Shown here: piece after piece, positions 1-64,000 of the stretch | Position numbering within the stretch: position 1 is the stretch's first letter | Layout: each line of letters begins with the position of its first letter | Origin: Pseudomonas sp. MYb327 | GTDB taxonomy: Bacteria > Pseudomonadota > Gammaproteobacteria > Pseudomonadales > Pseudomonadaceae | DNA length: 64,000 nt | Reading direction: 5' to 3' | Assembly: GCF_040438925.1 (NCBI RefSeq) | Contig: NZ_CP159258.1 | Location: forward strand, 3,114,001 to 3,178,000 | Translations under genes and position numbers: made by a program | The notes under the pieces: generated by a model | Databases searched by the model: none | What the model was told of the DNA's origin: nothing | Seen by the model: only the letters and a program-made list of their open reading frames with translations

Positions 1-1116
1 TGCCAATAAAGGGAGTTCGTCTCCCGTCATCCGCCAGCCAAGGAAGGCAGCCGCCAATCCTTGCAAACGAAGCTGCCCGAAGCCAAGCCAACGGGCGAGC
101 GTTTCTGGGCGTTGTGAGGGACTACCGTATTCCTGAGTAACGTCATCAAGGTCCTGGGACCAGTCACGGAAGTTTTCCAGACGATCAAATGCCTGAATCA
201 ATAGCGGGAGAAAATCCGGCTGGCGCCTGGAGCAGATTTCCAGCAAGCGACTTTCGGCCTTCGGGTGTCGATGTTCCTGCCAAAGTCGGATCCAGCAGGT
301 TAGTGCTTGATCTTCCAGCCCCAGCAAGTGGTATTGACAAGCCAATAAATAAAGCCAGTCAACATCCCTCGGCGCTTGTCGGTTTTGCTCGACACAAAGC
401 TGCAACCAGGCCTCATTACCGATCCCGGCCTGGGTAAATTGCACCAGCAGCCGCTTGATGAAGGCATCTTCCGCAGGCAACGGCAAACACGTGTGCTGGC
501 AGGCAAAATATTTGTATTCATTGAGCGAACGATGTTCAAACAGGTAATCGAGTTTGCGGGCGTACCATAGCGCCTCTATCTGCGCATGCACGGGCCATTC
601 ATCCATCAAACTCGTATCGAACGGATCGGGGTCTTTGATGCGATTCAGGATTACTTCCACTTGCCTGGCCTGATCAAACTCCAAGTCCCGCAACTGTTGA
701 TCCCACGCCATACGCTGCGCCAACAGATTCACGCAACGGTGAGACAACGGGCCGGCATCGACTAACCCATGGAACAGTCCCCAGCGAATGTCATCAAGAA
801 CATTTAGTGGCAGCTGATCTAATGATCGAACAAACGCTCGCCAAGCCTCTAGGTTGTAGCGTCGCTCTGGACTCTCAAGTAACGCGTAAAAATCTACGAT
901 GGTCTGCGGTACTTCAACGTCATCAAACGCCTCCTCTTCGAGGCCAACCTCGTCATCTCGAGTCAGGCGTATTGCGCTCTCATAAGCTTCCCGCAGCGCC
1001 TGAAATCCCTCGGCATCGGTTTCCGGGTGGTGCTCCGGCAGACGCGCGCGGTAGGCACTTCGAATAAGCGCTTCGTCTGCGGTAGGTTCTATCCCCAAGC
1101 GTATCCAACAGCTCAT
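1..1116 (-). CDS. J-domain (DnaJ-like) protein, C-terminus cut by window edge
   Basis: The reading frame is open from an ATG at 1116 to the window start, about 372 codons without a stop. The first 50 residues look like a J-domain: a helix II with YRARL (residues 22-26), then a turn, then GFQALREAYESA like helix III. The invariant HPD of J-domains reads His30-Pro31-Glu32 here. The rest is helical, with no zinc finger or G/F region that I can see. The start overlaps the stop of the upstream DUF1266 gene as ATGA, so the two are translationally coupled. In E. coli, DUF1266 proteins (YbeU, YbeR) neighbour the DjlB/DjlC J-proteins that partner HscC, so a specialised Hsp70 co-chaperone role is a reasonable inference. 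No Hsp70 gene is in view. Confidence 0.75.
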   Translation of the reverse strand, partial: MSCWIRLGIEPTADEALIRSAYRARLPEHHPETDAEGFQALREAYESAIRLTRDDEVGLEEEAFDDVEVPQTIVDFYALLESPERRYNLEAWRAFVRSLDQLPLNVLDDIRWGLFHGLVDAGPLSHRCVNLLAQRMAWDQQLRDLEFDQARQVEVILNRIKDPDPFDTSLMDEWPVHAQIEALWYARKLDYLFEHRSLNEYKYFACQHTCLPLPAEDAFIKRLLVQFTQAGIGNEAWLQLCVEQNRQAPRDVDWLYLLACQYHLLGLEDQALTCWIRLWQEHRHPKAESRLLEICSRRQPDFLPLLIQAFDRLENFRDWSQDLDDVTQEYGSPSQRPETLARWLGFGQLRLQGLAAAFLGWRMTGDELPLLA

Positions 1117-1907
1117 GACCACTCGAACTCCTCTAAGGACGCTGGGCGTTGCGGTGGTTGAAGGTCCATGTCCCAATTTAGATCAACCAGGTACGTCGGG
1201 ATATCGCGAGCAAGGGCGCGCGCAATGAGAGCACTCCCCGACGCCTCGCCTTGGCGATCGAGCTCGTGGGCGACAAGCTCATCACTGTTACCCAGGCAAC
1301 TCCAGAATGCATGACCGGCCAAAAAGCCGTTCAGATAGGAAAACCAACTGCCGTAATGATATTGCGCCCTTGCCGCAAGACGCCCATGTAACCAGAGACT
1401 CTCGGCAAGATCGATCCACTCATTGCGCAAGCCGCAACGCAAAAGAAACCCCATGCGCCCCAAATCCCAGGCCCGAATACCGCCCGGCCCACAACCACCG
1501 TAAGTGCGGCTGGCGAACTCGTACAAGTCACGATCACGGGGCTTGAGTGATTCAAGCAAAACCTGCCACTCGCTCGGCAGGCAGCGCTGCCATGCCCGAT
1601 AGGCACCATCGAGATGCGAGGCATGACCGTCATCAGTCATCCTTTCGAGCATGCTCAATAGTTGCAGCCGGTCGCCGATGGACCAGCTGCTTTGCAGATC
1701 AATGAAATGAGGATCGGAGTAAAAGTAGGGATCGCCGTAACTGGCACGAGGATTAAGGGCAACCATTGGTGCTGAGAGACCGCACAGCCAACGTTGGTGT
1801 AATTCTTCCATGGAAACGCTCCAGGCCAACCGGGCTGAATGGGGGTCGGCAAAGTTGGCGCGGATTGTAGGGAAGCCGTCGTAAAGCGGCAAAATCCGCA
1901 TCGGCAT
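1113..1907 (-). CDS. DUF1266 family protein (YbeU/YbeR-like)
   Basis: A 264-residue protein of unknown function. The central part (about 125-215) has the look of DUF1266: an AWDLGRMGFLLRCGL helix, then a Tyr/Trp-rich YHYGSWFSYLNGFLAGHAFW segment. There is no signal peptide and no clear membrane segment, so it is probably cytoplasmic. Its stop overlaps the start of the following J-domain gene by four bases, so the two form one transcription unit. The pairing of DUF1266 with a J-domain protein is known from E. coli ybeU-djlC. The biochemical role is not known and I do not propose one. Confidence 0.7.
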   Translation of the reverse strand: MPMRILPLYDGFPTIRANFADPHSARLAWSVSMEELHQRWLCGLSAPMVALNPRASYGDPYFYSDPHFIDLQSSWSIGDRLQLLSMLERMTDDGHASHLDGAYRAWQRCLPSEWQVLLESLKPRDRDLYEFASRTYGGCGPGGIRAWDLGRMGFLLRCGLRNEWIDLAESLWLHGRLAARAQYHYGSWFSYLNGFLAGHAFWSCLGNSDELVAHELDRQGEASGSALIARALARDIPTYLVDLNWDMDLQPPQRPASLEEFEWS

Positions 1908-2014
1908 TTTTACCGAAATACAAAAGCTTCGGACTCACCGAAGCCTTTGTTTATTGGGCCACTGCACGCTTAATCGAATGTATTTCTTCAAATGACCGTT
2001 TCCCGCCGAGGTAC

Positions 2015-2039
2015 AAAAAAGGGCGCCATTGGCGCCCTT
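2015..2039 (-). terminator. Rho-independent terminator of ibpA
   Basis: A perfect 7-bp GC-rich stem (GGGCGCC / GGCGCCC, loop ATT) is followed on the minus strand by a run of six T. It lies 16 bases past the ibpA stop. Confidence 0.85.
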
Positions 2040-2054
2040 CGTAATTGCTCTGAC

Positions 2055-2501
2055 TTAGTTTTGCAGAGCTGGCTTTTGCGTCCCGTTAATCGGGATGCGC
2101 TTGGCTTTCGCCTCTTCCGGCACAACGCGCAACAGGTCGATGCTCAACAGGCCATTGCTGAGGCCAGCAGCTTTGATCTCAATGTGATCGGCCAGTCGGA
2201 ACGACAGTTTGAACGCGCGCTGGGCGATGCCTTGGTGCAGGAAGGTCACGCCTTCATTGGCGTCGCGCTTGCCACCACTGATGGTCAGCACACCCTTCTC
2301 GACTTGCAGCTCCAGGTCATCCTCCTGGAAACCGGCCGCTGCCACGACGATGCGGTAGTGGTCGTCGCCATGTTTTTCGACGTTATAGGGTGGATAGGTG
2401 CTGCCTGGCTCGTTGCGCAGGGCGGTTTCGAACAGGTCGTTGAAACGATCGAAACCTACCGAGGAACGGAACAGTGGGGCCAGGGAAAATGCAGTAGTCA
2501 T
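2055..2501 (-). CDS. ibpA: Small heat-shock protein, Hsp20 family (IbpA)
   Basis: A 148-residue alpha-crystallin-type holdase that binds unfolding proteins and passes them to DnaK/ClpB. The alpha-crystallin domain spans roughly residues 35-130, starting at PPYNVEKHGDDHYRIVVAAAG. It contains the LELQVEKGVLTISGG strand region and a GLSNGLLSIDL segment. The N-terminus (MTTAFSLAPLFRSSVGFDR) is typical of IbpA. It is a single-gene unit: the terminator follows directly, and upstream lie a sigma32-like promoter and a leader with ROSE thermometer features. Expression is therefore expected to respond to heat at both transcription and translation. Confidence 0.93.
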   Translation of the reverse strand: MTTAFSLAPLFRSSVGFDRFNDLFETALRNEPGSTYPPYNVEKHGDDHYRIVVAAAGFQEDDLELQVEKGVLTISGGKRDANEGVTFLHQGIAQRAFKLSFRLADHIEIKAAGLSNGLLSIDLLRVVPEEAKAKRIPINGTQKPALQN

Positions 2502-2566
2502 GATTCAAATCTCCTGAAAACAATCAGCAAGGTTTTTTGTCTCCGCGACCCGAATTCGGCATCGCG
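2502..2566 (-). promoter_or_regulatory. Probable ROSE-like RNA thermometer in the ibpA leader
   Basis: On the minus strand the leader ends CCTTGCTGATTG, TTTTCAGGAG, ATTTGAATC and then ATG. The CTTGCT element lies about nine bases before CAGGAG and can pair with the Shine-Dalgarno stretch. The U-U/C-G-C-U motif facing AGGA is the hallmark of ROSE elements in small heat-shock gene leaders. I have not folded it, so the upper stems are not assigned. Confidence 0.65.
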
Positions 2567-2573
2567 TAACCCT

Positions 2574-2602
2574 TAGATAAGGACCGCTGATTAGTTTTCA
2601 AG
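2574..2602 (-). promoter_or_regulatory. Sigma32 (RpoH)-type promoter of ibpA
   Basis: Minus-strand CTTGAAA (-35) is followed after 13 bases by CCTTATCTA (-10), close to the RpoH consensus CTTGAAA-N13-CCCCATNT. The predicted start site gives a leader of about 65 bases. Confidence 0.75.
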
Positions 2603-2620
2603 AGATATTTTTGAGATTTT

Positions 2621-3580
2621 TCAGGCGGCTTCAGCCACTTGCAGACCCAGCAAACGTGAAACCTGATCCAGTTCCGTCTCACGACGCAGGACAGTGAACA
2701 GCTCTACGGCTTCGGGATAATTGCGGGTCAACATCGCCAACCACTGCTTCAAACGACCTGGAGATTGGCGTGGCGTCATCTGCGCCTTGGCTTGTAGCCA
2801 GAAGTCCTGGATCAGCGGCAGCAACTCGGCCCAGCTCATTTCCACGACCTCTTCACCGGCCCGAGCCGCCGCGATTTGCCGGGCCAGATCCGGGCGCGAG
2901 ACCAGGCCGCGGCCCAACATAATGTCTTCTACACCACTGATTTCGCGGCAACGGCGCCAGTCTTCGACACTCCAGATATCGCCATTGGCGAACACCGGGA
3001 CCTTCACCACGTCCTGCACCCTTGGAATCCACTCCCAATGCGCCGGCGGCTTGTAACCGTCCATTTTGGTCCGTGCGTGGACCACGATGTGCTCCGCACC
3101 GCCCTCGGCCAGCGCGGTGGCGCAAACCAGCGAGCCGTCCGGGCTGTCGAAACCCAGACGCATTTTGGCGGTGACAGGGATGTGCGCCGGAACGGCGCGA
3201 CGGACATGCTCGACAATCTGGTTCAGTAGCTCAGGCTCCTTGAGCAACACTGCGCCACCACGGGACTTGTTTACAGTCTTGGCCGGGCAGCCGAAATTCA
3301 GGTCGATCACTTCGGAGCCCAGTTCGCAAGCGAGCGCGGCGTTTTCCGCCAGGCATACCGGATCGGAGCCCAACAGTTGCACACGCAGCGGCACACCAGA
3401 AGCGGTGCGGGCACCATTCAGCAATTCCGGGCCGAATTTGTGGAAATAGGCAGGCGTGAGCAGCTGATCATTGACACGAATGAACTCGGTTACGCACCAA
3501 TCAATGCCGCCCACTCGGGTCAGCACGTCGCGCAGGATGTCGTCGACCAACCCCTCCATGGGCGCCAAAGCAATTTGCAT
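2621..3580 (-). CDS. dusC: tRNA-dihydrouridine(16) synthase DusC
   Basis: A flavin-dependent TIM-barrel reductase that converts U16 of tRNA to dihydrouridine using NADPH. Seen: the N-terminal [20 protein letters not shown]-binding signature, [16 protein letters not shown] with the catalytic Cys, [15 protein letters not shown] and the ANGDIW loop. The C-terminal helical tRNA-binding domain (about 235-319) contains a DusC-like [10 protein letters not shown] stretch. The start is placed at [10 protein letters not shown], giving 319 aa near the usual family size; a start five codons upstream is also open. DusA lies elsewhere in this window (29175-30161). Confidence 0.92.
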
Positions 3581-3626
3581 GAAAAACACACTCAACGAAA
3601 AACGTGCGGCAGTTTACTTGTTTTCT

Positions 3627-3643
3627 GTAGGAGCTGCCGCAGG
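3627..3643 (+). repeat. Single REP-like half element
   Basis: GTAGGAGCTGCCGCAGG matches one arm of the REPIN at 15421-15481. No facing partner is present, so this is a solitary copy between dusC and the thioesterase gene. Confidence 0.55.
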
Positions 3644-3651
3644 GGGTTGTG

Positions 3652-4089
3652 TCAGGCAGGGATTTGAATGGCCGGGCCGTAGCCTTCGATGAACTCAGCC
3701 GGCATGCGCTTGGGCTTGCCGCTGGACAGTTCGATGCAAACAAAAGTGGTTTGCGCCCGCAGCAAGGTCGAATTGTCGCTGGGACGCTTCAACTGGAAAT
3801 GCCGGGTCATCTTCAGGCGCTGGTCCCAATCGACAATCCAGGTCGCCAATTGCAGCTCATCGCCTTCATAAGCGGCCGCCAGGTAATCGATCTCATGACG
3901 CACCACCGCCATCGCGCGATCCAACCGGCGATACTCGACCAGATCCAGCCCCAAGCGTTGAGAGTGGCGCCAGGCACAGCGTTCGAGCCAGGTCACATAC
4001 ACCGCATTATTGGCGTGTCCCAGCCCGTCGATGTCCTCGGCGCCCACTTGCAAATCAATGATAAATGGCGTTGCCCGATCCCAGCCCAT
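3652..4089 (-). CDS. Acyl-CoA thioesterase, 4HBT hotdog family (YbgC/FcbC-like)
   Basis: A 145-residue hotdog-fold protein. The D-x-x-G-H-x-N-N-A-x-Y motif (DIDGLGHANNAVYVTWLE, residues 19-36) is the 4HBT signature, with the Asp acting in thioester hydrolysis. VVRHEIDYLAAAYEGDEL follows as the next strand pair. The substrate cannot be told from sequence: the family includes short acyl-CoA and 4-hydroxybenzoyl-CoA thioesterases. It lies between dusC and a hydrolase gene on the same strand, with gaps large enough for its own promoter. Confidence 0.85.
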   Translation of the reverse strand: MGWDRATPFIIDLQVGAEDIDGLGHANNAVYVTWLERCAWRHSQRLGLDLVEYRRLDRAMAVVRHEIDYLAAAYEGDELQLATWIVDWDQRLKMTRHFQLKRPSDNSTLLRAQTTFVCIELSSGKPKRMPAEFIEGYGPAIQIPA

Positions 4090-4137
4090 GCCTCACTCCC
4101 GGTCAGATTATTTCGACCGGGGCAGTGTAACGGATGC

Positions 4138-4971
4138 TCAGGCCGATTGGCGCGATTGCAAACTGCGTCCCGTCAGCAGTGATATCACGCCATCAATCAC
4201 CCGAGGATCGGCCAGCACTCGCTGATGACCGCCCTCTTCGAGGCGCAACAGGCGGCTATCGAACCAGGCTTCATGGATCAACTGCGATTCCTTTACCGAG
4301 ACAAAATTGTCGTCTTCGGCATGCACGATCAGGCCGGGCATGTCGAGTTGATAGTGAGCGACATCGAGCATCGCAGCGCGCATGCCTACATCTTTCTCGA
4401 CCTGGCGAATGAACGCCGAGCGAGCTTTCGGCGGCAGCCTCACGTAGCGAGCAAAACCGCGCAGCACACCGAGAATCCGCGCCGGAGCGCCAATGGTGAC
4501 CAGGGTTTCGGTGCGCAAACCCAATTGCACGGCAAGCATGGCACTGGCACCGCCCATGGAATGGCCGATGACCGCTTGCAGCGGTGGCAATTCGGCGGCG
4601 GCTTCGAGCATGGCCCGGGCGAACAACACCACGTTTGCCTCACTGCCAGGCGATCTGCCATGCGCCGGGCCGTCCAGCGCCACCACCGAGTAACCGGCAT
4701 CGACCAATGCGGTGATGAGGCTGGCAAATTGCGTTGGCCGGCCTTCCCAGCCGTGCATCAGCAACACCGCCGGACCTTGCCCCCAACGCAACGCCGAGAG
4801 GCCGAAACGCAAGGTAATCCGTTCGGACTTGGCCAGCAGCGGCAATTCCCAGTCACGCGGTGGAAAATCTCGCGGCGTCATGAACGCCAGTCGCATTTTG
4901 CTCGCCACCAGTTTCGGGGCAAACCAACCCAAGGTGCCATTAACGCCACGAACCCACTTCAACGTGCTCAT
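4138..4971 (-). CDS. Alpha/beta-hydrolase
   Basis: A 277-residue alpha/beta-hydrolase. The oxyanion segment LLMHGWEGRPTQF (about 70-82) precedes the nucleophile elbow GHSMGGASAM (about residues 137-146, Ser as nucleophile). The HAEDDNFVSV loop carries the probable acid, and EEGGHQRVL the catalytic His near residue 250. The triad looks complete. An esterase or lipase-like activity is likely, but the substrate is unknown. The gene directly follows the TetR regulator gene on the same strand (29-bp gap), so it is probably that regulator's target. Confidence 0.85.
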   Translation of the reverse strand: MSTLKWVRGVNGTLGWFAPKLVASKMRLAFMTPRDFPPRDWELPLLAKSERITLRFGLSALRWGQGPAVLLMHGWEGRPTQFASLITALVDAGYSVVALDGPAHGRSPGSEANVVLFARAMLEAAAELPPLQAVIGHSMGGASAMLAVQLGLRTETLVTIGAPARILGVLRGFARYVRLPPKARSAFIRQVEKDVGMRAAMLDVAHYQLDMPGLIVHAEDDNFVSVKESQLIHEAWFDSRLLRLEEGGHQRVLADPRVIDGVISLLTGRSLQSRQSA

Positions 4972-5000
4972 CGCATTCTCCCCAGGCCGCAGCCTTCAGG

Positions 5001-5540
5001 TCAGCGCACCGCCGATTTGGCGGCGCGTAGCAATCGATCAGATAAGTCACCAGGCCCCAGCGCCCGTGCGAGAGCCAGGCCGCCCACCATCAAGGCCAGA
5101 TCGGCCAGCGCTTTGTCGGTGTCTTCAGGACTGGCCGCCAACTGCGCGACCATCAGTTCCATGTGTTCATTCAGCGCGATTCGAAACGCATCAGGCAGGC
5201 GTCCAAGCTCACCGATCGATGCCGGAATCGGACACGCAGACTCGCTGGAATCACGGTGTTTGCGTGACAGATAAAACGCTGCTACCAGCGTGCGACGCTC
5301 TTCACCGGTCAATTCGGCATCCATGTCGGCAATCAGGTCACGACGGTGACCCAGCAATTGCTTGAACGCTTCAAGCATCATGGCGTCCTTGCTTTCGAAG
5401 TGCGCATAAAAGCCGCCGACCGTCAGGCCGGCTGCGCCCATCACTTCGCCAACGCTCGGCTCGGCCGGTCCGCGCTGAATCAGCGCAGCGCTGGCAGCCT
5501 TGAGGATGCGTTCGCGGGTTTGAGCTTTTTTATCGTTCAT
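5001..5540 (-). CDS. TetR/AcrR-family transcriptional regulator
   Basis: A 179-residue repressor. The N-terminal helix-turn-helix runs from about residue 8 to 55: TRERILKAASAALIQRG, then VGEVMGAAGLTVGGFYAHFESKDAMM, a classic TetR recognition helix (GGFYAHF). The C-terminal part is the ligand-binding helical domain and contains a conserved-looking CPIP segment. It is the first gene of a probable two-gene unit with the alpha/beta-hydrolase. A palindrome lies just upstream of its start, consistent with autorepression. The ligand is unknown. Confidence 0.88.
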   Translation of the reverse strand: MNDKKAQTRERILKAASAALIQRGPAEPSVGEVMGAAGLTVGGFYAHFESKDAMMLEAFKQLLGHRRDLIADMDAELTGEERRTLVAAFYLSRKHRDSSESACPIPASIGELGRLPDAFRIALNEHMELMVAQLAASPEDTDKALADLALMVGGLALARALGPGDLSDRLLRAAKSAVR

Positions 5541-5563
5541 CGTTGCCTCCGAATATTACGACT

Positions 5564-5576
5564 AGAATATTATTCT
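5564..5576. promoter_or_regulatory. Palindromic operator candidate for the TetR regulator
   Basis: AGAATATTATTCT is a perfect 13-bp palindrome 24 bp upstream of the regulator start. A second GAATATT lies at 5551-5557. The position and dyad fit a TetR autoregulatory site; binding is inferred. Confidence 0.5.
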
Positions 5577-5661
5577 CATAATAATTTTCTGCAAGTCGTG
5601 GATGTGACCGCTGGTCTGAAGAAGAGTTTGAAAGAAATGGGGGATTTGGCCAAACGCCAGA

Positions 5662-5698
5662 CAAACAAAAGGGCCATTCAATAATTGAATGACCCTTA
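5662..5698 (-). terminator. Terminator of the tRNA-Glu/Ala operon
   Basis: On the minus strand a long stem (AGGG-CATTCAA / TTGAATG-CCCT, with one mismatch) is followed by TTTTGTTT. It lies 26 bases past the last tRNA. A smaller CCCGC/GCGGG hairpin at about 5704-5717 sits between. Confidence 0.8.
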
Positions 5699-5723
5699 TA
5701 AAATCCCGCAGAGCGGGTAATCG

Positions 5724-5799
5724 TGGCGTCCCCTAGGGGACTCGAACCCCTGTTACCGCCGTGAAAGGGCGGTGTCCTAGGCCACTAGACGAAGGGGAC
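5724..5799 (-). tRNA. tRNA-Glu (anticodon TTC), distal copy
   Basis: A 76-nt cloverleaf ending in encoded CCA. The anticodon loop is CTTTCAC (TTC), the T-loop is TTCGAAC, and the 7-bp acceptor stem GTCCCCT/AGGGGAC is intact. It is identical in the tRNA body to the copy at 6009-6084, which lies 285 bp upstream in the same operon. Confidence 0.97.
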
Positions 5800-5879
5800 A
5801 CAAACCCTTCTATACAACTGATCAGTGCTGAGAGCTGATCGATTCAAGGCCGGTGTGGCCAAGCCTTGAACTGTAAAAT

Positions 5880-5955
5880 TGGTGGAGCTAAGCGGGATCG
5901 AACCGCTGACCTCCTGCATGCCATGCAGGCGCTCTCCCAGCTGAGCTATAGCCCC
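5880..5955 (-). tRNA. tRNA-Ala (anticodon GGC), distal copy
   Basis: A 76-nt cloverleaf with encoded CCA. The anticodon stem is CCTGC/GCAGG around ATGGCAT (GGC anticodon). The T-stem is AGCGG/CCGCT. It differs from the copy at 6164-6239 by paired, structure-preserving changes. Confidence 0.97.
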
Positions 5956-6008
5956 GGATTTTTCGCCTCGCGGCGGAGCGACATCTTGCAACATCGCTTC
6001 TGTAAAAC

Positions 6009-6084
6009 TGGCGTCCCCTAGGGGACTCGAACCCCTGTTACCGCCGTGAAAGGGCGGTGTCCTAGGCCACTAGACGAAGGGGAC
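6009..6084 (-). tRNA. tRNA-Glu (anticodon TTC), proximal copy
   Basis: A 76-nt cloverleaf with encoded CCA, identical in the tRNA body to the copy at 5724-5799. The spacer that precedes each Glu copy is also clearly related between copies, so a Glu+Ala+spacer unit of 285 bp was duplicated. Confidence 0.97.
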
Positions 6085-6163
6085 GCAAACCCTTCTATAC
6101 AATTGATCAACGCTGAGTGTTGATCGCTTCAAGGCCGGTGTGGCCAGACCTTGAAGTGTAAAT

Positions 6164-6239
<76 letters not shown>

Positions 6240-6260
6240 TCATCGCTGAGGACGGGGCGA

Positions 6261-6289
6261 ATCTTAAGGGCGCAACGAAAGTCTGTCAA
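6261..6289 (-). promoter_or_regulatory. Strong sigma70 promoter of the tRNA operon with UP-like region
   Basis: Minus-strand TTGACA-N17-TAAGAT, followed by a GC-rich discriminator (TCGCCCCG) typical of stringently controlled stable-RNA promoters. Upstream of the -35 lies a run of A and T tracts (6290-6320), as expected for an UP element. Confidence 0.85.
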
Positions 6290-6375
6290 ACTTATTTTTC
6301 AAAAAATTTAAAATTTTTTGCCGACATAACAATCACTTACCGCCCTCCCCCCGAAAAATCGGGGTTTCACTCAAC

Positions 6376-6458
6376 TGTAGGAGCTGGCTTGCCACCGATG
6401 GCGGCCGCAGGATCGATGCAACTGCAAGGTCGCTTCGCCTGCAAGCCGGCTCCTACAA
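6376..6458. repeat. REPIN (inverted pair of REP elements)
   Basis: GTAGGAGCTGGCTTGCC at the left faces GCAAGCCGGCTCCTAC at the right, about 50 bp apart. It lies just past the gltX stop. Confidence 0.75.
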
Positions 6459-6474
6459 GGTCAGGCACGTGGGA

Positions 6475-7956
6475 TCAGGCGATAGCACCCAAGAGCTTTT
6501 CCCATTCTTTGTTTTCTTTCTTCGACACGCCACCCAGCAGATCGATGGCCTGGCGCAAGCGGAAACGCGTCAGGTCCGGACCTAGGATTTCCATCGCATC
6601 GAGCACCGACACCGAACTGGCCTGGCCGGTGATCGCAGCAAACATCAACGGCATGGCGTCACGCAGTTTCAGTTCAAGGGATTCGACTACCGCCTGAATC
6701 GTTGCGGTGATGCTGTCCTTTTCCCACTGACGCAGGCTTTCCAGCTTCCACAGGATTAACTGCATCAACTGACGAACCTGATCGCCCGACAGCTTCTTCG
6801 ATTCGAACAGCTTCGCATCCGGGTTCACGCCACCGGCAAAGAAGAACCCGGCCAGCGGTGCGACCTGGCTGAAGGTTTCAACCCGACCCTGCACGTGCGG
6901 GGCGATCTTCATCATGTACTCGGAGTTGAACGCCCACTTCTGCACGCGCGCGGCAAATTCTTCCACCGGCAGGTCGCGCAGCCACTGACCGTTGAGCCAA
7001 GACAATTTCTCGATGTCGAAAATCGGCCCGCCGAGGGAAACGCGCTTGAGGTCGAAATTGTCGACCATTTCCTGCAGCGAGAACTTCTCGCGCTCGTCCG
7101 GCATGGACCAGCCCATGCGGCCCAGGTAGTTGAGCATCGCTTCCGGCATGAAGCCCATGCGCTCGTAGAAGGTCACCGAAGTCGGGTTCTTGCGCTTGGA
7201 CAGCTTGCTCTTGTCCGGGTTACGCAGCAGCGGCATGTAGCACAGCTCTGGTTGTTCCCAGCCGAAGTATTCGTAAAGCAAAATCAGCTTCGGTGCCGAT
7301 GGCAACCACTCTTCGCCACGCAAAACGTGGGTGATGCCCATCAGGTGGTCGTCGACCACGTTGGCCAGGAAGTACGTCGGCAGGCCGTCGGTCTTCATCA
7401 GGACTTGCATGTCCATGCGATCCCACGGGATTTCCACGTCGCCACGCAGCATGTCCGGAACCACGCAGACGCCTTCGCTCGGCACTTTCATGCGGATCAC
7501 GTGCGGTTCGCCAGCAGCGAGCCGGCGCGCCACTTCTTCCTTCGACAGCAGCAGCGCACGGCCGTCGTAACGCGGGGTTTCGCCGCGAGCCATTTGCTCG
7601 GCGCGCATCTGGTCCAGCTCTTCAGCGGTACAGAAGCACGGAAAGGCGTGCCCCATCTCGACCAGTTGCTGGCAATACTTCTGATAAATCTCGCCGCGCT
7701 CGCTTTGACGGTATGGACCGTGCGGGCCGCCAACGTCCGGGCCTTCGCTCCAGTCAATGCCCAGCCAGCGCAGGGCGTCGAAAATCTGCTGTTCGGACTC
7801 ACGGGTCGAACGCAGCTGGTCAGTATCTTCGATCCGCAGGATGAACTCACCGCCGTGCTGCTTGGCAAAGCAGTAGTTGAACAATGCAATGTAAGCGGTA
7901 CCTACGTGGGGGTCCCCGGTAGGCGATGGCGCGATGCGCGTGCGGACGGTGGTCAT
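6475..7956 (-). CDS. gltX: Glutamyl-tRNA synthetase
   Basis: A class I aminoacyl-tRNA synthetase that charges tRNA-Glu. The start is set at [14 protein letters not shown], giving 493 aa, the normal pseudomonad length; an in-frame ATG five codons upstream is less likely. The HIGH-type motif is in [11 protein letters not shown] (residues 11-21). The KMSKS-type motif is KLSKRKNP (about 245-252). The discriminating Rossmann and helical anticodon-binding domains follow. The tRNA-Glu genes it serves lie directly downstream on the same strand, after a REPIN and the tRNA operon promoter. Confidence 0.97.
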
Positions 7957-8102
7957 GGCAAGTCTCAACAAAAGAATAGAAAGCGAACTTCAAACAAGAG
8001 CCGAATGGTAACAGGCGACACCCGCCCGGCTCCAGTGAACAGGGCATTTAAGCCAAGGTTGCGTCTACAACGCCCGTATGCCGCGGTGAATGGCCGAATA
8101 TC

Positions 8103-8130
8103 AGCCGATGGCATTTACCGTTTATCGGCT
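8103..8130. promoter_or_regulatory. Inverted repeat upstream of the emrAB-like pump genes
   Basis: AGCCGAT and ATCGGCT form a perfect 7-bp inverted repeat with a 14-bp spacer. It lies between divergent gltX and the pump genes. It could be an operator, but no local regulator gene is present and this is a guess from symmetry. Confidence 0.3.
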
Positions 8131-8189
8131 GTATGCCAGATTCTCCTGCTGATAACTTTCCTGACAATTTCTCGACTACAGTTTGCCCC

Positions 8190-9239
8190 ATGCCTGCCCA
8201 ACTCAAGCGTCGCCTGTCCATTTTCCTGTTAATCATCCTGCTGGTTGCCGGGGGCTTCTTTGCCCAATGGTTTTTCAAGGGACGATTTTATGAAAGCACT
8301 GACAACGCTTATGTCCAGGGCGAGATCACCCGAGTGTCGAGCCAGTTGGGTGCTCGCATCGACAAGGTATTGGTCCAGGACAACCAGCATGTCGAGAAAG
8401 GCCAACTGCTGATCCAGCTCGAAGGCGATGATTTCCACCTCGCCGTCGACCGTGCCAACGCGGCACTTGCCACCCGCCAGGCCGAACGCCTGCAAGCCCA
8501 GAGCAAACTGACACAACAGGCCAGCCTGATCGCTGCCAGCGATGCGCAAGTGGCATCCACTCAGGCAAGCCTGAGTCGCTCGCAGATCGACTTGAACCGG
8601 GCCGAGACCTTGCGCAAACCCGGCTACGTCTCCGAAGAACGGGTCACCACCCTCTCCGCCGACAATCACATTGCCCGCTCGCAACTGACCAAGGCCCAGG
8701 CGGATGCCCAGGGCCAGCGTCAGCAAGTCAATGCGCTCACTGCCGAAATCAAGCGCCTCGACGCACAGATCGCCAATGCCAAGGCCGAGCTGGCCCAGGC
8801 CGAGCTGAACCTCACCCGCAGCGAAATCCACGCACCCATCAGCGGCCTGATCGGCCAGCGAGCCGCCCGCGAAGGCCAATACGTGCAAGCCGGCGCCTAT
8901 TTGCTGTCGATCGTGCCCGATGAAGACATCTGGATTCAGGCCAACTTCAAGGAAACCCAAATCGGCCACATGCAGCCCGGCCAGAAAGCCGAACTAACCT
9001 TCGATGCCTACGGCGACACGCCCATCGAGGCACGCGTCGACAGCCTGTTCGCCGCTTCGGGTGCGCAATTCAGCCTGCTGCCGCCGGACAATGCCACGGG
9101 CAACTTCACCAAAGTCGTACAACGGATTCCGGTAAAACTGACCTTCGCCGCAGACAATCCCCTGCATGGCAAGATTCGTCCGGGCATGTCAGTCACCGCC
9201 ACAGTGAACATCAAAGACACCGCAGACGATGGCCGGTGA
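8190..9239 (+). CDS. emrA: Membrane-fusion subunit of an EmrAB-type drug efflux pump
   Basis: A periplasmic adaptor anchored by one N-terminal membrane helix (about residues 8-27, FLLIILLVAGGFFAQWFF). The STDNAYVQGEITRVSSQLGARIDKVLV segment is the typical start of EmrA/HlyD lipoyl domains. A long coiled-coil hairpin (about 80-205) and the ESTDNAY/IHAPISGLIGQRAAREGQYV half-motifs follow, then a beta-barrel. The start at MPAQLKRR is chosen because the upstream ATG at 8133 abuts the inverted repeat and gives an unusual extension. The gene overlaps the downstream MFS gene by 11 bases. It would link the MFS pump to a TolC-type channel; substrates are unknown. The symbol is by family resemblance. 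Confidence 0.85.
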   Translation: MPAQLKRRLSIFLLIILLVAGGFFAQWFFKGRFYESTDNAYVQGEITRVSSQLGARIDKVLVQDNQHVEKGQLLIQLEGDDFHLAVDRANAALATRQAERLQAQSKLTQQASLIAASDAQVASTQASLSRSQIDLNRAETLRKPGYVSEERVTTLSADNHIARSQLTKAQADAQGQRQQVNALTAEIKRLDAQIANAKAELAQAELNLTRSEIHAPISGLIGQRAAREGQYVQAGAYLLSIVPDEDIWIQANFKETQIGHMQPGQKAELTFDAYGDTPIEARVDSLFAASGAQFSLLPPDNATGNFTKVVQRIPVKLTFAADNPLHGKIRPGMSVTATVNIKDTADDGR

Positions 9240-10779
9240 TCAACTGATCCGCCCGGTCGGGGAACCGACACGGCGGGACTGGATCGCGGTAATGAGCGTG
9301 ATGCTCGGCGCCTTCATGGCGGTGCTCGACATCCAGATCACCAACTCGTCGCTCAAAGATATTCAGGGCGCGCTGTCGGCGACTCTCGAAGAAGGTTCGT
9401 GGATTTCCACCTCGTACCTGGTGGCGGAAATCATCATGATCCCGCTGACCGCGTGGCTGGTGCAGCTGTTGTCAGCGCGACGGCTGGCGGTGTGGGTATC
9501 GCTCGGATTTCTCGCTGCATCGTTGCTCTGCTCCATGGCGTGGAGCCTGGAAAGCATGATCGTTTTTCGTGCCTTGCAGGGCTTCACCGGTGGCGCGTTG
9601 ATTCCGCTGGCATTCACTCTCACCCTCATCAAGCTTCCCGAACACCACCGCGCCAAAGGCATGGCGATGTTTGCCATGACCGCCACCTTCGCGCCTTCGA
9701 TCGGCCCGACACTGGGGGGCTGGCTGACCGAGAACTGGGGCTGGGAATACATCTTCTACATCAACGTTCCGCCCGGGCTGATCATGATCGCCGGATTGAT
9801 GTACGGCCTGGAAAAGAAAGAAGCACACTGGGAACTGCTGAAAAGCACCGATTACGCCGGTATCGTCACCCTCGGCCTTGGTCTCGGCTGCTTGCAGGTG
9901 TTTCTGGAGGAAGGCCACCGCAAGGACTGGCTGGAATCGGACCTGATCGTGACCCTCGGCAGCATCGCCCTGATCAGTCTGATCACCTTTGTGATCGTGC
10001 AGTTTTCCAAACCCAATCCGCTGATCAACCTCGGCATCCTTGGCAACCGCAACTTCGGCTTATCGAGTATTTCCAGCATCGGGATGGGGGTCGGATTGTA
10101 CGGTTCGATTTACCTGTTACCGCTGTACCTGGCGCAGATCCAGAACTACAACGCCCTGCAAATCGGCGAAGTGATCATGTGGATGGGCGTGCCGCAGCTG
10201 TTCCTGATACCGCTGGTGCCCAAACTGATGAAGTACATCTCGCCGAAGTGGCTGTGTACGCTAGGTTTCGCGCTGTTCGGGATGGCGAGCTTCTTTTCGG
10301 GCGTACTGAATCCGGACTTCGCCGGGCCGCAGTTCAACCAGATCCAGTTGCTCCGCGCCATGGGTCAGCCGCTGATCATGGTGACCATCTCGCTGATCGC
10401 CACCACCTACATCCTGCCCCAGGATGCGGGTTCGGCGTCGAGCCTGTTCAACATCCTGCGCAACCTCGGCGGTGCGATCGGCATCGCCCTGCTCGCAACG
10501 CTGCTGGATGCGCGGACCAAGACGTACTTTGATTATTTGCGCGAATCCATCGTGCCGAGCAACCCGCAGGTGGCCGAACGCCTGGCGTCATTGACCGACA
10601 GGCTCGGCAACGAAACGGCGGCGCTGGGCAAGCTCAGTGAGATCGCCCATCAGCAGGCGTCGATCATGGCCTATAACGATGCGTTTCATTTTGTCGGGAT
10701 TGCGCTGGGGATCAGCATGTTGGCAGTGTTGATGACTCGGAAATTGCCGGCGGGGCTCAAGGCTGGCGAGGCTCATTGA
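9229..10779 (+). CDS. emrB: MFS transporter, DHA2 family (EmrB-like, 14 TM)
   Basis: A 516-residue drug:H+ antiporter with about 14 hydrophobic segments. Motifs seen: the MLGAFMAVLDIQITNSSLKDIQGAL first helix characteristic of DHA2, RALQGFTGGALIPLAFTL, and the antiporter motif C-like ATFAPSIGPTLGGWL. The ATG lies inside the 3' end of the adaptor gene, so the two are made together. Energised by proton motive force, it would export hydrophobic toxic compounds through the adaptor and an outer-membrane channel encoded elsewhere. Confidence 0.92.
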   Translation: MAGDQLIRPVGEPTRRDWIAVMSVMLGAFMAVLDIQITNSSLKDIQGALSATLEEGSWISTSYLVAEIIMIPLTAWLVQLLSARRLAVWVSLGFLAASLLCSMAWSLESMIVFRALQGFTGGALIPLAFTLTLIKLPEHHRAKGMAMFAMTATFAPSIGPTLGGWLTENWGWEYIFYINVPPGLIMIAGLMYGLEKKEAHWELLKSTDYAGIVTLGLGLGCLQVFLEEGHRKDWLESDLIVTLGSIALISLITFVIVQFSKPNPLINLGILGNRNFGLSSISSIGMGVGLYGSIYLLPLYLAQIQNYNALQIGEVIMWMGVPQLFLIPLVPKLMKYISPKWLCTLGFALFGMASFFSGVLNPDFAGPQFNQIQLLRAMGQPLIMVTISLIATTYILPQDAGSASSLFNILRNLGGAIGIALLATLLDARTKTYFDYLRESIVPSNPQVAERLASLTDRLGNETAALGKLSEIAHQQASIMAYNDAFHFVGIALGISMLAVLMTRKLPAGLKAGEAH

Positions 10780-10794
10780 GACCACCGCCAAACC

Positions 10795-10866
10795 TGTAGG
10801 AGCTGGCTTGCCAGCGAATCGATGGTGGCCGTTACGCCGCCTTAGCTGGCAAGCCAGCTCCTACAA
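10795..10866. repeat. REPIN between emrB and uvrB
   Basis: CTGTAGGAGCTGGCTTGCC faces GGCAAGCCAGCTCCTAC, separated by about 35 bp, in the gap between two convergent genes. Confidence 0.8.
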
Positions 10867-10868
10867 GG

Positions 10869-12884
10869 TCAGACGGTGATCAACCGCTCTCGCAACTTGC
10901 CAATCTCATCGCGCATTTGCGCCGCCGCTTCAAACTCGAGATCACGCGCCAACGCATACATCTTCTCTTCCAGCGCCTTGATGCGCTTGGCGATCTCGCC
11001 CGGCGAGCGCAATTCCGCTTCGTACTTGGCGCTTTCCTCGGCAGCCTTGGCCATGCCCTTGCGCTTCTTGCTGCGCGAGCCCGGCACGGTGGCGCCTTCC
11101 ATGATGTCGGCAACGTCCTTGAACACGCCTTTGGGCGTGATGCCGTTGGCCAGGTTGAACGCGATCTGTTTGTCCCGACGGCGCTCGGTTTCACCGATTG
11201 CGCGCTCCATGGAACCAGTGATGCGATCCGCATAGAGAATCGCCCGGCCATTGAGGTTACGCGCGGCGCGGCCGATGGTCTGGATCAACGAGCGCTCAGA
11301 ACGCAAGAAGCCTTCCTTGTCGGCATCGAGAATCGCCACCAGCGACACTTCCGGCATGTCCAGGCCTTCGCGCAGCAGGTTGATCCCCACCAGCACATCG
11401 AAGGTACCAAGGCGCAAATCGCGGATGATCTCGACCCGCTCCACGGTGTCGATATCCGAGTGCAGGTAACGCACGCGCACGCCGTGGTCGGCCAGGTAAT
11501 CGGTCAAATCCTCAGCCATGCGCTTGGTCAGCGTGGTGACGAGCACCCGCTCTTCCAGAGCGACGCGCTTGCTGATTTCCGACAGTAAGTCGTCGACCTG
11601 AGTCAGTGCCGGGCGGATTTCGATTTGCGGGTCCACTAGCCCGGTCGGACGCACCACCATGTCAATGACGCGCCCGGCGTGCTCGGCTTCGTAGTTGCCC
11701 GGTGTTGCCGATACGAAAATCGTTTGCGGGCTGATGCTTTCCCACTCGTCAAAACGCATCGGTCGGTTATCCAGCGCCGAGGGCAGACGGAAACCGTATT
11801 CCACGAGGGTCTCTTTACGGGATCGGTCGCCTTTGTACATGGCGCCAACCTGCGGCACGCTGACGTGGGATTCATCGATCACCAGCAACGCGTCTGCCGG
11901 CAGATAATCGTAAAGGGTTGGCGGCGGCGCACCAGCTTCGCGGCCGGACAAGTAACGCGAGTAGTTTTCGATGCCATTGCAGTAGCCCAGTTCGAGGATC
12001 ATCTCCAGGTCGAAACGGGTGCGCTGTTCAAGGCGCTGGGCTTCTACCAGTTTGTTATTGGACCGCAGGTATTCCAGCCGCTCCTGCAACTCGACCTTGA
12101 TCCCTTCGACGGCACCCATCAGCGTTTCCCGTGGGGTTACGTAATGGCTTTTCGGGTAGAAGGTAAAACGCGGCAGTTTGCGGATGACTTCGCCGGTGAG
12201 CGGATCGAATGCGGAAAGGCTTTCCACCTCGTCGTCGAACAGTTCGATGCGGATCGCTTCGAAATCCGATTCCGCCGGGTGGATATCAATCACATCGCCG
12301 CGCACACGGAACGTCGCCCGGGCGAATTCCATGTCGTTGCGGGTGTATTGCAGGTCAGCCAGACGCCGCAGCAATTCACGTTGATCGAGCTTGTCGCCGC
12401 GATCCACATGCAGAACCATCTTCAGATAGGTTTCCGGACTGCCCAGACCGTAGATGCACGACACTGTGGTGACGATGATCGCGTCCTTGCGCTCCAGCAA
12501 TGCCTTGGTCGCGGAAAGACGCATCTGTTCGATGTGGTCGTTGATCGAGGCGTCCTTTTCAATAAAGGTGTCCGACGACGGCACATACGCTTCGGGCTGG
12601 TAGTAGTCGTAATAGGAAACGAAATATTCGACGGCGTTGTTCGGGAAGAACGCCTTGAATTCGCCGTACAACTGCGCGGCCAGGGTCTTGTTCGGCGCCA
12701 GTACCAGGGTCGGACGCTGAACCTGCGCGATGACGTTGGCGATGCTGAAGGTCTTGCCCGAGCCGGTCACACCGAGCAGCGTCTGGTGCGCCAACCCAGC
12801 TTCGATTCCCTCGACCATCAGGCGGATGGCTTCCGGCTGATCGCCGGCAGGCTCGAAGCGGGTGACAAGCTGGAATTCAGACAT
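10869..12884 (-). CDS. uvrB: Excinuclease ABC subunit B
   Basis: The damage-verification helicase of nucleotide excision repair, acting with UvrA and UvrC. Start at [10 protein letters not shown] with an AGAGGT ribosome-binding site, giving 671 aa, the usual length. Walker A is GVTGSGKT (38-45). The beta-hairpin is in [16 protein letters not shown] is the helicase motif [11 protein letters not shown] is motif VI. The C-terminal UVR domain (about 630-667, [27 protein letters not shown]) binds UvrC. The gene is divergent from the aminotransferase gene. Confidence 0.97.
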
Positions 12885-13236
12885 GAAGTACCTCTCGGTT
12901 CTCGGAGCAGGGATTCGCCCCTGCACAGTCAAACCGGCGGGAACGAGAAAGGCTGCAAACGACGTACGTCGCCCGAGGAAAAAACTGGATTGTGCTCAAT
13001 GTGGAGCCGATTGCCCTCGCTTTCAAGGCAAACGCCCTACATCCCTTGAAGTCTTTGACGACGCCATTCGACTAACGGTCGAAAAATAATCTGAAAAACT
13101 TACCTTAAAAGCGGATTCGTCTGTCGCCATCAATCGCGGATGGCCTCTATACTAGCTCCCCGTTTGTGCACCGCTCTAGTGCATTCGGCTGGAGCGCGAC
13201 ACGTCCCTCCATTCTCCATTCAGAGCCGCCGCAAAA
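12885..13236. promoter_or_regulatory. Intergenic region between divergent uvrB and tyrB
   Basis: 352 bp with no gene that I can support. A -10-like TATACT lies at 13148-13153 on the plus strand, in front of the aminotransferase gene, without a convincing -35. No LexA-type CTGT-N8-ACAG box was noticed, although uvrB is SOS-controlled in E. coli. Confidence 0.4.
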
Positions 13237-14433
13237 ATGAGCCTGTTCTCCGCTGTCGAAATGGCACCACGCGATCCAATCCTGGGCCTCAACGAAGCAT
13301 TCAACGCCGATACCCGTACCAATAAGGTGAACCTGGGAGTCGGTGTTTATTGCAACGAGGAGGGGAAAATTCCACTCCTGCGCGCCGTTGTCGAAGCCGA
13401 AACCATTCGCGTCGCTCAACATGCTTCCCGTGGCTACCTGCCCATCGACGGCATCGCTGCCTACGACCAGGCCGTGCAAAAACTGCTGTTCGGCAATGAT
13501 TCGCCACTGATCGCTTCCGGCCGCGTTCTCACCACTCAGGCCGTTGGCGGCACTGGCGCCCTGAAAATCGGTGCCGACTTCCTCAAGCAACTGCTGCCGA
13601 ACGCCGTCGTGGCGATCAGCGATCCGAGCTGGGAAAACCACCGCGCACTGTTCGAAACCGCCGGTTTCCCGGTGCAGAACTACCGCTACTACGACGCCGC
13701 GACCCATGACGTGAACCGCGTAGGCCTGCTGGAAGACCTGAACGCCCTGCCGTCCGGCTCGATCGTTGTGCTGCACGCTTGCTGCCACAACCCAACCGGT
13801 GTCGACCTGAGCCCGGCGGACTGGAAAAACGTCCTGGAAGCGGTGAAAGCCAAAGGTCACGTGCCGTTCCTCGACATGGCCTACCAGGGCTTTGGCGATG
13901 GCATCGACGAAGACGCCGCTGCCGTGCGCCTGTTCGCTGAGTCGGGCCTGACCTTCTTCGTTTCCAGCTCGTTCTCCAAATCCTTCTCACTGTACGGCGA
14001 GCGCGTTGGCGCCCTGTCGATCGTCAGCGAATCGAAAGAAGAAAGCGCGCGCGTGCTGTCGCAAGTCAAACGCGTAATCCGTACCAACTACTCCAACCCG
14101 CCAACCCATGGTGCGAGCATCGTTGCTGCGGTATTGAACAGCCCGGAACTGCGCGCCCAGTGGGAAGCGGAACTGGCCGAAATGCGCTTGCGCATTCGCG
14201 GCATGCGCACCCAGATGGTCGAAACCCTGGCGAAAAACGCACCGCAGCGTGACTTCAGCTTCGTTGGTCGTCAGCGTGGCATGTTCTCGTACTCCGGCCT
14301 GAGCGTTGAGCAGGTTCACCGTCTGCGCAACGAGTTCGGCATTTACGCCCTGGACACCGGCCGTATCTGCGTGGCTGCTTTGAACCAGAGCAACATCAAG
14401 GCTGTGACGGATGCGATTGTTCAGGTGATCTGA
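13237..14433 (+). CDS. tyrB: Aromatic-amino-acid aminotransferase (TyrB/PhhC type)
   Basis: A 398-residue class I PLP aminotransferase of the aspartate/aromatic subfamily. It interconverts phenylalanine, tyrosine or aspartate with their 2-oxo acids. Seen: the N-terminal ILGLNEAFNADTRTNKVNLGVGVY typical of AspC/TyrB, the cofactor-contact CCHNPTGVDLS, and SSSFSKSFSLYGERVG with the PLP lysine near residue 250. In pseudomonads the same enzyme (PhhC) takes part in phenylalanine breakdown. It is monocistronic: a strong terminator follows. Aspartate specificity cannot be fully excluded from sequence. Confidence 0.9.
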   Translation: MSLFSAVEMAPRDPILGLNEAFNADTRTNKVNLGVGVYCNEEGKIPLLRAVVEAETIRVAQHASRGYLPIDGIAAYDQAVQKLLFGNDSPLIASGRVLTTQAVGGTGALKIGADFLKQLLPNAVVAISDPSWENHRALFETAGFPVQNYRYYDAATHDVNRVGLLEDLNALPSGSIVVLHACCHNPTGVDLSPADWKNVLEAVKAKGHVPFLDMAYQGFGDGIDEDAAAVRLFAESGLTFFVSSSFSKSFSLYGERVGALSIVSESKEESARVLSQVKRVIRTNYSNPPTHGASIVAAVLNSPELRAQWEAELAEMRLRIRGMRTQMVETLAKNAPQRDFSFVGRQRGMFSYSGLSVEQVHRLRNEFGIYALDTGRICVAALNQSNIKAVTDAIVQVI

Positions 14434-14449
14434 ACCGCGTCGTGATACG

Positions 14450-14486
14450 AAAAACGGGAAGCCTTTTGGCTTCCCGTTTTTTATTT
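14450..14486 (+). terminator. Rho-independent terminator of tyrB
   Basis: A 10-bp stem, CGGGAAGCCT region with its complement, then TTTTTTATTT, 17 bases past the stop. Confidence 0.9.
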
Positions 14487-14540
14487 GTCACAGATAAATC
14501 TCAAAGCGTTGCCCCACCCCTCTAAACTGCACACATCTCC

Positions 14541-14573
14541 CCTGTAGGAGCCGGTTTGAACTGGCTCCTACAG
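14541..14573. repeat. Compact palindromic REP hairpin
   Basis: CCTGTAGGAGCCGGTT faces AACTGGCTCCTACAGG almost without spacer, making one near-perfect hairpin ahead of the small membrane-protein gene. Confidence 0.7.
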
Positions 14574-14603
14574 GCTGTAATCCGGATTTTTATGAGAGCC
14601 GAT

Positions 14604-14816
14604 ATGAAAAACGATGACCTTCGCGCTGACCGCGATGACCTTGACGACCTGGACCGCTTTACTCCTCGCACCCCAGCCAAACAACGCGGCAACAACCTGG
14701 TGATGCAAGTCGCTGCCGGCGTGTTTCTCGGTGGTCTGGCGCTGTGGCTGGTGCAACTGGGCGCCACGGCGCTCTACGCCAAACTGATGATGGGCACGAT
14801 CACTTTCGGCGGTTAA
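14604..14816 (+). CDS. Small single-span membrane protein, unknown function
   Basis: About 70 residues. The N-terminal 30 are strongly charged (MKNDDLRADRDDLDDLDRF). A single hydrophobic helix follows (about residues 33-58, VMQVAAGVFLGGLALWLVQLG). The start is at 14604, with GAGAG 6 bases upstream; upstream in-frame starts run into the REP hairpin. It converges with the next gene, overlapping it by four bases. I do not recognise a family. Confidence 0.6.
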   Translation: MKNDDLRADRDDLDDLDRFTPRTPAKQRGNNLVMQVAAGVFLGGLALWLVQLGATALYAKLMMGTITFGG

Positions 14817-15043
14817 GCCAACTCGCTCGCACGTTGGCTGGCGGCATCGTCATAAGCGACGTACAGCGATTCAGCGACCTGACTCTTGATCGCCTTGGTG
14901 CTTTCCAAACCCAGGACAAAACCCTCGGCCTTGCCGCCCGCGCGATTTAATTCGTCAGCGGTGCTAGCCTGAGTGATGGCGTCGAACAGTTTTTCTGCGT
15001 GCGGCCCTACCCCTTTGGGCAGGCTGATCTGGGCGATGCTCAT
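14813..15043 (-). CDS. Small hypothetical protein
   Basis: About 76 residues from ATG at 15043 (MSIAQISLPKGVG), with a GGGG stretch nearby as a weak ribosome-binding site. Soluble, Ala/Glu-rich, with no signal or membrane segment. Its stop codon overlaps that of the convergent small membrane-protein gene. No family recognised; coding potential rests on frame and composition only. Confidence 0.5.
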   Translation of the reverse strand: MSIAQISLPKGVGPHAEKLFDAITQASTADELNRAGGKAEGFVLGLESTKAIKSQVAESLYVAYDDAASQRASELA

Positions 15044-15233
15044 GCGCGCACCCCGTGGTTTCGATAGGTGATGGCTGGATGATTCATGACGCGTACCTTT
15101 TCGGCGAATGGACGGTAGCGCGTGTAACCACTTCCGGGCGGCCATGGTAGACCCATGAGGCGATTCTGATAACCGCCAATCACCGATAAACCACCGTCCG
15201 TCCCGATGAAACCGTGAAGTTACTATCAGATGC

Positions 15234-15261
15234 TTGACTTCTCTTTTTGAATCAGTAACAT
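15234..15261 (+). promoter_or_regulatory. Sigma70 promoter of tRNA-Asn
   Basis: TTGACT-N16-TAACAT, ending 9 bases before the mature tRNA 5' end. Confidence 0.65.
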
Positions 15262-15270
15262 AGGCGCCAT

Positions 15271-15346
<76 letters not shown>

Positions 15347-15359
15347 GACAGCAATATCG

Positions 15360-15396
15360 AAAAGCCCCTGAATCGAAAGATTCAGGGGCTTTTTTG
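15360..15396 (+). terminator. Terminator of tRNA-Asn
   Basis: AGCCCCTGAAT and ATTCAGGGGCT form an 11-bp stem followed by six T, 14 bases after the tRNA CCA. Confidence 0.92.
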
Positions 15397-15420
15397 TGGG
15401 CGATGGAAAAGTAAAAAGAT

Positions 15421-15481
15421 TGCAGCCTGCGGCAGCTCTACAGAGAAACGCGATCTCATGTAGGAGCTGCCGCAGGCTGCA
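15421..15481. repeat. REPIN, GTAGGAGCTGCCGCAGGC type
   Basis: TGCAGCCTGCGGCAGCTCTAC faces GTAGGAGCTGCCGCAGGC, about 17 bp apart. This is a different subfamily from the GCTTGCC-type elements elsewhere in the window. Confidence 0.75.
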
Positions 15482-15508
15482 GTCTGTTGATCTTAAGCTT
15501 GTGAACCG

Positions 15509-17026
15509 TCAGACATGCTCACTGGTTTTCGCATGTGCCGCCCGTGGCTCACCATGCCCGTGGTCTGCCTCAACCACCGGAATTTCCTTGCCGTCGCAGT
15601 CATGCAGCTTGCCGTCGCTGAAGTAATCCCCTTCACGCAATGCCGCCAGATCCTGATAACGCAGCACTCGCTCGGTACCGGCCGCGAACACCGACTGTTG
15701 ATCGGAGTTACCGACGGTGAGGTGGTTGAAGGTCAGGTTGAGCACGATGGCCATGATCGCCGAGGAACTGATGCCGGAATGGAAAATCGTGGCGAACCAG
15801 CTCGGGAAGTGGTCATAGAAGTTCGGCGCGGCAATCGGAATCATGCCGAAACCGATGGAGGTCGCGACGATGATCAGGTTGACGTTGTTGCGGTAATCGA
15901 CCTTGGACAGCGTACGAATGCCGCTGGCCGCCACGGTGCCGAACAGCACGATACCGGCACCACCGAGAACGGAGGTCGGTACGGCCGCGATGACCCGCCC
16001 CATGAACGGCAACAGGCCGAGGAGCACCAGGAACAAACCGCCAGTGGCCACCACGAAGCGGCTCTTGATCCCGGTCACCGCCACCAGCCCGACGTTCTGG
16101 GCGAAGGCGCTTTGGGTGAAGGAGCCGAAGACCGGCGCGATCATGCTCGACAGCATGTCCGCACGCAGGCCGTTGCCCAGGCGTTTGGAGTCAACCTTGG
16201 TGCCGATGATTTCACCAACGGCCAGGATATCGGCCGAGGTTTCCACCAGGGTCACCATGACCACGATGCACATCGACAGGATCGCGGCAAAGTGGAAGGT
16301 CGGCATGCCGAAATGGAACGGTGTAGGGAAGCCGAACATCGGGCCCTGGGTGACATTGGAGAAATCCGCCATGCCGAGGAACACCGCGATGATCGTACCG
16401 ATGACCATGGCCAGCAGGATCGACAGACGAGAGATGGTCGCGCTGCCAATCTTGCTTAGCAACAGCACCAGTACCAGCGTCACCGCCGCCAGACCGATGT
16501 TCGCCATGCTGCCAAACTCGGGGGAACGGCTGTTGCCGCCCATGGCCCAACGCGCGGCCACCGGCATCAGCGTCAGGCCGATGGTGGTGATCACGATGCC
16601 CGTGACCAGCGGCGGGAAGAACTTGGTAATTCGCGAGAACACCGGCGTGATCAGCAACCCGATCAGGGACGCAGCTATCACCGCCCCCAGAATTGACTGA
16701 AACCCGCCCTCGCCGCCACTGCTGACTATCGCCACCATGGTCGCGACGCCAGAGAACGATACGCCCTGTACCAGCGGCAACTGACAACCGAAAAACGGTA
16801 GACCCAGGGTTTGCAGCAACGTGGCCAGCCCCCCCGCAAACAATGAAGCAGCAATCAACAAACCAATGTCCGCCGGCGACAGCCCGGCAGCCTGGCCAAT
16901 GATCAAAGGCACCGCGACGATGCCACCGTACATGGTCAGAACATGTTGCAGGCCGTAAGCCATATTCGCGCCGACCCCGAGATTTTCGTCTTCGGGCCGT
17001 TGGTGTGAAACATGGGGCGTTTTCAT
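15509..17026 (-). CDS. Nucleobase:cation symporter-2, xanthine/urate-type permease
   Basis: A 505-residue NCS2 permease with about 14 transmembrane segments. The TM1 QH motif is in ANMAYGLQHVLTMYGG. The family signature in TM10 reads AQNVGLVAVTGIKSR. QN...TG fits the xanthine/uric acid branch, whereas uracil carriers (UraA) have EN...TR. The start is MKTPHVSHQRP at 17026, with AGGG upstream. It probably imports xanthine or urate with H+ or Na+. A perfect GntR-type palindrome lies about 70 bp upstream. No purine catabolism genes are adjacent. Confidence 0.88.
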   Translation of the reverse strand: MKTPHVSHQRPEDENLGVGANMAYGLQHVLTMYGGIVAVPLIIGQAAGLSPADIGLLIAASLFAGGLATLLQTLGLPFFGCQLPLVQGVSFSGVATMVAIVSSGGEGGFQSILGAVIAASLIGLLITPVFSRITKFFPPLVTGIVITTIGLTLMPVAARWAMGGNSRSPEFGSMANIGLAAVTLVLVLLLSKIGSATISRLSILLAMVIGTIIAVFLGMADFSNVTQGPMFGFPTPFHFGMPTFHFAAILSMCIVVMVTLVETSADILAVGEIIGTKVDSKRLGNGLRADMLSSMIAPVFGSFTQSAFAQNVGLVAVTGIKSRFVVATGGLFLVLLGLLPFMGRVIAAVPTSVLGGAGIVLFGTVAASGIRTLSKVDYRNNVNLIIVATSIGFGMIPIAAPNFYDHFPSWFATIFHSGISSSAIMAIVLNLTFNHLTVGNSDQQSVFAAGTERVLRYQDLAALREGDYFSDGKLHDCDGKEIPVVEADHGHGEPRAAHAKTSEHV

Positions 17027-17092
17027 GTTAGGGGGTTCCCTGGTTTTTGTTATGCGCACACTGTATTCAAGACTTAGGACAAATGTCTATAG

Positions 17093-17106
17093 AGTTGTAT
17101 ACAACT
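17093..17106. promoter_or_regulatory. GntR-type operator upstream of the permease gene
   Basis: AGTTGTATACAACT is a perfect 14-bp palindrome with the TTGTATACAA core typical of FadR-subfamily GntR regulators. It lies 67-80 bp upstream of the permease start, in the expected promoter region. The cognate regulator is not in this window. Confidence 0.6.
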
Positions 17107-17279
17107 TGCCATTCAAATTATGAACGGTCGGTCATGCAGACTGTGTGCCACCAAGCGGCAAATCGAAATAAACCTTGAAAAATCCATCCGACCCATTCTC
17201 CTGCACCCACTAATCTTTTGAATTCCTGGCGACCATCGGTCTCGATCGTCCTCCTTCATATACATATAAAGTATGCATA

Positions 17280-17430
17280 ATTAAGTCATTCGAAATTCAG
17301 TATCACAAAGCAAAGAACGTAACCAAACTCAAGCACCATGGGATCAGCCTCGCTGACACAGATCAGGACGATGATCATGATGAACAACGCTGGATCATCA
17401 CGGGGCTTTACGGCAAAGATGAAAGACGAG
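17280..17430 (+). pseudogene. brnT: Remnant of a BrnT-type toxin gene
   Basis: In the frame that includes 17292 the sequence reads EIQYHKAKNVTKLKHHGISLAD, like the N-terminus of BrnT toxins (x-Q-Y-x-x-A-K-N...K-H-G-x-S). DEQRWIITGLYG follows, like the later R-W-I-T-L-G-L strand. There is no start codon where one is expected, some central residues are missing, and the C-terminal third is absent. The frame runs straight into the antitoxin start. It cannot encode a full toxin of about 90 residues. Confidence 0.6.
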
Positions 17431-17730
17431 TAGGACTTCAGCCATGCCAAGCGTGGGGCAGTTGCCCCCAGCAAAGGCAAGACCCGCATCACCATCATGC
17501 TCGATGACGTCGTTATCGAAGCGGCACGTGCACTCGCGGAATGCGAGGGCTATGGCTACCAGACAGCGATCAACAACATTCTGCGCCGGGCGTTGCTGAC
17601 CGAGCCAGACAAAGCAGAATCCAGCACTGCCAAACACCTGAAAAAAGGGATCACCACCTCCGAGCTGAAAAGTCTGGAGAAGAAACTGTCAGAAGCCCTC
17701 AACGAAATTCACCGGGTGCTGGAACCCTAA
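17419..17730 (+). pseudogene. brnA: BrnA-type antitoxin gene with premature amber codon
   Basis: The ATG at 17419 begins MKDE, then TAG at 17431-17433, then DFSHAKRGAVAPSKGKTRIT, continuing in frame into MLDDVVIEAARALAECEGY and YQTAINNILRRAL. This is a BrnA antitoxin (ribbon-helix-helix) N-terminus in which the codon expected to be Tyr (DEYDFS) has become TAG. Re-initiation at the ATG at 17497 would lose the first 26 residues including the beta-strand, and no ribosome-binding site precedes it. The C-terminal extension ends in IHRVLEP. Loss of the antitoxin is tolerable only because the toxin gene is also broken. Confidence 0.7.
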
Positions 17731-17750
17731 GTTCGGCCATGAGCACGCGC

Positions 17751-17789
17751 AAAAAAGGGGCAGGTTGATTCAATCTGCCCCTTTTTTGT
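17751..17789. terminator. Bidirectional terminator between brnA remnant and nat
   Basis: AAAAAAGGGGCAG and CTGCCCCTTTTTT form a stem with T-runs on both strands. It serves the convergent nat gene and the remnant TA locus. Confidence 0.88.
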
Positions 17790-17808
17790 GTGCACGATGA
17801 TTTGTTTA

Positions 17809-18633
17809 TTACGACGCGATCAATCGCTCAAGTGTGCGCATCAACGTTGCATTCGTCGGTACACGAATGTCGAACTCGCGTTCCAGCAGGTCGATCAATG
17901 CTTGCACGTCGTCCACTTGCCGACGTTCGCTGTCATGCCCCTGGCGATGAATCGCAAAGCTGCCGTTATTGAGCGTACGTCGCCACCCTTCCCCGGTTCG
18001 CGCCACCATCAGTTGTTTGGCGAACGATGATTCGGGGTGGGTCGAGACGTACCAGTTGCCAACGGTGTAATCGATGTCTTCCTGGCGTTGCAGGTCGAAG
18101 ATGTACATCGCGCGCCACTCATCAGCGACTTGTGCGCGAAGGGTGTAGCCATCGGCGTGCTGTTCGATGCGATAGGACTCATGAGGGGTGGACTGTTCAT
18201 CTGCGGTATCGAGCAACAGCGGCGCGGTGGGCACCATGCCGCCGAAGCCTACGTCGGTGATGTAGCGTACGCCGTCCAGCGTCACCAGGCTCAGGCGGTG
18301 CGTGCGTGCGGTCCAGGCGCCTTCGGGCTGGCCCATGACCACGCGACCGCTGATGCCTCGTGCATCGAAACCCAGCTCTTGAAGCAAGGCCAGGTAGAGT
18401 TTATTGAGTTCGTAGCAGTAACCGCCGCGCCCATCGCGCAGGACTTTCTGCACTATCGATGGCAGGTCGATCAGCACCGGTTCGCCCGACAGCGTGGTGA
18501 GGTTTTCAAACGGGAAAGCGCCGGTATGGCGTGATTGAAGTTGACGCAGGGTGTCCAGGGTCGGCGCCGGAGGCGCATCAAAGCCCAGGCGTTGCAGGTA
18601 TGACGCACGGTTCGTCAGGCGTGGCTCGCTCAT
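17809..18633 (-). CDS. nat: Arylamine N-acetyltransferase
   Basis: A 274-residue acetyl-CoA:arylamine N-acetyltransferase of the cytoplasm. The complete Cys-His-Asp triad is visible: RGGYCYELN (Cys near residue 72), ARTHRLSL (His near 111) and ITDVGFGGM (Asp near 126). FPFENL near residue 41 is also family-typical. It detoxifies arylamines and hydrazines, or could act in a biosynthetic amide formation, but nothing in the neighbourhood points to the latter. It appears monocistronic. Confidence 0.93.
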   Translation of the reverse strand: MSEPRLTNRASYLQRLGFDAPPAPTLDTLRQLQSRHTGAFPFENLTTLSGEPVLIDLPSIVQKVLRDGRGGYCYELNKLYLALLQELGFDARGISGRVVMGQPEGAWTARTHRLSLVTLDGVRYITDVGFGGMVPTAPLLLDTADEQSTPHESYRIEQHADGYTLRAQVADEWRAMYIFDLQRQEDIDYTVGNWYVSTHPESSFAKQLMVARTGEGWRRTLNNGSFAIHRQGHDSERRQVDDVQALIDLLEREFDIRVPTNATLMRTLERLIAS

Positions 18634-18745
18634 CGTTCAGTCCTTATGCACGGAGGCTGCGGATCGCTCCGCCAGTGGGCGCTATGTATAAGGGATGAAG
18701 TGGTGTCGCCGACAATTGATTTAGCCAATCGCCCGGTTCTAAAAA

Positions 18746-19540
18746 TCAACGACGCTTGCGCGAGCCCAATTGAATCCAAGTGGGCGCATGGTCGCTGGCA
18801 TGCGGTTCGTTGCGCACCCAGGCATCGACACCAGCCTCTTGTAGATAAGGACTCAAGGCCGGATTGAGCAGCAGATGATCGATGCGCAACCCGGAGTTCT
18901 TCTGCCAGTGCTGGCGAAAATAATCCCAGAAGGTGTAGAGCCGATCTTCCGGATATAGGTGTCGCAGGGAGTCGGTCCAGCCTTGATCCAGCAATCGCTG
19001 ATAACACTCGCGACTCTCAGGTTGCAGCAAGGCGTCCTTGAGCCAGGAGCGCGGGTTATAGATGTCGAGATCGGTGGGCACCACGTTGTAATCGCCGGCC
19101 AGCACCACCGGATGTTCACTGGCCTGAAGCGCCTGCGCGTAATTGATCAGCCGCTCGAACCACGCCAATTTGTAATCGAACTTCGGCCCCGGTTGCGGGT
19201 TGCCATTGGGCAGGTACAGGCAACCCACCAAAACCCCATGCACGGCGGCTTCCAGATAGCGGCTGTGACTGTCGCTGTCATCGCCCGGCAGACCTCGTCG
19301 ACTTTCCAGCGGCTGCGCATCCCGCGCCAGAATTGCCACCCCGTTCCACGACGCCTGCCCTTGCCAGATCGCACCGTAGCCGATGGCCTCAAGCTCGGCG
19401 GCAGGGAATGCGCTGTCCACTGATTTGAGCTCCTGCAAACAGGCGATGTCCGGTTTCTCGCGCTCAAGCCAGGTCAACAGATTCGGCAACCGCGCGCGCA
19501 TACCGTTGACATTGAAGGTTGCGATTCGCAATTTTTTCAT
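18746..19540 (-). CDS. xthA: Exodeoxyribonuclease III / AP endonuclease family
   Basis: A 264-residue Mg-dependent phosphodiesterase of the ExoIII/APE1 family, acting in base excision repair. Motifs: the N-terminal ATFNVNGMRARL (Asn metal/phosphate contact), CLQELKS with the metal Glu, YLPNGNPQPG, AGDYNVVPTDLDIYNP with the catalytic Asp-Asn pair, and SGLRIDHLL and SDHAPTWI with the Asp-His pair near the C-terminus. All active-site residues are present. Pseudomonads carry more than one ExoIII paralogue, so the symbol marks the family and not the specific paralogue. Confidence 0.9.
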   Translation of the reverse strand: MKKLRIATFNVNGMRARLPNLLTWLEREKPDIACLQELKSVDSAFPAAELEAIGYGAIWQGQASWNGVAILARDAQPLESRRGLPGDDSDSHSRYLEAAVHGVLVGCLYLPNGNPQPGPKFDYKLAWFERLINYAQALQASEHPVVLAGDYNVVPTDLDIYNPRSWLKDALLQPESRECYQRLLDQGWTDSLRHLYPEDRLYTFWDYFRQHWQKNSGLRIDHLLLNPALSPYLQEAGVDAWVRNEPHASDHAPTWIQLGSRKRR

Positions 19541-19694
19541 GGCCAGCGTTCCTGTTGCGGGGTGTTTAGGCTGTGACCTCGATGGCTGCCGGTGGTTGCG
19601 TTGGCTAGCACCCTGCCGCTCGTCATCCCGCCGGCACCATCCACCCTGCCCTTCACACCAACATCAGGTAACGACTCATTTATGGAGACGGACC

Positions 19695-20009
19695 ATGATG
19701 AACATCAAATGTACTTCGCTGCTGTTGGCCGGATTGCTCTCTGCGGCGTCCATGGCAAGCTTCGCAGCGTCTGGCGATGGCGCCGATGCGACGGGCACCA
19801 AATCCGGAGCGACCAGCGGCCCTGTCATGCCGCCGGACAATACCCCCTCCGCGCCTTCTGGTGGCAACGCCGGCGACGGTGGTGCGACGGGCTCATCGAG
19901 CGGCAGTGCGGGCAGTTCCAGCGGTTCGGGATCGGGATCGGGCGCCGGCGGTGGAACCGGATCGGGCGGTGGTGGCACCGGTGGTGCTGGCGGCGGGACG
20001 GGCAGCTGA
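19695..20009 (+). CDS. Secreted Gly/Ser-rich low-complexity protein
   Basis: A 104-residue protein. A clean signal peptide (MMNIKCTSLLLAGLLSAASMASFAA, cleavage likely after SFA or FAA) is followed by about 80 residues that are almost only Gly, Ser, Ala, Thr, Asp and Pro. The last 45 are SGSG- and GGGTGG-type repeats. Ribosome-binding site GGAGACGG precedes the ATG at 19695. The mature chain has no Cys and no predicted fold. A disordered periplasmic or surface protein is likely; the function is unknown. Confidence 0.75.
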   Translation: MMNIKCTSLLLAGLLSAASMASFAASGDGADATGTKSGATSGPVMPPDNTPSAPSGGNAGDGGATGSSSGSAGSSSGSGSGSGAGGGTGSGGGGTGGAGGGTGS

Positions 20010-20062
20010 ACGCGTAAAGGCAACCGATGGTGAGTAACCATCGGCTGCCTCCCACCGGATAG

Positions 20063-21469
20063 CTAAATCTGCCTGACCGCCGGAGGATTCCATTTGCCGT
20101 TCAACGCTTCAGCCTTGGGGCCATACAAACGCATCGTCAGGTTGAACGGCCCTTTGGGCGCGGGTAGCCAATTGGCCTCAAGGTCTTTGCCGGGGCTTTC
20201 GTTCTGCAAATAAATATCCAGCGAGCCGTCGGCGTTGTTCTTGAACGGCATCCAGCTGCTGACCGCAAAGCGATTGAGCCCGTTGCCAACCTGAAACCCT
20301 TCAGGGTCGTACAGCGTGATCGACCAGAAAGCGTTCACCGGTGGCGTGTCACCCTTGGCAAAATGCAGCACGTATTTGTTCCTACCATCGAGCGGCTTGC
20401 CGGCCTCATCGCCCATATTCAAGGGATAAATTGCATCCTCGGGCAAATTGGCACCGAGCCCGACCTGGGCGACGATCGCGCGTTTGAGGTAGTAGTTGCC
20501 GTACACGCCCATGGTGTCGGTATTCATCGACCAGCCGTTGACGACGCGCGCCAGGGTTTCCACCTTCCATTTCATCAGGCCCAGGGATTCAGCCGGCACG
20601 GTCTCGAGCGCCGCTTTGACCTCAGGTTCCAGCGCATCCATGTCGAACGATTTGCCGGCCTCGATACCGATGCGCTTGATCTGCGCCAGCATCGGCTGAT
20701 CCGTGCTGTGGGCCGGATGCACTTTGAGCAATTCGGCGGCGTAGGCGAAGTAGTCAGCCGCCGACAGCGAGTCGACCTGAATCTTCGGCGGCGTTTTCAT
20801 GTCGACTGACGAATCGATTTTGACGCTGACCGGCTCAGCTTCTTTACCCAGTCGCGACAATGGCGTCACGGTATAGCCGGCCTGGATTTTGTGCACCGCC
20901 GCATAGTCCGCCGCGCCGTCGGTTTTGGTCCGGCCGATGACCCAGACAAAAGGCGTCGGCGCCGGCAGATGATTGAGCCCGGCCGGCACCGTACCCGTCC
21001 AGCCCGGTGGCGTCACCAGAAATTGCGCGGCATCGGTTCCCGTGGTGCGCCAGCCCGGTGAGGCGAAAACGTCGCTCCACATGTCGAGCATGGGCAGCAA
21101 ATAGAAGCGCCCGGCGGTGTCCGGCACGGCGATGACCAGCGGTTCCTTGGTCAAGTCGAGCCAGGCGATGGAATACAAGGTGTCGAAATTCGAGCGCACC
21201 ACCCCTTTGAAATCCGCGGGCGGATACTGCGGCACACTCACAAACATGTTCATCGGGCCTTTGCCGAATTCCTTGCCCGGTTCGATGTTGGTGAACTGCT
21301 TGCGGGTGATGTCCATGGTCAACAAGGGGTAGAAATAAACGTAGGCCTCAACGCCAATGGCGTGAGCTTCTTCGGGTGTGATTTTCGATTGTGCCTGACT
21401 GGCTAGCGGAAACATGGCGGCAGTGGCAACGGTGATGGCAATGGCTGTCAATGCTTGAGTTATCAACAT
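20063..21469 (-). CDS. DUF1254/DUF1214 domain protein, exported
   Basis: A 468-residue protein with a signal peptide (cleavage near residue 27, LASQAQS). The N-terminal DUF1254 domain (about 35-190) contains the family-typical EAYVYFYPL, RSNFDTLYSIAWLDL and PDTAGRFYLLPMLDMW. The C-terminal DUF1214 domain (about 340-465) contains AFWSITLYD and GFQVGNGLNRFAVSS. Its activity is not established for the family. It ends close to the convergent Gly/Ser-rich gene. The upstream gene is a diguanylate cyclase on the same strand, 142 bp away. Confidence 0.88.
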   Translation of the reverse strand: MLITQALTAIAITVATAAMFPLASQAQSKITPEEAHAIGVEAYVYFYPLLTMDITRKQFTNIEPGKEFGKGPMNMFVSVPQYPPADFKGVVRSNFDTLYSIAWLDLTKEPLVIAVPDTAGRFYLLPMLDMWSDVFASPGWRTTGTDAAQFLVTPPGWTGTVPAGLNHLPAPTPFVWVIGRTKTDGAADYAAVHKIQAGYTVTPLSRLGKEAEPVSVKIDSSVDMKTPPKIQVDSLSAADYFAYAAELLKVHPAHSTDQPMLAQIKRIGIEAGKSFDMDALEPEVKAALETVPAESLGLMKWKVETLARVVNGWSMNTDTMGVYGNYYLKRAIVAQVGLGANLPEDAIYPLNMGDEAGKPLDGRNKYVLHFAKGDTPPVNAFWSITLYDPEGFQVGNGLNRFAVSSWMPFKNNADGSLDIYLQNESPGKDLEANWLPAPKGPFNLTMRLYGPKAEALNGKWNPPAVRQI

Positions 21470-21611
21470 GTTGGCGATCGTCCGTGCGATGGGGAGATCT
21501 GCCGGGTTCGGCAGAGCTATCGGAACTCTAGACGATCAAATGAACAAGACCTGACAGACGGACCATCGGTTGGCCGAGGTGTTGCGAGCGTGAAACAGAT
21601 TGGAATCCGAC

Positions 21612-23183
21612 TTAACGATCAGACCGCATGAGCGACTCGACGCTACCTTCCATCGACAGCACCGCCGAGCGATTGCGACCGGCATGCTTGGCCTGATACA
21701 GCGCCGCGTCCGCCCGCTGGATAAACACCTCCATGCTGTCACGCCCCGTCGGCACGAACGAATAACAACCCAGGCTGACCGTGACATACCCGGTGGGTGA
21801 ACCGGTATGGCTGATGTTCTTGTCCATGACGCTGCGGCGGATTTGTTCAGCGATGGTCATGGCGCCGTGGATATCGGTGTCGGGCAGCAACACCGCAAAT
21901 TCTTCCCCGCCGTAACGCACGGCCAGATCCGCCTTGCGGTGGCAGCAACCTTTGACCGCCCGCGCCACTTGCGCCAGGCAGTGATCCCCCACGACATGAC
22001 CGTAGGTGTCGTTGTAGCGCTTGAAGTAATCGATATCGAGCATGATCAGGCTCAGCGCACTGCTCTCCCGCGCGCCGCGCCCGAACTCGATGTCCAGCGC
22101 CCGCTCGAACAATCGTCGGTTGGCCAGGCCGGTCAGGCTGTCGTGCGTCGCGATCAACTCCAGTGCTTCCTGGGCCTCGCGCAAATCCGCTTCGACCCGT
22201 TCGCCGACACGCACCTGCCGCAGGAACACCCACCCGAACAGCGCCACACCCAACATCACCAGCGCGACGATCAGGCCGGAGCGAAACGCGGTGTCGTACC
22301 AGCCCGCGAGGATCGAATCCCTCGACGAGGCCGCTGACACGACCAGCGGGTAAGCCTCCAACTGCCGGTACCCGAACAAGCGGACAATGCCATCCACCAC
22401 CGAGGTGAGCATCGCGTTCCCCGAAGGTGCTTGCGGCAGGAGTGTTTGAAAGATTTCGCTCTGGGCTAAAGAGGTGCCGATTTGCGACTCCACAAAGGGC
22501 CGGCGCGCCAGCAATGTTCCATCGGTCAATGCCACGAACATCGAGCCGTTGTCGTCGATGCTGAAGCTTTTGAAGAACTGGTCGAAGTACGACATCTTGA
22601 TCCCGGCCAGCAAAACGCCCTGGAACTGTCCGTTCTTGTCGTTGATCCGCTTGGAAATCGGGATGATCCACTCGCCGTTTTCCCGGCTGCGAATCGCCGC
22701 ACCGATGTGCGCCACGGATGTCACGTTTTGCTGATGGAATTTGAAGTATTCGCGATCCGCCACACCGGGTCCGCGAGGGAGACTTTCAAAGGAAGTGACG
22801 ACCCACTGGCCCTTCTGGTCGAACAGCAAGATGCCGTGCAATTGTTCCAGAGCCTGCACGCGTCGGGCGAAAATTTTCTGCAAGCGCGGCCTGAGCGCCG
22901 GACCGAAACCGTCCACTTGAATCCAGTCCACCAGACTGGTCAGCACCAGGTCGGCCTTCATGAACGTGTCTTCAGCCTGCTGCGCCATGGCCCGCGTCAG
23001 GTTCGACGACGCAACCTGGGCCTGACTCAGGTCGTGGCGCCGGGATTGCTCCAACTGCAGGTAAAGCAAACCGCACAGGCACAGGCACACCGTGGCTACA
23101 AACAGCACTGCAGCTTTGCGCAGCGGTGCGCGTTTGAAGGCGACGCCGCGAGTGTGATGCCGATCAAGAAAGCGTGTGGGCAA
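21612..23183 (-). CDS. Membrane diguanylate cyclase with periplasmic Cache sensor
   Basis: Makes cyclic-di-GMP from two GTP. A 523-residue protein: first TM at about 22-44, periplasmic dCache-like sensor about 45-300, second TM about 305-325, short coiled coil, then GGDEF domain about 345-515. The active site is intact as RYGGEEF. Five residues before it is an inhibitory I-site, RKAD (RxxD), so product feedback is expected. The start is TTG at 23183, chosen because AAAGGACG lies six bases upstream and no in-frame ATG precedes the first TM. The sensor ligand is unknown. Confidence 0.92.
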   Translation of the reverse strand: MPTRFLDRHHTRGVAFKRAPLRKAAVLFVATVCLCLCGLLYLQLEQSRRHDLSQAQVASSNLTRAMAQQAEDTFMKADLVLTSLVDWIQVDGFGPALRPRLQKIFARRVQALEQLHGILLFDQKGQWVVTSFESLPRGPGVADREYFKFHQQNVTSVAHIGAAIRSRENGEWIIPISKRINDKNGQFQGVLLAGIKMSYFDQFFKSFSIDDNGSMFVALTDGTLLARRPFVESQIGTSLAQSEIFQTLLPQAPSGNAMLTSVVDGIVRLFGYRQLEAYPLVVSAASSRDSILAGWYDTAFRSGLIVALVMLGVALFGWVFLRQVRVGERVEADLREAQEALELIATHDSLTGLANRRLFERALDIEFGRGARESSALSLIMLDIDYFKRYNDTYGHVVGDHCLAQVARAVKGCCHRKADLAVRYGGEEFAVLLPDTDIHGAMTIAEQIRRSVMDKNISHTGSPTGYVTVSLGCYSFVPTGRDSMEVFIQRADAALYQAKHAGRNRSAVLSMEGSVESLMRSDR

Positions 23184-23434
23184 GAAAATCGTCCTTTAAG
23201 GGCAACGCATGGGGACCGGCCCAAAAGCCCTTATTTTTTGTGCGCGTAGTCTACGGGGTTATCAGGGATAAATGGAGACCACTTGCCAAGCCGCCTCGGC
23301 AAGGTTCGGCCCGGTGACAATCACCCACGGGGGGAAATGATTTGTCACGCTTGCGTGGTGGACATGACACGGCGCAAAAGGCGCATCCCTTTCAACGAGC
23401 TACGATTAGTCTTACATCAAGACAGAGAATCGAA

Positions 23435-23899
23435 ATGAGTAAGGCAGACGAACTCGCGGCGAAACTGAAACACACCCCGCACACCAGCTCGGATCAAGCG
23501 ATTGATAGCTGGGCAGGTCAAGTTTACGACCTCTATCAGCAGATAGAGGCTTGGTTGCTGCCCATGACGCAGGTAGGCCTGGCTCTGCGGCGCAATTCCA
23601 CTCATGTTTTCGAAAGCACCGACGACGAGACTTACGACTACGCCATCGACCAGTTAGTCGTCGTCGGCAACGAGCACAGCATCACCTTCGATCCCGTCGC
23701 GCGCTTCACGGCGGATGGCGAGGGGCGCATCGAGATTCATTCCAAAGGCAACGAACTCGCCCTGTTGCGCACAGTGGACGAACACGGAGCGACGCATTGG
23801 TGGCTGCAAGGTATTGAGCAACCCACACCGCAAGCGGATGCGGTTGCATTGACTGAAAACAACCTGCTTGCAGTGGTGCAGGAAGGGTTGGAGCTTTAA
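23435..23899 (+). CDS. Hypothetical protein, about 154 aa
   Basis: Starts MSKADELAAKLKHTPH at 23435; longer upstream in-frame starts lack support. A soluble, acidic alpha/beta protein with a central strand-rich part (THVFESTDDETYDYAIDQLVVVG, FTADGEGRIEIHSKGNELALL). There is no signal peptide, no Cys and no recognised motif. It stands alone between the divergent cyclase gene and the convergent L,D-transpeptidase gene. I do not recognise the family. Confidence 0.7.
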   Translation: MSKADELAAKLKHTPHTSSDQAIDSWAGQVYDLYQQIEAWLLPMTQVGLALRRNSTHVFESTDDETYDYAIDQLVVVGNEHSITFDPVARFTADGEGRIEIHSKGNELALLRTVDEHGATHWWLQGIEQPTPQADAVALTENNLLAVVQEGLEL

Positions 23900-23915
23900 G
23901 GAAGGTGACATTAAA

Positions 23916-23950
23916 CCTGTGGCGAGGGAGCTTGCTCCCTCATCACAGGG
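23916..23950. repeat. REP-like hairpin
   Basis: CCTGTGGCGAGGGAGC and GCTCCCTCATCACAGG form a short imperfect inverted repeat of the GTGGCGAGGGAGC type, between two convergent genes. Confidence 0.55.
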
Positions 23951-23961
23951 TTATCTTTCAA

Positions 23962-25719
23962 TCACTGGCTACTGTTTCCTTGCCCCGTCACCATCAGCAC
24001 CGTTTCTGCCCGCGGCAAGTCCAGTGCGGGCAGTTTTGACGGCAGATTAAGCTGGCGCAGTACCGGGGAGTCATAGCCGTAAACATCCGGTTTGAACGTC
24101 ACCCGCCCCTCATTGCTCAAGTCCACGGTCCAGTACGCCAACAGCACCGGCACCTTGACGGGCAGGCTTATATTTTCGGTTTTACCCTTGGCCAGCTGCT
24201 TTTGGATGCCGTCACTGTTCCAGCGCACCGGGTCGTTGAACAACAACTCGACCAATTGCAACGGGTTCTCTACCCGAATGCATCCGGAACTGGTGGCGCG
24301 CATGGATTTGGCGAACAACTCGCGGTGCGGTGTGTCGTGCAGGTAAATCGCATAGTCGTTGGGGAAGCGAATCACTACCTGCCCCAGGGAGTTTTCCGGT
24401 CCGGCGTCCTGGCGCAAGGTGATACCGCGCGCGTTGTACCAATCGATGGTCGACGGATCGAGCTCATTGCCTTGTCGGTCGAGCGCCCGGATCCGGTTCG
24501 CGGCCAGGTAATTCGGATTCTGTTGAATCTTGGGCAGCATATCCTTGACCAGAATCGTCGGCGGCACGGTCCAGGTAGGGTTGAAGGTGATATAGGTAAT
24601 TTCCGACTGAAACACCGGCGTGCTGCGAAACGGCTTGCCAACCTGCACGCGAGATCGCCAGATCGGCTTACCGTCGCGGTACAGCGCAACTTTATACCCG
24701 GCAATGTCAACGACGACAAAAGTGCCTTGCAGTTTGTAAAGCAACCAGCGCGCACGCTCCATGTTCACCCGGACCTGATCGATCCGCGCCTCGACGGGCA
24801 CATTGAGTGCCTCCAGGGTTGTCTTCCCTGCTACGCCATCCGCACCCAGGTATTGTTCGGTTTGATATTTTTTCACGGCGGCGCTGACGCTGGCATCGTA
24901 ATCGGTCCGCTTCTTTATGCTCGGCGCCAGGTAACCGCCGGCCACCAAACGCGCGCGCAACTGAGCGACCGCTGCACCGTCCATTCCAGGCTTGAGCGAT
25001 TGCCCTTCGGCGATTTTCGGCCAACCACCCGCGTCCCGAACCCGACGTAACTGCGCCAGGCCATCACGCATGTTGCGATAAACCGTCTCTTGCGGCGGCG
25101 CTTGAGCAAAGGCACTGGCAACATCGTGGGTATCGAGGGCGGCGAAGAAGTTGTTCACATCCTCACGGGGATCAACACCGACCGGGTCGAAGTTCCAATG
25201 GAAATCCAGACGTGACGGATCGACTTTACCGCGCCGCAACTGCAGCAACGCGGTGATATAGGTGCGGGTTGCCGCGAGATCGAATGCCGCCAATTGTGCT
25301 GGTGTCGGCGCAGTGGCTTGCAGCGCCAATTGCGCCTGGGCCAATTCGGCAATGCGGAAGTCCTCTGGGACCAGACCGTCGATCTGGGTGTCGTTCAGGC
25401 TTTTTAGCAACTGGGAGACATCGCGCCCATCCGTCCAGGCCGCGCGGTAGTTGCGGTGCGAATAGAAATCCATGACCACTCGGCTCACATCCACCCGCTG
25501 ATGCTTGCGCGAAGTGAGTAACGGCGGAAACGCCGATTGCAGGGGTTCCAGCACTACCTGAATCGCCTGGCCGACAACATCATCGGGAGCAGCGCTGCGC
25601 TCGCTCACTGGCGGAGATAGCGGCATGATCGGCGACGTTTCACCCATCGCAGTGCCGCTGATCAGAAAGACCATTAAAAAAACGCGGCTTATGACGAATA
25701 ACCTTGTTAATTGCCCCAT
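23962..25719 (-). CDS. Periplasmic L,D-transpeptidase (YcbB/LdtD-like)
   Basis: Forms 3-3 peptidoglycan cross-links or anchors proteins to murein. A 585-residue precursor with a signal peptide (FLMVFLISGTAMG). A scaffold region follows (about 60-240), then a peptidoglycan-binding repeat (about 250-310, LKPGMDGAAVAQLRARLVAGGYL). The YkuD catalytic domain (about 325-505) has IYLHDTP, then SSGCIRVENP with the catalytic Cys and Arg. The length and SSGC (instead of SHGC) match YcbB. It is divergent from a second transpeptidase-like gene 83 bp away. Confidence 0.93.
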   Translation of the reverse strand: MGQLTRLFVISRVFLMVFLISGTAMGETSPIMPLSPPVSERSAAPDDVVGQAIQVVLEPLQSAFPPLLTSRKHQRVDVSRVVMDFYSHRNYRAAWTDGRDVSQLLKSLNDTQIDGLVPEDFRIAELAQAQLALQATAPTPAQLAAFDLAATRTYITALLQLRRGKVDPSRLDFHWNFDPVGVDPREDVNNFFAALDTHDVASAFAQAPPQETVYRNMRDGLAQLRRVRDAGGWPKIAEGQSLKPGMDGAAVAQLRARLVAGGYLAPSIKKRTDYDASVSAAVKKYQTEQYLGADGVAGKTTLEALNVPVEARIDQVRVNMERARWLLYKLQGTFVVVDIAGYKVALYRDGKPIWRSRVQVGKPFRSTPVFQSEITYITFNPTWTVPPTILVKDMLPKIQQNPNYLAANRIRALDRQGNELDPSTIDWYNARGITLRQDAGPENSLGQVVIRFPNDYAIYLHDTPHRELFAKSMRATSSGCIRVENPLQLVELLFNDPVRWNSDGIQKQLAKGKTENISLPVKVPVLLAYWTVDLSNEGRVTFKPDVYGYDSPVLRQLNLPSKLPALDLPRAETVLMVTGQGNSSQ

Positions 25720-25802
25720 AGATAATCCTTAATCTCCCGCAAATCAAAAGGCTAGCGTTCCATTCGCTGCTAGACTCGAATTATTCCTGATGAGACACAT
25801 TT

Positions 25803-26507
25803 ATGGCGCTACACCGCTTTGGCTTCCTGTTCACAGCCCTGCTGTCGACGTCGGCTTATCTGCCATCAGCCTACGCCGATTCGCTGGAAATCGCTCTGGC
25901 CAAAGCCGCTCCCAATGCAAATGCCAAGGTCATCGCCCTGGCAGTCCGCGCAACACAATGCACCCGCGCCCAAGGCGCCGCCCCAGCACAGAGATTAGCA
26001 GTGATTGATTACTCCCTGCCCTCCACAGAACAACGCCTGTGGGTATTCGATCTTAAAAAGCGCAAATTGCTGTTCCAGGAACTCGTCGCCCATGGCCGCA
26101 ACAGCGGCGAAAACATGGCCACCCAGTTCTCCAACCAGAACGAAAGCTACGCCACCAGCCTCGGTCTTTTCCGCACCCAGGAAAGCTATCGCGGCCAGAA
26201 CGGCTACTCGCTGCGCATGGAAGGCCTGGAACCTGGCTTCAACGATAACGCGTTTGATCGCGCAATCGTCATTCACGGCGCACCGTACGTCAGCCCTGTG
26301 CTGGCCCGCGCCAACGGCCGGATAGGCCGTAGCCTGGGTTGTCCGGCAGTCAGGCCGGCGATTGCCCATCGGCTGATTGACTCGATGAAGGACGGGCAAT
26401 TGCTGTTTTCCTACTATCCGGATCAGCGCTGGCTGAAGTCATCTTCCTACATCAATTGTGGGAGCGGTACGGTGGCATCGTCGGAAAAGCTTACTAAACG
26501 CCAGTAA
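25803..26507 (+). CDS. Murein L,D-transpeptidase catalytic domain protein (YkuD_2)
   Basis: A 234-residue exported protein (signal peptide ending near AYA, residue 25). The catalytic region has FDRAIVIHGAPYVSP (His) and GRSLGCPAVRP (Cys, Arg), the pattern of the YkuD_2 group that E. coli YafK-type enzymes resemble loosely. The LYNGSLGLFRTQESY-like stretch is typical: here TSLGLFRTQESYRGQNGYSLRMEGLE. It may cut or form murein-linked bonds. It is divergently transcribed from the large L,D-transpeptidase gene, suggesting shared control of cell-wall remodelling. Confidence 0.88.
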   Translation: MALHRFGFLFTALLSTSAYLPSAYADSLEIALAKAAPNANAKVIALAVRATQCTRAQGAAPAQRLAVIDYSLPSTEQRLWVFDLKKRKLLFQELVAHGRNSGENMATQFSNQNESYATSLGLFRTQESYRGQNGYSLRMEGLEPGFNDNAFDRAIVIHGAPYVSPVLARANGRIGRSLGCPAVRPAIAHRLIDSMKDGQLLFSYYPDQRWLKSSSYINCGSGTVASSEKLTKRQ

Positions 26508-26580
26508 CGCGCGTGATGACGGTTGAGAACTTGTTTCACTACACTCCCTCTCAACCCCCCATCACAAAAGCCCGATAACA

Positions 26581-27372
26581 ATGAAAAACAGCACAAGCGT
26601 AATGCTGCTCGGTGGCCTGTTCGCTCTATCTTTTGGCACGCAGGCACAGGAAGTCCCCTCGCATCTGGATAGCGTCATTCAACAAGGCCAACTGCGCGTC
26701 TGCACGACGGGCGACTACAAACCCTATACCTCCAAGGCCGAAGACGGCGAATACTCGGGCATCGATATCGCCATGGCCCGCTCACTGGCCGACAGCCTGG
26801 GCGTCAAGGTCGAGTGGGTGCCCACCACCTGGAAAACCCTGATGCCCGACATGCTCGCGGGCAAATGCGACATCGGCATGGGCGGAATTTCGGTCACCCT
26901 CGAACGACAGAAAAAAGCCTTCTTCAGCACCACGCTGGACGTCGACGGCAAAATCCCGCTGGTGCGCTGCGAAGATCAGGCGTTGTATCAAACCGTCGAG
27001 CAGATCAACCAGCCTTCGGTTCGCCTGGTTGAACCCGCTGGGGGCACCAACGAAGCTTTCGTTCACGCCTTCCTGCCCAAGGCGCAATTGAGCCTTCACG
27101 ACAACGTGACCATCTTTCAAGAACTGCTTGATAAGAAGGCCGACGTGATGATCACCGACGCCTCGGAAGCGATGTACCAGCAGAAACTCAAACCGGGACT
27201 GTGCGCGGTCAACCCCACGAAATATATGCAATACGGTGAAAAGGCTTATCTGCTGCCGCGTGATGACATGACCTGGAAGTTGTACGTCGATCAGTGGCTG
27301 CATCTGGCCAAGGTGACGGGTAATTACCAGAAGATTCTGGGGCAGTGGGTGGCAATGCCTGAGACGAAATAA
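26581..27372 (+). CDS. pheC: Periplasmic cyclohexadienyl dehydratase
   Basis: Converts prephenate to phenylpyruvate, or arogenate to phenylalanine, in the periplasm. A 263-residue precursor with a signal peptide ending at TQAQ. It has the fold of solute-binding protein family 3. Landmarks that I recall from P. aeruginosa PheC are present: LRVCTTGDYKPYT, MGGISVTLERQ, PAGGTNE, DNVTIFQELLDKKADVMITDASEA (with the catalytic Glu) and EKAYLLPRDD. An ordinary amino-acid-binding protein is the alternative, but no ABC transporter genes adjoin and the TDA-EA motif favours PheC. An aromatic aminotransferase gene lies at 13237 in this window. Confidence 0.85.
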   Translation: MKNSTSVMLLGGLFALSFGTQAQEVPSHLDSVIQQGQLRVCTTGDYKPYTSKAEDGEYSGIDIAMARSLADSLGVKVEWVPTTWKTLMPDMLAGKCDIGMGGISVTLERQKKAFFSTTLDVDGKIPLVRCEDQALYQTVEQINQPSVRLVEPAGGTNEAFVHAFLPKAQLSLHDNVTIFQELLDKKADVMITDASEAMYQQKLKPGLCAVNPTKYMQYGEKAYLLPRDDMTWKLYVDQWLHLAKVTGNYQKILGQWVAMPETK

Positions 27373-27381
27373 CGTTCACGC

Positions 27382-27409
27382 TTGCGAATTGCGAATTGCG
27401 AATTGCGAA
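27382..27409 (+). repeat. Four perfect copies of the heptamer TTGCGAA
   Basis: TTGCGAA is repeated head to tail four times, 10 bases past the pheC stop. A 7-bp unit can expand or contract by slippage. It is outside any gene that I call. Confidence 0.9.
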
Positions 27410-27436
27410 CGCAAAGCTGTAGGAGCGGGATCAAAC

Positions 27437-27658
27437 TCAATCGTCGTGCAGCAACCCTGAGCTGTATTCGCCGAAGCTGTTGCCCAGCGCACTGCCATGG
27501 AAATTCATCTTGTTCGGGTTGGTGTTGGTTGGCCCCGGGCCAAATCCGGCTGAGGGCACGGATTCCGCTGAGTATTTGCTATGAGAACTCACACCCGAAC
27601 AGGCGCTCAACAGCAAAGCACCAGCGATTAGCGAGACTTTGATCAGGTTTGAGGTCAT
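27437..27658 (-). CDS. Small lipoprotein
   Basis: A 73-residue precursor starting MTSNLIKV at 27658. The lipobox is LLLSAC, with Cys20 as the lipidation site. The mature part is about 54 residues, rich in Ser, Gly, Asn and Pro, ending LLHDD. There is no second membrane segment and no family match that I recognise. Residue +2 after Cys is Ser, which by the E. coli rule favours the outer membrane. A REP-like half element (GTAGGAGCGGGATCAAAC) covers its stop codon region. Confidence 0.72.
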   Translation of the reverse strand: MTSNLIKVSLIAGALLLSACSGVSSHSKYSAESVPSAGFGPGPTNTNPNKMNFHGSALGNSFGEYSSGLLHDD

Positions 27659-27855
27659 TGTTTTAGTTCCTGTGGGTGGGTGCGCGGTGGCAGGTTCTTG
27701 TGCGTTCATCCTAGGCTGCTGGCGAAACGGGGATCGTGAAACTTTGATGGGTGACAGCGTTGGTTCAGGTGTGGCGTATTTTTTGAAGATCGAGGTGTTT
27801 GTGCAAAAACAGCACGGTCCTACACGACGATAGGAATTGTCCGTACACTTCGCCG

Positions 27856-27885
27856 TTGCTGCGTTTTTGTCACGAGGCCTATAGT
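27856..27885 (+). promoter_or_regulatory. Sigma70-like promoter of the structured leader
   Basis: TTGCTG-N18-TATAGT. A start near 27892 gives a leader of about 240 bases before the ATG at 28132. Confidence 0.45.
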
Positions 27886-27891
27886 CCGAAC

Positions 27892-28131
27892 GCGCCCAAA
27901 TGGCGCATCGGGTTTGGCGACTCGATGACAAAGTAGAGGAACCTCCCAGCTATCTCGGAGTGTTTCGGAACGCACTTGGTTACCTGTTTTTGGTGGCTGT
28001 GCGTGGGAGACCCTCGGGTCTGCCGGTTTACCTTGTCCCGGTTCGCCAACCTGCGTACAGCTGCCACCCCTTGTTTGGCGACACTGAGTGGTAGTTCACC
28101 TCAATACAAGGAATCACTCATTAAAGAATTT
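27892..28131 (+). promoter_or_regulatory. Long structured 5' leader with alternative pairing arms
   Basis: TTGGCGA occurs at 27914-27920 and again at 28075-28081. The exact complement TCGCCAA lies between, at 28043-28049. Either arm can pair with the central one, giving two mutually exclusive stems. A small AGACC/GGTCT hairpin lies near 28007-28021. The span has no open frame that I can support. It resembles leaders that I recall ahead of small DUF3077/DUF6124-type genes in pseudomonads, but I could not check this. Confidence 0.5.
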
Positions 28132-28389
28132 ATGGCTTTAACCAGCAACGCCGACGATCTCCCCTCCTTTTACGTCAACACCACACAACCCCTGCACTCG
28201 CTGCTCAGCAGCGCCAGCTACCGAATCAGCGCCGTGACGCAGGTTCTCGAAAACCTCGCCATGCGCGGCGAAATCAGCACCGACTCCGTCATCCTCAGCG
28301 ACTTCGCATTGCTGTGCTCCATCCCTCTGCGCGATGGCTGCGATGTGCTGGATGTCATAGCGCGACGCATGGATGCTGAACCGTCCTGA
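28132..28389 (+). CDS. Small hypothetical protein behind structured leader
   Basis: 85 residues from ATG at 28132, beginning MALTSNADDLPSFYVN. Soluble and mostly helical, with an SLLSSASYRISAVTQVLENLAMRG segment and SDFALLCSIPLRDGCDVLDVIARRM at the end. It resembles the DUF3077/DUF6124 class of small pseudomonad proteins (a short disordered N-terminus, then two helices). No good Shine-Dalgarno lies directly before the ATG: AAAGAA is close and AAGGAA is 20 or more bases away. That would fit translation control by the leader. Confidence 0.65.
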   Translation: MALTSNADDLPSFYVNTTQPLHSLLSSASYRISAVTQVLENLAMRGEISTDSVILSDFALLCSIPLRDGCDVLDVIARRMDAEPS

Positions 28390-28392
28390 CGC

Positions 28393-28424
28393 AAAAAAGG
28401 GGCGCCCTCTACGGACGCCCCTTC
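28393..28424. terminator. Hairpin after the small gene
   Basis: GGGGCG and CGCCCC pair around an 11-base loop. The T-run is on the minus strand, while on the plus strand only TTCGGT follows. It may terminate weakly in the plus direction. Confidence 0.5.
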
Positions 28425-28541
28425 GGTAAGCCTTACTGCGATGTAGATTTACTTCGTGATACACCTCGCGACGACCAGCTAATTCAGGCTGACGCTTGTC
28501 GGTGTAAGATGCTCCAACCCACATCCACCATTGAGGTCACC

Positions 28542-28784
28542 ATGACCGGTATATCTCTGAACCTGCCGGAAGACCTGTCGAATTCTCTCGCCGACCTGGC
28601 AAAGACAAATGGCCAAACTGCGAGCTATCTGGCGATGGACGTCCTTCGCGATTACATCGAACACGAGAAGACTCTGACTGCGCAGATCGAACTGGCCGTG
28701 AAAGAAGCCGACGAAGGCAAATTCGCCACGGATGAACAAGTAGCCGCAATGCGTGCCCGGCGCTGGAGCCGGAATGCGGGTTGA
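28542..28784 (+). CDS. Ribbon-helix-helix antitoxin of a type II TA pair
   Basis: 80 residues from MTGISLNLPEDL, with GAGGTCACC as a good ribosome-binding site. The N-terminal beta-strand and two helices (ISLNLPEDLSNSLADLAK, then ASYLAMDVLRDYIE) form an RHH DNA-binding domain. The acidic, flexible C-terminus (ADEGKFATDEQVAAMRARR) would wrap the toxin. It overlaps the toxin gene by 11 bases. It likely binds its own promoter alone or with the toxin. Confidence 0.88.
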   Translation: MTGISLNLPEDLSNSLADLAKTNGQTASYLAMDVLRDYIEHEKTLTAQIELAVKEADEGKFATDEQVAAMRARRWSRNAG

Positions 28785-29058
28785 GTGGCTGGAAAAGGCT
28801 CTCAAAAACCTGGAAGACGAAGGCAATTACATTGCCCTCGAAAATCCAAAAGCTGCTGACGACTTCTCCGATGCGATCTTCGCCAGCGTAGACAAATTGG
28901 CCCAATTCCCCGCCATGGGACGCGAAGGCAGGGTCAAAAATACGCGCGAATGGGCGGTGCCCAACTGGTCCTATCTGATCCCCTATCGTGTACGTGGTGA
29001 TCGCCTTCAGATTCTCGGCGTGTTTCACACCCGACAACGCCCACGCTCCAAGTGGTGA
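28774..29058 (+). CDS. RelE/ParE-family toxin
   Basis: 94 residues starting MRVEWLEKALKNLEDEG. Family features: a first strand and helix hairpin with ALKNLEDEGNYIALENPKAADDFSDAIFASVDKLAQFPAMGREGR, then TREWAVPNWSYLIPYRVRGDRLQILGVFHTRQ. The C-terminal beta-sheet ends in the typical VFHTRQ pattern with Arg. ParE members poison DNA gyrase and RelE members cut mRNA on ribosomes; the sequence is closer to ParE. It appears intact and is translationally coupled to the antitoxin. Confidence 0.9.
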   Translation: MRVEWLEKALKNLEDEGNYIALENPKAADDFSDAIFASVDKLAQFPAMGREGRVKNTREWAVPNWSYLIPYRVRGDRLQILGVFHTRQRPRSKW

Positions 29059-29174
29059 GTCAGCGCAAAAGAATACCGCGGCCGCTCCGAACCGGAACGC
29101 CATACCTATCTACAACGCCACGACCGCATCCCTGATAAACTGCGCGCCTACACCTCCCTGATTCTGATTCCCCA

Positions 29175-30161
29175 ATGCCATTACCAACTGCTTCGCTCTC
29201 CCGCCGCTTCTCCGTCGCACCTATGATGGACTGGACGGATAGACATTGCCGTTTCTTCCTGCGCCTGCTGTCAAAGAACGCCCTGCTCTACACCGAAATG
29301 GTCACCACCGGCGCGTTGCTCAACGGTGATCACGAGCGCTTCCTGCGCCACAACGAAGCCGAGCATCCGCTCGCATTGCAACTCGGCGGCAGTGTTCCGC
29401 TGGACCTGGCCGCTTGCGCACGCATGGCCCAGGACCATGGTTACGACGAGGTGAATCTAAACGTCGGCTGCCCAAGTGACCGGGTGCAGAACAACATGAT
29501 CGGCGCGTGCCTGATGGGGCATCCGCAGTTGGTGGCAGATTGTGTGAAGGCAATGCGTGACGCGGTGTCGATTCCGGTGACGGTGAAGCATCGCATCGGC
29601 ATCAACGGGCGGGACAGTTACGAGGAGTTGTGTGATTTCGTCGGCACGGTTCGCGAGGCCGGGTGCACCAGTTTTACCGTGCATGCGCGAATTGCGATTC
29701 TGGAGGGATTGTCGCCGAAGGAAAATCGCGACATTCCGCCACTGCGGTATGACGTGGCGGCGCGGTTGAAGGCGGATTTTCCGGAGCTGGAGATCATTCT
29801 TAACGGCGGGATCAAGACGCTGGAAGCCTGTCACGAGCATTTGCAGACGTTTGACGGTGTGATGCTCGGTCGCGAGGCGTATCACAACCCTTATGTGATG
29901 GCTGAAGTGGATCAGCAGTTGTTCGGCAGCACGGCGCCGGTGATCACTCGCGCTGAGGCGCTGGCGCAGTTGCGGCCTTACATTGCTGCGCACATTGAGG
30001 CGGGCGGTTCGATGCATCACATCACCCGGCATGTGCTGGGGCTGGGTACCGGTTTCCCGGGAGCACGCAAGTTTCGGCAGTTGTTGTCGGTGGATATCCA
30101 TAAGGCCAAAGAGCCATTGGCGTTGCTGGATCAGGCGGCGGAGTTGCTTGAAGGGCGCTGA
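29175..30161 (+). CDS. dusA: tRNA-dihydrouridine(20/20a) synthase DusA
   Basis: An FMN-dependent TIM-barrel enzyme that reduces U20/U20a of tRNA. 328 residues. N-terminal SVAPMMDWTDRHCRFFLRLLS, YTEMVTTGALL, LQLGGS, NLNVGCPSDRVQNNMIGACLM with the catalytic Cys, TVKHRIGI, and the DusA-specific GLSPKENRDIPPL. ILNGGIKT binds the phosphate of FMN. The helical tRNA-binding C-terminus has HHITRHVLGL. It is followed by tal, as I recall in P. aeruginosa. Confidence 0.96.
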   Translation: MPLPTASLSRRFSVAPMMDWTDRHCRFFLRLLSKNALLYTEMVTTGALLNGDHERFLRHNEAEHPLALQLGGSVPLDLAACARMAQDHGYDEVNLNVGCPSDRVQNNMIGACLMGHPQLVADCVKAMRDAVSIPVTVKHRIGINGRDSYEELCDFVGTVREAGCTSFTVHARIAILEGLSPKENRDIPPLRYDVAARLKADFPELEIILNGGIKTLEACHEHLQTFDGVMLGREAYHNPYVMAEVDQQLFGSTAPVITRAEALAQLRPYIAAHIEAGGSMHHITRHVLGLGTGFPGARKFRQLLSVDIHKAKEPLALLDQAAELLEGR

Positions 30162-30339
30162 CGGTCAGTTGCTTTGAACCTGTGGTCTGTTTTGGCATCG
30201 TATTTACCGATACCGAGCCCCGCCTTTCAAACAGCCGTTTTCAGGTTGTTGCCGCCAGGGCCATCGATACACATACGTACCCTTGAGTGGCTGTCAGCGC
30301 TCGGGTAATGTCATCAGACCCACAGGACAGAGCACGCCC

Positions 30340-31266
30340 ATGACTTCCAAGCTGGAACAACTCAAGCAAATGACCACCGTCGTTGCCGACACTGGCGACT
30401 TCGAAGCGATCGCTCGCGTTAAACCGGTGGACGCGACCACCAACCCTTCCCTGCTGCTCAAGGCAGCAGCCATTCCTGCTTACGCTGAGTTGCTTAACGC
30501 TTGCGTCAGCGATTGCAAAGGCGATGTAGGTCTGGCGAGCGACCGTTTTGGCGTCGCGGTAGGGCAAGAAATTCTGAAAGTGATTCCTGGCCGTATTTCC
30601 ACCGAAGTGGATGCGCGCCTGTCGTTCGACACTGACGCCGTATTGAAGCGTGCGCACCGTCTGATCGAGCTGTACGAAAAAGCCGGCATTGGCCGCGACC
30701 GCGTGCTGATCAAGATCGCCTCCACCTGGGAAGGCATCCGCGCTGCGGAAATCCTGGAAAAGGAAGGCATCCAGACCAACCTGACCCTGCTGTTCTCCTT
30801 CGCTCAGGCCGCCGCATGTGCCGACGCCGGAGTGTTCCTGATTTCGCCGTTCGTGGGCCGTATCTACGACTGGTACAAGAAAGCCAACGGCAACGACTAC
30901 ACCGGCGCGGATGATCCGGGCGTGCAGTCGGTGACGCGCATCTACAACTACTACAAGGCCAATGACTACAAGACCGTGGTAATGGGCGCGAGCTTCCGCA
31001 ACTTGAGCCAGATCGAGCACTTGGCCGGTTGCGACCGCCTGACCATCAGCCCGGATCTGATCGACAAGCTGGCCGCTGATACTGGCAAGCTGGAACGTAA
31101 ACTGGCGCCAGGTCATGCCGGTGAAGCGCGTTTGAGCTTGAACGAAGCGCAGTTCCGCTGGTTGTCGAACGAAGACGCCATGGCGACCGAGAAACTGGCT
31201 GAGGGGATTCGTCAGTTTGCTCGCGATCAGGAGAAGCTCGAGGCGTTGTTGCAAGCCAAGCTGTGA
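30340..31266 (+). CDS. tal: Transaldolase
   Basis: Transfers dihydroxyacetone between sugar phosphates in the non-oxidative pentose phosphate pathway. 308 residues from [12 protein letters not shown]; the alternative start 19 codons upstream is not needed. [25 protein letters not shown] and [15 protein letters not shown] with the Schiff-base Lys, then [11 protein letters not shown], all mark the TalA/TalB subfamily. It is a single gene with a terminator 19 bases after the stop. Confidence 0.97.
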
Positions 31267-31284
31267 TCTGAGTTGGTGTAATGC

Positions 31285-31319
31285 AAAAAGGGCGAACCTT
31301 GGTGGGTTCGCCCTTTTTT
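31285..31319 (+). terminator. Terminator of tal
   Basis: GGGCGAACC and GGTTCGCCC pair around a short loop, followed by six T. Confidence 0.92.
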
Positions 31320-31372
31320 GTGTCTGCCAGGCTTTGTTGGTTTCGCGGCGGTTATTCGGTGGCTGAATGGCC

Positions 31373-31453
31373 GCTATCGCCAGCAGGCCGGCTCCTGCAA
31401 GGGTCTGCGTCGAACATCAAATCTCTGTAGGAGCCGGCTTGCTGGCGATGGCA
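31373..31453. repeat. REPIN between tal and the RssC-type gene
   Basis: ATCGCCAGCAGGCCGGCTCC faces GGAGCCGGCTTGCTGGCGAT about 30 bp apart. Confidence 0.75.
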
Positions 31454-31481
31454 CCTGGACAGGCACCATCGGATCAAGGGA

Positions 31482-31964
31482 TCAGTGCCGCTCCAGCGCA
31501 TTCACAAGATCATGAAACGCTTCACGATTTGAGTCGTTGAGGCCCATGAGAATCTTGTGCGCTTCAAGCACCTTGATCCGCACCACTTCTTCGGACTGAT
31601 CCTGATCTGGCAAGTCGTCAAGGCATTCCGGGCACGGGATCGGCTGGTCAACGATGTTGAACACTTGCTCGAAGCCCATGGATTGCAGCAGACGGGTGAT
31701 GTCTTCGTGGGTGGTGACGACGGTCGGCAGCAGGCCGACTTTTTGCCGCGACAGGATCGACAGTTTGGCCAGCAGGCCAAGGGTGGTGCTGTCGATGCTG
31801 CGGGTTTCGGTCAAATCAATCACGATCGCGTTGAAATTCATCGCGGTGAAGATTTTCTCAATAGTCGCATCCAACGCCGAACACAGGGTCAGGCGAACTT
31901 CACCGACGAACTTGAGGACGAAGGTGCCGTCCTGCTCGGCGAACTGGATTCTACCGGTACTCAT
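31482..31964 (-). CDS. rssC: STAS-domain anti-sigma factor antagonist (RssC-type)
   Basis: 160 residues. The STAS fold spans about residues 5-105. The phosphorylatable Ser region is IDLTETRSIDSTTLGLLAKL (about 48-67). The C-terminus carries CPECLDD and a helical tail. Its start overlaps the stop of the PP2C response regulator (TAATG), so the two are made together: the phosphatase presumably acts on this STAS protein in a partner-switch. I recall the order tal-rssC-rssB-PilZ-vacJ from P. aeruginosa (PA2796-2800). The HsbA/HsbR pair of the HptB pathway is a similar but separate locus. Confidence 0.82.
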   Translation of the reverse strand: MSTGRIQFAEQDGTFVLKFVGEVRLTLCSALDATIEKIFTAMNFNAIVIDLTETRSIDSTTLGLLAKLSILSRQKVGLLPTVVTTHEDITRLLQSMGFEQVFNIVDQPIPCPECLDDLPDQDQSEEVVRIKVLEAHKILMGLNDSNREAFHDLVNALERH

Positions 31965-33145
31965 TAAAGATTCCTGCTCAACACCAACAGGGCGATATCA
32001 TCCGGCATCTCCCCTAGCGTGGCCAATCCAAAAACCTGCCGCAGACCATCCAGGCTGCCGCCCGCTGCCTTGACCCGTTGGGGCAACGCAGCTTCTTTTT
32101 CTTTGAGTGTGGGCTCTGGCAAGAGGTCCAGAATGCCATCAGACATCAGCGTCAGGCTGAATGTCGGCGGCAGCTCCAGCACGTGGTCTTCGTAGGTCGC
32201 TTCGTTGAAGAGGCCCACCGGCAGGCCACGCCCTTCCAGATAACGAACACTGTCGGGTGTGTACAACACTGGCAACGGCAAATGACCACCGATGCTATAG
32301 GTCAACAAACCTGTCTCCTCGTCGATGACTCCACCGACCATTGTGACGTGTTTGCCCAGCTTACAACTGATCAGGCCCCGGTTGATATGACCAAGAACCT
32401 CTGAAGGCTTGAATTCCGGCAATGTACCGCTGCGCTTGGACTCGAACAGCAAGCGCGTGGTCATGAACTTCAGCAGAACGGTGACGAAGGCTGAAGAAGC
32501 GCCATGCCCGGAAACGTCCGCCAGGTAAAACGCTACCCGGCGTTCGTCGACGCGGAAGTAGTCGACGAAATCACCCGACAGGTACAGCGACGGGATGATC
32601 TGGTGGGCAAATTTGAAATCGTCGATGGTCCAGGGGCTGACCGGCAACATGTTCATCTGGACCTGGCGACCGGCATTCTGGTCTTCCTGGAGCAGGTTCA
32701 GGCTGGCGGCGAGCTCGCGGTTGGCCTTTTCCAGCTTTTCGCGGTAGCGCTGGTTCTCCAGCAGCAAGCGCGCACGATCCAGGGCCCGACGCACAGAGTG
32801 CTCGAGCACCGCCAGATCTTCTAGAGGCTTGATCAGGTAGTCTGCCGCGCCCAGGCGCAGCGCCTCGACCGCGTCGTTCATCACGCCGGCACCCGACACC
32901 ACGATTACCGGCGTCTGCGGCGACCGCTCGGTGACCTGGCGGATGAGTTCGAGTCCGCCCATCTGCGGCATGCGCAGATCGCAGATGACCAAGTCGGGCT
33001 TTTCTTGCTCGAATACCTGAAGACCCTGCTGACCATTGCTGGCCTGCAAGACGCTGAAACCACTGTCTTCCAAATAGGCGGCGAGGCTCGCGCGCACTAC
33101 TTCGTCATCATCGATTATCAGCAGCGTGGCACTGGTTTTTGGCAT
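31964..33145 (-). CDS. rssB: Response regulator with PP2C phosphatase output (RssB-type)
   Basis: 393 residues from MPKTSATLLIIDDDE. Receiver domain about 1-125, with DDD acidic pocket, phosphoacceptor in LVICDLRMPQMGG, and the conserved Lys in YLIKPLEDL. A coiled-coil linker (about 130-165) leads to a SpoIIE/PP2C phosphatase domain (about 190-390). Its metal-binding motifs are kept: SGDFVDYF, FYLADVSGHGASSA, LMSDGILDLL. E. coli RssB has lost such residues; here the phosphatase looks active. The likely substrate is the adjacent STAS protein. A role in general stress sigma-factor control is inferred from the family name only. Confidence 0.85.
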   Translation of the reverse strand: MPKTSATLLIIDDDEVVRASLAAYLEDSGFSVLQASNGQQGLQVFEQEKPDLVICDLRMPQMGGLELIRQVTERSPQTPVIVVSGAGVMNDAVEALRLGAADYLIKPLEDLAVLEHSVRRALDRARLLLENQRYREKLEKANRELAASLNLLQEDQNAGRQVQMNMLPVSPWTIDDFKFAHQIIPSLYLSGDFVDYFRVDERRVAFYLADVSGHGASSAFVTVLLKFMTTRLLFESKRSGTLPEFKPSEVLGHINRGLISCKLGKHVTMVGGVIDEETGLLTYSIGGHLPLPVLYTPDSVRYLEGRGLPVGLFNEATYEDHVLELPPTFSLTLMSDGILDLLPEPTLKEKEAALPQRVKAAGGSLDGLRQVFGLATLGEMPDDIALLVLSRNL

Positions 33146-33421
33146 GTGGGCAAACGGCGCCAGAATTAGGTTGGCGTAGCGGCTCGGGTTTATGGCCCGG
33201 CTCACACTACTGGATTCGCTTTCTAGCCTCTCTGTCGCACCGCTTTCGGGCATTTGCCCTACACACATGTACACCAGAGGTGCCCTTCTAAGGCGCAGAC
33301 GGTACTCCCATCCGCGAGGCGTTTCAAGCTCACGCCGATGGTCGCTTGACGTCTACACTTGTCAAAGCACCGGGAGTTATAAGAACAAACAAAACCGTAA
33401 CCCAATGGAAGGATCAAACCC

Positions 33422-33721
33422 ATGAGCCAAACCGATCGGGACTACAGTGAAAAGCGCGATTTCATCCGCATGCGAGTCGACGCCGATGTGTCGCTGATTC
33501 ATCAAGGCGATGAGGTCGCAGCCGTCTGCATCGACCTTTCCAGCAGCGGCATGCAGCTTCAGGCGCCGCGTTCGTTCCAGATTGGTGACCGACTCAGCGT
33601 GCGTATCGAATCCGAGCACGTCGCGCTAAAGGGGCTCGAAGCCGACACCGAAGTGGTGTGGGTGAACGAACAAACCGGTGGAAGTCAGAAACTCGGCCTT
33701 ACAATCTTGAAGATGAATTAA
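33422..33721 (+). CDS. PilZ-domain protein
   Basis: 99 residues, a stand-alone c-di-GMP receptor. The RxxxR-type motif lies at the start, EKRDFIRMRV (about 11-20). The second motif is CIDLSSSGMQLQ (D/N-x-S-x-x-G, about 37-48). Both c-di-GMP contacts are therefore present. Ribosome-binding site AAGGATC is eight bases from the ATG. It is divergent from the rssBC pair and has a bidirectional terminator after it. Confidence 0.9.
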   Translation: MSQTDRDYSEKRDFIRMRVDADVSLIHQGDEVAAVCIDLSSSGMQLQAPRSFQIGDRLSVRIESEHVALKGLEADTEVVWVNEQTGGSQKLGLTILKMN

Positions 33722-33730
33722 CCCTGCCTG

Positions 33731-33767
33731 AAACGAAAAAAGCGGCTCAATGGCCGCTTTTTTCGTT
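33731..33767. terminator. Bidirectional terminator between PilZ gene and mlaA
   Basis: AAACGAAAAAAGCGG and CCGCTTTTTTCGTTT are a perfect inverted repeat with T-runs on both strands, between two convergent genes. Confidence 0.93.
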
Positions 33768-33781
33768 TAACCGGTCAGGAT

Positions 33782-34471
33782 TTAAAAATCGTCTTCGACC
33801 TGACCGTCTTTTACCTTGAACTCACGGTTCTGCAGGTAAGCGTTGCGAATAAAGATGTACTTGTCGCCGGTGATCAGCTTCTCGGAAGACAGCAGATTTG
33901 CGCGGGTATCGACAATGTTCAGGCCGAAGATCGAGTTACGCACCGGCACATCGTTGATGTACCGATAAGGGCCGGTGTAGCTATCGACCAGTTTGGAAGG
34001 CGCATCACGCAGGGTGCTTGGGCCGAGCAGTGGCAGCATCACGTACGGTCCGCTGCCGACACCCCAGTAACCGAGGGTCTGGCCGAAGTCTTCATCGTTG
34101 CGATGCAGGCCCATTTGGGTGCCCACATCGAAGAAGCCCAGCAGGCCGAACGTGGTGTTGAAGATCAAACGCGCGGTGTCGACACCTGCCGCGGCGGGTT
34201 TGGCCTGCAATAGATTGTTGGCGAGGTTGGTCACGTCGCCAACGTTGCGGAACATGTTGTGGATACCGTCTTCAAGAAACTGCGGCGTCACAAACTGATA
34301 ACCCTGGGCCAAAGGCTTCAGTGCATAGGTATCAACGACGTCGTTGAACTTGTAGATAGGACGATTGACGCTTTCCCAAGGATCATCTTCCGACGCCGCC
34401 TGAGCAGCGAACGGAACCAGCAGTACGCTGGCGCATACACAAAACCTAGCTAGATGATTGCTCCAGCGCAT
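33782..34471 (-). CDS. mlaA: MlaA/VacJ, outer-membrane lipid asymmetry protein
   Basis: Removes misplaced phospholipids from the outer leaflet and hands them to MlaC. 229 residues from MRWSNHLARF, with a strong AAGGAG ribosome-binding site 8 bases upstream. Family motifs: DPWESVNRPIYKFNDVVD, FRNVGDVTNLANNLLQ, NTTFGLLGFFDVGTQMGL, DFGQTLGYWGVGSGPYVMLPLLGPSTLRDA. The signal peptide ends AQA-ASED and has no lipobox Cys, unlike E. coli MlaA, so this protein is probably cleaved by signal peptidase I. The other mla genes are not in this window. Confidence 0.94.
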   Translation of the reverse strand: MRWSNHLARFCVCASVLLVPFAAQAASEDDPWESVNRPIYKFNDVVDTYALKPLAQGYQFVTPQFLEDGIHNMFRNVGDVTNLANNLLQAKPAAAGVDTARLIFNTTFGLLGFFDVGTQMGLHRNDEDFGQTLGYWGVGSGPYVMLPLLGPSTLRDAPSKLVDSYTGPYRYINDVPVRNSIFGLNIVDTRANLLSSEKLITGDKYIFIRNAYLQNREFKVKDGQVEDDF

Positions 34472-34671
34472 AAAAAAACTCCTTGGAATGTACCGTCGTC
34501 GAACGCTTGGGCCGACGCAAAGACCGCTAGTATAAGACGGAAATACCGCTTTAGGCAGCATTGCCCCTGATCCCCTGCCGTTGATTCTCGTTGAATGTAA
34601 GCGATTCACAACAGTGTCACTTAACTGTCACCCTACCCCTCTAGCCTTGAGGCTATTTCAAGGACGTTGAC

Positions 34672-35292
34672 ATGCCGCACGCCGAAACCTTGCCTCAAAC
34701 CGCGCCAAACCTGACTGCCGTGCTGTTCGGTCTCAGTGGTTGCCTGGTAGATTTCGGTGCGCATTCGCGCTTGCAGGGCGGCCAGTCGACCGACCACGCC
34801 GAGGCTACCCCCGGCGCCCTCGATACCCTGCACAGCTTGCAGCGCCAACAAATCCCCTGCGCCTGGCTCGATGATCTTCCGGCGGACCTCAGCCAATCCC
34901 TGGCTAAAGTGCTGCCGGACTGGATCAAACCGTCGCAATATCCTGCAACAATCAATCCGTGGCCCGCACCGAATGCTTGCTGGCAAGCGTTGATGGCGCT
35001 GAATGTCGAACGCCTGGATGGTTGCGTGCTGGTCAGTGGTGAACCGCTCCTGCTGCAATCAGGGCTCAACGCCGGGTTGTGGACGATCGGATTGGCGTCC
35101 TGCGGTTCGCTCTGCGGCCTGTCGCCCACGCAGTGGCAGGCGTTGTCCCAGCAAGAACGTGACATCAAACGCGGCAAGGCAACGATGAAACTGTTCGGTC
35201 TGGGCGTGCATTCTGTAATTGATCACCTCGGCGATCTCGACAATTGTCTAGCCGATATCAGACTGCGTCGACTCAAAGGCGAAAAGCCGTGA
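34672..35292 (+). CDS. HAD-superfamily phosphonatase-like protein lacking the nucleophile
   Basis: 206 residues. The C-terminal part (about 140-206) resembles phosphonoacetaldehyde hydrolase (PhnX): AGLWTIGLASCGSLCGLSPTQW, then ALSQQERDIKRGKATMKLFGLGVHSVIDHLGDLDNCLADI. The N-terminus aligns with PhnX VVFDWAGT-VVDFG but reads VLFGLSGCLVDFGAH, so the catalytic Asp is Gly20. It also appears shorter than PhnX in the cap region. It is therefore probably not a phosphatase. Binding or regulatory roles are open. The ribosome-binding site AAGGACG is good and the frame is intact, so it is not simply decayed. Confidence 0.75.
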   Translation: MPHAETLPQTAPNLTAVLFGLSGCLVDFGAHSRLQGGQSTDHAEATPGALDTLHSLQRQQIPCAWLDDLPADLSQSLAKVLPDWIKPSQYPATINPWPAPNACWQALMALNVERLDGCVLVSGEPLLLQSGLNAGLWTIGLASCGSLCGLSPTQWQALSQQERDIKRGKATMKLFGLGVHSVIDHLGDLDNCLADIRLRRLKGEKP

Positions 35293-35400
35293 TCGAGATC
35301 ATGCAGGTTACTCAGGAGTGGATTAATCTTAGGTAAGCCATAGATCTTTGGCGCGCCGTCGCGGTCTATGCCAGTGCCTATCGATAAAAGGAAGAACGCC

Positions 35401-35664
35401 ATGCCTGCCCGCGAACTGCAAGAACAGCTCAATGCCCTGCGCGAGCAATTGGATAAGAATCCTCCGCTGACTGAAGTCGAGCGCGAAGACCTGCACAAAC
35501 TGATGCAACAGATCGAACTTGAGCTTGAGCTCGAAACCAAGACCCAGGACGTCAACCTCGCCGATAACGTCAATCTGGCCGTCGAACGCTTCGAACTCGA
35601 ACATCCGACCCTCGCCGGCACCCTGCGTCAAATCGGCCAAGCCCTGCACAGCATGGGCATCTGA
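35401..35664 (+). CDS. DUF4404 family protein
   Basis: 87 residues from MPARELQEQLNALREQ with AAAAGGAAG upstream. Almost wholly helical and acidic, with a coiled-coil N-terminal half (EQLNALREQLDKNPPLTEVEREDLHKLMQQIELELELE). It ends HPTLAGTLRQIGQALHSMGI, the typical DUF4404 finish. Function unknown. It follows the phosphonatase-like gene by 109 bp on the same strand and ends at a terminator. Confidence 0.85.
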   Translation: MPARELQEQLNALREQLDKNPPLTEVEREDLHKLMQQIELELELETKTQDVNLADNVNLAVERFELEHPTLAGTLRQIGQALHSMGI

Positions 35665-35679
35665 ACCCGCCGAATACCA

Positions 35680-35715
35680 AAAAGCCCCGCGAGTAATAGC
35701 GGGGCTTTCTATTTA
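35680..35715 (+). terminator. Terminator of the DUF4404 gene
   Basis: AAAGCCCCGC and GCGGGGCTTT pair around eight bases, then CTATTTA. Confidence 0.85.
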
Positions 35716-35736
35716 GTCAGGCCCGAAATCCAAACC

Positions 35737-35827
35737 CTGTGGGAGCGAGCCTGCGCGCGATGTGGCCGGCTCATTCAAAGCCGATGCCGATTGACATACC
35801 GCCATCGCGAGCAGGCTCGCACCCACA
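35737..35827. repeat. REPIN, GTGGGAGCGAGCCTGC type
   Basis: TGTGGGAGCGAGCCTGCGCG faces GCGAGCAGGCTCGCACCCACA at about 50 bp, between the DUF4404 gene and convergent queF. Confidence 0.75.
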
Positions 35828-35835
35828 CTGGACCA

Positions 35836-36666
35836 TTACTGTCGAACCAGACGATGATTCGGCAACTGCACTTCTTCAGTACTGCGATACGGATTGATAT
35901 CCAATCCGCCACGTCGCACATAACGCGCATAAACCGTCAGTTTCTCCGGCTTCAGCAACCGCTGCAAATCAAGGAAGATCCGCTCCACGCATTGTTCATG
36001 GAAATCCGAATGCTGTCGGAAGCTGACGATGTATTCCAGCAAACTCGCATGATCCAGCGCTGCACCACGGTATTCCACCGCTACGCTGCCCCAGTCTGGC
36101 TGGCTGGTCACCGGGCAATTGGATTTGAGCAAATGGCTGTGCACGCTCTCTTCGACAATGCGCGAATCATCGCAACGCAGCAGTTCCGGACGCGGATGCT
36201 CGTAGTTGCTGACGCTGATATCCAGCTCATCGATGCACTCGCCCGGTAATGCCACCACGCCTTCGGTTTCTACGTCCTTCAGGCTGCGGATACGCACGCC
36301 GACCGGTTTGCCAGCAGCGGCCGACAAGTCTTTCACCAGCGTCGCTTCGAGGCTTGCGGTGTCGGCAAACGGCGTCTGGTTCAGGGAATTGAGGTACAGC
36401 TTGAACGACTTGGATTCGATGATGTTCGGCGAATCCGCCGGAATGCTGAATTCGCCGATCGCCACCACCGGTTTGCCCGACGGCAACAGCCACGACAGTT
36501 CGAAGCAGTTCCAGAAGTCCACGCCTTTGTAAGGCAGGGTTTCAGCCGTCAGGCCCAGCTCGGCCCACTTCGCGGTACGCGGGATCGGGAACAGCAGGGA
36601 CGGCGTGTAAGTGGCGATGTATTCGCTGGATTTGCCCAGCGGCGAGTGTTCGGCTGCGGGATGCAT
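35836..36666 (-). CDS. queF: NADPH-dependent 7-cyano-7-deazaguanine reductase (long form)
   Basis: Reduces preQ0 to preQ1 in queuosine synthesis. 276 residues, the two-domain (YqfM-like, type II) form. The catalytic Cys lies in [18 protein letters not shown] (about residue 184) and the Asp partner in PVTSQPD. The QueF motif is [27 protein letters not shown] (about 70-96). [11 protein letters not shown] supplies the substrate Glu/His region. It is one of three tRNA-modification genes in the window, with dusA and dusC. Confidence 0.96.
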
Positions 36667-36727
36667 GGCGGAAACCTGACTGAAGAATCAGCGGATTCTA
36701 TCAGCCTTTGCTCCCGCCTTTGAGTGC

Positions 36728-37264
36728 TTACTGACTGACAGTCAATTTGCCGACCATGCCCGCCTGATAATGTCCGGGGATGTTGCAAGCAAATTCGAGG
36801 TTGGTAGCCTTGCTGAAGGTCCAGGTCAACTCGGCGGTTTTACCCGGCTCCACCAATACGCTGTTGGGGTCGTCGTGTTTCATGCCATGAGCCATGGATC
36901 CGTGATCCATACCGGCCATGGAGCTGTGGTCCATTTCCTTCACGCCCGTAGGCGTCAGCATGCCGCTTTGCTGCATCTGCAACATTTCCTGCTGATGCTT
37001 GGCATGCATCGCTGCGTCACCAAGGTTGAATTCATGCAGCAACTGGCCTTTATTCACCAGCACAAAACGAATGGTCTCACCGGCCTTGATATCAATAGCC
37101 TTGGGAGTGAACGACATGTCCCCCATCACTACCTCGACGCTACGAGTCGCCTTGGCCGCCGGTGCCGGTTGACCGAAATCGTAGGTGTGCCCCGGCGCCG
37201 CCCACGTCGGCGAACTCAGCGCCAATAGACAAGCAGCCAATGCCACGGATTTGCGCAAAAACAT
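36728..37264 (-). CDS. Exported cupredoxin, copper-responsive
   Basis: 178 residues with a signal peptide (LLALSSPTWAAPG). The cupredoxin domain covers about 45-178: GDMSFTPKAIDIKAGETIRFVLVNKGQLLHEFNLG supplies the first His. FACNIPGHYQAGMVGKLTV supplies the Cys-His-Met ligands of a type 1 copper site. A His/Met-rich insert (about 85-130, HAKHQQEMLQMQQSG and MDHSSMAGMDHGSMAHGMKHDD) could bind further Cu ions. It is divergent from copRS, with a copper box between, so it is almost certainly part of the CopR regulon. Confidence 0.92.
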   Translation of the reverse strand: MFLRKSVALAACLLALSSPTWAAPGHTYDFGQPAPAAKATRSVEVVMGDMSFTPKAIDIKAGETIRFVLVNKGQLLHEFNLGDAAMHAKHQQEMLQMQQSGMLTPTGVKEMDHSSMAGMDHGSMAHGMKHDDPNSVLVEPGKTAELTWTFSKATNLEFACNIPGHYQAGMVGKLTVSQ

Positions 37265-37327
37265 GGTCGTACTCCAACAAGATAAGGTTCAGCCTGTGGA
37301 AAACTCTAGACTGCCGCCACTGCCCGT

Positions 37328-37360
37328 AACCTGACAGGCAGATTACAACTTTGTCAGGTT
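37328..37360. promoter_or_regulatory. CopR/CusR-type copper box between cupredoxin gene and copRS
   Basis: TTACAA-CT-TTGTCA at 37343-37356 matches the CusR/CopR palindrome TGACAA-N2-TTGTCA with one mismatch. It lies inside a larger perfect inverted repeat, AACCTGACA (37328-37336) and TGTCAGGTT (37352-37360). Confidence 0.75.
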
Positions 37361-37419
37361 GGCCTGTACCCTCGCCGCCCACGGTATAAAGCTGTCGTTC
37401 CATTTTTCCCGAGTTGCCC

Positions 37420-38100
37420 ATGAAACTGCTAATCGTCGAAGACCAACCGAAAACCGGCCACTACCTGCGCCAGGGCTTGACCGAGGCCGGTTTCAACACT
37501 GAACTGGTGGCCGATGGCAGCACCGGCCAACACCTGGCCTTGAGCGGCGAATACGCGTTGTTGATTCTCGATGTGATGCTGCCCGGCCGCGATGGCTGGC
37601 AGATTCTGCAAGCAGTGCGCAGTGCTGGCCTGGATACGCCGGTACTATTTCTTACCGCAAAAGACGCCGTGGAGGACAGGGTTCATGGCCTGGAACTGGG
37701 TGCCGACGACTATCTGGTCAAGCCATTCGCCTTCTCCGAGCTGCTGGCCCGGGTTCGCAGCCTGTTGCGTCGTGGCAGCTCCACGCCTCAGGAAACCAGC
37801 CTGCAACTGGCCGACCTGCGCCTGGACCTGATCCGCCGCCGGGTGGAGCGCGGCGGACAGCGCATCGATCTGACGGCCAAGGAGTTCGCCTTGCTGGAAA
37901 TGCTCCTGCGTCGCCAGGGCGAAGTGCTCCCGAAATCGCTGATCGCCTCCCAGGTCTGGGACATGAATTTCGACAGCGACACCAACGTCATCGAAGTGGC
38001 GATCCGCCGTTTGCGCCTGAAGATCGACGATGAATTCCCCAACAAGCTAATTCATACGGTGCGCGGTATGGGTTACGTCCTCGAAGAGCGTCCTGCCTGA
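37420..38100 (+). CDS. copR: Copper response regulator CopR (OmpR family)
   Basis: 226 residues from ATG at 37420 ([16 protein letters not shown]); a TTG two codons upstream is less likely. Receiver domain about 1-115, with phosphoacceptor Asp in [14 protein letters not shown] and Lys in [11 protein letters not shown]. Winged helix about 125-222, with [34 protein letters not shown] and [14 protein letters not shown]. It overlaps copS by one base. The cupredoxin divergent from it and the copper box mark it as CopR and not another heavy-metal regulator. Confidence 0.93.
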
Positions 38101-39449
38101 TGCGACACCTTTCGTTAAGCACTCGTCTGGCGTTGCTGTTTGCTGCTTGTACCGCAGTGGTGTCGTTGTTCGCCGGAGTGCTGTTCAGTCGCGCCAGCGA
38201 GGCGCACTTCATCGAGCTCGATCAACAACTGCTGGACGGCAAGTTGATTGGCTTGCGTCGCGCGCTGCACGACATTCAATCGAGCGAAAGCGAAGTCAAA
38301 CTGGCCGATGAGTTGAGCAGGCAAGCGGATCTGTCCTTGCGGATCACTGGCCGCGACGGCCGGCGCTGGTACGACAGTTCGGCGAACTTGCCCGATGAAC
38401 TTCCACAGCTGCCTGGCCTTTCGACCCTCAACAGCAATGGCACCGACTATCGCATCCTGAATGCGCCCCTGTTTTTCGACAAGCCTGACTCCCCCCGATT
38501 GACCCTGCTGCTGGACATCACCCATCACCAGCACTTTCTGCAACGCATGCAGCACTTGATCTGGCTGACGGTCGGCCTATCAGCCTTGGCCACCGCCCTG
38601 CTCGGCGCCTGGGCGGCGCGCAGCGGGTTGCGGCCGTTGCGGCGCATGAGTGCGGTTGCCAGCGGCGTCTCGGCGCAATCACTCGATGCACGTTTACCGG
38701 AAGCGGACATGCCGCCGGAACTTGCGGAAATGGCCCACAACTTCAACGCCATGCTCGGACGCCTCGACGACTCCTTTCAGCGGCTCTCGGCGTTCTCCGC
38801 CGACATTGCTCATGAACTGCGTACACCGCTGTCGAACCTGCTGACCCACACCCAGGTCACCCTCACCCGCCCGCGCCCCATCGAGGATTATCGCGAGGCG
38901 TTGCACAGCAACCTCGAAGAACTGCAATGGATGGCGCAATTGGTCAACGACATGTTGTACCTGGCCAAAGCTGACCACGGTTTGTTAGTGCCCAAACGCG
39001 AATCGCTGGAACTGGCAGAAGAAGCGGATGTATTGCTGGAGTTTTTTGCGCCGTTGGCCGAAGACGCTCAAGTCACGCTGAGCCGCGACGGAAATGCACG
39101 GATCGAGGGCGACCGCAGCATGTTGCGCCGGGCACTTTCCAACTTGCTGGACAATGCGTTGCGGTTTACGCCGGCCAATGGAGAGGTTCGGCTGCGGATC
39201 GTCGATCAGCCAAAAGGCCTGAGCCTGATGGTTGAAAATAGCGGGGGCGGGATTTCCGAAGATTTGTTGCCGCGCCTGTTCGATCGCTTCTACCGAACAG
39301 ATCCGGCACGACATGAAGGGAGCAGTGAGCATGCGGGGTTGGGATTGGCCATTACCCAGTCGATTGTCCGTGCCCATGGTGGGCAGATTCGTTGCGAATC
39401 GGCGGATGGGTGGACCAGGTTTGTGATTGAGTTGCCAAAAGGTGGTTGA
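38100..39449 (+). CDS. copS: Copper sensor histidine kinase CopS
   Basis: 449 residues, heavy-metal sensor kinase family. TM1 about 9-28, periplasmic loop about 29-150 with SEAHFIELDQQLLDGKL near its start, TM2 about 152-175, HAMP about 176-230. The H-box is SADIAHELRTPLSNLLTH (phospho-His about 242). The N box is LSNLLDNALRFT, and the G boxes are GGGIS and GLGLAI. The start ATG overlaps the copR stop (TGATG). The His in the membrane-proximal EAHF segment is a candidate Cu ligand. Confidence 0.93.
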   Translation: MRHLSLSTRLALLFAACTAVVSLFAGVLFSRASEAHFIELDQQLLDGKLIGLRRALHDIQSSESEVKLADELSRQADLSLRITGRDGRRWYDSSANLPDELPQLPGLSTLNSNGTDYRILNAPLFFDKPDSPRLTLLLDITHHQHFLQRMQHLIWLTVGLSALATALLGAWAARSGLRPLRRMSAVASGVSAQSLDARLPEADMPPELAEMAHNFNAMLGRLDDSFQRLSAFSADIAHELRTPLSNLLTHTQVTLTRPRPIEDYREALHSNLEELQWMAQLVNDMLYLAKADHGLLVPKRESLELAEEADVLLEFFAPLAEDAQVTLSRDGNARIEGDRSMLRRALSNLLDNALRFTPANGEVRLRIVDQPKGLSLMVENSGGGISEDLLPRLFDRFYRTDPARHEGSSEHAGLGLAITQSIVRAHGGQIRCESADGWTRFVIELPKGG

Positions 39450-39468
39450 GTCCGGCAGGTCCGGCCTC

Positions 39469-39562
39469 ATCGCTGGCAAGCCAGCTCCTACAGGGATCTG
39501 CGTGGTACACGTGTTATGTGAACGCCAAAAAACCTGTAGGAGCTGGCTTGCCAGCGAAAGCG
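39469..39562. repeat. REPIN between copS and lolE
   Basis: ATCGCTGGCAAGCCAGCTCC faces GGAGCTGGCTTGCCAGCGA about 45 bp apart, between convergent genes. Confidence 0.8.
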
Positions 39563-39571
39563 GTCTAAAGG

Positions 39572-40816
39572 TTACGAGTATCTCAGCGCATGAGCCGGCT
39601 CGATCTTCGCCGCCCGCCAAGCCGGGTAAACCGTGGCCAGGAAGCTCAACACAAACCCCGCCGAACAAATCAACGCCACATCCGCACCCTGCAATTCAGA
39701 CGGCAGATTGCTGACGAAATACACGTCGGAACTGAAGATGTGCTGGCCGCTGACCCGCTCGATCCAGCCGACAATCTGGCTGACATTCAGCGCTGCAATC
39801 ACACCGAGAATGCCCCCGATCAAGGTGCCGACAATCCCGATCACCGTGCCCTGCACCATGAAAATCGCCATGATTTGCCGTGGCGTGGCACCGATGGTGC
39901 GCAGGATCGCGATATCCGCGCCCTTGTCGTTCACCACCATGATCAGGGTCGCGATGATGTTGAACGCCGCCACCGCGACGATCATCAGCAACAGCAGGCC
40001 GATCATGGTTTTTTCCATCTTCATTGCGCTGAACAGGCTGCCCTGGGTGTGGGTCCAGTCATCAGCCTTGTAGGCGGCACCGAGGCCGCTGGCGATGTCG
40101 TTCGACACTTGCGGAGCAGCATACAAATCCTTCACCGCCAGGCGCACGCTCTGCACCTGATTCGGCTCCCAGTGCTGCATCTGCGCGGCGTCGGCGACGT
40201 GGATCAGCGCCATAGAGCCGTCCAGCTCGGCGCCGACCTTGAACACGCCAACCACATTCAGGCGTTGCATGCGCGGGGTAATCCCGCCCGGCGCTGTGCT
40301 CACTTCCGGCACGATCAAGGTGATCTTGTCGCCGACATTCAAGCGGAAGCGCCGCGCGGTGATCTCGCCGATCACCACACCAAACTCGCCCGGTTTCAAG
40401 GCATCAAGACGCCCCTGGACGATATGCTTGGCGACGATCGACACCTGGCCTTCCAGCGCCGGATCAACGCCGCTGACCTGGATCGGCTGCATCGTGCCTT
40501 TATAGGAGAGCATGCCTTCCATTTCGGTGAACGGTACGGCCGCCGTCACTTCCGGGTTTTTCATCGCGGCCGCCGCTACCGGCTGCCAGTCGCTGATCGG
40601 ATTAACGCCGACGATGGTCGCGTGAGGCACCATGCCGAGGATCCGCGAGCTCATTTCGCGCTGGAAGCCATTCATCACCGACAGCACCACGATCATTGCC
40701 AGCACGCCGAGGGCGAGGCCGATCATCGAGGTCATCGAGATGAAGGAAACAAAGCGATTGCGGCGCTTGGCGCGGGTATAGCGCGTGCCAATAAAGATCG
40801 ATAACGGTCTGAACAT
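39572..40816 (-). CDS. lolE: Lipoprotein-releasing permease subunit (LolE)
   Basis: Inner-membrane part of LolCDE, which extracts outer-membrane lipoproteins and passes them to LolA. 414 residues from [19 protein letters not shown]. Four TM helices: one near 25-47 and three in the C-terminal third (about 270-400), flanking a large periplasmic domain. The MacB/FtsX-like cytoplasmic coupling region is VNDKGADIAILRTIGATPRQIM. Third gene of lolC-lolD-lolE. It is very similar to LolC in this window, so C/E assignment is by gene order. Confidence 0.92.
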   Translation of the reverse strand: MFRPLSIFIGTRYTRAKRRNRFVSFISMTSMIGLALGVLAMIVVLSVMNGFQREMSSRILGMVPHATIVGVNPISDWQPVAAAAMKNPEVTAAVPFTEMEGMLSYKGTMQPIQVSGVDPALEGQVSIVAKHIVQGRLDALKPGEFGVVIGEITARRFRLNVGDKITLIVPEVSTAPGGITPRMQRLNVVGVFKVGAELDGSMALIHVADAAQMQHWEPNQVQSVRLAVKDLYAAPQVSNDIASGLGAAYKADDWTHTQGSLFSAMKMEKTMIGLLLLMIVAVAAFNIIATLIMVVNDKGADIAILRTIGATPRQIMAIFMVQGTVIGIVGTLIGGILGVIAALNVSQIVGWIERVSGQHIFSSDVYFVSNLPSELQGADVALICSAGFVLSFLATVYPAWRAAKIEPAHALRYS

Positions 40817-40879
40817 TCGCTGGGGCACCGTATGGAAATAAATGACCCGGCGCCTTTTCAGGCATCGGGTTTCAGCCAA

Positions 40880-41563
40880 TCAGATAGGAGTGAGGCAACC
40901 TTCCTGCAGGTGCAGGACGCGATCCATCTGGCGGGCCAGGTTCATGTCGTGGGTCACCACCAGGAACGCCGTGCGCATCGAGGTGCTGAGTTCCAGCATC
41001 AAGTCCTGGATCCCCTGGGCGGTGTGGGAATCGAGGTTGCCGGTCGGTTCGTCGAGCATCACCAGGCCCGGATTGTTCACCAGGGCGCGGGCGATGGCCA
41101 CACGCTGACGCTCACCACCGGACAATTCGGCCGGTTTGTGTTCCAGGCGATGACCCAGCCCTACCCGCTCCAGCAACGCCGTGGCACGCTGACGCGCTTC
41201 GGGGATCGCGGTCTTGCCGATCAGTAGCGGCATGCAGACGTTTTCCAGGGCGGTGAATTCCGGCAGCAAGTGGTGGAACTGGTACACGAAACCGAGGGCA
41301 CGGTTACGCAGCAGCCCGCGTTTCTTTTCACTCAGCGCCGACAGCTCTTCGCCGTCGAGCCAGACGCTGCCCTTGGTCGGCGTATCGAGGCCGCCCAGCA
41401 GGTTGAGCAAGGTGCTCTTGCCCGAGCCCGACTTGCCGACAATCGCCACACGTTCACCGGGGTGTAACTCCAGTTGCAGACCGGCCAACACCTCAACCGA
41501 CTCCGGGCCTTCCTCGTAGGACTTGCCCAGGCTGCGGCAGCTCAAGATTGCTTTATCACTCAT
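40880..41563 (-). CDS. lolD: Lipoprotein-releasing ATPase LolD
   Basis: 227 residues from [16 protein letters not shown]; an ATG at 41578 overlapping the lolC stop is the alternative. Walker [10 protein letters not shown] (about 41-49), Q-loop [17 protein letters not shown], signature [15 protein letters not shown], Walker [14 protein letters not shown]-loop VVTHD. It powers the LolC/LolE pair encoded on either side. Confidence 0.95.
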
Positions 41564-41570
41564 GCCCGAC

Positions 41571-42821
41571 TCACTCATAACGTAGCGCCTCCGCAGGCTG
41601 GGTGCGAGCGGCACGCCAGGCTGGATACAGGGTGGCGAGGAAACTCAGGACCAACGCCGCAGAGCAGACCATCACAACATCCTGGCTTTGCACTTGCGAC
41701 GGCAGGTAATCAATGAAGTACACATCGGCGTTGAGGAACTTGTGTCCGATCAGGTTTTCAAGTGCCGAGATCGCGGCACTGACGTTCAACGCGGCGAAAA
41801 TACCGACCACCGCGCCGATGGCCGTACCGACCACGCCGATCACCGTGCCCTGAACCATGAACGTACGCATGATGGTGCCAGGCGTGGCGCCGAGGGTGCG
41901 CAGGATCGCGATGTCGCCCTTCTTGTCGTTCACCACCATGACCAGCGTGGAAATAATGTTGAACGCAGCGACGGCAACGATCAGCAACAACAGCAGGCCG
42001 ATCATGGCTTTTTCCATGCGGATTGCTTGATACAGGTTGCCGTGGGTACGGGTCCAGTCGCGGGCGTAATAACGATCTTCACCGAGCTCGCGAGCAATGC
42101 TCCACGCGGTACGCGGCGCCTGGAACAGGTCGTCGAACTTAAGACGAATCCCCTGGACCTGATCCGGTTTCCAGCGGTGCAGCCGCGCCAGGTCCTGCAG
42201 ATTGGTGATGCCCAGGTAGCCGTCGAGCTCGCCGGCGCCGACGTGAAAAATGCCGACCACGGTGAAGCGTTTCATTCGCGGGAACATCCCGGCCGGAGTC
42301 ACGGTGACTTCCGGTGCGACGAATGTCAGCTTGTCGCCGATGGCCGCGCCGAGCTTGGCCGCTGCCTTGTCGCCGATGACGATGCCGAACTCGCCCGGCA
42401 CCAGGTCATCGAGTTTTCCCTGCTGCATGAAATTATCAATGATCGACACCTGGCGCTCGAGAGCCGGGTCGATGGCATTGAGCAGGACTTTGGAGACTTT
42501 GCCGTTGTTGGTCAGCAAACCCTGCATTTGCGTGAACGGCGCCACGGCCGTCACTTGCGGGTTCTGCTTGACCTTGCTGGCGAGGCTTTGCCAATCGCTG
42601 ATCGGCTCGCCGGACTCGATGGTCGCGTGAGGCACCATGCCCAGCACGCGGGTGCGCATCTCATGATCGAAGCCGTTCATGACCGACAGCACCACGATCA
42701 TCACGACCACGCCAAGGGCGAGCCCGATCATCGAAGTCAGGGAAATGAATGACACAAAATGATTGCGACGCTTTGCACGGGTATAACGCGTGCCGATAAA
42801 TACGAAGAGAGGTCTGAACAT
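41571..42821 (-). CDS. lolC: Lipoprotein-releasing permease subunit (LolC)
   Basis: 416 residues, first gene of the lolCDE operon, eight bases before lolD. Same architecture as LolE: N-terminal TM ([25 protein letters not shown]), a periplasmic domain about 50-270, and three C-terminal TM helices. The coupling helix region is [23 protein letters not shown] LolC should carry the Hook that recruits LolA, a loop in the periplasmic domain; I cannot place it reliably by eye. The operon is divergent from a PilZ-like gene. Confidence 0.92.
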
Positions 42822-42915
42822 GTCGGGGCTTGTTCGGAGGGAAAAGGAACGTCCTTGTGGCGGGGGTCGATAACCAGCTTTACACTCAGACCACCGCCGC
42901 TACCATGGGTTCGCC

Positions 42916-43497
42916 ATGTCGACATTAGATGAAGAAGATCGCCGCGAATACTACCGTATCGAGGACACGATCGCACTGGAAATTCGGCCCCTGTCCGCTC
43001 CCGAAGCCGCAGGCCAGGAAGTGTTGCAGGATGCTTCCCCACTCTTCAATGTGCTCAGCGAATTGCACCTGAGCGAATTCGAGTCGCAACACCTGCTGCG
43101 CCAGATCAGCGAGCGCGACCGGAATCTCGCGGCGTTCCTGAAATCCCAGAATAAACGTATCGACTTGTTGAGCCAGGTGATCGCCATCACCGTGCTCGGG
43201 CAGATCGGCGAGCCACAACCGGTGATCATTTCTGAAGGCGGCATCGAATTTCAGCACCCAACGCCGTTTGCCGCCGGGGCTCACCTGTCGGTCAAACTGG
43301 TGTTGATGCCGCAAGCCCTGGGCCTGTTGCTGCGGGCTCGGGTGATCCATTGCGACCGCAAGGGTGATGGTTACGACGTCGGCACCGAGTTCGAACACCC
43401 GACCGACGCCCAGCGGCAACTGCTGGCCCGCTACATCTTGCAGAAGCAGGCCCAGGAACGACGCCTGGCCCGCGACCAACTCGAATCAGGCATTTAA
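42916..43497 (+). CDS. PilZ-domain-like protein with altered second motif
   Basis: 193 residues. It starts MSTLDEEDRREYYRIEDTIALEIRPL, where RREYYR gives the RxxxR-type arm. A helical stretch (about 45-95) is inserted, then a beta-domain where the D-x-S-x-x-G motif should be reads VIISEGGIEF. The acidic residue is missing. The rest (LSVKLVLMPQALGLLLRARVIHC and YDVGTEFEH) is PilZ-like. c-di-GMP binding is therefore uncertain. It is followed 14 bp later by the phosphodiesterase gene and probably co-transcribed. Confidence 0.75.
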   Translation: MSTLDEEDRREYYRIEDTIALEIRPLSAPEAAGQEVLQDASPLFNVLSELHLSEFESQHLLRQISERDRNLAAFLKSQNKRIDLLSQVIAITVLGQIGEPQPVIISEGGIEFQHPTPFAAGAHLSVKLVLMPQALGLLLRARVIHCDRKGDGYDVGTEFEHPTDAQRQLLARYILQKQAQERRLARDQLESGI

Positions 43498-43511
43498 ATT
43501 AAGGAAGAACC

Positions 43512-44234
43512 GTGACCCTCATCTACGGCCATCGCGGCGCCAAGGGCGAAGCACCGGAAAACACCCTGACCAGTTTTCAGGAATGTCTCAAGCACGGCGT
43601 GCGCCGTTGCGAACTGGACCTGCACCTGTCCATGGACGGCGAGCTGATGGTCATCCACGACCCGACCCTCAAGCGCACCACCGACCGTCGCGGCAAAGTC
43701 GCCGAACACACCGCAGCGGAACTGGTGACCTACGACGCACGCAAGGGGGGCCCGGGCTGGATCAAGCCGTGCCCGATTCCGACGCTGGAGCAGTTGTTCG
43801 AGCAATGCGATTTCGATCACTGGCAACTGGAAGTCAAAAGCGCGTCACGCACCCGCGCTGCGACCACCGTGTTGGGGATTCGGGAAATGGCGCAACGCCA
43901 TGGCCTGCTGGACAAGGTGACGATCACGTCGAGTTCGCGTGAAGTGCTCAAAGCCGCACTAGACTTGGTGCCGGACGTTTCCCGCGGCTTGGTGGCCGAG
44001 TACGCCTGGCTCGACCCATTGAAGGTCGCGGCAAGCTATGGCTGTGAGATTCTGGCGCTGAACTGGACCCTGTGTACGCCGGAACGCCTGGAGAAGGCGC
44101 AGCGTCAGGGGTTGCATGTGTCTGTATGGACAGTCAACGAGCCCGCGCTGATGCGCAGACTCGCCGACTTCGGCGTTGACAGCCTGATTACAGACTTTCC
44201 CGGTTTGGCCACTGCCACGCTCGAGAATTGCTGA
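43512..44234 (+). CDS. Glycerophosphodiester phosphodiesterase (UgpQ-like)
   Basis: 240 residues, hydrolyses glycerophosphodiesters to glycerol-3-phosphate and an alcohol. Start is GTG at 43512 with AAGGAAG upstream. Catalytic and metal sites: YGHRGAKGEAPENTL (His-Arg and Glu), ELDLHLSMDGELMVIHDPTLKRTT (Glu, Asp, second His), LEVKS (Glu). There is no signal peptide, so it is cytoplasmic like UgpQ and not periplasmic like GlpQ. Confidence 0.92.
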   Translation: MTLIYGHRGAKGEAPENTLTSFQECLKHGVRRCELDLHLSMDGELMVIHDPTLKRTTDRRGKVAEHTAAELVTYDARKGGPGWIKPCPIPTLEQLFEQCDFDHWQLEVKSASRTRAATTVLGIREMAQRHGLLDKVTITSSSREVLKAALDLVPDVSRGLVAEYAWLDPLKVAASYGCEILALNWTLCTPERLEKAQRQGLHVSVWTVNEPALMRRLADFGVDSLITDFPGLATATLENC

Positions 44235-44276
44235 AATCGGTCTCCCCGGCCGGCTCAGGCCACCGGCCGGAGCCGC

Positions 44277-45671
44277 TCAAAAAAGCCGGTTGAGGCCGTC
44301 GTACGCTGCTACGCGATAGGCTTCGGCCATGGTCGGGTAGTTGAACGTAGTGTTGACGAAGTACTTCAGCGTGTTCAGTTCGCCCGGCTGGTTCATGATC
44401 GCCTGACCGATGTGGACGATCTCCGACGCCTGGTAACCGAAGCAGTGCACGCCTAGCACTTCCAGGGTTTCGCGGTGGAACAGGATCTTCAACATTCCTT
44501 GCGGCTCACCGGCAATCTGCGCACGGGCCATGCTCTTGAAGAACGCCTTGCCCACTTCGTACGGCACCTTGGCCTGGGTCAGCTCCTGCTCGTTCTTGCC
44601 GATCGAGCTGATCTCCGGAATGGTGTAGATGCCGGTCGGCACGTCATTGACGAAGCGCCAGCTGCCGTTATCAACGATGCTGCCAGCAGCCGAACGGCCC
44701 TGGTCGTGGGCAGCACTGGCCAGGCTTGGCCAGCCGATCACGTCACCGGCGCCATAGATGTTCTGGATGCCGGTGCGGTAGTTTTCGTCGACTTCGATCT
44801 GGCCACGGCTGTTGACCTTCACGCCGATGTTCTCCAGACCCAACTGATCGGTGTTACCGGTGCGGCCGTTGCACCAGAGCAAGGCGTCGGCCTTGATCTT
44901 CTTGCCAGATTTCAGATGCAGGATCACGCCGTTGTCCACGCCTTCGACGCGGTCGTAGTCTTCGTTGTGGCGAACCGTGATGTTGTTGTTGCTGAAGTGG
45001 TAGCTCAACGCCTGGGAAATTTCCGAGTCGAGGAAGCTCAGCAACTGACCGCGGTTGTCCACCAGCTCAACCAATACACCCAGACCGCTGAAGATCGACG
45101 CGTATTCGCAACCGATCACGCCGGCGCCGTAAACGATGAGTTTGCGCGGGGTGTGACCGAGGCTGAGGATGGTGTCGCTATCGTAGATACGCGGGTGGTG
45201 GAAATCGATATCGGCCGGGCGATACGGGCGCGAGCCAGTGGCGATGATGATGTGCTTGGCCACCAGTTTTTCGACCACGCCGTTGGCGCAGACCACTTCG
45301 ATGGTTTGCTCGTCGGCGAAGCTGCCAGTGCCGAAGAACACGTCGACGCGATTTCGGGCGTAATAGCCAGTGCGCGAAGCGACTTGTTTGGAGATGACTT
45401 TCTCGGCGCTTTTCAGCACGTCCGGGAACGAAAACCAGCGTGGCTCACCAATGGCCCGGAACATCGGATTGGTGTTGAACTGCATGATCTGCCGGACCGA
45501 GTGACGCAGTGCCTTGGACGGGATGGTGCCCAAGTGAGTGCAGTTGCCGCCGACCTGGCGACGGCTGTCGACCATCGCCACCTTGCGTCCTGCCTTGGCG
45601 GCGTTCATTGCCGCGCCTTCCCCCGCCGGGCCGGAACCCAACACCACCACGTCGTAGTTGTAGACAGCCAT
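44277..45671 (-). CDS. sthA: Soluble pyridine nucleotide transhydrogenase
   Basis: A flavoprotein that balances NADPH and NADH. 464 residues, FAD-binding [27 protein letters not shown] at the N-terminus. [17 protein letters not shown] shows the single Cys with Thr replacing the second redox Cys, the trait that separates SthA from dihydrolipoamide dehydrogenase. The NAD domain has [19 protein letters not shown]. The C-terminal dimer domain ends [20 protein letters not shown]. No redox-active disulphide is possible, as expected for this enzyme. Confidence 0.96.
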
Positions 45672-45878
45672 GCGTACTCCTCAGAACAGGCCGTGGCGCC
45701 ATCGGCACCTGCGGCTAAATCACGCCAATCTGTGGCATGAAGGAACAATTTGGGGCCAGTGCAGAACCCGGACACAGTCTATAGAAGCGTCAACGCCGCG
45801 CACATTAACCCTTGGTCGCGTCGTAGGCTAGTTTTGCCTGCACTACAACGCCACTTTTCAGTGCTTGAATGGCCACAA

Positions 45879-46904
45879 TCACTCGGTTTTTCCGCCGCTA
45901 AGGCGTTCAAAAGCGTGACTGCTGCGTGTGACGAAACCTGTATCGGCACGAATCACAAAAAATGCGCCGATGTCGTGTTTTTCCGCGTAGTCCCAACCGC
46001 GCTCCGGGCCGAGAATCAGCAACAGCGTAGATAAGCCATCGGCCATCAACGCTGAAGGATGAATCACCGTGACGGATGCCAGAGTGTGTGAGACCGGCGC
46101 ACCGGTGCGGGCATCGAAGGTGTGGGAAAAACGCTGGCCGCCCTGTACGAAATAATTACGGTAGTCGCCGGACGTGGATAAGCCATAGCCGTCGATGGCA
46201 ATAATGCGCTCGGCCACTTGTTGATCGTCACGAGGTTCTTCCAGGGCGATGCGCCACGGTGATCCATCGAGTTTGCGGCCGGCTGCCTTGAGTTCGCCAG
46301 TGGCTTCGGTGAGGTAGTTGTGGATGCCCAGGGCTTCGAGCCTTGCGGCGATCCTGTCGACCGCGTAACCGGCGGCGATGCTGTTGAAATCGACCTCGAC
46401 GGCGGCGTCCTTGCACAGTTCATCGCCGTCGATGCGCAGATGATTGTGACCGACGCGTTGCCGCACTTCGGCCAGTGCTTGGGCAGTGGGGACTTTTTCT
46501 TCACGGGCCTGCGGGCCGAAACCCCAGAGATTGAGCAGCGGTTCTACCGTCAAATCGAAGGAGCCTTCGCTTTGAACTGAGAACTGCTCGCCGACGCGGA
46601 CCAATTCGAGGATCGGCGCCGGCATTTTCTGACAGCGGTGGGCGGGCAAGGCATTGAAGCGCTCGATGTCGGAGTCGCTGCGGTAGGTCGACATCTGTTG
46701 GTCGACTTCAGTCAGGACTTTTTCGACCTCGGCCTGAACATCTACCGGAGCAGGAAGATCGGCGTGACGCACGTATTTGATTGAATACGTACTGCCCATG
46801 GTCGGGCCGCCGAAGCTTTCCATGGAGTCGTCGTTGCCGCAGGCAGACAACATGCCCATCAGCACCACAAGACCAAGCCGCCGCCACGTCAACAAATCCC
46901 GCAT
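45879..46904 (-). CDS. apbE: FAD:protein FMN transferase (ApbE), lipoprotein
   Basis: Attaches FMN covalently to Thr residues of target proteins such as NqrB, NqrC and RnfG/D. 341 residues from MRDLLTWRR, lipobox LSAC with Cys22. FGGPTMGSTYSIKY, the YRSDSDIERFNAL segment, VDFNSIAAGYAVD (Lys replaced by Asn-Ser here), and the metal site DARTGAPVSHTLASVTV with Asp are visible. In P. aeruginosa I recall apbE flanked by the nqr operon and nqrM. Neither is present here, so its client must be elsewhere in the genome. Confidence 0.9.
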   Translation of the reverse strand: MRDLLTWRRLGLVVLMGMLSACGNDDSMESFGGPTMGSTYSIKYVRHADLPAPVDVQAEVEKVLTEVDQQMSTYRSDSDIERFNALPAHRCQKMPAPILELVRVGEQFSVQSEGSFDLTVEPLLNLWGFGPQAREEKVPTAQALAEVRQRVGHNHLRIDGDELCKDAAVEVDFNSIAAGYAVDRIAARLEALGIHNYLTEATGELKAAGRKLDGSPWRIALEEPRDDQQVAERIIAIDGYGLSTSGDYRNYFVQGGQRFSHTFDARTGAPVSHTLASVTVIHPSALMADGLSTLLLILGPERGWDYAEKHDIGAFFVIRADTGFVTRSSHAFERLSGGKTE

Positions 46905-46956
46905 CCTTCTGAATGAACCCTGACACAACGCCAAGGCTAATCATTATGCGATAGAA

Positions 46957-47117
46957 CTGTAGGAGCGAGCCTGCTCGCGAAAGCGGTGTGTCAGCCATAT
47001 CCGTTTCGACTGACACTCCGCTATCGCGGGCAAGCCCGCTCCCACAGTGATTTGCGTGATGCCAAAGATTGCAGATAGACCACAAAACCTTGTAGGAGCG
47101 GGCTTGCCCGCGATGAG
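46957..47117. repeat. Cluster of three REP elements
   Basis: CTGTAGGAGCGAGCCTGCTC (46957), GCGGGCAAGCCCGCTCCC (47027) and TGTAGGAGCGGGCTTGCCCG (47091) make alternating orientations: a REPIN plus an extra copy. It separates apbE from the exopolysaccharide-type operon. Confidence 0.8.
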
Positions 47118-47138
47118 GCCTGACCAAGCGCTAGAGAT

Positions 47139-48578
47139 TCAACGATCCGCCACCTTCAACGACTGGCTCCACCCTCCCCCCAGCGCCTTGTACAACGTCA
47201 CCTGATTAATCTCCCGCGCCAACTCCAGCTGCGCCCACTTCTGCTGTGCATCAAACAGCGACCGCTGCGCATCCATGGTGGAAAAATAGCTGTCCAGCCC
47301 CGACTCGAAGCGCAGGCGGGACTGCCGGTACGCTTCCTGATAATCCCCTACCAGTTTTTTCTGGAACTCGACCTGCGTGAGCATTTCCTGCCGGGCATTC
47401 AGGGCATCGGCCGCCTCGCGAAAAGCATTCTGCACCGTGGCTTCATAGGCCGCTGCCTGCCCGTTGAAGCGGGCATGACTGGCATCCACCTGCGCCCGTC
47501 GCCTGCCACCGTCGATCAAGGGTAACGAGCCCGCCAGCGCCAGCGACCAGAACTCCGCCGGCCCTGTGAGCAACTCAGAGAATTCCCCGGTCAGACTGCC
47601 CAGCGCCGACGTCAGGGAAATCGTCGGGAAGTAGGCCGTGCGTGCCGCGCCGATATCCGCATTGGCGGCTCGCAACTGCGCCTCGGCGGACATGATGTCC
47701 GGCCGACGCTCAACCAACGCCGAAGGCAAACCCGCCGGTACATCGAGCGTCGCCAGCCGCTCACCCAACGCGCCGGTCGGCAGCAAACCCGCCGGCACCG
47801 GCTGCCCCACCAGGACCCGCAGCGCGTTCATGTTCTGCGCCACTTGCATGCGATAGGTGTTGACCTGCACCGCCGCCGTGTTGGTTTGCGCATCCGCCTG
47901 GTGGACGTCGATTCGCGCACTGGAACCGAGGTTATAACTCTTGCGCAACAGCTGCCCGTAGCGGTCCTGGGATTGGTAGGTGTTCTGCGCCAGGTCGAGC
48001 AAATGCTGGTTGGCCTTGAGACTCAACCACGTACTGGCGACTTCGCCGATCAGCGCCAGCCGCGCCGTTTGATAGTCCGCCTCGGACGCTTCGAACCGCG
48101 CCCCGGCGGCATTGCGCTGACTGCGAATCCGACCGAACAGATCCAGTTCGTAGGAGGTAAAGCCAGCCGTTGCCTGATAGGTGTTGGCGATGCTACCCGC
48201 CGTATCGCCGCCTCCGGGTGTGCGCACCAACGGCGGCAACTTGCTGCGGCCGGCGTAAGTGTCGATGCCGATCGTAGGAAAAAGCCCCGAACGCGCACTG
48301 TCGTAGCCGGCTCGCGCCTCTTCGACACTCGCCGCGAACTGACGCAGGCTGCGGTTGTTGACCAGGGCCATGTCGATCAGCTGGCGCAGTCGTTCATCGA
48401 CCACAAAACCGCGCCAATCCTTATCGAATGCCTGCTTGCCGCTGCAACACTCGCCAGCGGTATTGGCTGGCCATTGCTGATCAATCGGTGCGTCTGGTTT
48501 CTCGTAGGTAGGTTCCAGCGAACAACCGCCGAGCAAAAACAATGTCATGAAACAGGAAGTGGGCAAGCAACGGTTCAT
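47139..48578 (-). CDS. Outer-membrane efflux lipoprotein, NodT/OprM type
   Basis: 479 residues from MNRCLPTSCF; lipobox LLGGC with Cys19. Two outer-membrane-efflux repeats of the TolC superfamily. Seen: LRQFAASVEEARAGYDSARSGLFPTI, RNAAGARFEASEADYQTARLALIGEVASTWL, VERRPDIMSAEAQLRAANADIGAARTAYFPTISLTSALG, and the C-terminal helix pair with YRQSRLRFESGLDSYFSTMDAQRSLF. It trimerises into a channel across the outer membrane and periplasm. Last gene of the four-gene operon, nine bases after the glycosyltransferase stop. In this context it should conduct a polysaccharide or another product of the synthase instead of a drug. Confidence 0.92.
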   Translation of the reverse strand: MNRCLPTSCFMTLFLLGGCSLEPTYEKPDAPIDQQWPANTAGECCSGKQAFDKDWRGFVVDERLRQLIDMALVNNRSLRQFAASVEEARAGYDSARSGLFPTIGIDTYAGRSKLPPLVRTPGGGDTAGSIANTYQATAGFTSYELDLFGRIRSQRNAAGARFEASEADYQTARLALIGEVASTWLSLKANQHLLDLAQNTYQSQDRYGQLLRKSYNLGSSARIDVHQADAQTNTAAVQVNTYRMQVAQNMNALRVLVGQPVPAGLLPTGALGERLATLDVPAGLPSALVERRPDIMSAEAQLRAANADIGAARTAYFPTISLTSALGSLTGEFSELLTGPAEFWSLALAGSLPLIDGGRRRAQVDASHARFNGQAAAYEATVQNAFREAADALNARQEMLTQVEFQKKLVGDYQEAYRQSRLRFESGLDSYFSTMDAQRSLFDAQQKWAQLELAREINQVTLYKALGGGWSQSLKVADR

Positions 48579-48587
48579 GGCGCGCAC

Positions 48588-50738
48588 CTAAAAACGTTGG
48601 CCGAGCAAAGCTCGCAAGGGAGAAAGAAGCACAGACCACAGACCCGACCGGCCGATGCTGATGTGCGGCACAGCCTGTTTACGTGAACGAGCGGTGACTG
48701 GCCGCCAGCGGGTTGGCGAAACATAGACCGGTGCCTTGACCGGTTTGGCGGCACGCGGCGCCAAACGTTTTTCGCCGAGCAACGAACGCTGCAGCAAGGT
48801 GCCGAACGCCTGTGCCGGCTCGGCCTTGCTGACCACGTTGATCGTGGCGTCACTGAACAGCCGCGCAATCAACTGCCGCCGCCGCCCTTCATCGAGATCG
48901 GCAAACCTCAAGCCCAATTGATCCTCACCGTGATTGCGCATGACTTCAACGTCGAGCCAACCCACCTTGTCGACCCACATCTGACCGCACAGCCCTGGCT
49001 TGATCGAGGACGCGAAGGCGCAGTTCAGCGAGGCGCCGCTGAGGGAAATATCCACCAGGCGCCCCGGCAGGACTTTGCCACCGAAGCGAAACCCGGTGGG
49101 TTTATCGAACGGAAAGCGCTCTTCGCCGTGTAACCGTGGGCGGTCGACGCAGGCGACCAGGGTTGCCAGGTTGTACACCAGCGCTACCACCGTCCAGCAG
49201 AGGTTGAACAGCATGTTGCCGTCGAACGAAGCCGCCGTGCTGATCGCGATGTAAGCGCCAAACTGCGACAGCAGCGTCAAGGCCAGGAAGAACCCGAACA
49301 GCTTCCAATGAACCATCGTCTTCGTTCGGTCGAGGCCCTTGGCGGTGACTTTGAACGGTCGGCCGAACGGGCGAATCATGGCGCTGGCGATGGTCGCCGT
49401 GACTGCCAGCGAGGCAACAATCTGCGTGACCTCGGTAAAAATCGGCAGCGTTCGCCGATCCGTCACCCACGTCCCGTAACCCCAGAATGCAATCAACGCC
49501 GGCATGCCGAACGCCAGGAAGTCCACCGGGTTGGCGTAGAAACCGGCAATGCCGAAGTACCAGTACAGCACCGGAGACACCAGCATCATCAAAATGAACG
49601 GCTTGGAAAACCAGTGCATCAGCCCATGGACATAGTGCAGCCGGTCATTGAGCGTGTAGCCGCTGCCGCGCAACGGCCCATCCTTGAGCAGCGCCACCTG
49701 GATTGTGCCCAGGCACCAGCGCCCGCGCTGATTGATGTATTCGGTCAAACCTTCGGCGGACAAACCGATGGACAGACGCTCGTTCAACCAGCGCGTGACG
49801 TAGCCTTTTTGCAGCAAACGGTAGGTCGTGTAGATGTCTTCGCAGACCGAGCCTGTAGGAAAACCGCCGACTTCAGTAATCAAATCGCGCCGCACCACGA
49901 AGGAAGTGCCGACACAAAACGCTGCATCCCAACCATCCTTCGCCGGTTGAAACACGTCGAAGAACACCCGCTGCTCATCCACCCAACAGGCCGACGTGCC
50001 GAGGTTGTGCTGAATCGGATCGGGGTTGTAGTAGAACTGCGGCGTTTGCACCAGGCCGACCTTGGGATCGTCGAACAGCCCCAGGGTGCGCAAGAGGATC
50101 GGTTGCTGCGGTGCAAAGTCGGCATCGAGCACCAGAATGTACGGCGCGTTGCTCAGGGCCGCCGACTGTTGCAGACCGTTATTGAGGTTGCCGGCCTTGG
50201 CGTGGGAATTGTCCGGACGCCGCGCATATTGCACGCCGACCTCGGCGCAGTAGTCGCGCAACCAGTCGCGCCGGGTATCGTCGAGCACCCAAATGGTGAA
50301 GTTCGGGTAGTCGATGGCCTGGGCGGCAATAATGGTTTTCTCGAGGATTTCGAGGCCTTCGTTGTAGGTCGCGATGAAGATGTCCACCGCCGGTACTGCT
50401 TTACCTTGCGCCCGTAAACGTCGTTCGCCGGCATCGGCCTCTTTGCGGTGATCCGTGCGACAAAGCATCACGACAATGGAAAACAGCGTGTAACCAATCG
50501 CCAACATCTCGAAGAACAAGAAGGTGTAGGCCCAGACCGTGGCAAAGCCGGAATGACCGTCGGGCAAAGTGTCGCGAATCCGCCAGGCCGCATAGTTAAC
50601 CAGCAACAACGCGGTGACCGCACCGAAACCGACCCGTGCGGCCCATTGATCGCGGTGAGTCAGGCAGGTGAACAGAATCACCGCTGCCAGCGTCCAGAAA
50701 TTGATTTGCAGCAGTTGCAGCGAGTCCAGTGCCAGCAT
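48588..50738 (-). CDS. BcsA-like family 2 glycosyltransferase with C-terminal PilZ-like domain
   Basis: 716 residues from MLALDSLQLLQ. N-terminal TM helices (about 10-28, 36-52, 66-93), GT-A domain about 115-345 with FIATYNEG, DD at 153-154, DADF at 205-208, CED at 299-301 and the processive-synthase QRGRW at 337-341. More TM helices follow, with the BcsA-type gating loop FKVTAKG at 462-468. The PilZ-like domain (about 530-632) has DISLSGASLN, but its first motif (RPRLHGEER) lacks a clean RxxxR. It polymerises a beta-glycan-like chain and threads it across the inner membrane. It starts one base after the stop of the glycosidase-like gene. No bcsB, bcsC or bcsZ is near. Confidence 0.9.
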   Translation of the reverse strand: MLALDSLQLLQINFWTLAAVILFTCLTHRDQWAARVGFGAVTALLLVNYAAWRIRDTLPDGHSGFATVWAYTFLFFEMLAIGYTLFSIVVMLCRTDHRKEADAGERRLRAQGKAVPAVDIFIATYNEGLEILEKTIIAAQAIDYPNFTIWVLDDTRRDWLRDYCAEVGVQYARRPDNSHAKAGNLNNGLQQSAALSNAPYILVLDADFAPQQPILLRTLGLFDDPKVGLVQTPQFYYNPDPIQHNLGTSACWVDEQRVFFDVFQPAKDGWDAAFCVGTSFVVRRDLITEVGGFPTGSVCEDIYTTYRLLQKGYVTRWLNERLSIGLSAEGLTEYINQRGRWCLGTIQVALLKDGPLRGSGYTLNDRLHYVHGLMHWFSKPFILMMLVSPVLYWYFGIAGFYANPVDFLAFGMPALIAFWGYGTWVTDRRTLPIFTEVTQIVASLAVTATIASAMIRPFGRPFKVTAKGLDRTKTMVHWKLFGFFLALTLLSQFGAYIAISTAASFDGNMLFNLCWTVVALVYNLATLVACVDRPRLHGEERFPFDKPTGFRFGGKVLPGRLVDISLSGASLNCAFASSIKPGLCGQMWVDKVGWLDVEVMRNHGEDQLGLRFADLDEGRRRQLIARLFSDATINVVSKAEPAQAFGTLLQRSLLGEKRLAPRAAKPVKAPVYVSPTRWRPVTARSRKQAVPHISIGRSGLWSVLLSPLRALLGQRF

Positions 50739-50739
50739 G

Positions 50740-51984
50740 TCAGTCAGCCTCTTGCGAACCGGTAAAGGGATTGACGCCGGTGGCCGCAATCGCTGCCCAC
50801 GCGGTGGCGCCCAAGTGAGGCAAGTGGTAATAGAAAAAATCGTTGGTGACCGAGTCCGGGCCTATGGCCAGCCCGGTACTGATACGCGGTGCCGGTGTGG
50901 CGAATAGCCAACCGTTACCGGCCTGCTGGGCCAACAGCACGCTCCACAGTGGCTGGGCCTTGTCGCTCAAGCCACTCAAGCGCGCCACGGCAGCGGCTTG
51001 GGCGGTGCCTTCGGTCCACAAGCCATCGGGGTCGCGGTTGAAGCCGTAACCTTCGCCGGCGCGGTGAGCGTGATCGATGAAGGCGAAAACCCGCCGCCAG
51101 TCCTTGGGTGGATCATGCAAGGCGATCAGGGGCCAGATCTGCGCATCGAGCCCCGAGCGTACGCGGTCTGAGGTCTGGCCATCGGCGCCCGTGCCGATCA
51201 GGAAGCGCCCTTCTCCCTCGTCCCATTGGCTCGAAACAAACTGCCGGGCAATTCGGGCCTGTGTTGCCGAGTCCTGATTCGGCGCCACCGCATCGAGTGC
51301 TGACCACGCTGCGGCGAGGTCGACATTGTGCTCGGTGGATTTCCAGTTCTGCTGAATCTGCTTGGCAAAGTACCCGTAGTAGCCCCCACTGAAACCGGCG
51401 GGCGATTGGCCGTCGTAGGTTTTTTTCTGCGACCAGTGCAGGACTTTTCGCGCGGCCTCCAGGTAAGACGCCTCACCGCTTTGGCGATACGCCTCCAGCA
51501 GCGCCAATGCCGCCCATGCCTGATTGCCGGTGGCGCTGCTGACTTGATAGGCGTCCTGATTCCAGGCGTTGCGCTCGACACTCCAGTAACCCGGCAATTT
51601 CATCGATGGCGCGCCAACGGCCCCGGCGGCATAGGCATTGCGCAGGCGTCCGTCCTGATACTCCGGATCGTGCAGCGTGGCGAAAGCCAATGCATCGGCA
51701 ATCCGCCGCGCCGACTCAGCCTTACCGCACGCAAACAAGGCAATGCTGGCCAGTGCGTTGTCATAAGTGAACGCCACGCCGCGCAAGGCCAGGATCGGTG
51801 CCGGATGACCATCCAGCGGCGGATAACTGGCCACCAGCACCGGCCCCGCTGGCAGCGATGTCACGGCTTGATCCAGCGCGGCACAAGTCATCGCCGCCAG
51901 TTGCGGCCGCGCTTGAGCTGCCATGGCAGGCGCTCCATTGGCGATCAGCATCGCGCCCAATACCCCACGAAAAAACTTGTTCAT
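50740..51984 (-). CDS. Exported six-hairpin glycosidase-like protein
   Basis: 414 residues from MNKFFRGVLG with a signal peptide (cleavage near APAMAAQA). The rest is helical with Trp/Tyr/Gly-rich turns: RGVAFTYDNALASIALFACG, GNQAWAALALLEAYRQSG, STEHNVDLAAAWSALD, RSGLDAQIWPLIALHDP and GYGFNRDPDGLWTEGTAQAAAVARL. The periodic pattern suggests an (alpha/alpha)6 barrel as in glycoside hydrolases and lyases. I cannot name a family or confirm catalytic acids. It overlaps the fusion-protein gene by four bases (ATGA) and precedes the synthase by one base. By position it plays the role that BcsZ or AlgL play: trimming, editing or clearing periplasmic polymer. Confidence 0.8.
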   Translation of the reverse strand: MNKFFRGVLGAMLIANGAPAMAAQARPQLAAMTCAALDQAVTSLPAGPVLVASYPPLDGHPAPILALRGVAFTYDNALASIALFACGKAESARRIADALAFATLHDPEYQDGRLRNAYAAGAVGAPSMKLPGYWSVERNAWNQDAYQVSSATGNQAWAALALLEAYRQSGEASYLEAARKVLHWSQKKTYDGQSPAGFSGGYYGYFAKQIQQNWKSTEHNVDLAAAWSALDAVAPNQDSATQARIARQFVSSQWDEGEGRFLIGTGADGQTSDRVRSGLDAQIWPLIALHDPPKDWRRVFAFIDHAHRAGEGYGFNRDPDGLWTEGTAQAAAVARLSGLSDKAQPLWSVLLAQQAGNGWLFATPAPRISTGLAIGPDSVTNDFFYYHLPHLGATAWAAIAATGVNPFTGSQEAD

Positions 51985-53186
51985 GGCCGTGTCACCTCGG
52001 CGCTGGCCCACAATCCCGGGTTGCAGGTCATGGCTCGCTGGGCATCCGTCAGATCAGCGGCAAACGTGCCGACCACGTACACCGAGTTCTGCTCGGCATA
52101 CGGGAATGGCACGCTATAAGTGTTGGCGCGAATGTCCGAGGTGCTGGAGAGCAATTGCACCACGCTAGCCCTGAGCGGCTGATCCAGGCCACGGATTTTC
52201 ACCGTCAGCACGCTGTCGCGGTCGATCTTGCTGGCCATGCGCTCGGGGAATACCGCAATCACGTAGCTCTGCCCGCAATCGGTGGCGCGCAGCAAAGTCG
52301 AGCCGGCCTGCACCAGCGTGCCCTGAGGCGCAAGCAACTCCTGGACGGTTCCGGGGGAATAAGCCACGACGTCGTAGCCGGCCATCAACTTGACCCGGTT
52401 CTGCTCGGTTTCAATCAGTTGGTTGAGATTGTCGAGCTCCTGTTGATAGGTCGCCCGGTTGCGCGCCTGATTTTCCAGGCTGAGTTTCAGCGTGGTCATT
52501 TGCGCGCTGAGATCGAACATGCGCAGTTGATCGGGATCGAGGTAGACCTGTTTGTTCGCCGCACTGACGTCACCATCTGTGATCCGCAACTGCGAACGCA
52601 CCGATTCGGCCGCGCCTTGCAACGAGGCCAATTGGGCTTTTGACGAAGCCACCACCGCGCCACTCACCGCCCCCTGTACAAACAACTCGAGATTGCGCTC
52701 GACGGTTTCCTGGGCATCGATCAATCGTGCACTGGCGGCACTGTTCTCGGCTTTCAGGGCTTTTTGGGTGAAGAGCTGGCGGGTGTGAAACGCGGCCTGG
52801 TATTGCTGACTGGTTTTCTCCAGCTCCTGGTAATAACGCTGATCGTGCTCGGCCTGGCTGGCCGAAGACGACAGCTGTTGCTCCAGGGTCAGGCGTCGGG
52901 TTTGCAGAGTCAGTAACGTTTCCTGGTTCGCCCGGGGGTTTTCCACCACGGCGATTTTCTGGCCCTGGGTGAAAGTTACGCCGGGCTTGACCTCCAGCGA
53001 ACTCACCACACCATCAATCGGTGTGGTCAGCAGAATCACAGGGGCATTCAAAATCGCCCGGGTGGCAGAAGCGGACACCAGCGGCATGAGTAAGGTCGAC
53101 AGTAACAACCAGATAATAAAACCGAGGACACCCAAACCCACCAGCCGGGGTAATAGTGATAATAACTTCGAGCGTTCTTCTGCCAT
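51981..53186 (-). CDS. HlyD-family membrane-fusion protein
   Basis: 401 residues, first gene of the operon, ribosome-binding site GGGAGAG. One N-terminal TM (about 12-34, LVGLGVLGFIIWLLLSTLLM). Lipoyl half-motif PIDGVVSSLEVKPGVTFTQGQKIAVV. A long coiled-coil hairpin about 80-265. The second lipoyl half is VVAYSPGTVQELLAPQGTLVQAGSTLL. Beta-barrel at the end. It would bridge the inner-membrane synthase to the NodT-type channel. Alg44 joins PilZ and HlyD-like parts in one chain, and BgsB of rhizobial mixed-linkage glucan synthesis is a separate HlyD-like partner; this gene is closer in layout to the latter. Confidence 0.9.
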   Translation of the reverse strand: MAEERSKLLSLLPRLVGLGVLGFIIWLLLSTLLMPLVSASATRAILNAPVILLTTPIDGVVSSLEVKPGVTFTQGQKIAVVENPRANQETLLTLQTRRLTLEQQLSSSASQAEHDQRYYQELEKTSQQYQAAFHTRQLFTQKALKAENSAASARLIDAQETVERNLELFVQGAVSGAVVASSKAQLASLQGAAESVRSQLRITDGDVSAANKQVYLDPDQLRMFDLSAQMTTLKLSLENQARNRATYQQELDNLNQLIETEQNRVKLMAGYDVVAYSPGTVQELLAPQGTLVQAGSTLLRATDCGQSYVIAVFPERMASKIDRDSVLTVKIRGLDQPLRASVVQLLSSTSDIRANTYSVPFPYAEQNSVYVVGTFAADLTDAQRAMTCNPGLWASAEVTRP

Positions 53187-53741
53187 GTTTCACTCTCCCT
53201 AAAGACCAGCCGCAAAACAGTCAGGCAATAGCGGGCCGTGACCGCGAGACACTTTTGGCAGGGTGAGAAAAACGAAACTGAAACGCTGCACGACAAACAA
53301 GCCGACGCAGTTTTATTAGGATTTATTGTGAGATGAGCAGGAATGAGATTCCTGTCTTGTTGGAGAGTTGCTATACAGCGCAGTAACGAGACTGGCTAAA
53401 CCCGTGGCAGAGCGGGCGTCGTCATTGGCGACACTAGATTCCACGGATTGGAGTGTCAAGCCTCTGCATTGAACAATTAAATGACGTCAAATATGTACCG
53501 GTCTTTACATTGGATCCATTTCGAGAATGCACACTCAACTCGCCATCAACTACTTATTTTTTATGGAAGTTTTTATTTTTAATAATTAAATGAACTTTGT
53601 ATCGGATTTTAGATAATTCTGAATTTCATTCTGCAAAGATTAAAAAAATATAAGTAGGTCTTCCCGAGCGACATTGCATTCATGATCCACAAACAAAAAC
53701 GCCCCGACCAAAGTCGGGGCGTTTTCATGTGCGGCTAAGGC
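53187..53741. promoter_or_regulatory. AT-rich intergenic region upstream of the polysaccharide-type operon
   Basis: 555 bp with no supported gene. The part at about 53540-53660 is strikingly A+T-rich for this genome, with T- and A-tracts (TTTTTATTTTTAATAATTAA). This is the kind of DNA that MvaT/MvaU xenogeneic silencers coat. The minus-strand operon promoter should lie between 53190 and 53500, but I cannot pin a convincing -35/-10 or -24/-12. Confidence 0.5.
53696..53727 (-). terminator. Terminator of gapB
   Basis: CGCCCCGAC and GTCGGGGCG pair around CAAA; on the minus strand TTTTTGTTT follows. It lies 15 bases past the gapB stop. Confidence 0.9.
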
Positions 53742-55190
53742 TTAGCGCGGGAATGCTGGCGGGTTAACACCAGCCATGTCTTCCATCACGCGAACCACCT
53801 GACAGCTGTAACCGAATTCGTTGTCGTACCAGACGTACAGAACAACGCGATTATCCTGGGTAATGGTCGCTTCAGCGTCCACAACACCTGCGTGGCGCGA
53901 GCCAACGAAGTCGGTGGAAACCACTTCCTGCGAATTGACGTAGTCGATTTGCTTATGCAGATCGGAGTGCATGGCCATCTGGCGCAGGTACTCGTTGATC
54001 TCTTCGCGGGTGGTAGCCTTTTCCAGGTTCAGGTTCAGGATGGCCATCGACACGTTCGGCGTAGGTACGCGAATCGCGTTGCCGGTCAGCTTGCCCTTCA
54101 ACACTGGCAGTGCCTTGGCGGCTGCTGTGGCGGCACCGGTCTCGGTGATTACCATGTTCAGCGGCGCGGCGCGGCCACGACGGCTGCCCTTGTGGAAGTT
54201 GTCGATCAGGTTCTGGTCGTTGGTGAACGAGTGAACGGTTTCAACGTGACCGTTGACGATGCCGTACTTGTCATTCACGGCTTTCAGCACCGGCACGATG
54301 GCGTTGGTGGTGCAGGAAGCGGCCGAGATGATCTTGTCATCCGGGGTGATATCGCCATGGTTGATGCCGTGAACGATGTTCTTCAGCGCGCCCTTGCCAG
54401 GTGCAGTGAGGATCACGCGGGCAGCGCCCGGGCAGGCCAGGTGTTGGCCCAGACCGTCAGCGTCACGCCATACACCGGTGTTGTCGACGATCAGAGCGTT
54501 TTCGATGCCGTACTGGGTGTAATCGACTTCGGCCGGGCTCTTGGCGTAGATAACCTGGATCAGGTTGCCGTTGGCAGTGATGGTGTTGTTGTCTTCGTCG
54601 ATGGTGATGGTGCCGTCGAACGGACCATGAACCGAGTCACGACGCAGCAGGCTGGCACGTTTGACCAGATCGTTCTCGGCGCCCTTGCGGACAACGATGG
54701 CGCGCAGACGCAGGCCGTCGCCACCACCGGTTTTCTCGATCAGGATGCGTGCCAGCAGACGGCCGATACGACCGAAACCGTACAGGACAACGTCGGTGCC
54801 TTTGCGGGCGGAAGCGTTCTGTTGACCAACTACGTCGGCCATTTCATCACGGACGAACTGCTCGGCAGTACGGCCATTGGCTTCAGCCTTGAATTTGGAG
54901 GCCAGCTTGCCCAGGTCTACCGAAGCGGCGCCGAGCTTGAGCTCGCTCATCGCTTTGAGCAGCGGGAATGTTTCGTGGACGGACAGCTCGCTGTCGTCGG
55001 ACTGACGGTGACGAGCAAAGCGGTGAGCTTTGAGAATCGCAATGACTGAACGATTGATCAGGCTGCGGCCATAGATCGAGCTCACCACGTTGTTATTGCG
55101 GTAGAGCTGACCGATAAGCGGAATCATCGCTTCTGCGAGTGCTTCACGGTCGATCCATTCACCAAGACACTGGTCGGGCTTCTGAGTCAC
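53742..55190 (-). CDS. gapB: Glyceraldehyde-3-phosphate dehydrogenase, long pseudomonad type
   Basis: About 482 residues from GTG at 55190 (MTQKPDQCLGEWIDREAL), preferred because GGAAGG lies five bases upstream; an ATG at 55205 adds five residues. An N-terminal extension of about 120 residues precedes the NAD-binding VVLYGFGRIGRLLARIL. The catalytic site is SAASCTTNAIVPVLKA. The phosphate-binding RRGRAAPLNMVITETGAA and YDNEFGYSCQVVR are typical. In pseudomonads this second Gap is thought to serve the gluconeogenic direction. Its 5' region contains two HexR-like sites. Confidence 0.93.
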   Translation of the reverse strand: MTQKPDQCLGEWIDREALAEAMIPLIGQLYRNNNVVSSIYGRSLINRSVIAILKAHRFARHRQSDDSELSVHETFPLLKAMSELKLGAASVDLGKLASKFKAEANGRTAEQFVRDEMADVVGQQNASARKGTDVVLYGFGRIGRLLARILIEKTGGGDGLRLRAIVVRKGAENDLVKRASLLRRDSVHGPFDGTITIDEDNNTITANGNLIQVIYAKSPAEVDYTQYGIENALIVDNTGVWRDADGLGQHLACPGAARVILTAPGKGALKNIVHGINHGDITPDDKIISAASCTTNAIVPVLKAVNDKYGIVNGHVETVHSFTNDQNLIDNFHKGSRRGRAAPLNMVITETGAATAAAKALPVLKGKLTGNAIRVPTPNVSMAILNLNLEKATTREEINEYLRQMAMHSDLHKQIDYVNSQEVVSTDFVGSRHAGVVDAEATITQDNRVVLYVWYDNEFGYSCQVVRVMEDMAGVNPPAFPR

Positions 55191-55567
55191 GGGAACCTTC
55201 CACATGTAGGGGCAGAAAAAAGGGGCTACATTATGCCGCCGAGTGACTCGTGTAGCAATGCGCGCTTGTCGCTCTTCCCGTAACAAAATCCCGATCAAAA
55301 AAATCACGCCCCTCTGAAGCCCAGTAAAACCGGGGCCTCCAGCGTCGTCAATTTTTTGGGGACAGCGCAACCTTGTCCGTAACCATCCGTAACACTGGTT
55401 GTTTTTGCCACTACATATTCGCGAATTATCAGTAAAAAACAGCGCGATTTTGTCTTTACCACTACATTTCGCCTTACCCGCGTAATAGACACATCTGCAA
55501 CTGACAGCCGGCACCCGAGGCCGCTACAATTACCGACTTTGTCGCAACGCTTGGAGCTCAACCTTCC
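55191..55567. promoter_or_regulatory. Intergenic region between divergent gapB and mfd
   Basis: About 377 bp without a gene. It contains the two HexR-like sites listed separately and must hold promoters in both directions. The gapB leader side is long (at least 200 bp to the first HexR-like site). No further motif is assigned. Confidence 0.5.
55399..55466. promoter_or_regulatory. Two HexR-like operator sites upstream of gapB
   Basis: TTGT-N7-ACTACA occurs at 55399-55415 and again at 55450-55466, spaced 51 bp, about five helical turns, in the same orientation. HexR of pseudomonads is reported to bind TTGT-N7/8-ACAA-type sites and controls glucose catabolic genes including gap. Confidence 0.55.
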
Positions 55568-58500
55568 GTGCCCGTTCTGCGTCTACCGCTACTCCCTGCC
55601 GCGGCAGGTAAACAGCACTGGGGCAACCTGCCCGGTGCCGCCCTGAGCCTGGCCATTGCCGAGGCCGCCAGCGCTGCCAAGCGCTTTACCTTGCTGCTGA
55701 CCGCCGACAGCCAAAGTGCCGAACGGCTGGAACAGGAGCTGAGTTTCTTCGCCCCGGATTTGCCCGTGCTGCATTTCCCCGACTGGGAAACCTTGCCCTA
55801 CGACCTGTTCTCGCCGCACCAGGACATCATTTCCCAGCGCATCTCGGCTCTTTATAGATTGCCGGAGCTGAGTCATGGCGTGTTGGTGGTGCCGATCACC
55901 ACAGCCCTGCACCGACTCGCGCCGACCAAATTTCTGCTCGGCAGCAGCCTGGTCCTGGATGTCGGCCAGAAACTCGACGTCGAACAAATGCGCACCCGCC
56001 TCGAAGCCACCGGTTATCGCTACGTCGATACCGTTTATGAGCATGGCGAATTCACCGTGCGCGGCTCGCTGATCGATCTGTTCCCGATGGGCAGCAAACT
56101 GCCTTACCGGATCGACCTGTTCGACGACGAAATCGAAACCCTGCGCACCTTTGACCCGGAGAACCAGCGTTCCATCGACAAGGTCGACTCGGTCAAGCTG
56201 CTGCCGGCCAAGGAATTCCCACTGCAGAAAGAGGCGGTCACCCGCTTCAAGGCGCGGTTCCGCGAGCGTTTCGACGTCGACTTCCGACGTTGTCCGATCT
56301 TTCAGGATTTGAGCAGCGGGATTACCCCGGCCGGTATCGAGTACTACTTGCCGTTGTTCTTCGAAGAGACGTCGACGCTGTTCGATTACCTGCCTCAGGA
56401 CACGCAAGTGTTCTCATTGCCAGGCATCGAACAGGCAGCGGAAAACTTCTGGAACGACGTGCGCAATCGCTATGAAGAGCGGCGTGTCGATCCGGCCCGT
56501 CCTTTATTACCGCCCGCCGAACTGTTCCTGCCGGTTGAAGACTGCTTTGCCCGCCTGAAAAACTGGCCGCGCGTGGTAGCGAGTCAACAGGACGTGGAAA
56601 GCGGCGCCGGCCGCGAACGCTTCCCCGCGCGGGAACTGCCGAACCTGGCGATCGAAGCCAAGGCCACCCAGCCATTGGCGGCGCTGGCCGGTTTCCTCGA
56701 CGAATTCCCCGGTCGCGTGCTGTTTACCGCCGAGTCTGCTGGCCGACGCGAAGTGCTGCTGGAGCTGCTGGAACGTTTGAAGCTGCGACCGAAGACCGTC
56801 GACAGCTGGCCCGACTTTGTTGCCGGCAAAGAGCGCCTGGCAATCACCATTGCGCCGCTGGATGAAGGTCTGGTGCTGGACGATCCGGCCCTGGCGCTGG
56901 TTGCCGAAAGCCCATTGTTCGGCCAGCGCGTAATGCAACGCCGTCGCCGCGAGAAACGCGCCGACGCCAACAACGACGCTGTCATCAAGAACCTCACCGA
57001 GCTGCGCGAAGGCGCGCCGGTGGTGCATATCGACCACGGTGTCGGCCGCTACCTCGGTCTCGCAACGCTGGAAATCGACAGCCAGGCCGCCGAATTCCTC
57101 GCGCTGGAATATGCCGAGGGCGCCAAGCTCTACGTGCCGGTGGCCAACTTGCATTTGATTGCCCGCTACACCGGCAGCGACGATGCCCTCGCCCCGTTGC
57201 ACCGCCTCGGTTCCGAGACCTGGCAGAAAGCCAAGCGCAAAGCCGCCGAACAGGTGCGCGACGTGGCGGCTGAATTGCTCGACATCTATGCGCGTCGCGC
57301 CGCTCGAGAAGGTTATGCCTTCGCCGACCCGAAAGCCGATTACGCCACCTTCAGCGCCGGTTTCCCGTTCGAAGAAACACCCGACCAGCAAACCACCATC
57401 GAAGCGGTGCGCGAAGACATGCTCGCGCCAAAACCGATGGACCGACTGGTGTGCGGCGACGTTGGCTTCGGCAAGACCGAAGTGGCCATGCGCGCGGCGT
57501 TCATTGCGGTGCATGGCGGTCGCCAAGTGGCCATCCTGGTGCCAACCACCCTGCTCGCCCAGCAGCACTACAACAGCTTCCGCGACCGTTTCGCCGACTG
57601 GCCGGTGACCGTGGAAGTGATGAGCCGCTTCAAGTCGGCCAAGGAAGTGAACGCTGCGGTCGCCGATCTGGCCGAAGGCAAGATCGACATCGTCATCGGC
57701 ACGCACAAGCTGCTGCAGGACGACGTGAAGATCAAAAACCTGGGTCTGGTAATCATTGATGAAGAGCACCGCTTCGGTGTCCGTCAGAAGGAACAGCTCA
57801 AGGCCCTGCGCAGCGAAGTCGACATCCTGACCCTGACCGCCACGCCGATTCCGCGCACGCTGAACATGGCCGTGTCGGGCATGCGCGACCTGTCGATCAT
57901 CGCCACTCCACCGGCCCGACGCCTGTCGGTCCGCACGTTTGTCATGGAGCAGAACAAGAGCACGGTCAAAGAAGCGTTGCTCCGCGAGCTCCTGCGTGGC
58001 GGCCAGGTCTACTACCTGCACAACGACGTGAAGACCATCGAGAAATGTGCGGCCGACCTCGCCGAACTGGTGCCGGAAGCGCGGATCGGCATCGGCCACG
58101 GGCAGATGCGCGAACGTGAACTCGAACAGGTGATGAGCGACTTCTACCACAAGCGCTTCAACGTGCTGATCGCCTCGACCATCATCGAGACCGGCATCGA
58201 CGTGCCGAGCGCCAACACCATCATCATCGAGCGCGCCGACAAGTTCGGCCTCGCTCAATTGCACCAGTTGCGCGGCCGCGTTGGACGCAGTCACCACCAG
58301 GCGTACGCCTATTTGTTAACGCCGCCGCGCCAGCAAATCACCCCGGACGCCGAGAAGCGCCTGGAAGCGATCGCTAACACCCAGGACCTCGGTGCGGGCT
58401 TCGTGCTCGCCACCAACGACCTGGAAATCCGTGGTGCCGGCGAACTGCTCGGCGACGGTCAGAGCGGGCAGATCCAGGCCGTTGGTTTCACGCTGTACAT

Positions 58501-59017
58501 GGAAATGCTCGAACGCGCGGTGAAGTCGATCCGCAAGGGCGAACAACCGAACCTCGATCAGCCGCTGGGCGGTGGTCCGGAAGTCAACCTGCGCGTACCG
58601 GCGTTGATTCCCGAAGACTATCTGCCGGACGTACACGCACGTCTGATTCTCTACAAGCGCATCGCCTCGGCCACCGATGAGGAAGGCTTGAAGGATCTGC
58701 AAGTGGAGATGATCGACCGCTTCGGCCTGTTGCCGGAGCCGACCAAGAATCTGATGCGCATCACTGCGCTGAAATTGCAGGCGGAGTTGCTGGGCATCAA
58801 AAAAGTCGATGGCGGCCCGCAGGGTGGTCGAATCGAGTTCGCCGCACAGACGCCGGTCGACCCGCTGACGCTGATCAAGCTGATCCAGAGCCAGCCAAAA
58901 CGCTACAAATTCGAAGGGGCCACGATGTTTAAGTTTCAGGTTCCGATGGAGCGCCCGGAAGAGCGCTTTAATACTGTAGAGGCGCTGTTCGAGCACCTCA
59001 TTCCGAAAACTGCTTGA
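55568..59017 (+). CDS. mfd: Transcription-repair coupling factor
   Basis: Removes stalled RNA polymerase and recruits UvrA. 1149 residues, start GTG at 55568. UvrB-homology region about 1-350. RNA-polymerase-interaction domain about 475-545, with VHIDHGVGRYLGLATLE and YAEGAKLYVPVANLHLI. Translocase domains with GDVGFGKTEVAMRAAF, DEEHRFGVRQKEQ, TLTATPIPRTLNMAVSGMRD and LRGRVGRSHHQAYAYLL. TRCF C-terminal domain about 1000-1110. With uvrB at 10869, two nucleotide-excision-repair genes lie in this window. Confidence 0.97.
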   Translation: MPVLRLPLLPAAAGKQHWGNLPGAALSLAIAEAASAAKRFTLLLTADSQSAERLEQELSFFAPDLPVLHFPDWETLPYDLFSPHQDIISQRISALYRLPELSHGVLVVPITTALHRLAPTKFLLGSSLVLDVGQKLDVEQMRTRLEATGYRYVDTVYEHGEFTVRGSLIDLFPMGSKLPYRIDLFDDEIETLRTFDPENQRSIDKVDSVKLLPAKEFPLQKEAVTRFKARFRERFDVDFRRCPIFQDLSSGITPAGIEYYLPLFFEETSTLFDYLPQDTQVFSLPGIEQAAENFWNDVRNRYEERRVDPARPLLPPAELFLPVEDCFARLKNWPRVVASQQDVESGAGRERFPARELPNLAIEAKATQPLAALAGFLDEFPGRVLFTAESAGRREVLLELLERLKLRPKTVDSWPDFVAGKERLAITIAPLDEGLVLDDPALALVAESPLFGQRVMQRRRREKRADANNDAVIKNLTELREGAPVVHIDHGVGRYLGLATLEIDSQAAEFLALEYAEGAKLYVPVANLHLIARYTGSDDALAPLHRLGSETWQKAKRKAAEQVRDVAAELLDIYARRAAREGYAFADPKADYATFSAGFPFEETPDQQTTIEAVREDMLAPKPMDRLVCGDVGFGKTEVAMRAAFIAVHGGRQVAILVPTTLLAQQHYNSFRDRFADWPVTVEVMSRFKSAKEVNAAVADLAEGKIDIVIGTHKLLQDDVKIKNLGLVIIDEEHRFGVRQKEQLKALRSEVDILTLTATPIPRTLNMAVSGMRDLSIIATPPARRLSVRTFVMEQNKSTVKEALLRELLRGGQVYYLHNDVKTIEKCAADLAELVPEARIGIGHGQMRERELEQVMSDFYHKRFNVLIASTIIETGIDVPSANTIIIERADKFGLAQLHQLRGRVGRSHHQAYAYLLTPPRQQITPDAEKRLEAIANTQDLGAGFVLATNDLEIRGAGELLGDGQSGQIQAVGFTLYMEMLERAVKSIRKGEQPNLDQPLGGGPEVNLRVPALIPEDYLPDVHARLILYKRIASATDEEGLKDLQVEMIDRFGLLPEPTKNLMRITALKLQAELLGIKKVDGGPQGGRIEFAAQTPVDPLTLIKLIQSQPKRYKFEGATMFKFQVPMERPEERFNTVEALFEHLIPKTA

Positions 59018-59027
59018 AGGACGCCGC

Positions 59028-59594
59028 ATGCGCCTGTTCCGCTCACTGACCTTGTTGATGACCTTGGTCGCCCCTTCGGTTTTTGCCGATGATCTGTATC
59101 AGATTGAAATGATCCTGGTGCGGCAAAATGCCGTACCGGCGATTGTCAGCCGTGCCGCGCCGGAAGACTGGGCCGCTGGCGCGCAAGTCGTCAGCCCCGA
59201 CAGCCTGCGTACGCCGAGCCTCAATGGCGAAGTGGAAAAGCTGACCGCCAGCAACGACTACACCGTGTTGCTGCATAAAGCCTGGCAGCAAAACCTTGGC
59301 GAGGAAGCCACCAAAGTCGCGATCAGTGACGGCAAGGAACAATTTGGCCAATTCCCCATCGAGGGCACGCTGAGCATGAAACTCGGGCGTTTCACCGACG
59401 TCGATGCCGACTTCTGGGTCAACCAGTTCAACAACGATGGGCTGGTGACCGCCAGCGAACGCCTGAAAACCGAAAGCCACACCAAAAACGGACAGCTGAA
59501 TTTCCTCGACGCTGGCCATCTCGGCCTGCTGATCAAGATCACTTCGCTGACCGCCCCGGCACCCCGAGCAGCTCCCGAAGAAATTCCGGACTGA
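59028..59594 (+). CDS. csiV: CsiV-family peptidoglycan-binding protein
   Basis: 188 residues with a signal peptide (LMTLVAPSVFADD). The mature start DDLYQIEMILVRQN and the segment QFGQFPIEGTLSMKLGRFTDVDADFWVNQF resemble CsiV, a periplasmic protein that in P. fluorescens-type and Shewanella/Vibrio relatives binds murein. Ribosome-binding site AAGGACG. It lies 10 bp after mfd and is probably co-transcribed, as I recall in P. aeruginosa. The symbol is by family. Confidence 0.78.
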   Translation: MRLFRSLTLLMTLVAPSVFADDLYQIEMILVRQNAVPAIVSRAAPEDWAAGAQVVSPDSLRTPSLNGEVEKLTASNDYTVLLHKAWQQNLGEEATKVAISDGKEQFGQFPIEGTLSMKLGRFTDVDADFWVNQFNNDGLVTASERLKTESHTKNGQLNFLDAGHLGLLIKITSLTAPAPRAAPEEIPD

Positions 59595-59604
59595 TTGAGT
59601 CCTT

Positions 59605-62295
59605 ATGTCAGCGACCCTGAGCAAACCCCTGGCACCATCCTGGGTCAGCCGATTCAAAGAACAGAGCCTGGAGCGGGGCCGTCGCTACGCTCTGGAAAAC
59701 CGCGTCAGGATTGTCGAGGTAGGCGACGCAACGATAACCGCGGCGTGCGAGGGCTCGGGCGGTAATGTTTACCGTCAGACCATTCGCCTGCGCGAATCGG
59801 CCAAAGGCACTTTGCTGATGATCGACGCCACCTGCTCTTGCCCGGTTCATAGCAATTGCAAACATTGCGCGGCGGTATTGCTCCAGGTGCAGGAAACCCT
59901 CGACTACCCCGCTGCCGCCAAAGATGCAGAGCTGCTGGAAAAACTCCAGGCGGTACTGGAAAACCGTCATCCAAAAGCACCGCCACAAGTGCTGGTAGAT
60001 AACGTGCAACCGGTACCGCGCCTGTGGCTGGCGAGTATCGAGTTCAGCGCTTTTGAACCGCGCAACGGCAGGATGCAGCGCTATATCCAGCACCGCGCGG
60101 CGCTGTCCTTCAGCTATCTGGATGAGTACGTTTCCGGGCAGAAAAATGCCGATATCCTGATTCGTCAGGAGACACAGACGCTGCGGATAAAACGTCACCC
60201 GGAAGTAGAACAGTCCTACAGGGAACGGCTGCGAATTCTCGGATTCAAAATCGCCACCCGCCAAAGCAAGGCTTTGCCGGAAAGCGCCGGCGAACTGTTT
60301 GAAATGGTCAACGACAGCGCGTGGCTGACTTTCACTCTCAACGAACTGCCGAAGTTGCGCACCCAGGGCTGGGAGCTCCAAATCAACGAAGATTTCGGCT
60401 TCGACCTGACTGCCGTGGACGACTGGTACGCCACGGTTGAACAGGCACCCGAGCGCGACTGGTTCGACCTGGAACTCGGCATCATCGTCAACGGCGAGCG
60501 ACTGAGTTTGCTGCCGATCCTGTTGAACCTGATGCGCTCCCACACCGAAATCCTCAACCCGGAACGCCTCGCCCGGCGGCGCGACGACGAGTTGATCCTG
60601 GTGAACATTCCCAACCGACCGAACTCCGAGTACGGCCCCTTGCAAGTGGCCTTGCCCTTCGGCCGCTTGAAACCGGTACTGGCAACTCTCGGCGAGTTCT
60701 ACCTGCAAGAACCGGGCGAAACAACGCTGCGCCTGAGCAAGGCTGATGCCACGCGCCTGAACCCGCTGGAAGACCTGCCATTACTGTGGGAGGGTGGCGA
60801 ACAGATCCGCACGTTTGCCCAACGCCTGCGGGACATCAGGGACTACACCGCCACGGTGCCGGAAGGCTTGAACGCGACGCTGCGCCCTTATCAGCTGGAA
60901 GGCCTGAGCTGGATGCAGTCATTGCGACAGCTGGAGGTCGGCGGAATCCTCGCGGATGACATGGGCCTGGGAAAAACCCTACAAACGCTGGCGCACGTTC
61001 TTACCGAAAAAAACGCCGGACGCCTGGATCGCCCGTGCATGGTGGTAATGCCCACCAGTTTGATCCCCAACTGGCTGGACGAAGCAGCACACTTCACGCC
61101 ACAGCTCAAAGTGCTGGCACTTTATGGCGCGAGTCGCAAAAAGCACTTTGACAATCTGGCCGCTTACGACCTGATCCTGACCACCTACGCGTTATTACCT
61201 AAAGACGTCGAACGCCTGGCGGCGCAGCCATTGCACCTATTGGTGCTGGATGAAGCGCAGTACATCAAGAACCCGAACAGCAAGGCCGCCCAGGCTGCTC
61301 GCGAGCTGAATGCGCGTCAGCGCCTGTGCCTGAGCGGTACGCCACTGGAGAACCACCTGGGCGAACTGTGGTCGCTGTTTCACTTTTTGCTACCCGGCTG
61401 GCTCGGCGATGTAAAAAGCTTCAACCGCGACTACCGCGTGCCGATTGAAAAGCGCACCAGCGAAGTCAGACTTCAGCACCTCAATGGTCGGATCAAACCC
61501 TTCCTGCTACGTCGCACCAAGGAACAGGTGGCCACCGAGTTGCCACCGAAAACCGAGATCATCCATTGGGTCGAGCTCAACGAGGCCCAGCGCGACGTGT
61601 ACGAAACCATGCGCCTAGCCATGGACAAGAAAGTCCGCGACGAGATCACCCGCAAAGGCGTGGCACGCAGTCAGATCATCATTCTTGAGGCGCTGCTGAA
61701 ATTGCGCCAAGTGTGCTGCGATTTGCGACTGGTCAACGACGCCCCCCCACCCGCTCGCGGCAGCACGTCGGGCAAGCTCGACAGCTTGATGGAAATGCTC
61801 GAAGAACTGTTCGAAGAAGGCCGGCGGATTCTGCTGTTCTCGCAGTTCACGTCGATGCTGGCGTTGATCGAGGTCGAACTGAAAAAGCGCGGTGTTGAAT
61901 ATGCCTTGCTGACTGGACAAACCCGAGACCGTCGCTCGCCGGTGAAAGACTTTCAAAGCGGCAAGCGTCAGATTTTTCTGATCAGCTTGAAGGCTGGCGG
62001 CGTAGGTTTGAACTTGACGGAAGCAGACACCGTGATCCATTACGATCCATGGTGGAACCCGGCGACGGAAAATCAGGCAACCGACCGCGCTTATCGCATC
62101 GGTCAGGAGAAGCCGGTGTTCGTGTACAAACTGATTGCGCGCGGCACCGTGGAAGAGAAGATTCAGCACCTGCAAAAGGAAAAATCCGACCTTGCGGCGG
62201 GCGTGCTGGATGGGCGTCAGGCTGGGGACTGGAAGTTGCAGAATGATGATATCGAGGCGTTGTTTGCGCCGTTGCCAGCGAAAATCGATAAGTAG
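59605..62295 (+). CDS. SNF2-family DEAD/DEAH-like helicase with SWIM zinc finger
   Basis: 896 residues. The SWIM zinc finger is CSCPVHSNCKHCAAVLL (about residues 74-90). A middle region of unknown fold follows (about 130-410). The SNF2 ATPase begins LRPYQLEGLSWMQSLRQLEVGGILADDMGLGKTLQTLAHVL. DEAQYIKNPNSKAAQAAR is motif II. Later motifs are LCLSGTPLENHLGELWSL, LLFSQFTSMLALIEVEL and QATDRAYRIGQEKPVFVYKL. It translocates on double-stranded DNA, remodelling protein-DNA complexes or RNA polymerase. Ten bp after csiV. I do not recall this gene between PA3003 and PA3004 in P. aeruginosa, so it may be an insertion here. Confidence 0.92.
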   Translation: MSATLSKPLAPSWVSRFKEQSLERGRRYALENRVRIVEVGDATITAACEGSGGNVYRQTIRLRESAKGTLLMIDATCSCPVHSNCKHCAAVLLQVQETLDYPAAAKDAELLEKLQAVLENRHPKAPPQVLVDNVQPVPRLWLASIEFSAFEPRNGRMQRYIQHRAALSFSYLDEYVSGQKNADILIRQETQTLRIKRHPEVEQSYRERLRILGFKIATRQSKALPESAGELFEMVNDSAWLTFTLNELPKLRTQGWELQINEDFGFDLTAVDDWYATVEQAPERDWFDLELGIIVNGERLSLLPILLNLMRSHTEILNPERLARRRDDELILVNIPNRPNSEYGPLQVALPFGRLKPVLATLGEFYLQEPGETTLRLSKADATRLNPLEDLPLLWEGGEQIRTFAQRLRDIRDYTATVPEGLNATLRPYQLEGLSWMQSLRQLEVGGILADDMGLGKTLQTLAHVLTEKNAGRLDRPCMVVMPTSLIPNWLDEAAHFTPQLKVLALYGASRKKHFDNLAAYDLILTTYALLPKDVERLAAQPLHLLVLDEAQYIKNPNSKAAQAARELNARQRLCLSGTPLENHLGELWSLFHFLLPGWLGDVKSFNRDYRVPIEKRTSEVRLQHLNGRIKPFLLRRTKEQVATELPPKTEIIHWVELNEAQRDVYETMRLAMDKKVRDEITRKGVARSQIIILEALLKLRQVCCDLRLVNDAPPPARGSTSGKLDSLMEMLEELFEEGRRILLFSQFTSMLALIEVELKKRGVEYALLTGQTRDRRSPVKDFQSGKRQIFLISLKAGGVGLNLTEADTVIHYDPWWNPATENQATDRAYRIGQEKPVFVYKLIARGTVEEKIQHLQKEKSDLAAGVLDGRQAGDWKLQNDDIEALFAPLPAKIDK

Positions 62296-62314
62296 TGACG
62301 GCAATTAAATCGTT

Positions 62315-62379
62315 ATCGCTGGCAAGCCAGCTCCTACAGGTTAAACGCAATTTTCTGTAGGAGTTGGCTTGAAGCGATA
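62315..62379. repeat. REPIN with one decayed arm
   Basis: ATCGCTGGCAAGCCAGCTCC is intact. The facing arm reads GTAGGAGTTGGCTTGAAGCG, with substitutions that break the full match. Confidence 0.7.
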
Positions 62380-62402
62380 CAGTCACTACGGTCTATCGAC
62401 GG

Positions 62403-63149
<747 letters not shown>

Positions 63150-64000
63150 TTAATCAATCAATTGAGCTTCTTTGAGCGCTCCGACGGCTGCGAGCCAGCG
63201 CGGGTCTTGACGGTATTCAGAGTTCGCAAAAGACTGGCCGCGCATGCGCGCGATGCGCTCGGAAGGCTTGACCTTCAGACGCTGGGCAGCACTCAGTGCC
63301 AGTTCGGCAGCGCCGCGATCATTGCACACCAGGCCCATGTCGCATCCGGCGGTAAGCGCGGCTTCAATGCGGCTTGCGGCATCGCCAACTACGTGGGCGC
63401 CGGCCATGGACAGGTCGTCACTGAAAATCACACCGTCGAATTGCAACTCGCCGCGCAGGATGTCCTGCAACCAGCGACGGGAAAAACCGGCGGGCTGCGA
63501 ATCGACTTGCGGGTAAATAACGTGAGCCGGCATGATCGCAGCGAGCTGCTTGCTCAATTTGGCGAACGGCACCAGATCGTTGGCGCGGATCTCTTCGAGG
63601 CTGCGCTCATCGTTGGGGATTGCGACGTGGGAATCTGCTTCAGCCCAGCCGTGACCGGGGAAATGCTTGCCGGTGGCAGCCATGCCAGCCAGGTTCATAC
63701 CACGGATGAACGCGCCTGCGAGCACGGCTGCGCGTTCCGGATCACCCTCGAACGAACGGGTACCGACCACTGCGCTGCGTTGGTAATCGAGATCCAGCAC
63801 CGGGGCGAAGCTCAGATCCAGACCAACGGCCAACACTTCGGTGGCCATGATCCAGCCACACTGCTCAGCCAGATACTCGGCATTGTGGTTGTCGGCAATG
63901 GCACGCATGGCGGGCAATCGCACGAAGCCCTGACGCAGACGCTGCACGCGCCCGCCCTCCTGGTCCACCGCTAGCAGCAAATCAGGACGAATGGCGCGAA
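63150..64000 (-). CDS. nagZ: Beta-N-acetylhexosaminidase NagZ, N-terminus cut by window edge
   Basis: Removes GlcNAc from anhydromuropeptides in cytoplasmic murein recycling, and so influences AmpC induction. The frame remains open to the window end (about 283 codons). Glycosidase family 3 motifs: LLLAVDQEGGRVQRLRQGFVRLP, FAPVLDLDYQRS, GKHFPGHGWAEADSH (the His-Asp catalytic loop) and VIFSDDLSMAGA with the nucleophile Asp. The true start lies beyond 64000; an internal TTG is not the start. Confidence 0.95.
   Translation of the reverse strand, partial: RAIRPDLLLAVDQEGGRVQRLRQGFVRLPAMRAIADNHNAEYLAEQCGWIMATEVLAVGLDLSFAPVLDLDYQRSAVVGTRSFEGDPERAAVLAGAFIRGMNLAGMAATGKHFPGHGWAEADSHVAIPNDERSLEEIRANDLVPFAKLSKQLAAIMPAHVIYPQVDSQPAGFSRRWLQDILRGELQFDGVIFSDDLSMAGAHVVGDAASRIEAALTAGCDMGLVCNDRGAAELALSAAQRLKVKPSERIARMRGQSFANSEYRQDPRWLAAVGALKEAQLID

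Follow-up and report, generated by a model that had tools for sequence, protein, structure and literature searches.

A conserved operon of Pseudomonas sp. MYb327 combining a cellulose-synthase-like glycosyltransferase with an efflux-type adaptor and outer-membrane channel: a putative glucan synthesis and export machine

Export of a glucan through a tripartite HlyD/TolC-type route has already been proposed for the cyanobacterial XcsAB-TolC system of Thermosynechococcus vulcanus, a model that in the available part of a review (PMC12430437) is described as lacking validation and as having its parts not located in one operon. The pairing of a HlyD-like protein with a family 2 glycosyltransferase (GT2) is known from rhizobial BgsBA, where the Rhizobium etli bgsBA paper (PMC9495663) names, in its available text, only the HlyD-like part for the channel and does not use the term "outer membrane" in the main text, and where BgsA is described as binding c-di-GMP via a non-PilZ domain (PMC5567048, partial text). 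A further group, clade 4 of Oehme 2019 (PMC6821405), consists of beta-glucan synthases of unknown function apart from the cellulose, CrdS and BgsA clades, and no operon is given for it in the accessible part of that paper, where the accessions Q9X2V0 and Q92WG2 for CrdS and BgsA appear in both orders.

The window, i.e. the whole stretch of 64,000 nucleotides analysed, contains an operon in which Pfam and NCBIfam profiles together with motifs bore out the content given by the initial annotation: a HlyD-family protein, an exported six-hairpin protein, a processive GT2 with QRGRW and FKVTAKG and a NodT lipoprotein (Table 1). Refined starts gave the same junctions as described there, with an ATGA overlap of 4 bases between the HlyD and six-hairpin genes, a gap of 1 base before GT2 and one of 9 bases between GT2 and NodT. 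The neighbours in the window are gap and apbE, and no pump gene was found in the operon, GT2 being the sole other inner-membrane protein besides HlyD. Pattern scans were uninformative, with two promoter sites against 2.2 in shuffled sequences and ten terminator sites against 7.8, the hairpin after gap not among them.

Table 1. Position of genes, domains, motifs and signals in the window.
Feature	Position	Strand	Basis
HlyD-family adaptor, 401 aa, ATG start, operon gene 1	51981..53186	-	refined start; Pfam; AF2 model; top fold EmrA 4tko
Six-hairpin (alpha/alpha)6 exported protein, 414 aa, glycosidase/epimerase fold	50740..51984	-	fold prediction; no Pfam over cut-off
GT2 processive polysaccharide synthase, 716 aa, C-terminal PilZ match	48588..50738	-	profiles, tree, motifs
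NodT-family outer-membrane channel lipoprotein, 479 aa	47139..48578	-	profiles, tree
HlyD, membrane helix predicted near the N-terminus (residues 12-37)	53076..53153	-	AF2 helix 12-37; hydropathy segment 15-33
HlyD, long hairpin of helices in the predicted model (residues 89-269)	52380..52922	-	AF2 helices 89-170, 176-211, 218-269
R164-x3-L168-x6-S175, predicted hairpin tip of HlyD	52662..52697	-	model position; alignment
Signal peptide, six-hairpin protein, residues 1-22	51919..51984	-	by eye
Glu218, invariant acid, six-hairpin protein	51331..51333	-	34/34 and 7/7 rows
Asp382, invariant acid, six-hairpin protein, loop preceding last helix (391-402)	50839..50841	-	34/34 and 7/7 rows; model
DxD (in LDADF) of GT2	50118..50126	-	invariant, 15-row alignment
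QRGRW (QxxRW) of GT2	49716..49730	-	alignment
Gating loop FKVTAKG (FxVTxK) of GT2	49335..49355	-	alignment
PilZ domain PF07238 of GT2; DxSxxG kept, first Arg of RxxxR = His	48855..49124	-	profile; alignment
Lipobox LGGC of NodT	48522..48533	-	sequence
Terminator-like hairpin and T run after gap	53700..53721	-	by eye; absent from pattern-scan list

For the analysis of conservation, loci were picked solely by the similarity of their GT2. The 80 loci used are the best-scoring 80 of at least 573 confirmed relatives; they belong to Pseudomonas, Rhodanobacteraceae and Burkholderiales, include the environmental Pseudomonas fluorescens FW300-N2E3 (L027), and are the basis of every count over 80 loci below. 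The genes for the six-hairpin protein, GT2 and NodT follow each other in that order in 80/80 loci and all four genes, HlyD included, in 78/80, the two loci without HlyD (L060 and L074) lying on truncated contigs. Gene trees built for each of the four from 21 loci and the window have one common backbone, and a grouping of Variovorax with Rhodanobacteraceae that is discordant with the species recurs in all of them. In 17 of the 80 loci GT2 and NodT were observed as a single open frame, comprising 15/15 Variovorax and two Pseudomonas loci, each of the latter known from one assembly, and the fusion is apparently present in three lineages. The linkage search suggested by the initial annotation thus found adaptor and channel bound to the synthase by gene order, fused frames and the common tree backbone, and the same three lines of evidence rule out a chance neighbourhood. 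The operon is not a recently acquired island of the host lineage, since in 27/33 Pseudomonas-group loci it is bordered by gap and sthA (not found at L037, L038, L039, L041, L042 and L043). By sequence comparison the four genes are one conserved unit. A dedicated channel is not universal, however, because six alpha-proteobacterial loci hold three of the genes with no NodT found in the fetched flanks.

Structures of the HlyD and six-hairpin proteins were predicted as single chains. HlyD is over the Pfam cut-offs for HlyD_D23 (38.4 bits, cut-off 30) and HlyD_3 (38.6 bits, cut-off 22.2), and its AF2 model, of moderate confidence (pLDDT 82.4, pTM 0.45), has EmrA (4tko) as best fold match with low TM-scores of 0.36/0.43; the prediction is of an adaptor with a long hairpin like that of EmrA. 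At the predicted tip, R-x3-L-x6-S has the spacing of the docking motif RLS by which efflux adaptors are characterised; the pattern R-x3-L-x6-[S/T] occurs anywhere in HlyD at 0.41 in shuffled sequences and is uninformative as such, so only its fixed place at the tip counts. There, the triplet in 79 four-gene HlyDs is RLS in 45, RMS in 20, TLS in ten, HMS in three and VLS in one, the third site being Ser in 79/79. NodT scored 178.9 bits for Pfam OEP (cut-off 22) and 376.8 bits for TIGR01845 (cut-off 210.05), and the lipobox pattern was found in all 63 unfused NodTs of the 80 sampled loci. A Cys site is present in L073 and L094. The NodT tree is not exclusive to the operon: another NodT of the same genome (L158), situated in an apparent adaptor-RND-NodT operon, nests inside it as sister to Burkholderiaceae NodTs.

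The six-hairpin protein gave a model with pLDDT 91.8 and an (alpha/alpha)6 glycosidase/epimerase fold, no GH8 entry appearing among the 50 fold-match rows listed. No Pfam family was over its cut-off; GH127 (PF07944) reached 20.2 bits against a cut-off of 24.9, and at E <= 0.01 was matched by 5/34 family members (best 2.6e-4). A distant GH127 kinship may nevertheless exist, because 3 of the 120 database relatives listed carry a precomputed PF07944 mark. In five of ten genomes having the family, it occurs with no synthase of this type nearby.

The GT2 is over the cut-off for Pfam GT2 families, has VCED in the motif alignment (from which, as from the final gap count, the L044 GT2, broken into two frames, was left out) and shows a C-terminal PilZ match of 36.1 bits (cut-off 22.5); the PilZ-like tail described initially is thus present but not canonical, the first Arg of RxxxR being replaced by His in 33/33 Pseudomonas-group rows. 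The GT2 could be a plain synthase of cellulose (1,4-beta-glucan) whose export genes alone are unusual, with cellulose as its polymer, as its cellulose-synthase motifs, several public database names and the best NCBIfam model (TIGR03030, CelA) would suggest, but the score of about 381.6-381.8 bits is far below the curated equivalog cut-off of 699.1 and BcsB (PF03170) had no match anywhere in the genome, extending the initial observation of no bcsB nearby, while the E. coli positive control matched. In the GT2 tree the seven BcsA rows separate with support 100/100, and QTPQF or QTPQY in 83/83 rows of this clade stands against QTPH in 7/7 BcsA rows. Tree, score and lack of BcsB rule out a bona fide BcsA, and cellulose as the product is regarded as possible but doubtful. 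A mixed-linkage (1,3;1,4) glucan as made by BgsBA, with channel and trimming enzyme as additions, we consider unlikely. The bgsBA-type GT2s are the nearest non-BcsA relatives, share QTPQ and are likewise paired with HlyD, but the four-gene and three-gene rows are joined 100/100 apart from the S. meliloti BgsA-type clade (the alpha rows join with 91/73, and the tree program marked their branches as long), so that the phylogeny proposed by the initial annotation placed the GT2 outside both groups. Furthermore, the bgsBA rows differ in having QTPQH (17/17) and DDG or DDQ (17/17) where the four-gene rows have DDT (80/80), and BgsA is described in the available text of PMC5567048 as lacking the PilZ domain matched here. 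Among the Rhizobiaceae, 30 matches were listed, and the ten synthase stretches compared are all HlyD-linked, three of them also with the six-hairpin gene and none with a curdlan label. Judged by the description in Oehme 2019, the GT2 probably belongs to clade 4.

For the export genes, a small-molecule efflux system of HlyD and NodT merely co-located with the synthase would agree with the apparent RND operon around the closest NodT relative in the genome and with the drug-pump adaptors among the fold relatives of HlyD, yet the operon lacks a pump gene, its order is kept in 78 of the best-scoring 80 loci, and the fusions and common tree backbone tie the channel to the GT2; this we hold to be very improbable, a plain drug pump having been ruled out by order, fusions and gene trees. 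It is possible, though less likely than not, that the six-hairpin protein is non-hydrolytic, acting as an epimerase-like enzyme or a catalytically dead chain guide. Against this stand nine acids, including Glu218 and Asp382, that are invariant in both alignments (34 and 7 rows), and top fold-search rows that are hydrolases, though a common fold proves no function.

The preferred reading, to which we assign a probability of roughly 0.74, is that the four genes encode one self-contained machine for glucan synthesis and export, leading from GT2 through HlyD to a dedicated NodT with trimming by the periplasmic six-hairpin protein. The cellulose-synthase-like GT2 is predicted to polymerise beta-glucan, presumably from UDP-glucose, and would push it across the inner membrane into the long-hairpin HlyD, which would hand the chain to the outer-membrane NodT, while the six-hairpin protein may trim it in the periplasm. 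Because the conserved set puts the synthase beside a drug-pump-type channel, fused to it in 17 copies, the polymer likely exits via borrowed efflux-pump parts and not the usual cellulose exporter. More speculatively, an unassigned class of beta-glucan synthases, distinct from those for cellulose, curdlan and mixed-linkage glucan, might have captured a drug-pump outer-membrane channel as a private exit, with the Variovorax synthase-channel polyprotein cut at its internal lipoprotein signal and the halves sent to the inner and outer membrane. Alternatively, the Variovorax NodT could be made from an internal start, an ATG/GTG being kept 22 codons before the NodT Cys in nine of the fused loci.

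The initial annotation proposed a polysaccharide machine with tripartite efflux architecture and knew of no described system with exactly this set. The conserved unit, the fusions, the predicted long-hairpin adaptor and the lack of a pump gene favour the former, and searches of open-access literature listed no paper whose title or abstract start describes these four genes together, but the architecture is not wholly new since the XcsAB-TolC proposal and the HlyD-GT2 pairing of BgsBA precede it. With XcsA-XcsB-TolC, as described in the available part of PMC12430437, the operon has in common a PilZ synthase, a HlyD-like adaptor, a TolC-type channel and a putative associated glucanase, a likeness of architecture; here, in contrast, adaptor, six-hairpin protein, synthase and channel form one operon, and synthase and channel are fused in some relatives. 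As in BgsB-BgsA, a HlyD-like gene lies upstream of a cellulose-synthase-like GT2, and the GT2 shows 37.8% identity to the S. meliloti GT2 that adjoins a HlyD gene and was equated with BgsA on the grounds of organism and neighbour, but here a six-hairpin gene is placed between the two, the GT2 has a PilZ match and belongs to a different clade, and the BgsBA flanks contain neither a NodT nor a six-hairpin gene. With BcsA-BcsB-BcsZ-BcsC the operon shares the GT2 motifs for catalysis and gating as well as the PilZ match, and BcsZ, an (alpha/alpha)6 periplasmic hydrolase of GH8, offers a parallel to the six-hairpin protein. It differs in the lack of BcsB in the genome, the GT2 score under the TIGR03030 cut-off and the efflux-type export parts. 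EmrAB-TolC and RND pumps resemble it in NodT channel and predicted long-hairpin adaptor fold (EmrA best), but the inner-membrane partner encoded here is a synthase and not a pump. With clade 4 of Oehme 2019, matched by the description in the accessible part of PMC6821405 only, the clade of this GT2 has alpha-, beta- and gamma-proteobacterial members in common, and the operon probably gives an anatomy to that function-unknown synthase clade. The four-gene system is thus best read, by analogy, as the XcsAB-TolC model, or rhizobial BgsBA, equipped with a channel of its own. It unites in one gene set every part proposed for HlyD/TolC-type export of a processively made glucan, and the fused frames of some relatives link the synthase to its channel.

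The HlyD adaptor, the exported six-hairpin protein, the GT2 synthase and the NodT lipoprotein channel form a real, conserved operon. Species genomes were scanned with the GT2 alignment, GT2 being the sole selection criterion, and the best 80 of at least 573 confirmed relatives were kept. In these, tblastn placed the six-hairpin, GT2 and NodT genes in order in 80/80 loci with HlyD in front in 78/80, bearing out the linkage on which the initial annotation was built; the two loci without HlyD (L060 and L074) are contigs ending early. Median gaps along the operon are 21.5, 1 and 12 bases (n = 78, 80 and 62; script-picked starts), and with refined starts the window shows the junctions first noted, a 4-base overlap (HlyD/six-hairpin), a 1-base gap (six-hairpin/GT2) and a 9-base gap (GT2/NodT).

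Positions of the operon genes and of the upstream hairpin in the window
Feature	Position	Strand	Remark
HlyD	51981-53186	-	refined start
six-hairpin protein	50740-51984	-	refined start
GT2	48588-50738	-	refined start
NodT	47139-48578	-	refined start
hairpin + T run	53721-53700		3' of gap

The 80 loci belong to Pseudomonas, Dyella, Frateuria, Rhodanobacter, Cupriavidus, Ralstonia, Burkholderia, Pandoraea and Variovorax, and every one of those listed with GT2 identity >70% is Pseudomonas or a gamma-proteobacterium. Within the genus, 8 of 119 genomes (MYb327 counted) carry the GT2 at E ≤ 1e-100. Among 398 Pseudomonadota genomes 75 have a match at E ≤ 1e-40 and only five reach at least 774 bits, HlyD and the six-hairpin gene adjoining in 5/5 and NodT also in 3/5. 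The GT2 of Pseudomonas sp. TH10 (L044:3819-5965) lies in two frames, the first piece being 486 aa, so that either the gene is disrupted or the sequence contains an error. The six-hairpin family also occurs alone, with no GT2 of the four-gene clade in the fetched stretch, in 5/10 family-bearing genomes (L231-L235).

In the 6.15 Mb genome the operon is flanked by the genes gap and apbE, and since a hairpin with a T run follows gap, transcription of the operon probably starts from a separate promoter within the 555-base gap; a simple promoter scan gave no sites above chance. Elsewhere in the window are a ROSE_3 thermoregulator element (2496-2568, 68.1 bits) and a C4 antisense RNA (27986-28071, Rfam RF01695, 76.1 bits), the latter family being phage-borne.

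Trees of the four proteins, built in each case from the window and 21 of the 80 loci, share their main branches. Variovorax and Rhodanobacteraceae group together (GT2 99/97, NodT 97/94, HlyD 95/92, six-hairpin 93/93), Pseudomonas joins next (100/99, 98/97, 99/98 and 99/99, same order) and Burkholderiaceae branch thereafter in all four. As Variovorax is a beta-proteobacterium, its grouping with Rhodanobacteraceae in four gene trees makes the operon appear to have been transferred as one block. The MYb327 NodT most like that of the synthase (L158, the same gene as L185:6503-7972) adjoins Burkholderiaceae NodTs inside the NodT clade, an exception to its exclusivity, and its context, judged by the sizes of the frames and their N-termini, looks like an operon of adaptor, RND and NodT genes. 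This position and context suggest that the synthase NodT was likely recruited, one time or several, from an OprM-type pump channel.

GT2 and NodT lie in a single open frame in 17/80 loci, apparently in three lineages since the fused loci are Variovorax (15/15), Pseudomonas sp. 14P_8.1_Bac3 (L026) and P. putida 700447 (L042), each Pseudomonas fusion being known from one assembly. The junctions hold a hydrophobic stretch with a lipobox-like Cys at its end (17/17), as do the unfused NodTs (63/63). Because an ATG or GTG is kept 22 codons ahead of this Cys in nine Variovorax loci, a separate internal start for NodT is possible; L094 has Ala at that position.

The GT2 has a PilZ match over the Pfam cut-off with DxSxxG retained. 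In 33/33 Pseudomonas-group rows of the alignment His replaces the first Arg of RxxxR; this Arg is retained in at least 27 of the 47 other four-gene rows, and the position holds Glu and Asp in the Variovorax rows P0063 and P0112, respectively. In BcsA, according to PMC5567048, this Arg makes an inhibitory salt bridge and Ala there gives constitutive activity. Two more PilZ matches over the cut-off lie on the + strand of the window (33449-33718 and 43228-43443; frames of 106 and 207 aa).

As a BcsA/CelA cellulose synthase the GT2 was rejected, scoring 381.6 bits against TIGR03030 with a cut-off of 699.1. BcsB, noted as missing nearby, is without a match in the whole genome, the E. coli positive control being matched. 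In the GT2 tree a branch (98/96) sets the 22 four-gene rows apart, and three alpha-proteobacterial rows flagged as long branches join them at 100/100; seven BcsA rows are distant (100/100). A separate clade holds the S. meliloti row with its kin. The gene context shifts stepwise: BcsA rows have neither HlyD, six-hairpin nor NodT (0/7, flanks of 3-5 kb), the bgsBA rows, named from HlyD adjacency and score and not from product, have HlyD alone (17/17), the alpha loci L096, L135, L136, L239, L240 and L242 have HlyD and the six-hairpin gene with NodT not found in the flank, and the four-gene loci have all. On an Agrobacterium pAt-type plasmid (L096:5387-10318) the order is HlyD-GT2-six-hairpin, with 45% (GT2) and 40% (six-hairpin) identity and no NodT nearby. 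The QxPH/Q motif reads QTPQF in 82/83 rows of the present clade and QTPQY in 1/83, whereas it is QTPQH in bgsBA (17/17) and QTPH in BcsA (7/7). Oehme 2019 (PMC6821405) locates clade-specific residues after this motif and describes a clade 4 with alpha-, beta- and gamma-proteobacterial members and no function assigned there, which, matched by its description only, is probably the four-gene GT2 clade. Together, the fusions, the dedicated channel and a clade of unassigned function turn an open question into a testable one. No published description of the four-gene operon was found in the open-access papers searched; the export architecture itself has precedents, and the putative system is likely a variant of HlyD/TolC-type glucan export with a dedicated channel.
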